39,758 nucleotides of DNA from the NCBI GenBank assembly GCA_025360455.1, contig JANYCF010000296.1, forward strand, positions 1 through 39,758. Direction: 5' to 3'. Origin of the DNA: Opitutaceae bacterium. GTDB taxonomy: Bacteria; Verrucomicrobiota; Verrucomicrobiia; Opitutales; Opitutaceae. Below the pieces are notes generated by a model that worked only from the letters and a program-made list of their open reading frames with translations, was not told the DNA's origin and ran no database searches. A program made the translations under genes and the position numbers. This document shows, in pieces, positions 1 to 39,758 of the stretch. Each line of letters begins with the position of its first letter. Within the stretch, counting starts at the first letter, position 1.

Positions 1-123
1 ATCATGCGCCACGAAATCTCCGCTTGGCAGAAGCACCGTAACAATCGCGGTGCCCCCATTAACTGGCGCTTCACCACAGAGGACGCGCGCATAAAACTTA
101 TCAGACTTTATCCGAAATTATAG
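1..123 (+). CDS. IS630-family transposase, C-terminal fragment (cut by window edge)
   Basis: The reading frame is open from the first base and ends at TAG 121-123. The last 40 residues contain INWRFTTEDARIKL followed by the ending RLYPKL, which is the typical C-terminus of IS630-family (DDE, Tc1/mariner-like) transposases. The DDE catalytic core would lie upstream, outside the window, so activity cannot be judged. The element's right terminal inverted repeat should lie within a few tens of bases of the stop, but I could not define it. A dispersed palindromic repeat begins about 20 bases after the stop, suggesting the IS may sit in or beside that repeat. The family call is fairly sure; completeness is unknown. 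Confidence 0.8.
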   Translation: MMRHEISAWQKHRNNRGAPINWRFTTEDARIKLIRLYPKL

Positions 124-142
124 CTGGTACGGGGTACTAGGC

Positions 143-207
143 TGCGCTCACCGGTAAATCGCGGCGGTCCAGCCGTCCCACCCTACCGATTGACCCTTTT
201 TAGACGC
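143..207. repeat. Dispersed repeat copy, related to 15404-15469
   Basis: This segment aligns over its whole length with 15404-15469, roughly four fifths identical by eye. Both run from TGC(G/A)CTCAC through AAATCGCGGCGG and CCCTACC to GACCCTTTTTAGA. At 15 kb this is the right half of a larger palindrome that opens with CTAAAAAGGTAGGGCG. The matching left half is missing here, and the IS630 fragment lies in its place. Confidence 0.7.
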
Positions 208-445
208 GCACTAACGGAATTCCCCCTGCCGTTTACCGCAGGAATTAAACCTCCGGCAAATCCACGAGGAAATTTGCGTCAGCGCGCTCATCTGGCCGGG
301 GTGTTGACTGCAAAATAAGCGGCGGTGAATGGCTTGATTTAGGTGATCTCTCCCCATCAAGCCGATCCGAGATGTTTTTTCGTCGCCTCGGCCAACCGGT
401 CCTATCCATTCTTTTCCTTCACCCCAGCCCTTCCTCGATCCATTT
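208..445. other. Spacer without a recognisable gene
   Basis: I see no convincing coding region, RNA gene or terminator between the repeat and the start at 446. The last 60 bases before 446 are rich in C and T, as before many starts in this window. Confidence 0.5.
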
Positions 446-697
446 ATGTCAACCACTCCCAACCACCGCACCATGGCCGAATATTATATTCGCGGCCTCA
501 CCTCCGGTCAGATCGACCCAGCTGTCATCATCAGCTGGGCTGACGAAGTCATCGTCGCCGCCGCCAAAACCGAAGACTGGATGCTGGATATTTCCACCTC
601 CGCTCCCGAAGATCGCATGGGCGTCCTCCATCACTTGCACGCCGTCAAAGGCGAGATCGACGAAGCCGCCCTCGCGAGTCTGCTGGAAAAGAAATAG
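446..697 (+). CDS. Small hypothetical protein, 83 aa
   Basis: I do not recognise this protein. It is 83 residues from ATG 446, or 74 residues from the in-frame ATG at 473, whose product begins MAEYYIRGL. It is acidic, lacks a signal peptide and membrane segments, and looks mostly helical (IDPAVIISWADEVIVAAA, then EIDEAALASLLEKK). The fairly even amino acid make-up and the palindrome just after the stop (711-788) support a real gene. The leader is pyrimidine-rich with no Shine-Dalgarno sequence. It is transcribed towards the LOG-family gene on the other strand. Confidence 0.55.
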   Translation: MSTTPNHRTMAEYYIRGLTSGQIDPAVIISWADEVIVAAAKTEDWMLDISTSAPEDRMGVLHHLHAVKGEIDEAALASLLEKK

Positions 698-710
698 AAA
701 ACGATAGGTC

Positions 711-788
711 ACCACGGAACACACAGAATACACGGAAAGAATTGCGCAGGGCATATCCCCTTTCCGTGTATTCCGTGTGTTCTGTGGT
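711..788. repeat. Long inverted repeat between convergent genes
   Basis: The 28-base arms at 711-738 and 761-788 match in 26 of 28 positions around a 22-base loop. The left arm starts ACCACGGAACACACAGAATA and the right arm ends TTCTGTGGT. It lies between convergent stops at 697 and 806 and could act as a bidirectional terminator. Similar ACCACGGAACACACGG repeats are, from memory, dispersed in other environmental bacterial genomes. Confidence 0.85.
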
Positions 789-805
789 TAACCCAGACTC
801 ACGCC

Positions 806-1384
806 TCACTTCGTTTCGAACCACTTCGTCTCGGCCGACCCGGTACGCGCGGCCTCCAGTTGCGTGAAAATATCGGGCACTGACGAGGCGACCCGAAACA
901 GATCCATGTTCGAAGGTTTAAAAAATCGGTCCGCCAGCATGCGCTCAAACAAGCGGATGAGATCGTCGTAGAAACCATCCTGGTTGAAAAAGACGCAGGG
1001 TTTTCGCACGACGTCCAATTGCCGCAGCGTGATGATCTCCATCATCTCCTCCAGTGTGCCCCAGCCGCCGGGCAAGGCGACAAACCCATCTGCGCGCGAC
1101 TCCATCAGCAGCTTGCGCTCCCGCATCGTGATGACGGACACGAGTTCATCCGCGCCCTCGAAGGCCAGCTCGCGCTCCTTCATAAATGCAGGAATCACGC
1201 CCACCACATGGCCGCCCCGTTCCTTCATCGCGCGGGCGAGCGTGCCCATCAATCCGGTTTTGCCGCCACCATAGACGAGTCCCCAGCCGCGCTCGACCAT
1301 TTCCCCGCCCAATTGCGCCGCCGCCGCGAAATATTTCGGGTCGAGCCGGTCACTGGATGAGCAATACACGCAGAGCGTTCTCAT
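806..1384 (-). CDS. LOG-family (TIGR00730) phosphoribohydrolase-like protein
   Basis: The 192-residue product starting MRTLCVYCSSS has the Rossmann fold of the LOG / lysine-decarboxylase-like family. The glycine-rich GGGKTGLMG lies near residue 40-50 and the signature PGGWGTLEE near residue 105. Characterised members release adenine-type bases from nucleoside 5'-monophosphates (cytokinin-activating phosphoribohydrolases); the bacterial substrate is often unknown. The frame stays open up to 1471, but the upstream residues are not family-like, so the start at 1384 is preferred. No Shine-Dalgarno sequence is visible. It appears to be a single gene with no operon partner. Confidence 0.88.
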   Translation of the reverse strand: MRTLCVYCSSSDRLDPKYFAAAAQLGGEMVERGWGLVYGGGKTGLMGTLARAMKERGGHVVGVIPAFMKERELAFEGADELVSVITMRERKLLMESRADGFVALPGGWGTLEEMMEIITLRQLDVVRKPCVFFNQDGFYDDLIRLFERMLADRFFKPSNMDLFRVASSVPDIFTQLEAARTGSAETKWFETK

Positions 1385-1462
1385 CCGTAAGCTAAAAACA
1401 CGGATTCCAGCGCCTGGCACTGAGAAAATTTCCACGCCACTCAAGGACCTGTTTCCTGAACG

Positions 1463-1518
1463 TGTAGCCACGAGCGCCAGCGAGTGATTTTTTCTGCTTG
1501 CTGGCGCTCGCAGCTACC
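1463..1518. repeat. Palindromic repeat upstream of the LOG gene
   Basis: The arms at 1463-1484 and 1497-1518 form an imperfect hairpin built on GAGCGCCAGC / GCTGGCGCTC, with GTAGC at the left end and GCTAC at the right. It belongs to the loose GTAGC-ended class seen elsewhere in the window. Confidence 0.75.
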
Positions 1519-1579
1519 CCAGCAAGTCCAAACAATCTTCCGAGCATCTATATCAAAACCAACGACCGCCGACCAGCCC

Positions 1580-2041
1580 TTACTGGCCGGGGGTGCCGCG
1601 CTCCTGCAAAACTTGCTGGAGAGTCGTGAAGTAGGTTTCGAATAAAACATCCTCCCGCTTTGGCTGTGCCGTGTGGCCGCCTTGGGCTGCATTTTCCACT
1701 TCCAACGAGACCCGCATCTCTACCTCCGTCTTGCCTGCTTCGACTTCATGAAAATGCAGACTCACCACCGTCTGCCGTGAATCCCCCAGCGCGACACTCG
1801 TAAGTATCCGACTTGAAGCTTCGAGACTGCTGGGCGCACCCGAGGAATCAGTCAGCGCAAAATCCAACCGTTTGAACGCCGCTTTGGCCGCCGTATATAC
1901 GGTGCGCACATCGCCGTCGAAGGCCTGGACTTTGGGTGGCACGGGAGTGAAACGATCCCGCACTTTGTCGGACATGGCTGCGCAGCCGGAGAGCAGGAGC
2001 AAAATGCTCGATAGAAAAATCAACGGAATGAAAGTACGCAT
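1580..2041 (-). CDS. Putative lipoprotein, 153 aa
   Basis: From the ATG at 2041 the product begins with a charged residue, a hydrophobic run and the lipobox LLSGC with Cys20. This is a typical lipoprotein signal, so the mature protein should be membrane-anchored. An upstream in-frame start at 2146 would bury this signal, so it was rejected. The mature part mixes helix (YTAAKAAFKRL) with strands and I do not recognise the family. It starts 8 bases after the agmatine deiminase stop, so it is probably the last gene of the aguB-aguA transcript. Any role in polyamine metabolism is inferred from position only. Confidence 0.75.
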   Translation of the reverse strand: MRTFIPLIFLSSILLLLSGCAAMSDKVRDRFTPVPPKVQAFDGDVRTVYTAAKAAFKRLDFALTDSSGAPSSLEASSRILTSVALGDSRQTVVSLHFHEVEAGKTEVEMRVSLEVENAAQGGHTAQPKREDVLFETYFTTLQQVLQERGTPGQ

Positions 2042-2049
2042 AAAGATAA

Positions 2050-3111
2050 TCAGGCCGGCTGTTGTTGGGAGATACAATGTAACGTACCCAGGCCCCAAAT
2101 CAAATGGTAGCAATCGATGCCGATGACTTCGCGGCCCGGAAAACAACTGCCGACAATCTCCCGAGCCATCGCATCGCGCTTCGGTTGGCGGAATTGCGGC
2201 ACCAACACCGCACCATTGATGATAAGAAAATTGGCGTAACTGGCCGGCACGGGTTGGCCTTCAAAACCAAACGGCTTGGGCATGGGTAATTCCACGAGAT
2301 CAAACTTCTTGCCCGCGGGCGTCCGGAAGCTGCGCAGGCGCGCGAGATTTTCTTCGAGAATTTTATGGTTCGGGTCGCGCTTATTGGACTCCACGCAGGT
2401 GATGAAGCCGTCGGCTTTATAGAAACGCGTGATGTCGTCGATGTGGCCGTCGGTATCATCCCCGATGATGCCATCGCCCACCCACAGCACCGTCTTGATG
2501 CCGAGATAATCCTTCAGGTTCCGCTCAATCTGCTCGCGCGTGAGCGAGGGATTGCGGTTTTTATTGAGCAAACATTGTTCGCTCGTGAGGAGCAAACCGC
2601 GCCCATTCACGTCGATGGAGCCGCCTTCGAGAATCATCTCCTTCACGAACCGGCGGAGCTTGAGTTTCGCCGCAATGCTCGGCGGGATTTTATTATCCAG
2701 GTCATACGGCGGATATTTATCGCCCCACGCATTGTAGGCCCAGTCCGTGATCGCAACTTCGCCCGTGCCGTCGTGCTTCACGAAAATCGGGCCGTGGTCG
2801 CGACACCACGCATCGTTGGTCGGGTGATTATAGAAAGTCACGCGCGTCATGTCCGCACCGGCCGCGGCACAGAGCCGTTTCGCCCGAGGCTGAAGCCGCG
2901 CCGCACAATTGATCCGCACTTCCTGAAAGCGGCTGATCTGTTTCACGATCTCGGCGTACGTGTAGGGCACCGGGCGAAATTGGCCGGGCCACGAGGCATA
3001 TTTATGCGGCCACGAGAGCCAGATCGCCGTCTGCGGCTCCCACTCGGCGGGCATGCGAAACCCCAGGGTGGCGGGAGTGATTGAGTGAGAGTGATTTTTG
3101 GTCGAGGCCAT
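2050..3111 (-). CDS. aguA: Agmatine deiminase
   Basis: Hydrolyses agmatine to N-carbamoylputrescine and ammonia in the cytoplasm. The 353-residue length fits the peptidyl-arginine-deiminase-type (PF04371) family. Visible family signatures are NDAWCRDHGPIF at residues 99-110, EGGSID from 162, the DTDGHIDD motif with His223, and the nucleophile Cys346 in GTLHCISQ near the C-terminus. It lies downstream of N-carbamoylputrescine amidase, the next enzyme, and upstream of a lipoprotein gene on the same strand. A 65-bp palindromic repeat separates it from aguB. No Shine-Dalgarno sequence is visible. Confidence 0.96.
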   Translation of the reverse strand: MASTKNHSHSITPATLGFRMPAEWEPQTAIWLSWPHKYASWPGQFRPVPYTYAEIVKQISRFQEVRINCAARLQPRAKRLCAAAGADMTRVTFYNHPTNDAWCRDHGPIFVKHDGTGEVAITDWAYNAWGDKYPPYDLDNKIPPSIAAKLKLRRFVKEMILEGGSIDVNGRGLLLTSEQCLLNKNRNPSLTREQIERNLKDYLGIKTVLWVGDGIIGDDTDGHIDDITRFYKADGFITCVESNKRDPNHKILEENLARLRSFRTPAGKKFDLVELPMPKPFGFEGQPVPASYANFLIINGAVLVPQFRQPKRDAMAREIVGSCFPGREVIGIDCYHLIWGLGTLHCISQQQPA

Positions 3112-3115
3112 TTGA

Positions 3116-3180
3116 GGTAGGGACGGACCGCTGGGCCGTCCGCGATAATCAGTCGGCGCGCCCAGCGGTCGCGCCCTACC
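3116..3180. repeat. 65-bp double-palindrome element between aguB and aguA
   Basis: This runs from GGTAGGGACGGACCGCTGGG to CGGTCGCGCCCTACC. It is almost the exact reverse complement of 27047-27112; only the central ~11 bases differ. Each half contains a GGACCGCTGGGCCGTCC-like hairpin and the ends are complementary (GGTAGGG / CCCTACC). It starts 4 bases after the aguA start codon region and abuts the aguB stop at 3181, so it fills the whole spacer of the putative operon. A stable structure here could affect mRNA processing or relative expression. Confidence 0.9.
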
Positions 3181-4056
3181 TTAATCGCGGAAACGTTTCG
3201 TGAGATCGCCGTAGGCATCGATCCGGCGATCGCGCAGAAACGGCCAATGCGTGCGGGTGACGTCGACTTTATCGAGATCGATGGTGTGCAACAGGATTTC
3301 CTCCCGAGCCACACTCGCCTTCGCCAGAATCTGGCCGCTCGTGCCGGCGATGAAACTCTGGCCCCAGAATTCGAGGCCATCGCCGCCGACCGGTGTCTCC
3401 GTGCCGATGCGATTGATCGCGGCCACGTAGCAACCGTTGGCCACGGCATGACTGCGCTGGATAATTTCCCATGCGCCGTGTTGATTCACGCCGTATTCTT
3501 TTTTCTCTTTCGGATGCCAGCCGATGGCGGTGGGGTAAAACAAGATTTCCGCACCGTCCATCGCGGTGAGCCGCGCGGCCTCGGGATACCATTGATCCCA
3601 ACACACGAGGACGCCGATCTTGCCGTACTTGGTTTGCCAGGCTTTGAAACCCGTATCGCCGGGGGTGAAATAGAATTTCTCGTAGAAGAGCGGATCATCC
3701 GGGATGTGCATCTTCCGGTAGACGCCCAGCAGTTTCCCATCGGCGTCGATAATGACTGCGGTGTTGTGATACAGGCCCGACGCGCGCTTCTCGAACAGCG
3801 AGCCGATGATCACGACCCGGTGTTTTTTGGCCAAGGCCTGGAACGCTTTGGTGCTGGGGCCGGGAATCGATTCGGCCAGCTTGAAGTTTTCGTGATCCTC
3901 GCTTTGGCAAAAATACTGCGAACGGAAAAGCTCCTGCGTGCAGATGATTTGAGCCCCCTGCTTCGCCGCTTTTTCGGCGAGCGCGAGGGTTTTCTTGAGG
4001 TTCTCCGCGGGATTCGCGGAGCAGGCATGTTGCAGCAGGCCGAGGGTGACTTTCAT
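3181..4056 (-). CDS. aguB: N-carbamoylputrescine amidase
   Basis: Converts N-carbamoylputrescine to putrescine, CO2 and ammonia. The 291-residue protein belongs to the nitrilase (C-N hydrolase) superfamily. The catalytic triad is visible: Glu42 in TQELF, Lys115 in YRKMHIPDD, and Cys152 in LVCWDQWYPE. The closing residues THWPFLRDRRIDAYGDLTKR are typical of this subfamily. It is the first gene of a minus-strand group with aguA and a lipoprotein gene, completing the agmatine-to-putrescine route. The leader is pyrimidine-rich (CTCCCTCTTTTCCT before ATG) and lacks a Shine-Dalgarno sequence. Confidence 0.96.
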   Translation of the reverse strand: MKVTLGLLQHACSANPAENLKKTLALAEKAAKQGAQIICTQELFRSQYFCQSEDHENFKLAESIPGPSTKAFQALAKKHRVVIIGSLFEKRASGLYHNTAVIIDADGKLLGVYRKMHIPDDPLFYEKFYFTPGDTGFKAWQTKYGKIGVLVCWDQWYPEAARLTAMDGAEILFYPTAIGWHPKEKKEYGVNQHGAWEIIQRSHAVANGCYVAAINRIGTETPVGGDGLEFWGQSFIAGTSGQILAKASVAREEILLHTIDLDKVDVTRTHWPFLRDRRIDAYGDLTKRFRD

Positions 4057-4162
4057 AGGAAAAGAGGGAGCGCAATAGGCGCAGCGGCAGCGAACGGCCC
4101 CGCCTTGCGATTGACAAGGAAACTCTCACGGCCCGAAAGCGCAGTTTTCTGTGAACAAGTCT

Positions 4163-4217
4163 TTGACAAATGCCGAAGTAATTGTAAAAAGTTCCATTGT
4201 GATCAGGCCCCTGATCA
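4163..4217 (+). promoter_or_regulatory. Candidate promoter with a perfect palindrome
   Basis: TTGACA at 4163-4168 is followed 16 bases later by TAAAAA (4185-4190), a fair -35 and a weak -10. Ten bases further is a perfect inverted repeat, TGATCAGG-CC-CCTGATCA (4200-4217). It lies between divergent aguB and the response regulator, about 105 bases before the latter's start. The position suits an operator or an early-transcribed hairpin, but this is inference. Confidence 0.35.
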
Positions 4218-4322
4218 AACAAACCCGGAATATTTCCCCCAATATCCCCCAACCGCAGCGAGCATTCACCCCTCCCTCGCCCTTCCTATTTATCCCCGCC
4301 TCATTGCTTACCCATCCTTCCT

Positions 4323-5069
4323 ATGTGCGCTGAACCCCGCCCCTTGATTGTAGTAGTCGAAGACGATGATGAACTGTGCCGTCTGATTTGTATGCAGCTC
4401 GAAGAAGCCGGCATGCAAACCCAACCTTACAACCGCTGCGCCCCCGCGCTCAAGTTTCTCCAACGTAATTTTGCGAATCTGCTCCTGCTTGATTTGCATC
4501 TGCCCGACTCCACCGGCTTCCAGTTGCTCGCCGAACTCAAGCAGCTGGACATCCATGTCCCCACGATTTTTCTGACCGGCAGCGCCATCGAGACCGACAA
4601 GATCAAGGGATTGGAAATGGGCGGTGACGACTACATCACGAAGCCTTTCAGCTATGCCGAAGTCGTGGCCCGCATCAATGCCGTGCTCCGCCGCAGTGAA
4701 GGCCAACACGATTTCAATCTCACAAAAAACGTCCGCACGCACGACGGCCCCTTCGAATTTCTCGGCGCCCAGGTCCATCCGGATCGGCTCGAAATCGAAT
4801 TCCCCAAAGGCGGCAAGCATAAGATCGGCCGCAAAGAACTCGGCATCCTCGCCTATCTCCACACCCATCGGCACGCGGTCATCACCCGCAAGGAACTCAT
4901 TCACTCCGTCTGGGGCATTCACGCCGATATTCGCAGCCGCTCGCTCGACCAGTACATCGTGAAGATCCGGTCGGCGTTTGAAGAAAACGGTCTTTCGCTC
5001 GACAGTTTTAAAACGGTCCACGGCATCGGCTACATCTTCGAGCCACCCAAGCAGCCGGAATCAAAATAG
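4323..5069 (+). CDS. OmpR/PhoB-type response regulator (orphan)
   Basis: The 248-residue protein has an N-terminal receiver domain. The acidic pocket is EDDDE (13-17), the phospho-acceptor is Asp57 in LLLLDLHLPD, the switch Thr is 85 (FLTGS) and Lys107 lies in ITKPFS. The C-terminal ~100 residues form a winged-helix transcriptional regulator domain (RKELGILAYL, TRKELIHSVWG, SLDQYIVKIR, VHGIGYIF). No histidine kinase is adjacent. The two hybrid kinases begin 1.2 kb downstream beyond an opposite-strand gene, so a partnership is only a guess. It overlaps the exonuclease gene tail to tail by 9 bases. Confidence 0.93.
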   Translation: MCAEPRPLIVVVEDDDELCRLICMQLEEAGMQTQPYNRCAPALKFLQRNFANLLLLDLHLPDSTGFQLLAELKQLDIHVPTIFLTGSAIETDKIKGLEMGGDDYITKPFSYAEVVARINAVLRRSEGQHDFNLTKNVRTHDGPFEFLGAQVHPDRLEIEFPKGGKHKIGRKELGILAYLHTHRHAVITRKELIHSVWGIHADIRSRSLDQYIVKIRSAFEENGLSLDSFKTVHGIGYIFEPPKQPESK

Positions 5070-5945
5070 CTCGCGCTGGCCGGTGTAGCGCACTTGCGCC
5101 TCGTTCAGCGTCGAGCGCATCTCCATCGCCTCGAGCAGGGCGCACAATTTTTCGCGCGCCGGTTCGCCCGGCGCCACGTGAGGCAGCGGCGATTTCGTCC
5201 GCAGCGTGGTGAGTTTCAAATTGCGGCGCAGATCTTCCGCACGTGCGGCCACCGGTTCGCGAAACCGTTCCGGTTTCAATTCCGCCGCGTGGGCAATGAT
5301 GCCTTCGAGCGTTTCGAATTCGGCAAACCATTTCACCGCCGTCTTCGGGCCCACTCCGCTGATGCCGGGAATATTGTCCGAGGTGTCGCCAATCAGCGCC
5401 AGGTATTCCGCGATGCGCACGGGCGGCACGCCAAATTTTTCGACTACCCCGGCGACATCCATCACGCGCCAACCCAGCTTGGGATTGGCCGTGGGCGGAG
5501 GCAGGAGCATCTTTACGCGTTCGTCCACACATTGGGCAAAATCTTTATCCGCGCTCACGATCAGGACTTCGTGGCCCGCCTCCGCGAGGGCAAAGGCCTG
5601 GGCGGCGAGCAAGTCATCTGATTCTACTCCGTCCAATTCCACGCCGACCAAACCCAGCGCCCGCGTCAGTTCCTTGATCACGGGAATTTGTTTCTCCAGT
5701 GGCTCAGGGGTATCTTTCCGTTGCGCTTTGTATTCGGGCAACAAAGCCAATCGGTCTTGCGAGCCGCCGAGATCGAAAAACACCAACATCGCATCCGGGC
5801 TCATCTGATCTTGCAGCCGCCAGATCGTTTTCATCCAACCGTGCAGCGCCCCCGTGGGAAAACCGTCCGCACGCGTGAGCTCCGGCATGCCATAAAACGC
5901 ACGGAACGCCAGATTGTAGCCATCGAGGAGCAGCCATTTCGCCAT
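5061..5945 (-). CDS. Stand-alone 5'-3' exonuclease / flap endonuclease domain protein
   Basis: The 294-residue protein has the 5'-3' exonuclease domain found at the N-terminus of DNA polymerase I, without a polymerase. Metal-binding acidic clusters are seen in LLLDGYN (start), VESDDLLA and SADKDF. The helix-hairpin-helix region is GDTSDNIPGISGVGPKTA. Such proteins cut 5' flaps and RNA primers or act like Xni. The start at MAKWLLLDGYN (5945) is chosen because residues further upstream (to 5990) are not family-like. It converges with the response regulator gene, the two stop codons overlapping. A full polA is not in the window. Confidence 0.92.
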   Translation of the reverse strand: MAKWLLLDGYNLAFRAFYGMPELTRADGFPTGALHGWMKTIWRLQDQMSPDAMLVFFDLGGSQDRLALLPEYKAQRKDTPEPLEKQIPVIKELTRALGLVGVELDGVESDDLLAAQAFALAEAGHEVLIVSADKDFAQCVDERVKMLLPPPTANPKLGWRVMDVAGVVEKFGVPPVRIAEYLALIGDTSDNIPGISGVGPKTAVKWFAEFETLEGIIAHAAELKPERFREPVAARAEDLRRNLKLTTLRTKSPLPHVAPGEPAREKLCALLEAMEMRSTLNEAQVRYTGQRELF

Positions 5946-5986
5946 GACCTGACGCAAAAGAGAAACCCCGCCCACGTAAAACCATT

Positions 5987-6109
5987 TCACGCGCCAAAAC
6001 CAAACTCGGCCAACGATTCATCCCAGATGTCATCGTACGACGGAAGGAATAGCGGGGGCAGGTCTTCAAATTCCACATCTTGTAGGTCAGTGAGCTCGCG
6101 TGCGCCCAA
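5987..6109 (-). CDS. Possible small acidic protein, 40 aa
   Basis: A short frame from TTG 6109 to TGA 5987 would encode an acidic, proline- and aromatic-containing peptide including EFEDLPPLF and SYDDIWDESLAEFGFGA. It ends 42 bases before the exonuclease start on the same strand. The composition looks protein-like and unlike the other frames here. There is no ATG, no Shine-Dalgarno sequence and no known relative that I can name. It is kept as a low-confidence candidate. Otherwise the 5946-6249 spacer holds only a possible -10 (TATAAT at 6182-6187) ahead of the first kinase. Confidence 0.3.
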   Translation of the reverse strand: MGARELTDLQDVEFEDLPPLFLPSYDDIWDESLAEFGFGA

Positions 6110-6249
6110 ACCGCGCCAGCAAACGGGCTGACCCTACGAACGGAATTCATCTCGCACCTCGATTGTGCAGACATCCCCTAATATAATTATCACAATATCA
6201 GCAGCCAGAGGTTGAAATTCCTCCAGAGCTATCTTAGAAAATTTGGACC

Positions 6250-9200
6250 GTGCTTCTTGCGCCCTTCATGATCGACGTCGCTTCGATTATCTTACCCGTC
6301 CGAGTAAGCGATAAAACGGGCAGACTGCGCAAAGTTCTTGGCCTATTGGCTGCGAGTTTCGCTCTGACTTTGTCCGCCTCCGCCCAATCCTTGCCGCTCA
6401 AAGCCGCTGCGCCCGGATTGATTGAATCGGGCTTGCCCTCCTTTGTCGTCTTAGGTCCGGAAGCCCTCGGCTTGACGACCGCTCCGGTCGATCTGCAACG
6501 CCTGCCTGATGGTCGGTTGCTCGCCGTCGGCCACCGGGAAATCGCGCTGGGTGACGGCGTGCGTTGGGAAGTTTTTCGCCAGGAGGAGAACGATCCGACC
6601 GTGGACACCTTGAGCGTCGCGGTGGACGAAGACGGCCAAATCTACGCAGGCGTACCCGGAGGTTTTGCCCGAATCGATTTCAGCCAGAATGCCCGGTGGC
6701 ATTTCACCTTGGTCGCCCCGCTGCCGCCGGATGCAGATAAGCGCACCCCCGCCATGCTCAATACCGCCGCCGTGGGCAATGAGTGGTTTTGGTGGTGGGA
6801 TAGCGGACTCGTCTTTTCCTGGCGCCCAGGTACAAAATCAAAATTGGTCGGGAAAACCAACGCCCCCGAACGGGTTTTTCAGCTCAATGGAAAAATCCAC
6901 CTGAGTGACGGTTCGGGTGGGAGCCTGTTTCGGATGGAAGAAGGAGTCTTCCGTTCCCTCACCGCCCCGTCAATCGGCCGGATCGATCAAACCATCACCT
7001 GCGCGGTGCCACTCGGGGCTGGGCGGGATCTGGTTGGCACATTGGCCAGTGGAGTTTTCATAGCCGACGGATTTTCCCTGCAACCGTTAGGCACGGGCGG
7101 ACTCCTGACGGACGGACACCGGATAAATGATCTCGTGACCACAGCCGGTGGTTTCTTCGCCGCCGCCGTCGACAATGCCGGCCTGGTGTTTTTCGACCGA
7201 ACCGGCCGCACGGTACAAGTCTTGGACCGTACCACCGACAACCGTTTATCCCGGGTTAAGCGACTCCTCTCCACGCCGGGCGGAGTCGTTTGGGCGCTCT
7301 TAACCGAAGGGATTGCTCGGGTCGGATTTCCTGATCGTGTCTCCCATATCGAGTCGCTGGTTTCCACCGGCTTATCCTTTGCCCAACCCTACCGGCACCA
7401 GGGTCGGCTTTGGCTCATGGCCGATGGCCGGGCCCAACGCGGCATCTACGACGCAGCTAATCGCTTGGTTAAATTCGAAGTCGACAGTCCTCCCGGCTTC
7501 CTGAGTTTTTTAGTCGATCTGGATGGCACTCTGTTCGCGAGCGGCTCCCAAGGCACTTACATTTGGAATGCCCAAAAAGGCTGGGCCTGCATGGCCGCAA
7601 CGCCTCACGGCGTCTTCATCTACGAAAAACCGGTGGCGCCGGACCGCTGGTTATATGTGGCGGAAAATGAAGTCGGCTGGTTGAGACGCACGGCGGGGGA
7701 ATTTTCCTTCGAAAGATTTCCCGTGGCCGGCCTCGGGACCATCTACGGCGGGATGATGGATGCGCACGGGATTCTCTGGGGCGAAATGGGAGCGGGTAAG
7801 GCGGCGCGCGTCACTCCCACCCTGCCCCAGCCCACGGTTGAAACTTTTGGCCAGACTGAGGGTGTGCCCGATCATTGGGTGCAAATTTTTAAAATTGATG
7901 ACGAAGTCCGCATCAATGTTCCCGGTCAGATCAAAATCCTGGACGTCCCTTCAGGTCGGTTTATCCCGGATAAAAAAATGCTCGGCGAATTCCCCGAGTT
8001 GACCGGAGCGATCGGCCGACCCATGCGCGACGCGCAAGGCCGATTGTGGGTAACCAATCAAGGCCAGGTTCATTTCTACTCTACGCAAGACGGTCACACG
8101 ACCGAATCCGCCGATAAAATTCCGGCCGGCCTGCTCCCCACGCATTTCAATGCCCAAGAGGATGGCGTCGTCTGGATGCATCAGCGGATGCGCCTCGCCC
8201 GCTATGATCCGGCCATGCCCCAAGCCGAAGCGGTGCCGTTGCGCGCCCTCATCACCCGGGTGCAATTCCCCGCCAGCAACCGCGAAATGTTTTCCGTTGA
8301 TTCCGAGTTGCCTTCACTCGCGGCCACAGAAAATGCCATCGTCGTTCATTTTGTGGCGCCCGACAATTCCATCGCCCACCCCGTAACTTTCGATGTCAAA
8401 CTCGACGGCACAGAGGGCGATTGGGTTGCCACCGGCGCCATTGGCTCCGCCGCCTTCAACCACCTCGGCCAAGGCAAATATCAACTGCGGGTTCGTCCGC
8501 GCTCGGGCGACACCATCGGCCTCGAAGCCAAGTTAGCCTTCACTATTTTGGCACCATGGTACCGCACGACCTACGCCTATCTCGCCTATGCGTTCTCCGC
8601 CCTTGGTATCATTGTTTTCTCTGCTTGGTTATCCTCCCTGCTCAGCCGAAGAAAAAACGCCTTGCTGGAAAAACTGGTGGCCCAGCGCACCGCTGAATTA
8701 AACGAGAGCAATGTCCGCCTCGCCCACCAGGTGGATGAAATCCAGATGCTGTCGCAGGCGATCACGCAAAGTCCGGTCAGCGTGCTCATCACCTCGCCCG
8801 ACGGCATGATCATATTTGCGAATCCCCGGCTCTGCGAACTCACCGGCTATGCCGCCACCGAGTTGATTGGAAAAAACTCCCGTCTGCTCCGGGCGGAAGA
8901 TATCACGCCGGAGCAGATACGGGAACTGGCCGATACCATCCAGCAAGGCGAGTCATGGCACGGTCAGCTCGCCCAGCGCCGCAAGGACGGAAAATTACTC
9001 CAGGTGCGCACCACGATTTCTCCGATCCGCAATGCCCAAAACCAGATCCGCCTCCATCTGATATTGGAGGAAGATATCACCGATTTGCTCGCCGATCAGG
9101 AACGTCGCAAAAAGTTGGAAGCCCAGCTGACGCAGTCGCAAAAGCTCGAGAGCTTGGGTACCCTCGCCGGGGGCATCGCCCACGATTTCAATAACATCCT

Positions 9201-10266
9201 GACCGGCATCCTCGGCTATTGTGAACTCTCCGTGCTCACCGCACCGAATGAGCCCGAGCTGCTGGGCAATCTGCAACAGATCCGCACCGCCGGCCTGCGC
9301 GCCAAAGATCTCGTTTCCCAAATCCTCACCTTTTCCCGCCGGAATATCACTCAGCTCGTGCCCCTCGATCTCGCCCGGCCCGTGGAAGATGCCTTGAAAC
9401 TTTTCCGTGCCTCCACGCCCTCCACCATTGAAATCAAATCAAATCTCGAGAGCGGCACCGTCAGCGCCGATGCCACCCAGATTCAACAGGTCGTACTCAA
9501 TCTCTGCACCAACGCCGCCCACGCCATGCGCGATCAATCCGGACGCATTACAGTCACCGTGCAACGCCTCCTGGTTGATGCCCGCCTAGCGGCCGAAGTC
9601 GAGGACCTCTCCACTGGGCCTGCCATGCGACTTACCGTCGCCGACACCGGCCACGGCATCGACGAAGCCACGCTCGCCCGCATCTTCGATCCCTTCTTCA
9701 CCACCAAGCGCCAAGGGGAAGGCACCGGCCTGGGACTCTCCATCGTCCAAGGCGTCATCTCCAGCCACCACGGAGCCCTGCGCGTGCAAAGCACCATCGG
9801 GGTGGGCACCACGTTCGATCTCTATTTCCCCCTGAGTCCACAGCGGATCCCGCTCCCGCCCACGACCGACCAAGTGCCACGGGGCTCGCAGCAGGAAATA
9901 CTGTTGGTGGATGATGAGTCGGCCATTATCGAATTCGCGGGTACTCGCCTCCGCCAACTCGGCTACCGCGTCTCGGCCTACAATGATCCTCGCCTCGCGC
10001 TCATCGCGATTCGCGCCGCGCCGGAACGCTTTCAAGCCATCGTCACCGACCTGACCATGCCGCACCTCACCGGAGTACAGCTCATTCAGGAAGCCCGCCT
10101 CGTGGCTCCTCGCATTCCCGCCGTCATCATCACCGGTTATGGCCACGCGATCGGGGGCGCCCAATTCGATACCCTGACCCACAGCCGGATGCTCTACAAA
10201 CCTTTCAGCGGTGAAGATCTCGCCCGCATCCTGAATGAAATCATCACCAGCCGATCCGCCCGCTGA
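6250..10266 (+). CDS. Giant hybrid histidine kinase 1 (propeller sensor, PAS, receiver)
   Basis: The 1338-residue sensor kinase starts with GTG (ATG 6268 is an alternative). A signal peptide ends near SASAQ. A periplasmic beta-propeller-like sensor (about 45-670) precedes a Y_Y_Y-type domain (about 683-770), the arrangement seen in one-component-like HTCS sensors. One membrane span lies at about 776-797. The cytoplasmic part has a PAS domain (about 840-945) and a HisKA domain with His978 in GIAHDFNNILTG. The ATPase domain shows the N box VVLNLCTNAAHAM, DTGHGID and GEGTGLGLS. A C-terminal receiver carries Asp1267 in VTDLTMPHL. No DNA-binding or Hpt domain is present, so the output partner is unknown. 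It is paralogous to the next gene. Confidence 0.93.
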   Translation: MLLAPFMIDVASIILPVRVSDKTGRLRKVLGLLAASFALTLSASAQSLPLKAAAPGLIESGLPSFVVLGPEALGLTTAPVDLQRLPDGRLLAVGHREIALGDGVRWEVFRQEENDPTVDTLSVAVDEDGQIYAGVPGGFARIDFSQNARWHFTLVAPLPPDADKRTPAMLNTAAVGNEWFWWWDSGLVFSWRPGTKSKLVGKTNAPERVFQLNGKIHLSDGSGGSLFRMEEGVFRSLTAPSIGRIDQTITCAVPLGAGRDLVGTLASGVFIADGFSLQPLGTGGLLTDGHRINDLVTTAGGFFAAAVDNAGLVFFDRTGRTVQVLDRTTDNRLSRVKRLLSTPGGVVWALLTEGIARVGFPDRVSHIESLVSTGLSFAQPYRHQGRLWLMADGRAQRGIYDAANRLVKFEVDSPPGFLSFLVDLDGTLFASGSQGTYIWNAQKGWACMAATPHGVFIYEKPVAPDRWLYVAENEVGWLRRTAGEFSFERFPVAGLGTIYGGMMDAHGILWGEMGAGKAARVTPTLPQPTVETFGQTEGVPDHWVQIFKIDDEVRINVPGQIKILDVPSGRFIPDKKMLGEFPELTGAIGRPMRDAQGRLWVTNQGQVHFYSTQDGHTTESADKIPAGLLPTHFNAQEDGVVWMHQRMRLARYDPAMPQAEAVPLRALITRVQFPASNREMFSVDSELPSLAATENAIVVHFVAPDNSIAHPVTFDVKLDGTEGDWVATGAIGSAAFNHLGQGKYQLRVRPRSGDTIGLEAKLAFTILAPWYRTTYAYLAYAFSALGIIVFSAWLSSLLSRRKNALLEKLVAQRTAELNESNVRLAHQVDEIQMLSQAITQSPVSVLITSPDGMIIFANPRLCELTGYAATELIGKNSRLLRAEDITPEQIRELADTIQQGESWHGQLAQRRKDGKLLQVRTTISPIRNAQNQIRLHLILEEDITDLLADQERRKKLEAQLTQSQKLESLGTLAGGIAHDFNNILTGILGYCELSVLTAPNEPELLGNLQQIRTAGLRAKDLVSQILTFSRRNITQLVPLDLARPVEDALKLFRASTPSTIEIKSNLESGTVSADATQIQQVVLNLCTNAAHAMRDQSGRITVTVQRLLVDARLAAEVEDLSTGPAMRLTVADTGHGIDEATLARIFDPFFTTKRQGEGTGLGLSIVQGVISSHHGALRVQSTIGVGTTFDLYFPLSPQRIPLPPTTDQVPRGSQQEILLVDDESAIIEFAGTRLRQLGYRVSAYNDPRLALIAIRAAPERFQAIVTDLTMPHLTGVQLIQEARLVAPRIPAVIITGYGHAIGGAQFDTLTHSRMLYKPFSGEDLARILNEIITSRSAR

Positions 10267-10361
10267 ATCCTGTTCTGCACTGAAAATCGAGATGGTTTTC
10301 AACCATCCAGTCGCACCTTAGATTTGATATCACTCGCTCACGCATACGACATTATCTCCCA

Positions 10362-13300
10362 GTGCGCTTCCTGACCCCATCAATTTATCAGTGCTTTTTT
10401 CAGCACAGGCGAAAGGGAAATTATTCAACTGAGAGCAAAGCACACTTGCTGGCCGTGGGCGTCATGTTCGGGCTCCTATCAGCCAAGATCTTCGCCCAGT
10501 CTCTGCCCTTGGCGGGAGCCCCTCCTGATCTGATCGAAGCCGGCGTACCCGCCTTTGTCGTGTTGTCACCGGAAGCGCTCGGCCTGACCACCGCTCCGGT
10601 CGATCTCAAGCAATTGCCTGATGGACGACTGCTCGCCGTGGGGCACAATGAGCTAGCCTTGGGGGATGGAGTAAGATGGGAGAGTTTCCGCCAAGTCGAA
10701 GGGGACACACAGGTTGATACCGCCAGCGTAGCCGTAGACCAAGACGGAGTAATTTATGCGGGGGTACCCGGTGGTTTCGCGCGGATTAACTTTGAACAGG
10801 ATTCCCGCTGGCGGTTTGTTCGGCTCGAAAATCTTCCGGCCGGGGTGACGCCCGCTTCGTCAGCGCCGATCCATACGGCAGTGGCAGGCAATGAATGGCT
10901 GTGGTGGTGGGGCAGCGGATCGATTTTTTCCTGGAAACCCGGCAGCCCAGCCAAGGTCGTGGGCCGAGCCAGCGCACCGGAAAGAGTTTTTCAGTTAAAC
11001 GGCATCACCCACCTGAGCGATTACTCCAACGGCGAATTGTTCAAGATGGAAGCGGGCACCCTCAAGTTAACCAACCCACCGATCGGAAAAGTCCCGGTCA
11101 ACCAGACCATCACGAGTCTGGCGTTACTCGATGATAACCGAGTGTTATTCGGCACCGCCGGCATTGGGGTGCTTATCTCGGAGGGAGGTTCGGTCCGTCC
11201 TTTAGTCGAAAAAGGCATGCTCACCAGTGGCCATCGGATCAATGATCTCTGCGCCACTGATGGTGGTTTTTTTGCGGCCGCCGTCGACAATGTGGGTATC
11301 GTTTTTTTTGACCGCACCGGGCGCACGGTCCAAATCCTGGACAAATCAATCGACCACCGGTTGGCGCGCGCACGCCGGCTGTTGCGCACTCCCGGTGGCG
11401 TAATCTGGGCACTCCTCAATGAAGGAATCGTCCGGGTCAATTTTCCCTCCCGCGTCTCGCAATTCGAGCCGCTGGTTTCTACCGGGCTGGCCTTTGCCCG
11501 TCCCCACCGGCTCGATGGCCGGCTCTGGCTTTTATCCGATGGCTTGGCGCAACGCGGAATCTACGACGAGAGCGGTCGACTGGAACGGTTTCAAAACGAT
11601 TCTCCACCGGGATTTTTGAGCTCATTGTCCAACATCAACGGCTCCCTGTTCGCCAGTGGCACGAATGATATTTTTGTCCGGGACTCGCAAAACACATGGA
11701 ACCTTGTCGCGTCCGGCCCGCTCAGCTCTTACATTTGCCCGGAACCGTGCGGGCCGGATCGTTGGCTCTATGTGGCTGAAAATGAAATCGGTTGGCTAAA
11801 GTGGGCGGCTGAAAAATTCTCGATCGAACGAATTCCGATCCCGGAGCTGGGCCATCCTCACGGGGGACTAATGGATGCCCATGGTATTTTCTGGGCTGAA
11901 TTGGGCTCCGCCCGAATCGCCAGAGTTGATACAAAAAAACCACGGCCGACCGTGGAAGTTTACGGGCTGGCCGAAGGAGTGCCTGACGGCTGGGTGCAGG
12001 TTTTTAAAATTGATGACGAAGTCCGGATCAGTGTGCCCGGGATTATTAAAATCTTTAACCGGGAATTAAACCGCTTCGTGCCGGACACACAAATACTCCA
12101 ACAGATCCCCGTGCTGGAAGGAGCGGTGGGCCGCCCGACCCACGATGCGTCCGGTCGTCTTTGGATGACCAACCACGGCCGCGTACACATCTACGCGTTC
12201 AAGGATGGACGAATCGAAGAAGCCGAAGAGCACATACCCGATGGAATACTGCCGATGCACTTCAACCCGCAATCTGACGGAGTGGTCTGGATGCATCAAC
12301 GGTTGCGGCTTGCCCGTTATGATCCGGCGATGCCTGCGGCCCAGAGCGTCCCATTACGCACCTTGATCACCCGCGTACGGTTTCCCGCCAGCAACCGCGA
12401 ATTTTTTTCCGTTGGGACTGACCTGCCTCCCTTCTCAGCCTCGGACAACGCCTTCGTGGTCCACTTTGTGGCACCGAATAATTCGATCGCCCAACCCGTA
12501 ACCTTTGAAATCAAACTCGATGGTGCGGTGGGAGACTGGAGCTCAACCGGAGCGACCGGCTCGGCCGCGTTCAATCATCTTGAGCCAGGAAAGTATGAAC
12601 TACGGGTGCGCGCCCGCTCGGGCGATACGGTCGGGCATGAAGCCAAATTGGCCTTCACCGTTCTCGCACCGTGGTTTCGCACCGGCTACGCTTATCTGGC
12701 CTACGCCTTCGCTGCCCTCGGTACAATCCTGGGCGCCGCCTGGCTATCCTCTCACCTCAGCCGGCGCAAAAATGCCTTGCTGGAAAAATTGGTCGCGCAG
12801 CGCACCGGGGAATTACACGCCAGCAACACCCGGCTCGCCAGTCAGGTGGAAGAGATTCAGATGCTCCTGCAAGCCATCGAACAAAGTCCGGTTGGCGTCC
12901 TGATTACCCAGCCTGATGGCACTATTATTTTCACCAACCCCCAGATTTGTGCACTCACCAATTATCTGCCCACCGAGCTGATCGGAAAAAATTCTCGCCA
13001 CCTCACGCCCGTGGATATTGCCCCGAATACACTGCGCGAGATCGCTACCTCCATTCAACGCGGTGAGTCCTGGCACGGCCAGTTGGCCCTATGCCGCAAA
13101 ACGGGCGACACCATTCAAGTGCGCTCTTCCATCGCGCCCGTTCGCAGCCCCAATAAACAGATCCGGCTTCATCTCATCCTGATGGAAGACATCACGGCAT
13201 GGCTCTCCGCCCAAGACCGCCACCGTCGTTTGGAAGCGCAATTGGCCCAATCACAAAAACTCGAAAGTCTGGGGACACTCGCCGGGGGAATCGCTCACGA

Positions 13301-14369
13301 TTTCAACAACATCCTCACCGGTATTCTCGGCTACTGTGAACTCGCCCAGCTCACCGATCCCATCGAACCGGAACTCCAGGATCAATTGCGGCAAATCAGA
13401 ACCGCCGGTTTGCGCGCCAAGGATCTCGTCACCCAAATCCTCACCTTTTCCCGCCGGAATATCACCAAGTTGGTCCCTCTCGACCTGGCGGCATCGGTCA
13501 CGGAAGCCCTCAAACTTATCCGGGCTTCCACTCCAGCCACCATCGAAATCACCTCAGTTCTGGAAAGCGGCACCATCTTGGCCGACTCCACCCAAATCCA
13601 ACAAGTCGTTCTCAATCTCTGCACAAACGCGGTCCACGCCATGCGCGGCTATCCCGGTCTGCTCAACATCGCTGTGCAACAGATCACCGTGGATCAACGG
13701 CTCAGCGCCGAAATACCTGATCTTTCTTCGGGGACCGCCCTGCGTCTGAGTATCACTGATAACGGCCATGGCATGGACGAAACCACCGTCAGCAAAATTT
13801 TCGATCCGTTTTTCACCACGAAACGTCAGGGTGAAGGAACCGGGCTCGGCCTTTCCATTGTCCAAGGCGTCATGCTTAGCCACCATGGCGCCATCCGGGT
13901 CCGCAGCACACTTGGCGTTGGCACACACTTTGAACTTTATTTCCCCCTTAGTGCAGAAGCGGTTCGCCCACCGGTCACGAATAATTCGGCGCCACACGGA
14001 ACGATGCAGGAAATTATCTTAGTCGATGATGAGCCGGCGGTCGCTGAATTCGCGACCAGGCGACTTCGGCAGTTGGGTTATCACGTCACCGTGTTTCATG
14101 ATCCGCTGGAGGCCCTCGCCGGCATTCGCGCCACGCCGATGCATTTCCACGCCATCATCACCGATCTCACCATGCCTCACCTCACAGGAGTGCAACTCAT
14201 CGAAGAAGCCCGGCGCGTGAATCCAGCTATTCCAGCCATCATCATAACCGGCTACGGCCAGGCGGGGGTGGGCACCGGACTTGAAACATTGGAGCGCTGC
14301 CGGATGCTCGCCAAGCCTTTCAGCGGCGAAGATCTCGCCCGCCTCCTCCATGAGATATTGCATCGTTAA
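10362..14369 (+). CDS. Giant hybrid histidine kinase 2, paralogue of kinase 1
   Basis: The 1335-residue product follows kinase 1 after 95 bases with no visible terminator and has the same domain order. This is signal peptide (ending KIFAQ), propeller-like periplasmic sensor, Y_Y_Y-type domain, one membrane span, PAS, HisKA with His979, ATPase with GEGTGLGLS, and a receiver with Asp1268 in ITDLTMPHL. All catalytic motifs are intact. The two proteins align end to end. Differences concentrate in the sensor, the PAS domain and the linker before the receiver, suggesting duplication followed by a change in ligand or tuning. The start is GTG and the exact N-terminus is uncertain. The ligand and the downstream regulator are unknown. 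Confidence 0.93.
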   Translation: MRFLTPSIYQCFFQHRRKGNYSTESKAHLLAVGVMFGLLSAKIFAQSLPLAGAPPDLIEAGVPAFVVLSPEALGLTTAPVDLKQLPDGRLLAVGHNELALGDGVRWESFRQVEGDTQVDTASVAVDQDGVIYAGVPGGFARINFEQDSRWRFVRLENLPAGVTPASSAPIHTAVAGNEWLWWWGSGSIFSWKPGSPAKVVGRASAPERVFQLNGITHLSDYSNGELFKMEAGTLKLTNPPIGKVPVNQTITSLALLDDNRVLFGTAGIGVLISEGGSVRPLVEKGMLTSGHRINDLCATDGGFFAAAVDNVGIVFFDRTGRTVQILDKSIDHRLARARRLLRTPGGVIWALLNEGIVRVNFPSRVSQFEPLVSTGLAFARPHRLDGRLWLLSDGLAQRGIYDESGRLERFQNDSPPGFLSSLSNINGSLFASGTNDIFVRDSQNTWNLVASGPLSSYICPEPCGPDRWLYVAENEIGWLKWAAEKFSIERIPIPELGHPHGGLMDAHGIFWAELGSARIARVDTKKPRPTVEVYGLAEGVPDGWVQVFKIDDEVRISVPGIIKIFNRELNRFVPDTQILQQIPVLEGAVGRPTHDASGRLWMTNHGRVHIYAFKDGRIEEAEEHIPDGILPMHFNPQSDGVVWMHQRLRLARYDPAMPAAQSVPLRTLITRVRFPASNREFFSVGTDLPPFSASDNAFVVHFVAPNNSIAQPVTFEIKLDGAVGDWSSTGATGSAAFNHLEPGKYELRVRARSGDTVGHEAKLAFTVLAPWFRTGYAYLAYAFAALGTILGAAWLSSHLSRRKNALLEKLVAQRTGELHASNTRLASQVEEIQMLLQAIEQSPVGVLITQPDGTIIFTNPQICALTNYLPTELIGKNSRHLTPVDIAPNTLREIATSIQRGESWHGQLALCRKTGDTIQVRSSIAPVRSPNKQIRLHLILMEDITAWLSAQDRHRRLEAQLAQSQKLESLGTLAGGIAHDFNNILTGILGYCELAQLTDPIEPELQDQLRQIRTAGLRAKDLVTQILTFSRRNITKLVPLDLAASVTEALKLIRASTPATIEITSVLESGTILADSTQIQQVVLNLCTNAVHAMRGYPGLLNIAVQQITVDQRLSAEIPDLSSGTALRLSITDNGHGMDETTVSKIFDPFFTTKRQGEGTGLGLSIVQGVMLSHHGAIRVRSTLGVGTHFELYFPLSAEAVRPPVTNNSAPHGTMQEIILVDDEPAVAEFATRRLRQLGYHVTVFHDPLEALAGIRATPMHFHAIITDLTMPHLTGVQLIEEARRVNPAIPAIIITGYGQAGVGTGLETLERCRMLAKPFSGEDLARLLHEILHR

Positions 14370-14434
14370 AACTCGGAAGAAAATTAAAGTATTAAATTTG
14401 AATAGCGATTGATTCGACCTCTGGGCCTTCTAAC

Positions 14435-15289
14435 GTGCCCTCACCTATGCCGGACCCTACCCCAGAATTCCGTCCCACCGTGGGAATCATCACTCCGACC
14501 ACCGGAGATAAAACTTTCGCCGTGTGCGTGGAGAGTATAGCCGCCCAAGATTACCCGAACATCCAGCATTACATCGTGGTGGATGGCCCAATGCATGAAG
14601 CGAAGGTTCGCGCGATTCTCGGCGATAAAATTCGGCCCCGCGTTACCGTGATCGTGCTCCCGGAGAATACGGGCAAAGCCGGTTACTACGGTTATCGCAT
14701 CTACGGCTCCATCCCTCTCCAGATCAACACCGACTTCGTTTGCTTTCTCGATGAAGACAATTGGCTGAATCCGAATCATGTGAGCAGCCTCGTCAACCTC
14801 ACCGGTAAACTGGATCTCGATTGGGCTTACTCGCTGCGGAATATCACTTCGCCGGAAGGCCAAATTCTCTTCGAAGACAACTGCGACAGTCTCGGCTTCT
14901 GGGGGACTTGGCTCAGTCAGCAGCACCACATCGACATCAGCTGCTACCTGCTGAAACGCGAACTGGCCGCATCCCTCGCCTGGATTTTTAATCGCAAGGG
15001 CTACTCCACCGAGAACATCGATTCTGACCGGGGCATGTGCCGCTGGTTGCTCTATAATAATCCCAAAGGATTCACGACGGGCGAATACACGGTGAACTAC
15101 CGCTTGTCCCGCCCGGCGCGAATCGATCCGCTCGGCCGGCCACCGAATGCCGACCTGCATTTTTATCAGGATGGCAATGATCACATGCATGCCCTCTATA
15201 AATATTTCCCCTGGCGCAAACCGACACGCTATAAATTCAACGCCAAAACCGATTACCGCCAGATCGTGCCGGACCCGCCCGCGCGCTGA
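14435..15289 (+). CDS. GT-A type (family 2-like) glycosyltransferase
   Basis: The 284-residue protein begins with the typical GT2 nucleotide-binding strand VGIITPTTGD, then SIAAQDYPNIQHYIVVDGP and the metal-binding FLDEDNW (DxD-like). There is no membrane segment, so it is likely cytosolic. The acceptor and donor sugars cannot be told. The start is GTG 14435, with ATG 14447 as an alternative. It lies 65 bases after kinase 2 on the same strand and faces a nucleotidyltransferase-like gene across a repeat element. This context hints at a small polysaccharide or glycan-modification locus. The assignment is good at the fold level only. Confidence 0.8.
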   Translation: MPSPMPDPTPEFRPTVGIITPTTGDKTFAVCVESIAAQDYPNIQHYIVVDGPMHEAKVRAILGDKIRPRVTVIVLPENTGKAGYYGYRIYGSIPLQINTDFVCFLDEDNWLNPNHVSSLVNLTGKLDLDWAYSLRNITSPEGQILFEDNCDSLGFWGTWLSQQHHIDISCYLLKRELAASLAWIFNRKGYSTENIDSDRGMCRWLLYNNPKGFTTGEYTVNYRLSRPARIDPLGRPPNADLHFYQDGNDHMHALYKYFPWRKPTRYKFNAKTDYRQIVPDPPAR

Positions 15290-15306
15290 GCAATTTAAAG
15301 AATTTT

Positions 15307-15504
15307 GTAGCCGCGCTTGAGCCGAAGACGAAAGCGTAGTCCGCGAGCCTCAGAGGGCGGCTAAAAAGGTAGGGCGTGACCGCTGGGCGCGCCGTTTTGT
15401 GTGTGCACTCACTGGCAAATCGCGGCGGGCCCAGTGGGCCCGCCCTACCAATGGACCCTTTTTAGATGCCCTCTCAGACCACGTTGTCGCCCCAACGCGG
15501 CTAC
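15307..15504. repeat. Nested palindromic element
   Basis: The outer arms begin GTAGCCGCG (15307) and end CGCGGCTAC (15504). Inside is a second palindrome, 15361-15465, bounded by CTAAAAAGG and CCTTTTTAG and containing GGTAGGGCG...CGCCCTACC. On either side of the inner element the outer sequence is again complementary (CTCAGAGGGC against GCCCTCTCAG). The inner part shares 15404-15469 with 143-207, and its GGTAGGGCG / CCGCTGGGCGCGCC core with 3116-3180 and 27047-27112. The outer arms match the family at 31342-31458 and 35304-35338. It fills the gap between two convergent genes. Confidence 0.85.
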
Positions 15505-15532
15505 ACTTTTGCTGCAACTGCACTGAACTTGC

Positions 15533-16198
15533 TCACGGCAAATCGCGGTAGAATTGCTTCAGGCCGTCGAAATTTCCGATATCGCAATACGCTCCGTCCG
15601 GCTTGACCGCATTGATTTTCAAACCGTCGTCGATCCATTCCTGTAATTGCTCACCGGGATGATTACGAATCGGATCCACTTGGTGCGCGGGACCGCGCAA
15701 TACCATGGCACCCCACATGTGTTCAAACTGGCAATTCGGATCTTTGTCGCGGGAGGCGATCACCCGATTGGGCCGACCGAGCCGGATCTGCCCTACCCGC
15801 CCCTGCAGATTAACCGTACAACGCCAAGCGGCCAGTACCACGTCGCCCTCGGCCTCGACCATTTGCCGGTAATAGTTGCCCGTCGCACCCATGATGTAGG
15901 TATCAGGCATGCCGATCACGAAGGTATCGTTTTTATCATGACCCAGCATCATCGCCTGCACCGCTTCGGACATAGTGGTGGGCTCCCGTGCCATCAGTTG
16001 CACGTCAAGCTTCATCGCTTCCACAATCGGAATCCACATGGCTCGCGTCGACACTTTCACCACGTCGCAGACTTGCTGCATGGCCGTGACGTGCCATTGC
16101 AGGAGACATTGCTCAGATGAGACTGGCAGGCAAAACTTGGGTATGCCGCCCACTCGTGATGCTTTGCCGGAAGCGGGAAGTAGTCCGATAAGAGCCAT
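15533..16198 (-). CDS. Nucleotidyltransferase-like protein (sugar-phosphate type)
   Basis: From ATG 16198 the 221-residue product begins MALIGLLPASGKASRVGGIPKF, a variant of the nucleotide-binding GxxPAxGxxxR...PK signature of sugar-phosphate nucleotidyltransferases. A later IGMPDTY fits the metal-binding Asp position and the C-terminus GAYCDIGNFDG resembles the family end. Such enzymes make NDP-sugars, but the base and sugar cannot be read off, and the classical left-handed beta-helix extension is absent. The longer frame to 16264 was rejected because the motif should be N-terminal. It faces a glycosyltransferase, which supports a role in glycan synthesis. Confidence 0.7.
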   Translation of the reverse strand: MALIGLLPASGKASRVGGIPKFCLPVSSEQCLLQWHVTAMQQVCDVVKVSTRAMWIPIVEAMKLDVQLMAREPTTMSEAVQAMMLGHDKNDTFVIGMPDTYIMGATGNYYRQMVEAEGDVVLAAWRCTVNLQGRVGQIRLGRPNRVIASRDKDPNCQFEHMWGAMVLRGPAHQVDPIRNHPGEQLQEWIDDGLKINAVKPDGAYCDIGNFDGLKQFYRDLP

Positions 16199-16352
16199 GG
16201 GGTAAATATATTTAGGACTGAAGCTGCGGTTGAATACGACTAGCAAATGCGTGAATTGATCCATTCTCGTTTCCGACGAGTCCTCGGAGCGAAATTTGCG
16301 GTGGTTGCGAGTACCTCCGCCAGCGAAATAAAGAGATCAAGTTACTGGAAGG

Positions 16353-18356
16353 TTATTTGTTTTCTGAAACAGCCGGGACGATCACCGGGTTGCGGTACAG
16401 CGTGGCGGAGGGCGCGCCCGGCTCCTCCCGCCGCTTAAGCGAGCCACCGGGACTGACCAAATTCGCGGTCACGAAAATCAGCAGATTTCTCTTCTGCGCA
16501 CTCTCACCGCGACTGCGAAACAGCCGGCCGAGCACAGGAATGTTGCCGAGCACCGGCACCTTGTCGTTCGCTTTACGCACATCCTCGCGCGTCAGTCCGC
16601 CCATCACAATCGTCGCCCCGTCCCAAATCGTCACGGTCGTCGTCAATTCGCGCACGCCGAAGATCGGTTGATAAAAACCCGAGGGAATCGTGACGGTCGT
16701 CGGCGGATTGCCGGCGATGGCAATGCTCTGCCCGCCGTACTCGACGAAGCCTTCAAACTCCGTGACTTTCGGATTCAAATCCAAACTGATGCTGCGTCCA
16801 TCCTCCTCGACGGTCGGCGTCACCCTGAGCTCCACGCCGATATTCCGCGTCGTGAAATCTTGCGGCGTACCAGCCGTGATCGCGACACCGGCCGAACCGC
16901 CGCCACTCGCACTCCCCGTGCCGACCTGACTTTGCACCTGTCCGTAGGATTTCGGGTAACGCAGTTCCTGCGCGACGGTGATCGTGGCCGGATTGCCCGA
17001 CAACACCGTGAGTTTCGGCGCACTCAACAGTTCCGTGCCGCTCTTCTGCGAGAGCGCGCGCACCACGGCGCTGACATTGAATTCACCGAGAATGCCCGAA
17101 ACTTTCGCCAGCGGATCAGCGTTCACCCCCAGATTATTGGCGCCGGGAATGACAGGGGGATTATTATCAATGGCCTGATCGAGCGCCGTCTCACCTCCCA
17201 CAATTCGGCCTTGCCGGTTATTGCCTTGATTGGTGAAGGCATTCACCAGCGAACGGTTGGTCGTTTGATACAGCGCCTGCACGCCGGCATTCAGGGCGGT
17301 GGGCTTTGTCGCCACGCTCCAGTTGACGCCCAGTTCTTCCAATGCACCGTCCTGCACTTCCATAAACCTCGCCTCAATCTCCACCTGCCGTACCTCGCTG
17401 TATCGAATCAAAATATTCCTGATGCGTTCCAGATTGAGCCGCGTCTGCGTGACGATCAGCTGCGAACCATCAAACGCCATCGTGCAACCCGGCTGACCAT
17501 CGAAGTCGACGCCGGCGAGCTGCAAAAATGTTTTAATCGCGGCACCGTCATTTCCCTCCGCCGCTATTTCAACCGTGTGTCTCCCACCCGCGAGCGGATC
17601 GCTGCCACCGGCGAACGGCTGGCCCGGACTACCGCGCCCAGTCAAACGCAGCACGGTCGAGCGCGACACCGGATAAAACTCCATGCCTAGATCCGACTTT
17701 CCTCCGGCGGGGTGCACCAACACCGCGTCCGCCTGCACTTGATAATGGTAGCCGACCGAATCCGTGATCAGGTCCAACACTCGCCGCAGCGGCATATTTT
17801 TCAACGTGATACTGACCAGTGGATTTGTATTCGCCGGATCAAGCAGCACAATATTCACCCCTTTCGACCCCAACCCTGTCTGATCAAACTCCTCGGAGAT
17901 TGCGCTCAACGTACTCACCACCCGCCCTAGCTCCAACGCGCTAAAATGAATGCTCGGCACCATGATGGCATCAAGTTTCCCGAGCAACGTCGCTGCAACC
18001 GCCCCGTGTGTCACGTCCGTCCGTGCTTCCTTATTTTCACTGGGTTGCTGCCAACCCCGTTGCACCTCGTTGAGCATTTGCGCAGTGGTTTGCACCCGGC
18101 TGCCATTCCCATCAATCGTGTTCGCCGCGAGCCGTTGCAAAAATTCCAACGCGACCGGGTTCGTCGGTTCAATTTCCAATACCCGCGCAAAGGTCTGCGC
18201 GGCAGCCGTCGGTTCACTGGCCAAAAATTGGCTGCGCCCACGACGGAGCAGGGTGGCGATATCGGTTTCAACCGGAACGGTCGTGGCGGCGAGCGATACT
18301 ATCAGCAGGACGGATCCCAGCGAAGCAAAGAGGAGGGTGGAGTATTTTGATTTCAT
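16353..18356 (-). CDS. Secretin (GspD/PilQ type; Amuc_1098-like)
   Basis: The 667-residue protein should form the outer-membrane ring of a type IV pilus or type II secretion system. A signal peptide occupies about residues 1-26. A TPR-like stretch (ATLLRRGRSQFLAS to LEFLQRLA) is followed by an STN/N0-like domain. N-type repeats follow (LIVTQTRLNLERIRNILIRY and QVEIEARFMEV). The secretin domain ends with VPVLGNIPVLGRLF and KRNLLIFVTANLV. The start at 18356 lies 8 bases after the upstream gene's stop. It is the last gene of a three-gene operon. The length and the preceding PilM/PilO-like genes match the Akkermansia locus. Confidence 0.92.
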   Translation of the reverse strand: MKSKYSTLLFASLGSVLLIVSLAATTVPVETDIATLLRRGRSQFLASEPTAAAQTFARVLEIEPTNPVALEFLQRLAANTIDGNGSRVQTTAQMLNEVQRGWQQPSENKEARTDVTHGAVAATLLGKLDAIMVPSIHFSALELGRVVSTLSAISEEFDQTGLGSKGVNIVLLDPANTNPLVSITLKNMPLRRVLDLITDSVGYHYQVQADAVLVHPAGGKSDLGMEFYPVSRSTVLRLTGRGSPGQPFAGGSDPLAGGRHTVEIAAEGNDGAAIKTFLQLAGVDFDGQPGCTMAFDGSQLIVTQTRLNLERIRNILIRYSEVRQVEIEARFMEVQDGALEELGVNWSVATKPTALNAGVQALYQTTNRSLVNAFTNQGNNRQGRIVGGETALDQAIDNNPPVIPGANNLGVNADPLAKVSGILGEFNVSAVVRALSQKSGTELLSAPKLTVLSGNPATITVAQELRYPKSYGQVQSQVGTGSASGGGSAGVAITAGTPQDFTTRNIGVELRVTPTVEEDGRSISLDLNPKVTEFEGFVEYGGQSIAIAGNPPTTVTIPSGFYQPIFGVRELTTTVTIWDGATIVMGGLTREDVRKANDKVPVLGNIPVLGRLFRSRGESAQKRNLLIFVTANLVSPGGSLKRREEPGAPSATLYRNPVIVPAVSENK

Positions 18357-18363
18357 GCGAAAG

Positions 18364-19845
18364 TTATTTGCTGGGAAAACTCGAAGATACATTAAGGGGA
18401 GCGTGATCCGTGGGCTTCAGGACCAGTCGCTCCGGCGGTGTCGTCCCGGGCCGCACTCGCACGATCACCACCTCCGCCGGATCGAGCTGGATGCGTTCAA
18501 TGCGACAAGTCGCCTCGCCTTCCTGAAACGATTCACCCACCCGGAATTCCCTCGACCGGGCCGGGCCACCGTCAAAGCGAAGCGTCGCCCGCAGCGTGTC
18601 GGTGAGCAGTCGCTCATCGCTAACAAGTGTCACCATTGCCATTTTGCTTTCGTCCCAGAGTTGCGCCCGTGCGATCAATTCGTGGCTAAATTCGCCGGCC
18701 TGAGTTTTTGTCCCGCGCGGTTCCACGCCAAAAAACTTCAACGTCAACCCCAGCGAGGCGAACCGATGTCCTGCGCGTGCCAGCAGCGTATCAAACGTTC
18801 CCGCGCTGACAAACGTCGCCGTGTAATCTCCGGGCGCACCATAGTAACCGACCAACTGCAACCGGTACGGCTCCCGTTGCACTTGCAGCAGAGCAAAGCC
18901 CTCGGTCGCCACCAGCATCGGCGCTTCCCGGGGGATCACTCGATTCTCTCCCGGCTCAGAAAACAAATCGTAGCCTCGATTCTCTCCCGCAAGGGCAGCC
19001 GTCGGCGTAGTCCACAGCCTAAGTGTCGCCGGCCGGAGATCGCTGCCGCTGATCGTTCCCGCTGACACAGCCGGTTCCGCCAATTCAACAATGACAGAAA
19101 ATTTCGTGCTCTTACCCGGCGAATTCTGGTTTTCCGGCATCGGCTCCCCCTCGACGCTGCGCACCAACAACGGCTCGGCTGCCGTGGCCAACGCATTCAA
19201 AAAGGACTGCAACGCCTGCGTCTGCCCGATGAACTCAACTTGCATCGCCTGCCCTTCGATCACACCGGCGACTCGCAGATCAAGTCGAGCCTCCAGCTCA
19301 AAGAAATCCGCCGCCACCTCCGGCACGCCCTCGCGCTCATTAACGCGCACATGTTCGCGCCGGACCGCGAGCAATTTGTCCGGTCGCGCTGCAAATAGTT
19401 TTTCGAGCACTTGCTGCGTCAGTCCGAGTTGAGCGTGAACTGCCGCCAGCTGATTCTCGCGCGGACCTTCGTGTGCATGGGTGGCAAAACCGAATAGCTC
19501 TTCCGGCAGCAAAGCGACTTGCTGACTGGCCGCGAGCCGGCGCCATTCCTCTCTCGCACCAGCAATGGCAATGAATCCCTCCAGCGGTTTTTGAGGCGTT
19601 GGCTTGGGCGTGATTGGGGCGATCGCCACGTCGCGCGAAATCACCACCGGCTCAGCGAGCACGGGTTCGGCTGATCGGGCTTGCTGCAACAAGTGATCTC
19701 GTTGCTGACTCTTCTGCGCCACACTTGCCAGTTCACGATGGGCACTTTTCCGCAAACGGTGCAACCAGCCGAAGCCGCCGGCCACGAGCACCACGCAGCA
19801 GAGCACCCAAGCAGAAAAGTACGGATGACGTTTGATCGCGTTCAT
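18364..19845 (-). CDS. Inner-membrane pilus assembly protein, PilO/Amuc_1100-like with PilP-like tail
   Basis: The 493-residue protein has a short cytoplasmic N-terminus, one membrane span (about 9-30) and a coiled-coil-like start to the periplasmic part. The first half resembles PilO/Amuc_1100 architecture, including a ferredoxin-like stretch around VEFIGQTQALQSFLNALATA. The second half, from about residue 300, is extra. It has repeated beta-rich segments (FRVGESFQEGEATCRIERIQ) like the PilP or GspC-type beta domain that contacts the secretin. I infer a PilO-PilP-type fusion. It starts 3 bases after the PilM-like gene's stop and precedes the secretin, so translation is probably coupled. No Shine-Dalgarno sequence is seen. 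Confidence 0.7.
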   Translation of the reverse strand: MNAIKRHPYFSAWVLCCVVLVAGGFGWLHRLRKSAHRELASVAQKSQQRDHLLQQARSAEPVLAEPVVISRDVAIAPITPKPTPQKPLEGFIAIAGAREEWRRLAASQQVALLPEELFGFATHAHEGPRENQLAAVHAQLGLTQQVLEKLFAARPDKLLAVRREHVRVNEREGVPEVAADFFELEARLDLRVAGVIEGQAMQVEFIGQTQALQSFLNALATAAEPLLVRSVEGEPMPENQNSPGKSTKFSVIVELAEPAVSAGTISGSDLRPATLRLWTTPTAALAGENRGYDLFSEPGENRVIPREAPMLVATEGFALLQVQREPYRLQLVGYYGAPGDYTATFVSAGTFDTLLARAGHRFASLGLTLKFFGVEPRGTKTQAGEFSHELIARAQLWDESKMAMVTLVSDERLLTDTLRATLRFDGGPARSREFRVGESFQEGEATCRIERIQLDPAEVVIVRVRPGTTPPERLVLKPTDHAPLNVSSSFPSK

Positions 19846-19848
19846 TGT

Positions 19849-21426
19849 TCAGAGTTCGAGCGGTTCTTTGAGCACAATGACGAAAGCAAAGCGCAACAGC
19901 CCGGCAGGCACCGGCTCAAAGCGTTCGCTTTCCACCGCGGCCACCAGCGGTGCCGTCGCGATATTCTCCAGCAAACTTTTCACCCGCTGATAGGCCGCGT
20001 CACCCGCTGGCGCGGAAGTTTCGCCCTCCGCTCGCAGCAGGCCGGAGCAGGCAATCCGCAGCGGGCTGCCCGCGTTTGACTGGGCAGAGACATTCGGGGC
20101 GAGTGCCGGGAGCACCTGCATTCGCTCCAGCCAGACATCGCCGGTCTGGATAAACTTCGTTTGAATTTCTCCGAGAAGGTTCACCCAACCCGTCCGCGCC
20201 TTCGCGATTTTCTGCCACGCTTCCTGCTGACGCAGGAGATTAACTCTACGTTGTTGGTTCTCCTTCACCAGCGCTTCGCCCGCACGCAAGGGCACGAGCT
20301 CACGCTCCAACGCGACGTTATGCGCGTGAGCGGCAGCGATCAAACCGCGATAGTGCGCCACCGCCGGAACGAGTGCCGCGACCGCCAGTCCCGCCGCCAC
20401 CGCCAGCCGAGGACGCAACTTCCGCCGACCCGCCTGCAGGCGCAGTCGCGACGGCAATAAGTTGAGCGAGAGCTGCCCGGCCCTGAGCTGGAGGGCCGCG
20501 GCGCCAATCAGATCAGCGAGCGTCGCGCCATTTTCCTCCCGATTGAAATCCCCCGCCTCGCGGCCGATCTCGATTGCACTCACGCCATCAAACAGCTCAA
20601 CGGACACCTTTAACTGGGCCGCGAGCAAAGCCGCCAACCCCGGTAAACGCGCCCCGCCCCCAGTAATCATCAGGCGCAACGAACTCTCCGCCGTGATGGG
20701 CTGATGAAAATTCACCAGCGTACGGGTGATTTCCTGCGCGAGCCGGTTGGACAACACCGCCACCCTCGATGCGATCTGCTCCGTGACGCCCATTCCACCC
20801 AGCGAAAGTGTCCGGGCTTGAAACCCATTCGGCTCTATCAACACCAACGTGGTCGAGCGCGCACCGAGTGAGATGAGCAGCGTGGGCATGACCGACTCCG
20901 ACTGGGTTTCCCGATAACCAGCCACGAGCGCCTGGACTGACGGCAACAAAACCGACGGAGCCAGTCCTGCGGCCGTCACCGCCGCGCAGAGCGGATCGAC
21001 GGCTTCAAGCTTGGCCGCGCACAACAGGACATTGAAAACCTGGCTGCTTTCTCCTGCGATCATGCGATCCCATACGACATCGGTCAGCGGATACGGAATG
21101 CTCTGCTGGCCCTCGAAGGTGATAATCTTGTCGCGCTTCGCCGCCTCCACCCTCGGCGTGCTCAGCATTTTCATCAAGGTCAGATGAGGCGGCAGCACCA
21201 CGGTCACCGGCCCGGCCGGATTGATTTTGGCGCGCAAACCTTGCAGTGCTTCCGTGGTTTTACCCAACCAACTTCCTTCTTGTCCGGCTTCGATGGCGAG
21301 ATTCGCGGTGGCATAGCACTCCAGTCGGAGTCGCCCGGTTTTCCTGCCGCTAAAAACGGCCAAAGTGGTCCGACTCGCCCCACAATCAATGATCGTGGCG
21401 TGGGGGAAAAAGAAAACGGGTCGCAT
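19849..21426 (-). CDS. PilM-PilN fusion, actin-like pilus assembly ATPase
   Basis: The 525-residue protein combines two pilus components. The N-terminal ~330 residues are an actin/FtsA-like PilM domain, with phosphate loop IIDCGASRTTLAVF, a second loop LISLGARSTTLVLIE and the adenosine motif ITGGGARLPGLAALL. A membrane span follows at about 355-375, then a coiled coil and a ferredoxin-like PilN region ending WVNLLGEIQTKF and beyond. In proteobacteria these are separate genes. The start at MRPVFFFPH (21426) is preferred to 21471. It heads the operon with the PilO/P-like and secretin genes. It should sit at the inner-membrane base of the machine. Confidence 0.82.
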   Translation of the reverse strand: MRPVFFFPHATIIDCGASRTTLAVFSGRKTGRLRLECYATANLAIEAGQEGSWLGKTTEALQGLRAKINPAGPVTVVLPPHLTLMKMLSTPRVEAAKRDKIITFEGQQSIPYPLTDVVWDRMIAGESSQVFNVLLCAAKLEAVDPLCAAVTAAGLAPSVLLPSVQALVAGYRETQSESVMPTLLISLGARSTTLVLIEPNGFQARTLSLGGMGVTEQIASRVAVLSNRLAQEITRTLVNFHQPITAESSLRLMITGGGARLPGLAALLAAQLKVSVELFDGVSAIEIGREAGDFNREENGATLADLIGAAALQLRAGQLSLNLLPSRLRLQAGRRKLRPRLAVAAGLAVAALVPAVAHYRGLIAAAHAHNVALERELVPLRAGEALVKENQQRRVNLLRQQEAWQKIAKARTGWVNLLGEIQTKFIQTGDVWLERMQVLPALAPNVSAQSNAGSPLRIACSGLLRAEGETSAPAGDAAYQRVKSLLENIATAPLVAAVESERFEPVPAGLLRFAFVIVLKEPLEL

Positions 21427-21490
21427 GTGTGTGCGGCCCGTCGGAAGATTTGATTGCCCGACTTTGCCCAAAGGTCACGCTCTTTCGCAC

Positions 21491-21997
21491 ATGTCTTCCG
21501 TCTTACCTTATAAAGTCAGCGTCCTTGTCTTCATCGAAAATCGCGCCGGCGAGCAGTTGCTCATGCTCCGCGCCAAACAGCCCAACCTCGGCGTGTGGAC
21601 GCCCATCGGCGGCAAACTTGAGATGGCCACCGGCGAATCTCCTTTTGAATGCGCGGTGCGCGAAACCGAAGAAGAGACCGGCCTGCGCGTCTCCACTGAA
21701 GACATGCACCTCTTCGCCATGGTCGCGGAAAAAGCCTACCACGGCGACACCCACTGGCTGATGTTTCTCTTCCGCTGCAAAACCCCGATCGAACAACTGC
21801 CGCCGGATATCAAGGAAGGCAGTTTTGCTTTTCATTCACGCGAAGCGATCAAGCGTCTCGCCATCCCTGAAACCGACCAAGCCGCACTTTGGCCGATCTT
21901 CGACCAGTATCGCGATAGCTTTGTGGCGCTCCGGGCGGATTGCACGGTCTCTCCCATCAAGATCACGATTGAGCAGATCACGAAAAGTGCGATGTGA
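21491..21997 (+). CDS. NUDIX hydrolase
   Basis: The 168-residue protein has a NUDIX box, GGKLEMATGE...RETEEETGL at about residues 38-63. The metal-binding REXXEEXG core is intact. There are two extra residues between the first Gly and the first Glu compared with the standard spacing. NUDIX enzymes hydrolyse nucleoside diphosphates linked to another moiety; the substrate here cannot be told. The start at MSSVLPYK (21491) is chosen because the frame upstream covers the divergent pilM-like promoter. The 64-base gap to that gene must hold both promoters. Confidence 0.9.
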   Translation: MSSVLPYKVSVLVFIENRAGEQLLMLRAKQPNLGVWTPIGGKLEMATGESPFECAVRETEEETGLRVSTEDMHLFAMVAEKAYHGDTHWLMFLFRCKTPIEQLPPDIKEGSFAFHSREAIKRLAIPETDQAALWPIFDQYRDSFVALRADCTVSPIKITIEQITKSAM

Positions 21998-22033
21998 GCG
22001 TCAGGCGATTGGTTTCGTAAAGCGCTGCCTGGA

Positions 22034-22071
22034 ATAGGTCATATAAGTCCTATACGACTTATGAGACCTAT
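22034..22071. repeat. AT-rich palindrome upstream of the pdh operon
   Basis: The arms ATAGGTCATATAAGTC (22034-22049) and GACTTATGAGACCTAT (22056-22071) match in 14 of 16 positions around a 6-base loop. It lies between the NUDIX stop and the E1 alpha start and is clearly more AT-rich than its surroundings. It could be a dispersed repeat or an operator. It ends 172 bases before the chosen E1 alpha start. Confidence 0.75.
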
Positions 22072-22243
22072 GTTTATTCAGTGAAGCTCACCCGCACTTG
22101 CCATCAGCAAAAAGTCGCTTTGGCACAGAAGTGGAAATCTCAAAACCTCCACCACCCGCAAAGTTTCGCTTGTCATTTCGTTGGATTCTTCGGATCACCA
22201 AATTTCAGCGCCACGAAATCATTTTGAACTCGAAACAATTACT

Positions 22244-23338
22244 GTGAGCAAGAAACTCTCTCCGCCCAAGAAATCTCCCGAAGCCGCCAGCTATAATGCC
22301 CGGCAGGCCCACATCAACGCCCGCTTGGGCCATGATGAATTAATCGCACTCTACCGCGACATGGTCCGCATCCGCCGTTTTGAAGAACGCTGCCTGCGCA
22401 GTTACCAGCAGGGCAAGATCGGCGGCTTCCTCCACCTCTACATCGGACAGGAATCCGTCGCCATCGGCTGCGTGTCCGTCATGGGCGACGACGATCATAT
22501 CATCACCGCTTACCGCGACCACGGTCACGGCCTCGCCGTCGGCATGGGCATGAACGAAATGATGGCGGAGAACTACGGCAAGTACACCGGTTGCTCCAAG
22601 GGCAAGGGCGGCTCGATGCACTATTTCGATCCCTCCCGCAATTTCTGGGGCGGCCACGGCATCGTCGGCGGCCAGATTCCCCTCGGCGTCGGCCTCGCCT
22701 ACGGCTTGAAATATCAGGGCCGCAAAGGCGCTTGCTTGGCGTTCATGGGCGACGGCGCCGTGAATCAAGGTGCCGTGCACGAGGCCTACAATCTCGCCGC
22801 CCTGTGGTCGCTGCCGGTCATATTTGTCATTGAGAACAACGGCTATTCGATGGGCACCAGCCAGGAACGCTCCTCCGCCGGCCCGAGCCTCGCGCAGCGC
22901 GCCGAAGGCTACGGGATGAATTGGGATATCGTGGAAAACGGGCACGACATCCTCGAAGTCCGCGACAAAGTCGGCCACGCCCTCAAGCTCGCCCACGAAA
23001 AATCACTCCCGAGCGTCATCGAGATCCGCACCTACCGTTACCGCGGCCACTCCGTCGCCGATCCCGACACCACTTACCGCCACAAAAACGAAATCGAGGA
23101 ATACAAGAGCACCAAGGATCCGCTCATGGTGTTTCAGGCCGCTATGCTGGCCGAGAAAGTTCTCACTGACGAAATCATCGCCAAGATCGACGAGTCCGCC
23201 CGCGCCGAAGCCGAGACTTCCGCGCAATTCGCCGAAGCCAGCCCGTACCCGACCGTCGACGATATCCAGAAAGACGTTTACTGGGAGGCCGATAATCCCG
23301 CCGACCGTAAATCCCAAGGCACGCTCTTCTTCAACTAA
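22244..23338 (+). CDS. pdhA: Pyruvate dehydrogenase E1 component, alpha subunit
   Basis: Thiamine-diphosphate-dependent decarboxylation of pyruvate in the pyruvate dehydrogenase complex, together with the E1 beta subunit. The 364-residue protein shows the ThDP-binding motif GDGAVNQG followed by IENNGYSMGTS, the substrate-region stretch KGKGGSMHYF, and the loop YRYRGHSVADPDTTYR. The GTG at 22244 (MSKKLSPPKK) is preferred; the frame reaches back to a TTG at 22181 with little family likeness. It is first in the E1 alpha-E1 beta-E2 cluster. Branched-chain or acetoin dehydrogenase is the main alternative, but the E1 alpha lengths and the E2 favour pyruvate. Confidence 0.93.
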   Translation: MSKKLSPPKKSPEAASYNARQAHINARLGHDELIALYRDMVRIRRFEERCLRSYQQGKIGGFLHLYIGQESVAIGCVSVMGDDDHIITAYRDHGHGLAVGMGMNEMMAENYGKYTGCSKGKGGSMHYFDPSRNFWGGHGIVGGQIPLGVGLAYGLKYQGRKGACLAFMGDGAVNQGAVHEAYNLAALWSLPVIFVIENNGYSMGTSQERSSAGPSLAQRAEGYGMNWDIVENGHDILEVRDKVGHALKLAHEKSLPSVIEIRTYRYRGHSVADPDTTYRHKNEIEEYKSTKDPLMVFQAAMLAEKVLTDEIIAKIDESARAEAETSAQFAEASPYPTVDDIQKDVYWEADNPADRKSQGTLFFN

Positions 23339-23394
23339 GCCGCCCAGGATTCCGGCTCTCCACTCTCAGCTCTCAACTCTCAACTTTTAGCCAC

Positions 23395-24372
23395 ATGCCT
23401 GTCATCACTTACCGCGAAGCCCTCCGGCACGCCATGGACGAGGAACTCGCCCGCGATCCCAACGTCGTCATCATGGGCGAAGAAGTCGCCCAGTTCAACG
23501 GCGCCTACAAGATCACCGAAGGCCTTCTCGCCAAATACGGCCCGAAGCGCATCGTCGATACGCCCATCAGCGAAGCCGGTTTCATCGGCATGGGCCTCGG
23601 TGCCTCGATGCTCGGCGTCCGCCCCGTCATGGAACTGATGTTCTTCAGTTTCTACTCCGTCGCGTTCGACCAGATCTTCAACAACGCCGCCAACGTCCGC
23701 TACATGTCCGGCGGCCTGATCAACTGCCCGATCGTCCTCCGCGGTCCCGCCAACGGCGGCACCAACGTCGGCGCCACCCACTCCCACACGCCCGAGTCCA
23801 TCGCCGCCTACCACCCGGGCGTCAAAGTCTGCGTGCCCTCCACGCCCGCCGACGCCAAGGGCCTGCTCAAGTCCGCGATCCGCGACAACGATCCCGTCAT
23901 CTTCCTCGAGAACACGCTCCTCTACGGTGAATCCGGCGAAGTTCCCGAAGGCGAACACCTCGTTCCGCTCGGTTCGGCCAAAGTAATTCGTGTGGGCAAG
24001 GATCTCTCCATCATCGGCCACGGCCGCACGATCCAGCTCGCATTAAAAGCCGCCGATCTCCTCAAGGAAAAGCACAACATCCACGCCGAAGTCGTCGATC
24101 TCCGCTCCATTCGTCCCCTCGACGAAGAGACGATTCTCGCCTCCGTCCGGAAAACCAATCGCGCGCTCTACGTCGAAGAAGCCAAGCCCTTCTGTTCCGT
24201 CGGCGCCATGGTCGCCTGCCTCATCCAGGAAAAAGCCTTCGACCACCTCGACGGTCCGGTCAAGCGCCTCAACTCGATCGATGCCCCCGCGATCTACTCG
24301 CCACCCATCGAAAAACTCCAGCTCCCCACCGTCGAACGCATCTACCAAGCCGCCCTCGACACCCTGAAGTAA
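23395..24372 (+). CDS. pdhB: Pyruvate dehydrogenase E1 component, beta subunit
   Basis: The 325-residue beta subunit pairs with the E1 alpha product to form the alpha2-beta2 decarboxylase. Typical blocks are ITYREALRHAMDEEL at the N-terminus, IMGEEVAQFNGAYK, DTPISEAGFIGMGLGASM with the ThDP-contacting Glu, and RSIRPLDEETI plus VEEAKPFCSVGAMVA in the C-terminal transketolase domain. It starts 56 bases after E1 alpha behind a CT-rich leader (CTCTCAACTCTCAAC) with no Shine-Dalgarno sequence. Its stop codon overlaps a palindromic repeat that separates it from E2. Confidence 0.95.
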   Translation: MPVITYREALRHAMDEELARDPNVVIMGEEVAQFNGAYKITEGLLAKYGPKRIVDTPISEAGFIGMGLGASMLGVRPVMELMFFSFYSVAFDQIFNNAANVRYMSGGLINCPIVLRGPANGGTNVGATHSHTPESIAAYHPGVKVCVPSTPADAKGLLKSAIRDNDPVIFLENTLLYGESGEVPEGEHLVPLGSAKVIRVGKDLSIIGHGRTIQLALKAADLLKEKHNIHAEVVDLRSIRPLDEETILASVRKTNRALYVEEAKPFCSVGAMVACLIQEKAFDHLDGPVKRLNSIDAPAIYSPPIEKLQLPTVERIYQAALDTLK

Positions 24373-24455
24373 TCGTTCTCGTTTTCCTACTCCTTCTCGT
24401 TCTCTCCTCTTTAAAAACCCGAGAGAACGATTAAAATAACGAGAAAGAGAACGAT
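24372..24455. repeat. Inverted repeat between E1 beta and E2
   Basis: The arms 24372-24406 and 24421-24455 match in about 26 of 35 positions. Best paired are the outer ATCGTTCTC / GAGAACGAT and the inner TCGTTCTCTC / GAGAGAACGA. The loop is 14 bases. It occupies most of the 135-base spacer between two genes of one operon. It has no T-run after it in the plus direction, so it does not look like a terminator. Confidence 0.8.
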
Positions 24456-24507
24456 CCTCCGACCCGATCTTCCAGACCCCAAATCCCAGACCCTAATTTC
24501 TCCTCCC

Positions 24508-25902
24508 ATGGCTCAAATCATCGATATGCCGAAACTCAGCGACACCATGACGGTGGGCACGCTGGTCAAGTGGCTCAGAAAAGAAGGCGACGCTGTGAAG
24601 TCCGGCGACATCCTCGCCGAAGTCGAAACCGACAAAGCCACGATGGAACTCGAGTCGTTCTTCGACGGCACGCTCCTCAAAATTTTCGCCCCCGCCGGTT
24701 CCCAAATCGCCGTCGGCGCCGCCCTCTGCGCCGTCGGCAAACCCGGTGAGACCGTCGAAGCCCCAGCCGTAGCGCAGGCTTCCCAGCCTGCCTCTGCTCC
24801 GAAAAATGGAGGGCCGAACTCCAGCGAGGCCGCGAAAACCGCCCCAATTTCCCACTTGGACATTCCGCGCTCCACCACGGCCGTTCCAGCGACCGTTGCC
24901 CCGGCACCCGTCGTTGCGGTTCCTTCTGCCCCAGAGCCCAAAGCCGAGACCCCATCTCCGGCGTCGGCCTCCGACGCCCGCCTCCGCATCTCCCCTCTCG
25001 CGAAAAAAATTGCCGCCGACCAAAAGGTTGATGCCACCCGCGTCACCGGCACCGGCCCGCACGGCCGCATCGTCAAAGCCGACGTCCTCGCCGCCGCCGC
25101 AAATCCCGCGCTACTCAAATCCGCTGCTGTTGTGGGCGGGGTGCCCTCACCCCGCGGCGCATCACCCTCGCTCCTCACCAAAGGTCCGATTCAAGAGGAG
25201 AAGCTGGCCCCCGTCTCCACCATGCGCGCCGTCATCGCCAAGCGCATGGTCGAGTCCACGACCACTATTCCCTACGTCTACCTCGACATCGAAATCGACG
25301 CCGAGCCATTGCTCGCTATCCGCGCCCAACTCAACACCGGTCTCGAAAAAGAAGGCGTCAAACTTTCGGTCAACGATTTCATTCTCAAAGCCAGCGCTGA
25401 AGCCCTGCGCCGCGTTCCCGCCGTCAACTGCTCGTGGGAGCCATCGACAGGCTCAGGCCAGGCGGCCGCCATCCGCCACCACGGCGCCGCGCACGTCGCG
25501 TTTGCTGTCGCGCTCGAAGACGGCCTCATCACACCTGTCGTCCGCGACGCGCACCTGAAGAGCGTCTTTCAAATCAGCACCGAAGTGAAAGTCCTCGGCA
25601 AGAAAGCCAAAGAGAAAAAACTCGCCCCCGCCGACTACACCGGCGGCACGTTCTGCGTTTCCAATCTCGGCATGATGGGCATCCCGAAGTTCACCGCGAT
25701 CATCAACCCACCGAACGCCGCGATCCTCGCCGTCGGCACCACGGTCGCCAAGCCCGTCGTGAAAAACGGCCAGATCGTCGCCGGCCAGACATTGACCGTC
25801 ACGCTCAGCTGCGACCACCGCGTCTTCGACGGCGCCGTCGGCGCCCACTTCCTCGGCGCACTGAAAGATCTCCTCGAGAAGCCGGCGCTGCTGCTGGTGT
25901 GA
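24508..25902 (+). CDS. pdhC: Dihydrolipoamide acetyltransferase (E2) of pyruvate dehydrogenase
   Basis: Transfers the acetyl group from lipoamide to CoA and forms the complex core. The 464-residue protein has an N-terminal lipoyl domain with Lys43 in VETDKATME. An Ala/Pro-rich linker (about 80-150) precedes the peripheral-subunit-binding domain RISPLAKKIAADQ...GPHGRIVKADV. The catalytic domain ends with SCDHRVFDG (His437, Asp441). The linker and the catalytic domain carry segments that look like translated genomic repeats, notably AQASQPAS (near 90) and EPSTGSGQA (311-319), the latter directly after the conserved VNCSW. E3 is not in the window. The gene is followed by a strong terminator. Confidence 0.95.
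   Translation: MAQIIDMPKLSDTMTVGTLVKWLRKEGDAVKSGDILAEVETDKATMELESFFDGTLLKIFAPAGSQIAVGAALCAVGKPGETVEAPAVAQASQPASAPKNGGPNSSEAAKTAPISHLDIPRSTTAVPATVAPAPVVAVPSAPEPKAETPSPASASDARLRISPLAKKIAADQKVDATRVTGTGPHGRIVKADVLAAAANPALLKSAAVVGGVPSPRGASPSLLTKGPIQEEKLAPVSTMRAVIAKRMVESTTTIPYVYLDIEIDAEPLLAIRAQLNTGLEKEGVKLSVNDFILKASAEALRRVPAVNCSWEPSTGSGQAAAIRHHGAAHVAFAVALEDGLITPVVRDAHLKSVFQISTEVKVLGKKAKEKKLAPADYTGGTFCVSNLGMMGIPKFTAIINPPNAAILAVGTTVAKPVVKNGQIVAGQTLTVTLSCDHRVFDGAVGAHFLGALKDLLEKPALLLV
24769..24823. repeat. Repeat-like insert in the E2 linker
   Basis: GTAGCGCAGGCT-TCCC-AGCCTGC (24769-24791) contains a perfect 7-base stem. It is followed at 24807-24823 by TGGAG...CTCCA, a second small palindrome with a GGGCCGAA centre. 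Both resemble dispersed non-coding repeats, but here they are translated in frame within the flexible linker. Confidence 0.6.
25136..25155. repeat. Perfect 8-bp-arm palindrome in E2
   Basis: GCGGGGTG-CCCT-CACCCCGC lies in frame in the second linker, just before the catalytic domain, encoding GGVPSPRG. It could be a repeat-derived insert or chance in a GC-rich linker. Confidence 0.55.
25438..25464. repeat. 27-bp repeat-like insert in the E2 catalytic domain
   Basis: TCGACAGGCTCAGGCCAG (25444-25461) resembles the dispersed motif inside the repeat at 31354-31391, which reads TTTGCTCAAGGCCCTGAGCC. It encodes EPSTGSGQA between the conserved VNCSW and AAIRHHG, where other E2 proteins have a shorter loop. 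The length of 27 bases keeps the frame. Confidence 0.65.
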
Positions 25903-25907
25903 AACTT

Positions 25908-25929
25908 GTAGGAGCCTGCTTGCAGGCGA
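25908..25929. repeat. REP-like palindrome, single copy
   Basis: GTAGGAGCCTGCTTGCAGGCGA forms a short hairpin (GCCTGC-TT-GCAGGC). It matches each arm of the pair at 35934-36008 apart from two central bases. It has the look of the GTAGGAGC...GCGA REP class of Pseudomonas. It lies 6 bases after the E2 stop. Confidence 0.8.
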
Positions 25930-25939
25930 TCTCGCTCAA

Positions 25940-25966
25940 GGCGGCGCATTTGCGCCGCCTTTTTTT
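25940..25966 (+). terminator. Intrinsic terminator of the pdh operon
   Basis: A perfect 8-bp GC stem (GGCGGCGC / GCGCCGCC) with an ATTT loop is followed by seven T residues. It lies 38 bases after the E2 stop, just beyond a REP-like hairpin. It is the clearest rho-independent terminator in the window. Confidence 0.93.
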
Positions 25967-26013
25967 GCCCACTTGCCAAGCACCACTCCGATTGATTTAT
26001 CTGAACCGCACGA

Positions 26014-26709
26014 ATGAAAGCGAAAGCATATCTCATTGGCATTATTATCCTGTTGTTGTTTTTTTCAGGATGCAGATCGCAAAAGATTCCTCCGCTTGGC
26101 CAGGTTGATCGCGTCAAGGTCTCTGGCCGTGCTTTAGCGGAGAGCACCGAAATCACCTCTCCAGAAAAGATAGAAAAAATCATTCAATTCGTGAATTCAC
26201 TGCCTGACGGTTGGAGTGAACCTTGGTCCGGTCCACCAGCAGCCAGCGTACTAATGGAGTTCTGGAATGACGGAAAGTTTATCGGAAACTTTGGAATATC
26301 CTCAGACTTCGTAACCAGAGACTATGACGGTCTCTGGTCGCAAAGTATTCCCGAAAAAACGACCATGGCATTCGCAAAAGCAATAAGCGACGCAATCTAT
26401 GAAGGAGCTTTTGAGATCATTCCTCCTGGAGTGAATTTACAAAAACAGCTAGACTCAGCTGAAATCTCGATGAAACGAATCCCCGCCGGCACCGAAATTC
26501 AAGCGCTCTACACATTCATCCAAAAATCAGGCTTCGCGATTACTGCCGATTATCCCGGATTTATTAATGTCACCATCGAGAGAATTCACACAGGAAAATA
26601 TGCAGATACGGCAATCACGGGTCAGTATGTACTGGATCCGAATCGCAAAGTGAAAAATCTACGATTTTTCGGCGTGGAAATTAAGAAAAAAATAGTTGCG
26701 AGCCAATAA
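26014..26709 (+). CDS. Putative lipoprotein of unknown function, AT-richer
   Basis: The 231-residue product begins with a hydrophobic signal and the lipobox LFFSGC (Cys20), so it is probably a membrane-anchored lipoprotein. The rest is mixed alpha/beta (IEKIIQFVNSLPDGW, KTTMAFAKAISDAIYEG, LYTFIQKSGF) with no motif that I recognise. The coding region is visibly AT-richer than its neighbours, with many AAA, ATT and TTT codons, which suggests separate acquisition. It follows the pdh terminator and precedes an orphan antitoxin-like gene. Confidence 0.75.
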   Translation: MKAKAYLIGIIILLLFFSGCRSQKIPPLGQVDRVKVSGRALAESTEITSPEKIEKIIQFVNSLPDGWSEPWSGPPAASVLMEFWNDGKFIGNFGISSDFVTRDYDGLWSQSIPEKTTMAFAKAISDAIYEGAFEIIPPGVNLQKQLDSAEISMKRIPAGTEIQALYTFIQKSGFAITADYPGFINVTIERIHTGKYADTAITGQYVLDPNRKVKNLRFFGVEIKKKIVASQ

Positions 26710-26751
26710 TCGCACAACCCCTGTCCCCAGTCTGAAGAGCGAATACTTCCC

Positions 26752-27000
26752 ATGGCACACCGCCCCATGGCAAGGAAACCATCCCCCCCATCCCGCAGCG
26801 AACTCATAGCCCTCGTCGATCGCAGCTCATCCGAAGAACGGCTTTTTCTTTCCGCGTATCTGCAGCATCTGGCAACCAAGGATGATCCGGCCGTGCAGAC
26901 CGAGCTGACCACTGGCCATCGGGAAATCACCCGGGGCAAGAAAGTCGGCCTCCGGCAGATGACGCAGCTCCATCGCACTCTTTCTAGCGGCAGTTTGTGA
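26752..27000 (+). CDS. Antitoxin-like protein, orphan copy
   Basis: The 82-residue product is a close paralogue of the one at 29321-29533, sharing VDRSS(S/A)EERLFLSAYLQHLAT and RGKKVGLRQ. Protein and DNA are both highly alike. It has about 12 extra N-terminal residues; ATG 26767 (MARKPSPP) is an alternative start. In the paralogue a toxin gene starts with GTG overlapping the antitoxin stop. Here the same GTG (26997) exists but that frame closes after eight codons. The protein is therefore an antitoxin-like orphan. It is short and helical, without a DNA-binding motif that I can name. Confidence 0.75.
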   Translation: MAHRPMARKPSPPSRSELIALVDRSSSEERLFLSAYLQHLATKDDPAVQTELTTGHREITRGKKVGLRQMTQLHRTLSSGSL

Positions 27001-27046
27001 ATCGTTCGGTTCCTCTATCATGAATCGCACCCATATCCGATTTTAT
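26997..27046 (+). pseudogene. Remnant of the toxin gene start
   Basis: GTGAATCGTTCGGTTCCTCT aligns with the toxin start at 29530 (GTGAAACGTCCGGTTCCCTA), and a weaker match continues to CCCATATCCGATTTTATGG. A TGA follows eight codons after the GTG. The palindromic element at 27047-27112 begins exactly where the likeness ends, so the rest of the toxin is missing. Confidence 0.65.
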
Positions 27047-27112
27047 GGTAGGGCGCGACCGCTGGGCGCGCCGTAAATATATTCGCGGACGGCCCAGCGG
27101 TCCGTCCCTACC
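27047..27112. repeat. 66-bp double-palindrome element, copy of 3116-3180 inverted
   Basis: GGTAGGGCGCGACCGCTGGG...GGTCCGTCCCTACC is the reverse complement of 3116-3180 except for the central ~11 bases. It sits at the breakpoint of the decayed toxin gene. Confidence 0.9.
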
Positions 27113-27186
27113 CGATGCCAATGTTGGCTGAGATAGCATCGCGTTGTCACAATAGCCAAATCACTATTTCCCATTACATTTCTCCC

Positions 27187-27666
27187 ATGAGCACCCCCGA
27201 AAATCCGCGCCCGCCATTTCCACCGTTTGATGCCGAGTCCGCCGCCCAGAAGGTGCGGCTGGCCGAAGATGCCTGGAATTCGCGCGAGCCGGAACGCGTG
27301 TCGCTCGCCTACACGCCGGACAGCGTGTGGCGCAACCGCGCCGAATTTGTCTCCGGCCGCCCGGCTATCGTGCAATTTCTCCAGCGCAAATGGGCGCGCG
27401 AACTCGACTACCGCCTCATCAAGGAACTCTGGGCCTTCTCCGGCGACCACATCGCGGTGCGCTTCGCCTACGAATGGCACGATGACTCCGGGCAGTGGTT
27501 CCGCTCCTACGGCAACGAGAACTGGGAATTCGACGCCCACGGTTTCATGCAACGCCGACTCGCCAGCATCAACGATCTCCCAATCCGAGAAACCGTCCGA
27601 AAGTTCCACTGGCCCGCCGGCCGCCGCCCCGACGATCATCCCAGTCTCTCCGCGCTCGGGTTGTGA
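27187..27666 (+). CDS. DUF1348 family, NTF2-like protein
   Basis: The 159-residue protein shows the strongly conserved DUF1348 (PF07080) sequence, with blocks [52 protein letters not shown] and [15 protein letters not shown]. The fold is a cone-shaped NTF2/SnoaL-like barrel. The molecular function is not established. The start at [11 protein letters not shown] (27187) is preferred to 27115, because the extra residues would be encoded by spacer. The leader is pyrimidine-rich (CATTTCTCCC before ATG). It appears to be a single gene. Confidence 0.92.
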
Positions 27667-27705
27667 TTTCCTGCCGAATTCGGTGAGCGTGCATCTGACT
27701 CGATA

Positions 27706-27823
27706 GGTGGAGCGGCTTGCCCCCAAGACGCTTTCTGAGCGTTCACGTACAAAGCGCGTTGGGGGCAACGCGCTTCGGTTCACTCGCGCCCAAACCAGCG
27801 CGTTGAGGGCAACGCGCTCCACC
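27706..27823. repeat. GTGGAGCG repeat cluster
   Basis: The block begins GGTGGAGCGGCTTGCCC and ends GGGCAACGCGCTCCACC, giving complementary ends. GCGCGTT(G)GGGGCAACGCGC-like units occur within it at about 27754-27775 and 27798-27818. It fills most of the spacer between the DUF1348 gene and the next gene. Confidence 0.8.
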
Positions 27824-27928
27824 TCAAGGCATGAACCAATCCCCGCCCTAGGCGGCCCCCGATCATTTCCTTGCGTTGCCTCGTGATGCAGGGAGAATGC
27901 CGCCGCGACAGGTCAGCGTCCCAACCCC

Positions 27929-29260
27929 ATGAAAGCCCCGACCCTCTGTCCCATGTTTCGCAGCAGCCTGCTCTTGTTCCTTGGCCTGCTGTTTTCCACT
28001 GCCATCATCGCGCAGGAACACCGCGTCCCCGCCGCAACCGCCATCCGCGTGACCCCCGACCTCTCCACTGTCGTCATCAAAAAAGAACAGGTCCGGGATA
28101 CCCGCTTCACCCTCAAAGGTTGGAAAGGTGAGCTGAAGGATGCGCGCATGATCGATCTTGCAGGCAATGATATCACCGGACTGCTCGCCCCAAAAACCGA
28201 ACGCGGAGTCGTGACGATGGCGCAGCCGCAGCATCCGTTCGTGATGAAAACACGAACCCCGCAAGCCGTCGCCTTAAACGAACAGAACGACACCATGCTG
28301 CCCGGCGGTCTGGTACTGGCGCTTTCCCCCGGGCCTGACCATGGGGGACCCGCGAATGTTTTTTGGTTCCGGTTGTTCTGCTCCATCAGTCCGCGCCCCG
28401 CGCCGTGGGACAATACTGGCGGCAATTACGTGACAAAAATGAAATTCACCGTGCGCCCCACCGAAGGGTCACCGGTCTCAGAATTACCCTACCCAATCAC
28501 GGTCAGTCTGGAATTTGAAGGCATGACCGCGCAGGACGTGCCGGTGTTCACGATCGATCAAGCCGGACTCGAACACCAGAAAGTGGTCGAGCTGCGCTTC
28601 AAGCCATCGACCATGCAACCCAAGCTACTGGTGCGATCCACCATCGCGGATGCCGATCTGGCCATTGATGCGCTCCCGCGACTCGAACTGCGCCCGACGC
28701 GCACGACCTTGCTCGGCTTCGGGCTTGAGACCGTGGCCGTCGCCGTCGCGCAGGTCCAGGTCAACGGCGAGCCGCTGGAAACGAAGACGCCCCTCAACGT
28801 CGACGTGCAGGTGCTCGGCGCCGCCCGGCGCGAGGGCGCGGCCGAGGTAATCATTCCCTCCGGCGGCTCGCGGGCCGAATTCGTTTTGCGCTCGTCGGGC
28901 TTGGGGAAAGTCACGGTGCGAACCACCGTGGGCGCACTCACCGCCTCGACCGAATTGAATCAACGCTTTCCGACCGGCCCGCTCCTCGCCGCGTTGCTCG
29001 GCGGTGCCGTGGGCGGCATGGCCCGGCGCTGGGTTAACGGCGCGCGCAAACGTTCAGCGGCCCGCAACACCCTTGAAGGCGTCGTGGTCGGACTCGTCGC
29101 GTTTGTCGCCACGGTACTCGGCGTCGGTTACCTCCATCTCCCACCCGCCATCGCGGCCACCGAAGCCGGCGCGTTTCTGACCAGTGTCCTCTGCGGTTTT
29201 GCGGGAGTGACGGTGTTCGCGGCGATGACTGACCGCATGAAAGTCGGTTCCGAAAAATAA
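27929..29260 (+). CDS. Secreted/membrane protein of unknown function, 443 aa
   Basis: I do not recognise the family. A signal peptide (SSLLLFLGLLFSTAIIAQ) is followed by about 320 residues of beta-rich periplasmic sequence. The C-terminus has three probable membrane spans: around LLAALLGGAVGGMA, EGVVVGLVAFVATVLGVGYL and FLTSVLCGFAGVTVF. Basic residues (RRW..GARKR) lie between spans one and two. The layout suggests an exported domain anchored by a small C-terminal membrane bundle. ATG 27953 is an alternative start. The next gene is the antitoxin 60 bases downstream, so cotranscription is possible but unproven. Confidence 0.8.
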   Translation: MKAPTLCPMFRSSLLLFLGLLFSTAIIAQEHRVPAATAIRVTPDLSTVVIKKEQVRDTRFTLKGWKGELKDARMIDLAGNDITGLLAPKTERGVVTMAQPQHPFVMKTRTPQAVALNEQNDTMLPGGLVLALSPGPDHGGPANVFWFRLFCSISPRPAPWDNTGGNYVTKMKFTVRPTEGSPVSELPYPITVSLEFEGMTAQDVPVFTIDQAGLEHQKVVELRFKPSTMQPKLLVRSTIADADLAIDALPRLELRPTRTTLLGFGLETVAVAVAQVQVNGEPLETKTPLNVDVQVLGAARREGAAEVIIPSGGSRAEFVLRSSGLGKVTVRTTVGALTASTELNQRFPTGPLLAALLGGAVGGMARRWVNGARKRSAARNTLEGVVVGLVAFVATVLGVGYLHLPPAIAATEAGAFLTSVLCGFAGVTVFAAMTDRMKVGSEK

Positions 29261-29320
29261 TTTCCCCAGAGGTTCTCCCACCCGCTTGACACTTACCCGA
29301 TACGGAGAAAACTACCTGCC

Positions 29321-29533
29321 ATGTCCCGCAACGAACTCAAAGCTATCGTTGATCGCAGCTCTGCGGAAGAACGACTTTTTCTTTCCGCGTATCTGCAACA
29401 TCTGGCCACGCGGGATGATCCGGCGACACAAACCGAGCTGACCAACGCCCACCGGGAAATCGCCCGAGGCAAAAAAGTCGGTCTCCGGCAGATCAAGCAG
29501 CTCCATCGCACCCTCACCAGCGTCAGTCTGTGA
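29321..29533 (+). CDS. Putative type II antitoxin
   Basis: The 70-residue product begins MSRNELKAIVDRSSAEERLF and overlaps the next gene by 4 bases (GTGA). That overlap and the RelE/ParE-like neighbour make a toxin-antitoxin pair likely. It contains a helical stretch and a basic C-terminus (RGKKVGLRQIKQLHR). It lacks an obvious RHH or HTH motif. A close paralogue lies at 26752-27000 in the same orientation. Confidence 0.75.
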   Translation: MSRNELKAIVDRSSAEERLFLSAYLQHLATRDDPATQTELTNAHREIARGKKVGLRQIKQLHRTLTSVSL

Positions 29534-29793
29534 AACGTCCGGTTCCCTACGACGTGGTGATGCCCATTTCTAAAATGGCCGTCTTTCACAGTGCACCGAA
29601 GCGTGAACGCAAGGCGCTGCTGAATTTTTTCGACCTCCTCGCCGCCAACCCCTTTCTGGAAAGCGACTGGATCATGGATGATACAACGGGGCGTACGCAT
29701 TATCGCCAAAGGATCGGGAATTACCTCGTGACTTATTGGGCCGACCACGCCGTCAAGGAAGTGAAAGTTGTCAAATTGGAGCGCATTGCCTGA
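29530..29793 (+). CDS. Putative RelE/ParE-type toxin
   Basis: The 87-residue product starts at GTG 29530 inside the antitoxin stop region. It has the RelE/ParE layout: a helical hairpin (KRERKALLNFFDLLAANPF) then a beta sheet with YRQRIGNYLVTYWADHAVKEV and the ending VKLERIA. Such toxins act as mRNA interferases or gyrase inhibitors; the target here cannot be read off. The family call is by fold-like pattern only. The frame is intact, unlike the remnant at 26997. Confidence 0.72.
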   Translation: MKRPVPYDVVMPISKMAVFHSAPKRERKALLNFFDLLAANPFLESDWIMDDTTGRTHYRQRIGNYLVTYWADHAVKEVKVVKLERIA

Positions 29794-29830
29794 GCAGGGG
29801 ATTCGATCCCTCCTGGCTTTTCCTTTCCCC

Positions 29831-30268
29831 ATGCAACTCCCCCACCCCCTCACCCGACTCGCCGGTTGTTGCTGGCTCCCGCGCCACATCGCCAAGACCC
29901 GCGTCTACCTTCGCGGTGAAATGCCCTTCGCTTACCGCATCGCCCTCGGCAGCCGCATGGGCGTCGACGGCTATTTCTTTCGCCACTTCGGACTCGGAAA
30001 AAAACAGATGCTCGCAGCCATCCGCGCCCGGCCCGACGACGCAGCAGTTGCCAAATGGTTTCTCCAGCAACCCGGAGTCACCTCAGAACGCATCGCGTCG
30101 TGGAATGAATTCGCTCCCCGGCTCGGCGTGAAAGGTCACCCCGGTTACCTTACTCGCCAAATCGTGAAATGGTTTCTCTATCCCAAATCCATCTCCCGCC
30201 CGGTCGGCGGCATTTTCGCCCTCATCGCCCAAGACGAAGGGCTTCCGGCTGAACCTGAATCCGTCTGA
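29831..30268 (+). CDS. DUF5069 family protein
   Basis: The 145-residue protein starts MQLPHPLTRLAGC and has the DUF5069-like pattern: LPRHIAKTRVYLRGEMP, DGYFFRHFGLG, ASWNEFAPRLG. No function is known for this family. The frame extends upstream to 29768, overlapping the toxin gene, but the ATG at 29831 with its CT-rich leader is preferred. Confidence 0.75.
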   Translation: MQLPHPLTRLAGCCWLPRHIAKTRVYLRGEMPFAYRIALGSRMGVDGYFFRHFGLGKKQMLAAIRARPDDAAVAKWFLQQPGVTSERIASWNEFAPRLGVKGHPGYLTRQIVKWFLYPKSISRPVGGIFALIAQDEGLPAEPESV

Positions 30269-30298
30269 ATCACGCGGATTTGTTTTATATCGTTTCGC

Positions 30299-31222
30299 TC
30301 ACATCGTCCACGGCTTGGCGTGAATGTCGGTCTCGTCGGACCAGCGGCGCTGCAGCTTCACCAAATCAGCCTGGATATCTGCGAGCAGCGGCGTGATGTT
30401 TTTAACCGCCGTGGTGAACTCACGCAAGTTTTCCACCCGAGCCGTCGAGCCGACCGTCGCCCGCACCTGGGAAAAACCAAACGAGAAACGCACGCAAAAT
30501 TCGGTCCAATTCGTCACGCCCGATCGTTCATAAATCGGCGCAACCTCGACCGCACGCTTTTGCAGATAATCGCACCACGCCGCCCCCGGCACGTCGCGCA
30601 GCCGGTGCACCGGTGCGCCGCAAACCGTGCGCATGCCGATAACCGGTACATTGCGCTCAACGATGAAATCCCAGAGCGGATTCGCCGCGAAACGCTGCAA
30701 CGGATTGAGGTAGAAAATACAGGCATCGATCAATCCGGCAGTGTAGCCCGCCTTCAGCGCTTCCAACGGCATCACTGACGTCCACGGAAATACCTCCAAC
30801 ACAAATTGACGGACGAGTCCTTCATCCCGCAGCCGGCGCAACTCATCGTAGCACGGGCCACCCGTGCGCAATTGCTCCGCCAAATCGCCGCCTACGCAGA
30901 GCTGGGCAATATCCATGTGATCCACCCCCAGCGGCTTGATCTGCCGGTGGATGATGGTTCTCACCTCCGCGATATTTTCTCCGCCCACCTTGAAGATCAA
31001 TTTCGGCACATGAGCGCGATCTTCGTTAAAGGCCGCACCGAGCACCTGCAACGCATCGTCGTATTGTTCGCTGGTATGAAACCAGACCCCGGTGTCCATT
31101 GCAGCGCGCGTCATCTTCACGCGCTCAGCCACAGGAATCTTCGCATCACCCAGCCGAGTAGTACCGTAGATGTAAGGGGACAAATGCTTGAGTGGATCGG
31201 AGAGCATGGGCGGAGTGGTCAT
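30299..31222 (-). CDS. Aldo/keto reductase-like protein
   Basis: The 307-residue product begins MTTPPMLSDPLKHLSPYIYG and shows a TIM-barrel aldo/keto-reductase pattern. This includes IYGTTRLGD, MDTGVWFHTSEQYDDALQVLG around the usual catalytic Asp/Tyr, and IFKVGG with the Lys. The region where the catalytic His usually lies reads LCVGG, so that residue may be missing. Activity as a NAD(P)H oxidoreductase is therefore unsure. The frame continues upstream through a repeat block to 31429, which is clearly non-coding. No operon partner is evident; pyruvate carboxylase lies 254 bases upstream on the same strand. Confidence 0.7.
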   Translation of the reverse strand: MTTPPMLSDPLKHLSPYIYGTTRLGDAKIPVAERVKMTRAAMDTGVWFHTSEQYDDALQVLGAAFNEDRAHVPKLIFKVGGENIAEVRTIIHRQIKPLGVDHMDIAQLCVGGDLAEQLRTGGPCYDELRRLRDEGLVRQFVLEVFPWTSVMPLEALKAGYTAGLIDACIFYLNPLQRFAANPLWDFIVERNVPVIGMRTVCGAPVHRLRDVPGAAWCDYLQKRAVEVAPIYERSGVTNWTEFCVRFSFGFSQVRATVGSTARVENLREFTTAVKNITPLLADIQADLVKLQRRWSDETDIHAKPWTM

Positions 31223-31341
31223 GGCGTAACATCCACCATTCAAAAAAGATTTCTCTGCCGCAATCCCGGACCCCAGCGGATATATTCTTCCAAAAGCGCA
31301 GGGAGAACCGGCCCAACGCTGGAGGCGGTTTCGGTAAAAAT

Positions 31342-31458
31342 GTAGCCGCGTTGCCTTTCGACTTTGCTCAAGGCCCTGAGCCTGCCGAACGGGGAGCGTA
31401 GCGACAACGTGGTCTGCCCAACGGACCACGCTTTCGCCTCCGGCTCAAGCGCGGCCAC
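31342..31458. repeat. GTAGCCGCG palindrome with a nested CTCAAGGCCCTGAG insert
   Basis: The left arm starts GTAGCCGCGTTG and the right arm ends AAGCGCGGCCAC, with ACGTGGTC...GACCACG at the centre. The left arm is interrupted at about 31354-31391 by a different repeat with the palindromic core CTCAAGGCCCTGAG. The right arm reversed (GTGGCCGCGCTTGAGCC) matches the left outer arm of 15307-15504. It lies between the AKR-like gene and pyruvate carboxylase. Confidence 0.8.
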
Positions 31459-31476
31459 AGCATTGCTGCCACCCGC

Positions 31477-34400
31477 TCAACTCGCCGCACGCAGTGTCAC
31501 GATCAGATCTTTCGCTTCCACGGTGTCCCCCACGGCGGCACAAACTTCCGCGATGATTCCATCCGCCAACGCGTAAACCGTCGTCTGCATTTTCATCGCT
31601 TCCATCATGAAGAGTTTGTCGCCCTTCGCCACCTTGGCTCCAACCGAAGCGGACATCACCACGATCAAGCCAGGAATAGGCGCGGGAGCTTGCATGACGT
31701 CGGCCAGATCAGCCTTCGCCCGGGCTTTCGTCTTCGGTGCCGTCCCTTTATCGAGCACGAACGCTTCACGCGTGATGCCGTTCAATTCATAGGTAATGGT
31801 GCACCGCGCGTCCTGATCCGGTGCCGACGCGCCAATCAGCCGGATGATGAGCACCTTCCCTTCCTCGATCTGCACGGAGATTTCCTCGCCGGGTTGCAAG
31901 CCATAGAAAAACGCCGACGTCGGCAGCACGCTGACGTCGCCGTATTCCCGCTGATGTTTGGCGAAATCCGCAAACACGCCGGGATACATCAGGTGCGAAT
32001 ACAACTCATCGTCGGTCGGCTGATGCTTCAATTTTTCCCCGAGCTCGGCGCGTATTTTGTTCAATTCCGCTTCACCTAGTTCCAGCGCTTTGGCGGATTT
32101 TTTCGTCGGCTTGGTTTTGTTCGCCGTGATGGACGCGAGGTATTTGGCCTTGGCTTCCTTGAAACGTTTGTCGCCGAGCACCGCCCGCCACATCGGCTCC
32201 GGCCAACCGCCCTCGGGCCAGCCGAGACCGCCCATCAACATATCAATTACACTCTCCGGAAACGGCGTCGCGCCGGGTTCGAGATTCACGACATCCGCGG
32301 GCTTGATGCCGCGCGAGAAAAGGAAGAGCGCGAGATCGCCCACCACCTTCGAGGAGGGCGTGACTTTCACGATATCACCGAAGAGCTGGTTCACCTCCGC
32401 ATAAATGCGCGCAATTTCCGGCCAACGGTGCGCCACGCCCATCGAAACCGCCTGCTCGCGCAGATTCGTGTACTGGCCGCCGGGCATCTCGTGCAAATAA
32501 ACCTCCGCCGAACCGGTGCGCGGCGCCGTATCAAAGGGCCGGTAAACTTCGCGCACTTGCTCCCAGTAGTCGGAAAACACATTCAACCGGTCGAGATCAA
32601 GCTGCGGATCACGCGGCGTGTGCTGCAGCGCGGCAACAATGGAATTGAGATTCGGTTGCGAGGTGCTGCCGCTCATCGAAGCCAGCGCGAGATCGACTAC
32701 GTTCACGCCGGCATCGGAGGCACGCAACACGGATGCTGCCGCGATACCGCTGGTGTCATGCGTGTGGAAATGAATCGGCAGCCCGACTTCCTCGCGCAGA
32801 GTCTTCACTAGTTTGTACGCGGCATAGGGCCGGCACAGACCGGCCATGTCTTTGATCGCGAGAAAATGCGCGCCCATCTTCTCCAGTTCCTTTGCGAGCT
32901 TGACGTAGTATTTCAACGAGTATTTCTCACGCCGTTCATCGAGGATATCACCGGTGTAGCAAATCGCCGCCTCGCAGATCGCATGTGTGCCCTGCACGGC
33001 TTCCATGCCGACGCGGAGGTTGGGCAGATAGTTCAGCGAGTCGAAAATCCGGAAAATATCCATACCCGAAGCGGCGGCGTGGCGCACAAATCCTGCGACG
33101 ATGTGATCGGGATAGTTCGTGTAGCCCACGGCATTCGCTCCGCGAAACAGCATCTGAAAACAAATATTCGGCACCCGGGCGCGCAGCTGGCGCAAGCGGT
33201 CCCAAGGATCTTCGTTCAGGAAACGCATCGCCGTGTCGAACGTCGCTCCACCCCACATCTCGAGGGAAAACAACCCGGGTGCCTGGTGCGCGAGCGCCCC
33301 GGCACACGCGAGCATATCATAGCTCCGCACGCGCGTCGCCATGAGCGATTGGTGGGCGTCGCGGAAAGTCGTGTCGGTCACCAGCAGCCGTTTCTGCTTG
33401 AGGGTCCACTCGGCAAATTTCTTCGGCCCAAGCTGCAACAGGAGCTGGCGCGTGCCCGAGGCTGGCTCACCCAGTGGGGCGAGCGGCGCCACCGGCGCTG
33501 GCTGGGATTTCTTCGGATGGAAACCTTTCGCGTGCGGGTTGCCGTTCACAATGACATTGCCGAGAAAATTGAGCAGCTTTGTCGCCCGGTCACGGCGCGG
33601 CTTGAAAGTGAAGAGCTCAGGCGAAGTATCGATCAACGCCGTGGTGGCAGCACCCGCGCGGAACAGCGGATGCGTGAGCACATTCTCGAGAAACGGAATA
33701 TTGGTCTTCACGCCCCGGATACGGAATTCGCTCAGTACGCGCAGCGCCCGCTTCATGGCGATTTCGTAGCTCGGGCCGCTGGTGATACTCTTCACCAACA
33801 TCGAATCATAGAACGGCGTGATGACCGCGCCGGAATAACCCATCGCCCCGTCGAGCCGGACGCCAAATCCGCCCGGTGAACGGTAAGCCAGAATGCGCCC
33901 GTAATCCGGGATGAATTTATTTTCCGGATCTTCCGTCGTGATACGGCACTGAATGGCAAAACCATTGCGCGGTACCTCCGCCTGTGCGGGCATCCCGACT
34001 TCATTCGAAAACAGCGAGTAACCTTGCGCGATTAGAATTTGCGCCCGCACCAGATCGAGACCGGTGATCACCTCCGTGACCGTGTGCTCCACTTGGATGC
34101 GCGGATTCATCTCGATGAAAAACCACTCATGCCGGTCGAGATCGTAGAGAAATTCAATCGTTCCCGCGTTATCGTATTTCACCGCGCGGGCCATGCGTGC
34201 GGCCGCTTCGCACAAGTCGGTCACCACGGCCGGGGGCAAACCAAAGCTCGGCGCGACCTCGATCACCTTCTGGTGTCGGCGCTGCACGGAGCAATCGCGC
34301 TCGTGCAGATGGATGACGTTGCCATGTTGGTCACCGAGGATCTGTACCTCGATGTGCTTGGCGCGCACAATATACTTCTCCAGAAAAACTGCCGGATTAC

Positions 34401-35022
34401 CAAACGAACGCCCAGCCTCGCCCTGCGCTTCCTCGAGCAAGGTCGCGAGATCACCCGCCTTGTGCACGACACGCATGCCGCGCCCGCCGCCACCAAATGC
34501 CGCCTTGATGATGAGCGGAAACCCGATGGATTTCGCGATCTTCATCGCCTCATCGCGATCTGTCACCGGCTCCTCCGTGCCGGGCAGCACGGGAACGTTG
34601 ATTTTTTTCGCCAGCGCCCGCGCGGCAGTTTTGTCGCCCATCATTTCCAACAGCTCGGGGCGAGGACCCACAAATATCACGCCGGCCTTTTGGCAGGCGC
34701 GCGCGAAGTCCGCGTTCTCCGATAGAAAACCATACCCCGGATGAATCGCATCGACGCCTTTGGCTTTGGCGACGCCAACAATACCGTCGATGTCGAGATA
34801 GGCGGCGACCGGCCCTTTCCCTTGGCCGACTTGGTAGGCCTCGTCGGCTTTATAACGATGGATGTTCAGCCGATCCTCCTGGGCAAAAATGGCGACGGTC
34901 CGGAGACCGAGCTCGGTGCCAGCGCGGAAAATCCGCACGGCGATTTCACTGCGATTGGCCGCCATGAGCTTACGAATCGGACGCAGCGCAGGCGAGGAAA
35001 CAGGCACTTCAGGGGGAAACAT
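31477..35022 (-). CDS. pyc: Pyruvate carboxylase
   Basis: Carboxylates pyruvate to oxaloacetate with ATP, bicarbonate and biotin. The 1181-residue length fits the single-chain enzyme. Domains in order are biotin carboxylase (ATP-grasp; HPGYGFLSENADFA, FGGGGRGMRVV near 177) and carboxyltransferase (DTTFRDAHQSLMATRVR, AIKDMAGLCRP, HFHTHDTSGI). A central allosteric region follows. The C-terminal biotinyl domain has Lys1144 in MEAMKMQ. ATG 35022 (MFPPEVPV) is preferred to TTG 35037. The leader is CT-rich. No acetyl-CoA carboxylase is nearby, so pyruvate carboxylase is the straightforward reading. Confidence 0.96.
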   Translation of the reverse strand: MFPPEVPVSSPALRPIRKLMAANRSEIAVRIFRAGTELGLRTVAIFAQEDRLNIHRYKADEAYQVGQGKGPVAAYLDIDGIVGVAKAKGVDAIHPGYGFLSENADFARACQKAGVIFVGPRPELLEMMGDKTAARALAKKINVPVLPGTEEPVTDRDEAMKIAKSIGFPLIIKAAFGGGGRGMRVVHKAGDLATLLEEAQGEAGRSFGNPAVFLEKYIVRAKHIEVQILGDQHGNVIHLHERDCSVQRRHQKVIEVAPSFGLPPAVVTDLCEAAARMARAVKYDNAGTIEFLYDLDRHEWFFIEMNPRIQVEHTVTEVITGLDLVRAQILIAQGYSLFSNEVGMPAQAEVPRNGFAIQCRITTEDPENKFIPDYGRILAYRSPGGFGVRLDGAMGYSGAVITPFYDSMLVKSITSGPSYEIAMKRALRVLSEFRIRGVKTNIPFLENVLTHPLFRAGAATTALIDTSPELFTFKPRRDRATKLLNFLGNVIVNGNPHAKGFHPKKSQPAPVAPLAPLGEPASGTRQLLLQLGPKKFAEWTLKQKRLLVTDTTFRDAHQSLMATRVRSYDMLACAGALAHQAPGLFSLEMWGGATFDTAMRFLNEDPWDRLRQLRARVPNICFQMLFRGANAVGYTNYPDHIVAGFVRHAAASGMDIFRIFDSLNYLPNLRVGMEAVQGTHAICEAAICYTGDILDERREKYSLKYYVKLAKELEKMGAHFLAIKDMAGLCRPYAAYKLVKTLREEVGLPIHFHTHDTSGIAAASVLRASDAGVNVVDLALASMSGSTSQPNLNSIVAALQHTPRDPQLDLDRLNVFSDYWEQVREVYRPFDTAPRTGSAEVYLHEMPGGQYTNLREQAVSMGVAHRWPEIARIYAEVNQLFGDIVKVTPSSKVVGDLALFLFSRGIKPADVVNLEPGATPFPESVIDMLMGGLGWPEGGWPEPMWRAVLGDKRFKEAKAKYLASITANKTKPTKKSAKALELGEAELNKIRAELGEKLKHQPTDDELYSHLMYPGVFADFAKHQREYGDVSVLPTSAFFYGLQPGEEISVQIEEGKVLIIRLIGASAPDQDARCTITYELNGITREAFVLDKGTAPKTKARAKADLADVMQAPAPIPGLIVVMSASVGAKVAKGDKLFMMEAMKMQTTVYALADGIIAEVCAAVGDTVEAKDLIVTLRAAS

Positions 35023-35446
35023 CGGGAAGAGAACCAAGGATTAAAAAGCGTCGGAATGAATGCAATGGAAGATTCTCCGGAACCCTCAAAAAATGATCCA
35101 AGGCATAAGCCGGTGGAGTGGCTTGCGCCATTCGCCTCCGGACGCGTTTTTCGTGCGTGCCTCGACAACTAGTCCGGTGTGTCCGTCGTAGCCTGGGCGA
35201 AGTCGGAAGGCCGAGTTCCACCCTTCTGTTTCGGTAGCCGCGTTTGAGGGCGAAGTCCGAAAACGTGGTCGGCCCCGCGCCCGCGCCAGAATCGCATTGT
35301 TGCGTAGCCGCGTTGGAGCGAAAGCGCCAACGTGGTCCGTGTCCACCCTTCCCCGGACGTAAAAAGAGAATCAGTCTGCCCCATTCCGCATAAAAATATC
35401 TGGCCCTGCCGAAACTCTTCCTTGAGAGTGCGCCATCCTCCTCCCC
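35023..35446. other. Spacer made of repeat fragments
   Basis: No gene is visible in these 424 bases. They hold GTGGAGTGGCTTGCGCC (near 35113), GTCCGTCGTAGCCTGGGCGA (35181-35200) and two GTAGCCGCG units listed separately. No tRNA or terminator was seen. Confidence 0.6.
35234..35338. repeat. Two GTAGCCGCG...ACGTGGTC repeat units
   Basis: Unit one, 35234-35270, reads GTAGCCGCGTTTGAGGG...AAAACGTGGTC. Unit two, 35304-35338, reads GTAGCCGCGTTGGAGCG...CAACGTGGTCC. Both are in the same orientation and match the outer arms of 15307-15504 and 31342-31458. Confidence 0.8.
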
Positions 35447-35863
35447 ATGACGCTAACCGACGCCCGTACCGCCATCACTGCCGCCCTCAGTCGCATGAAT
35501 GCCGCTTACGCCGAAACGGTTTTCGACGAGTGGATGCTGATCTCAATTAAAGCTGAACGCGGTGCCATCCTCGCCTACACCGGCCCGCGCGCGGACAGCT
35601 ACAAACAAACCTTCACGGCCGACATCCAGCCCCTGCGCGCCGAGATTGCCAACCAAAACCTCGCGATCGGAGATTTCGCCTTCACGTCCAACGGCACCGG
35701 CACCAAGCACGACGCCTGCCTGCGCACCGGCGAGACCAGTTTTCTTTTTTTTAATCATACGGCCAAAACCACTCAAGATATCCGGACCAATCCACGGTGG
35801 CTCGAAGCCCAGAAGCCATTCGTGCAACTCAGCGACCTGTTCCGCGCGAATCCGGTGGAGTGA
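35447..35863 (+). CDS. Hypothetical protein, 138 aa
   Basis: I do not recognise this small soluble protein. It begins with a helical MTLTDARTAITAALSRMN and then a strand-rich part (FDEWMLISIKAERGAILAYTG, GDFAFTSNGTG, SFLFFNHTAKTTQDI). There is no signal peptide or membrane segment. The layout of an N-terminal helix and sheet recalls small regulatory or roadblock-like folds, but that is weak. The leader CATCCTCCTCCCC before the ATG is pyrimidine-rich. It is followed by a hairpin and a REP-like pair. Confidence 0.65.
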   Translation: MTLTDARTAITAALSRMNAAYAETVFDEWMLISIKAERGAILAYTGPRADSYKQTFTADIQPLRAEIANQNLAIGDFAFTSNGTGTKHDACLRTGETSFLFFNHTAKTTQDIRTNPRWLEAQKPFVQLSDLFRANPVE

Positions 35864-35893
35864 GTATTGCCTCAATGGAGGTGCCCGGCCCCC

Positions 35894-35933
35894 GGACGAG
35901 TTTTTCTTCCGGCATTCAGCCGCTCGTCCTTTT
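35894..35933 (+). terminator. Possible weak terminator
   Basis: GGACGAG (35894-35900) pairs with CTCGTCC (35923-35929), followed by TTTT. The 22-base loop is long, so confidence is low. Confidence 0.35.
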
Positions 35934-36008
35934 GTAGGAGCCTGTTTACAGGCGACCCCAACGCGCGCCATCGGCGGAAATTCGTGTCGCCTGTAAACAG
36001 GCTCCTAC
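35934..36008. repeat. Inverted pair of REP-like units
   Basis: Perfect 23-base arms (35934-35956 and 35986-36008) read GTAGGAGCCTGTTTACAGGC followed by GAC, and the reverse. They are separated by 29 bases. Each arm is itself a hairpin, so the unit can fold as a clover-like structure. The same unit occurs singly at 25908-25929. It sits between a plus-strand gene and a convergent minus-strand gene. Confidence 0.92.
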
Positions 36009-36030
36009 CCCAACCCACCACCGCCGCTCT

Positions 36031-37065
36031 TCACGCCAGCAATCCGGTCCACACAAACCAACCATACCCGACGAGGAAAATCGCTCCCAACCAGCGCGGC
36101 AACCCGCCAAAAATCAGCAAACTAAAGGCGTGCGCGATCACGGCGACCAGCAGCAACGCCAGTCCGTCACTAAACGCCGTCGGTACTTTGGCCGGCAACA
36201 GGAGGGCATAGACGCCGAGACACAGCGGAATACAGATATGCCCATCGCCGATCTGCGACGTATAGACCACTTCGGCCCGGCGTTTCCAACCCCAATAGAA
36301 CGCCAGCAGTGCGTTCGGCACCACCATCAGCCAGCCACTCAACCAACCCAGATTCGCCGCACTCACGAAGCCGCCTTTCTGCGCCGTGATCCACGCCACC
36401 AGCCAATCAATGCTTTCGTACAACGCCCACGCGCAAAGGAAGACGAGCGTCGCATCGAGATAAAACAGAAAGCCAAACGATTTTTTCCGCTGCACATTAT
36501 GCTTCATCACGTCGTAGACTTGGAAGCTCTGCCAAAAAAGAAACAAGCCGATCAAAATCAAACCGTCAGTCCGGCTGAGCTCGCCATCCTGCACCAGCAA
36601 CCATGCCGCACCGGTGAAAAACAGCACCGCCGTGAGCGTCAACAAAAGTGATAGCCGGTTAACCTGTGCGCCCACCGCCGCCTTGCCTCCGCCTTTTTCC
36701 TCCTTCCCCTTCCCTTTCGCCGCAGCACCGGTCTTGGATTTCCCCGAGCCGCTTTTGATAATCGTCAGCCCCCACAGCACTGAAGGCAGCCCCAGCAACA
36801 ACGTGAGATTGGTGACATTATTGACGAGACAGTTGGTCAGCACCTCCTTCGCCGCGCCGCCCCGCTGCACCATGATGAAAACAAACAGCAAGTTTCCGAG
36901 TCCCGAGCAGTACGGCATCACGAGCGTACCCAACGCGGTCCCTTCCAAGCCGTGAGCCAGCATCGCTTCGAGCCGCCACAGCATCACCAAGGAAATGCCT
37001 ACAAAAATCCCGAGGTAAGACCAAGGATTCACCAAACCAAAAGAGTCGAGGATTTCAGTCAACAC
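36031..37065 (-). CDS. Integral membrane protein, Na+/Ca2+ exchanger-like
   Basis: The 344-residue protein has about nine or ten hydrophobic spans in two halves joined by a charged, Lys/Gly-rich loop (residues about 105-130). The first half contains EGTALGTLVMPYCSGLGNLL and NNVTNLTLLLG, and the second YTSQIGDGHICIPLCLG. These resemble degenerate alpha-repeat motifs of the CaCA cation-exchanger superfamily. The ion is not certain, and the alpha-repeat acidic residues are not clearly conserved. The gene is transcribed towards the REP-like pair and appears to be alone. Confidence 0.65.
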   Translation of the reverse strand: MLTEILDSFGLVNPWSYLGIFVGISLVMLWRLEAMLAHGLEGTALGTLVMPYCSGLGNLLFVFIMVQRGGAAKEVLTNCLVNNVTNLTLLLGLPSVLWGLTIIKSGSGKSKTGAAAKGKGKEEKGGGKAAVGAQVNRLSLLLTLTAVLFFTGAAWLLVQDGELSRTDGLILIGLFLFWQSFQVYDVMKHNVQRKKSFGFLFYLDATLVFLCAWALYESIDWLVAWITAQKGGFVSAANLGWLSGWLMVVPNALLAFYWGWKRRAEVVYTSQIGDGHICIPLCLGVYALLLPAKVPTAFSDGLALLLVAVIAHAFSLLIFGGLPRWLGAIFLVGYGWFVWTGLLA

Positions 37066-37166
37066 GCCGAAGAGTCAGGCAATAACCCCCGCGCCTGTAA
37101 ACATCCGTGTAAGACCAATTACTCGACGGCCCTCAACTTAGGGCAGGGACCACCGGAGAGAGTCGC

Positions 37167-38351
37167 TCACAGCTTGGTCAGGCGGAGCAAGATCGCTTCG
37201 TGACTCTCCAAGGCGAATTCATAGTGCTTATCCGTTTCACCGAGTACTTTCTTCTGCCAGATATCTTTGATTGAGAAGCGTCCCTTCATCATCGTGAAAT
37301 GTTCCCAGTTCACCGGCAAAGTCATCCGCTCCGTGCCCGTGTTCAGGTAGCACACCGCCCAGTCGCCGTGGGCCAATTCCTTCACCCAGATATTTTTTCC
37401 GGGATGCTCCATGAAACGAGATCCCTGCTTACCCAGCGCATCCTGATCAATCGCGATGGCCTCCTTGTTGGTTAGGATAGCGAGCACCTCCGGTGTCATC
37501 TTGCGCAGGTCATTGCCCGCCATCAACGGCGCCGCCAGCATGCACCAGAGACTGAACTGCGCGCGCGATTCGCCCAGCGACAAGCCGGGATTGCCGACTT
37601 CGAGCATATCAGGATCGTTCCAGCCGTCAGGCCCGGCATAGCGTTCCAATCCCACCTGACTGTCCAAAATAAATTTCCAACCCAGATCGTATTCGCCCTG
37701 ACAATTAAAACAGTCGCGCACATCGCCCGTCGTGCGCCAGATGTGGCCCACGCTCTTGGCCCATTCCCAAGGCTTGTTGTTTCCCCATTCACAGAGACTG
37801 AAAAGCACCGGCCGTTTCGCGGCAAAGAGCGCATCGCGCATCGTGCTATAAATCTCGCGCGCATCGGCGGTCCCGTGGTCGCACCAGTCGTACTTCAAAA
37901 AATCCACGCCCCATGAAGCATAGAGCCGCGCATCTTGGAACTCATGGCCACGGCCGCCGGGGAAACCATTACAGGTCGTCTTGCCCGCACAGTTGTGAAT
38001 ACCAAACTTCAAACCTTTCGCGTGCACGTAATCAGCCAAAGCTTTCATACCACTCGGAAATTTCACGGGATCAGGCACCAAATTGCCACCCTCATCCCGC
38101 GCCATCGCCTCCCAGCCGTCATCCACCACCACATAATTGTAGCCCGCCTCTTTCAGACCGCTCGCCACGATAATATCAACGGTCTCCTTGAAGAGCTGCT
38201 CATTGATTGATACCGCAAAAGTATTCCAGCTGTTCCAGCCCATGGGCGGGGTAGGCGCCAGATTTTCGAATTTTTGCGCCTGGAGCCAGACCGGCGCCAA
38301 CGCAGCGAACAAGATGAAGAGTGAACAACACAAACGGGAGGAAGTTTTCAT
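37167..38351 (-). CDS. Secreted alpha-galactosidase, GH27
   Basis: Hydrolyses alpha-galactosides. The 394-residue protein has a signal peptide (LCCSLFILFAALAPVWLQAQ) and the GH27 signature from PTPPMGWNSWNTF. The nucleophile is Asp155 in FLKYDWCD and the acid/base Asp210 in WRTTGD. GWNDPDMLEVGNPGLS, IAIDQDALGKQG and a C-terminal beta domain follow, as in plant and human enzymes. All expected active-site residues are present. The start at 38351 gives a proper signal peptide. It should act in the periplasm or outside. A group II intron remnant lies about 130 bases upstream on the same strand. Confidence 0.96.
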   Translation of the reverse strand: MKTSSRLCCSLFILFAALAPVWLQAQKFENLAPTPPMGWNSWNTFAVSINEQLFKETVDIIVASGLKEAGYNYVVVDDGWEAMARDEGGNLVPDPVKFPSGMKALADYVHAKGLKFGIHNCAGKTTCNGFPGGRGHEFQDARLYASWGVDFLKYDWCDHGTADAREIYSTMRDALFAAKRPVLFSLCEWGNNKPWEWAKSVGHIWRTTGDVRDCFNCQGEYDLGWKFILDSQVGLERYAGPDGWNDPDMLEVGNPGLSLGESRAQFSLWCMLAAPLMAGNDLRKMTPEVLAILTNKEAIAIDQDALGKQGSRFMEHPGKNIWVKELAHGDWAVCYLNTGTERMTLPVNWEHFTMMKGRFSIKDIWQKKVLGETDKHYEFALESHEAILLRLTKL

Positions 38352-38541
38352 GGGGAGATTAAGGAATATTCCGGCCAAGTCGGCCAACGCTCACTTACCG
38401 CAAGAAGTGATAGACAGGACTTCGCCGCCGGCGAGCCCTTTTTCTCCGTGCAAAAAATTCAACCCACGGCCAGAGAAAGGAGGTTGTTGAGTAGAGTTAG
38501 CCGTGCGTTCGGTTGCCCGAGGCGAGGCTCTCCCCCTCGTC

Positions 38542-38575
38542 CAACCGTGCAGGCTATTTTCCCGCACACGGCTTA
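38542..38575 (-). other. Group II intron domain V-like hairpin
   Basis: On the minus strand, AAGCCGTGTGCGGGAAAATA is followed by GCCTGCACGGTT. AGCCGTG pairs with CACGGTT and GCGGG with CCTGC around AAAATAG, close to the 34-nt catalytic domain V of bacterial group II introns. Confidence 0.65.
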
Positions 38576-38743
38576 CCGACTCCCATTCTTTCGGTTTGGT
38601 TTAAGCGGAGTTCACCGCTTCCAGGCCGTCGTCAGCGGCCGGTGCCAAAGTTAGTATCGCCCAGGCAGTCGGTCGGCGGTGAAGGACGTGCCGCTGATTC
38701 AGTTTGAAGGAAAGAAACAACTCCCTACCCCAAGCCCCATGAC

Positions 38744-38781
38744 CTGACTCTTTTTCAGGGTCCTGACTCTTTTTCAGGGTC
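38744..38781. repeat. Two tandem 19-bp units at the intron ORF breakpoint
   Basis: CTGACTCTTTTTCAGGGTC occurs twice without spacer (38744-38762, 38763-38781). The reverse-transcriptase likeness ends exactly at its right edge. It may be a relic of the deletion or a separate small repeat. Confidence 0.9.
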
Positions 38782-39183
38782 CGCCCGTTCCAGTACCTTG
38801 TCCTCCACGGTCGGCATCCCAATGGGACGCGTTTCCGTTTCGTTCTTCGGGATATGGACGCGCTTGGCTGGCGGGGCTCGGTACGTGCCGTTCTTGGCCC
38901 GGGTTTCGAGACTCGTCAGGTTCGCCGCCAGATTTTCGCCGTAACCGGCGACCGTCTGGCCATCCACTCCCGGGGCACTGTCCCGGCGGACTCTCCCGTA
39001 GGCTTCACGCAACCACAGTTGATCCATGTTATGGCTCAACGTGGTGAGCGGGCTGCCCGCGTATTTCTTCGCCATGGTGGCGATGTGCTGCTGGCGGGTT
39101 GAGACGCTGGTTAGGGGCTGCTGCTCCCCTGCGTCTCGCCAACGCGCACGTGTCTCTCCCCGGTTGTCCCCTTCGCTACTCAC
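38782..39183 (-). pseudogene. ltrA: Group II intron reverse transcriptase/maturase, N-terminal fragment
   Basis: The frame from 39183 shows the N-terminal part of a group II intron-encoded protein. Its signatures are QLWLREAYGRVRRDSAPGVDG, GTYRAPPAKRVHIPK and TRPIGMPTVEDKVLERA (RT0/RT1 blocks). The likeness stops after LERA, where full proteins continue through the YADD catalytic block, domain X and, in some, an endonuclease. None of these are present. The frame runs on into the tandem 19-bp units and stops at 38755. The gene is therefore inactive. The start is uncertain. Confidence 0.85.
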
Positions 39184-39758
39184 AGGCTCCCTCGGGCTTT
39201 GGTTCGCCTGTTTTCAAACGCTACTATGAGACCTCTAAGACTGCCCCACCGTTCGACCCGCCCGCTTCGGTTTCCCTCGCGGAAAGGCTCCTTCGTTGTT
39301 TTCCAGTATTCGCTCGCACCGGCCCCGGAAAACCCGGCCCGTGCGCCCGGACGTTGTTGAACCGGTGTCGTCCTTGTCCGGTGATTTGAAGGCGCGGTGT
39401 GGCGCTCCCAGCTTTTCAGGAAACCCCCGTGTGCCTCTGCCCCGCTCTCAGATCCCGGTCCGGTCGCCGTGCCCGTGGCCTGCGTCCCGTGGTGGTGACG
39501 ACTTATTGTGGGCATGGTGATGTTGTCCCCCCTGGCAAAAGCAGGAAGACCCAGACGCGATACGTCTTTCGGGATTCAATGACGCGGCTTAGGCACTCGC
39601 TCCATACGCTTCGTGCGCCCCTTGCGGTGACGCTACGCAATGTTCGCTTCCGAGTGGCTGCCAACCTTTCTCGGGCGGGATTAGCTACCCGCTGGGTTTC
39701 GATAACAGGTTTATTCATTCTTTCGTTTGTTTCCTCCTGTACTGTTTGCTGGCGCGAT

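Follow-up and report, generated by a model that had tools for sequence, protein, structure and literature searches.

Palindromic repeats within protein genes are easily dismissed as noise or as an oddity of Rickettsia. The locus analyzed here raises the question of whether such repeats have supplied peptide sequence to a core enzyme. A preliminary description of the window, by which we mean the whole stretch of 39,758 nucleotides from an Opitutaceae bacterium, had proposed that mobile palindromes were inserted in frame at three sites of a gene for a dihydrolipoyllysine acetyltransferase (PDH E2). The window is contig 278 (G000:C278) of a 4.85-Mb genome that is divided into 405 contigs.

Interspersed repeats in the linkers of PDH E2

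The E2 gene and the elements found inside it, behind it and elsewhere in the window are the following:

24508..25902, plus strand: PDH E2 (dihydrolipoyllysine acetyltransferase), 464 aa, recognized by Pfam domains and PDB matches to PDH E2; domain order lipoyl domain, linker 1, E3-binding domain, linker 2, catalytic domain
24769..24791, plus strand: repeat A, GTAGCGCAGGCTTCCCAGCCTGC, in frame in linker 1; 32 genomic places
24807..24823, plus strand: hairpin TGGAG...CTCCA; no genomic repeat
24960..24978, plus strand: perfect hairpin GGCGTCGG-CCT-CCGACGCC in linker 1; not seen as a repeat
25130..25155, plus strand: repeat B, TTGTGGGCGGGGTGCCCTCACCCCGC, in frame in linker 2; 15 places with an identical 20-nt core
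25441..25467, plus strand: repeat C, CCATCGACAGGCTCAGGCCAGGCGGCC, in frame in the catalytic domain; 14-nt core at 9 exact places
25908..25929, plus strand: repeat D, GTAGGAGCCTGCTTGCAGGCGA, a REP with a GTAG tag, shortly downstream of the E2 stop codon; untranslated
31375..31388, minus strand: core resembling that of C, within a repeat element that lies outside E2; differs from the E2 copy by 1 mismatch

The E2 protein matched the Pfam families Biotin_lipoyl (5-74), E3_binding (160-194) and 2-oxoacid_dh (230-463), and its closest named relatives are Opitutaceae records, e.g. from Lacunisphaera and Oleiharenicola. The two ORFs upstream (22181-24372) presumably encode E1 alpha and beta. Repeats A, B and C all lie inside E2 and are all read in the E2 frame: three different interspersed repeat families in one gene of central metabolism. 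The motifs on which the preliminary description was built were seen in the sequence where it had placed them, and within the reading frame.

The E2 copy of repeat A consists of GTAGC followed by GCAGGCT-TCCC-AGCCTGC (7-bp stem) and encodes VAQASQPA, residues 88-95. The 32 genomic places, which include the E2 copy, were found when loops of 2-6 nt were allowed; the control yielded 0. The loop is 4 nt long in the E2 copy (24774-24791) alone, 2 nt in one place and 3 nt in the other 30, and when the loop of the pattern was fixed at 4 nt the E2 copy was the sole match at 0 mismatches. The longer loop is perhaps an adjustment to the reading frame. The common genomic form of the repeat is GTAGCGCAGGCTTCCAGCCTGC. 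A GTAG tag is present in 28 of the 31 listed copies, and in most listed copies an inverted GCAGGCAAGGATGCCTGCGCTAC-type partner follows closely downstream (both read by eye); the E2 copy is a single unit without an inverted partner. Repeat A dimers were also found on both sides of a Y1_Tnp match (locus L052; 25.2 bits, cut-off 23). Repeat A has the features of the GTAG REP superfamily, namely a tag beside a hairpin, interspersed inverted dimers and association with RAYT/TnpA-REP.

A second palindrome in the first linker, TGGAG...CTCCA, had been counted with repeat A as a mobile element. This part of the proposal was discarded, since the 25-nt pattern covering it (24807-24831) has a single match in the genome even with 3 mismatches allowed. 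The hairpin at 24960-24978 had no second true copy in approximately 428 kb of DNA from the same genome (redundant loci included).

The proposed repeat in the second linker was borne out. Repeat B in E2 is composed of TTGTGG and GCGGGGTG-CCCT-CACCCCGC (8-bp stem) and encodes VGGVPSPR, residues 209-216; 16 genomic places match the pattern without mismatch, and the 15 that are identical in the 20-mer include the E2 copy. At up to 3 mismatches, 49+40 matches were obtained on the two strands against 0+2 for the control, one place often being counted on both strands because B is palindromic. The starts of inverted pairs are 48 nt apart in ten cases and 49 nt in one, and GTGG, sometimes GTAG or GGAG, stands ahead of the 8-bp stem (by eye). 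With a GTAG/GTGG variant beside a hairpin and with dimers, repeat B conforms in these two respects to the description of a GTAG REP.

Repeat B was found in further E2 genes. The second linker of E2 from L101 contains the identical 20-nt core in the same frame, and a GTAG-tagged B-like unit, again in the same frame, is present in E2 of L277. In a second 2-oxoacid dehydrogenase E2 of the window genome (L207, G000:C255:309-328), repeat B lies in a linker and is read in the same frame as in PDH E2. The linkers of the relatives aligned were too variable for the addition of A and B to be traced precisely. Other repeat-like peptides, such as KTEDGG and SGFRSQVSGF, were noticed in the E2 linkers of relatives (e.g. 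L072, L075, L102 and L109), and repeats of diverse kinds may accumulate there.

REPs flanking a Y1_Tnp gene are expected of RAYT-REP pairs. The genome has 14 Y1_Tnp matches, 12 of them above the curated cut-off. Besides the dimers of repeat A at L052 (contig 219), repeat D units were found on both sides of the Y1_Tnp gene in L047. No copy of B or C occurred at the 14 Y1_Tnp loci, for which at most 1.5 kb on each side was covered (shorter where a contig ended); a repeat B pair lies approximately 2.1 kb from the Y1_Tnp gene of L052. Within the window, repeat D (GTAGGAGCCTG...CAGGCGA) occurs as a single unit behind E2 and as an inverted pair at 35934-35955 and 35987-36008.

Repeat C in a turn of the catalytic domain

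Repeat C encodes PSTGSGQAA, residues 312-320 of E2. Its core, TCGACAGGCTCAGG, occurs at 9 exact genomic places including E2 and at 34 places when up to 1 mismatch was allowed, against 1 in the control. The genomic repeat announced for the catalytic domain was thus found; the palindrome was not, as the 14-nt core is no palindrome by itself. In approximately 21 of 33 listed copies (by eye) repeat C forms one half of a longer inverted element, which is not the case for the E2 copy. Neither a GTAG or CGTC tag nor a hairpin of its own was present when these were looked for in the E2 copy, and C was therefore classed simply as an interspersed repeat. The likeness to a non-coding repeat near 31354-31391 was confirmed by the C-like core at 31375-31388; two window matches to a related pattern were obtained where 0.10 were expected. 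Widespread copies elsewhere in the genome were found for all three of A, B and C.

The turn that follows VNxSW was compared in 126 distinct E2 sequences of the family, taken from 162 loci. PST[GS]SGQA between VNxSWE and IR was found in five of them, and the full insert is absent from the other 121. A short turn is present in 115 (a count read by eye, as the automatic pattern misread some rows). In the remaining six (L257, L264, L282, L087, L100 and L255) the turn is partly lengthened, by 3-5 extra residues with SGQ or NGQ, and these could be relics of an older insert. Three E2 sequences of the PDB (8piu, 6ct0 and 8x03, two of them human) have seven residues fewer at the site. Repeat C thus lengthens the turn by 7-8 residues in comparison with most relatives, in agreement with the extra residues described after VNCSW.

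A model of the catalytic domain (40 sequences) reached a mean pLDDT of 85.6 and a pTM of 0.83, and the predicted fold agrees with solved E2 cores of mammalian, fungal and bacterial origin. The insert corresponds to model residues 87-95, a coil that joins strand 83-86 to strand 96-99 and has a block pLDDT of about 80. The C insert is predicted on this basis to occupy a beta-hairpin turn, which is where an addition is best borne.

The five carriers of the full insert belong to three genera: the window genome and G096 are of the same genus, G142 and G060 belong to g17, and G030 to g31. Eight of the 252 family genomes contained the E2-site pattern with C, and five of these matches lie in E2. In an order-wide search of 372 genomes (G030, G060 and G142 were outside the draw) six matched, and only those of the window and G096 were in E2. 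No E2 was found at the remaining loci of the order-wide search or at the three non-E2 matches of the family. All five carrier genomes contain further copies of the repeat C core; the residues were thus not shared by relatives that lack the repeat.

Three repeats in frame, one of them in the same loop across three genera, suggest that repeat DNA has added residues to a core enzyme. We consider it likely that E2 took up three repeat families in frame: A and B, GTAG-type REPs, in its flexible linkers, and C, of 24-27 nt, in the turn. Of the earlier proposal that mobile palindromes gave peptide to E2, the contribution of genomic repeats is well supported; their movement is what we infer. The copies in E2 would stem from repeats resident in the genome. 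A, and perhaps B, could have arrived by way of a TnpA-REP/RAYT single-strand transposase. Copies would survive just where the protein tolerates them, which would explain why the repeats sit in linkers and in a hairpin turn. Near-neutral tolerance is our default view of the added peptides.

Origin of the insert shared by three genera

The C inserts of any two carriers are identical in 23-26 of 27 letters. They also use codons that are rare in E2 genes: TCA (5.6% of Ser) occurs in all five, and ACA (4.6% of Thr) in three of the five. Near-identical letters and otherwise avoided codons indicate that the likeness arose at the level of DNA and not by convergence of the peptide.

In an E2 tree calculated without the insert columns, the five carriers fell in four places. 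A single clade for all five was rejected (p-AU 4.5e-63, 47-row tree; the carriers were defined as a group after inspection of a tree), and a clade of the window and G096 was not rejected (p-AU 0.20). The fewest changes on the 47-row tree were four, a count that cannot separate gain from loss.

The carriers are also rich in the repeat. Each of the five belongs to the 23 genomes, out of 252, that have at least 9 places of the C pattern (by eye; the threshold was chosen after the carriers had been seen), an overlap with a hypergeometric probability of 4.1e-6, or 5.4e-5 if four lineages are counted. This test is partly circular, because a repeat-free genome could hardly carry a C insert. In 18 of the 23 repeat-rich genomes the insert pattern was not shown.

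These findings could be due to the turn after VNxSW being a recurrent landing site: on three or more occasions C would have entered at one and the same codon boundary and in one frame, adding PST[GS]SGQA to the catalytic core on every occasion, and some copies would later have been trimmed to shorter SGQ turns. We put this forward tentatively, as a reading with somewhat less than an even chance. On balance we favour more than one entry of C over a single one, and take old inheritance and the exchange of short tracts seriously as alternatives. With the 9-26 C places of the carriers, the probability that a randomly placed copy falls in a particular 27-nt stretch is approximately 1e-4 per genome; the turn must therefore be favoured as a site, filtered by tolerance, or inherited. 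Separate random insertion is disfavoured, because boundary and frame are the same in all five carriers.

The last of these three options corresponds to one ancient insertion of C in an early E2 of the family, which was inherited, mostly lost and in some lineages trimmed to the SGQ turns. The carriers agree not only in boundary and frame but also in a CAGGCGG[CG]C tail. Within each carrier, C with the CAGGC tail and 0 mismatches occurs once, always in E2, and other copies show 1-2 mismatches; the E2 copies may share one origin, since the exact tailed form was found in E2 alone. A near form of the tail, CAAGC, is present in the IspE gene of the window genome. The lengthened turns occur partly in the same clades as the full inserts, which speaks for this view. 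Such a history would nevertheless require many losses, the tree minimum being four changes, and it fits poorly with the confinement of the insert to repeat-rich genomes. It is also difficult to reconcile with the degree of conservation, as the 150-nt flanks are 71-83% identical between genera, far below the agreement of the inserts themselves. We regard this explanation as possible, though not as the likelier one.

An E2 tract bearing the insert might instead have been exchanged between lineages, or the insert might occasionally have been overwritten by other repeat copies. A common tail and boundary would follow directly from exchange. G142 and G060 are sister species with 95.6% identity over 2872 nt. 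They differ at 3 of the 27 insert positions and at 6 and 2 positions of the 150-nt flanks, a pattern in keeping with overwriting. This excess is weak: its p value is 0.046 at 3% divergence, 0.11 at 4.4% and 0.002 at 1%. A resident donor was not found, in that none of the other copies listed, seven in G060 and seven in G142, reads like the E2 copy of its own genome. No shared flanking tract was seen among the carriers and flank identity is not raised: the window flanks are 0.81/0.82 identical to those of inserted G096, against 0.83/0.87 for uninserted L101 and 0.81/0.87 for L302. Exchange or overwriting is therefore unlikely.

It could also be that the peptide itself was selected, a longer SGQ turn being useful and the repeat happening to provide it. 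The common frame of the five E2 copies and the SGQ or NGQ of the six other lengthened turns agree with this. The large majority of E2 sequences, as counted above, keep the short turn, and C is read in the same way in IspE, an unrelated protein. We consider selection on the peptide improbable as the cause.

Perfect 8-bp hairpins are frequent in the E2 linkers of many relatives: 33 were counted in 53,187 nt of linker DNA, compared with 7 in the DNA of the catalytic domains (79,644 nt) and 5 in that of the lipoyl domains (34,110 nt). These are raw counts that include overlapping registers, with base composition not controlled. Chance formation in GC-rich Ala/Pro linkers probably accounts for TGGAG...CTCCA and for the hairpin at 24960-24978, but for A, B and C, which match genome-wide families far above controls, it is hardly credible.

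If the turn is indeed a recurrent landing site, repeat DNA would be a lasting source from which core enzymes of Opitutaceae could draw preformed loop peptides. The turn provides a natural series of empty, lengthened and full states, in a well-understood enzyme, with which one can test how a repeat-derived peptide enters, is tolerated and decays.

Other host genes and comparison with known systems

The coding context was scanned for 28 copies of A, 33 of B and 34 of C, of which 10, 11 and 11, respectively, lie in coding-like ORFs of at least 100 aa. Copies were retained when both flanks were scorable and above 0; the other 25 were dropped (short ORFs, ORF ends, mixed scores). Seven copies had coding-like flanks on both sides: three in PDH E2 and one each in MnmA, the second E2, IspE and a MetH-like protein. 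A C match in L193, which we take to be the natural P-loop of a helicase, was set aside.

In MnmA (L212, G000:C404; minus-strand ORF) a full repeat A dimer (VAQASSLHFAEAGKDACAT) is in frame, and 14 residues are missing at this position from the two PDB homologues aligned. In IspE, both PDB alignments stop ahead of the C site, and a gain of residues is not visible there. The protein of L003 (G000:C133) is presumably MetH-like, judging by its motifs; it seemingly contains several repeat-like insertions, including C from the opposite strand.

Intragenic REPs are known already, foremost from Opitutus terrae. According to the accessible text of Di Nocera et al. 2013 (PMC3733652), GTAG and CGTC REPs occur wholly inside the ORFs of unrelated proteins, O. 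terrae has the most intragenic GTAG repeats, and GTAG is mutated to GTGG in most of its GTAG-20 elements. The same text describes different REPs that occupy roughly matching positions in the recB genes of two Xanthomonas species, and discusses neutral insertion of REPs in linkers or loops. O. terrae belongs to the same family as the window organism, and the GTGG variant is also that of repeat B. Unlike the GTAG and CGTC REPs described in that text, C in E2 is untagged, and it occupies one and the same turn of the catalytic domain in three genera. A word search of the main text of that paper found neither "lipoamide" nor "pyruvate". A literature search covering papers without their supplements returned none with the exact C sequences and peptides, and none that combined REP, intragenic and dihydrolipoamide acetyltransferase.

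The occurrence of A, B and D as inverted pairs, and of A and D on both sides of Y1_Tnp genes, resembles REPIN/RAYT systems. Unlike REPINs, the E2 copies are single units, and B and C were not found in the vicinity of a Y1_Tnp gene.

The classic case of in-frame palindromic repeats in unrelated proteins is that of the Rickettsia palindromic elements (RPEs; Ogata et al. 2000, 2002), which measure approximately 150 bp according to the accessible text of a review (PMC10969869). By that description, the repeats reported here are like RPEs in lying in frame within unrelated proteins, and unlike them in being single units of 23-27 nt. An in-frame gain of residues relative to homologues, as in RPEs, was seen for C in E2 and for A in MnmA. 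What is new is E2 as host of three repeat families, with one site in its catalytic domain that is common to three genera.
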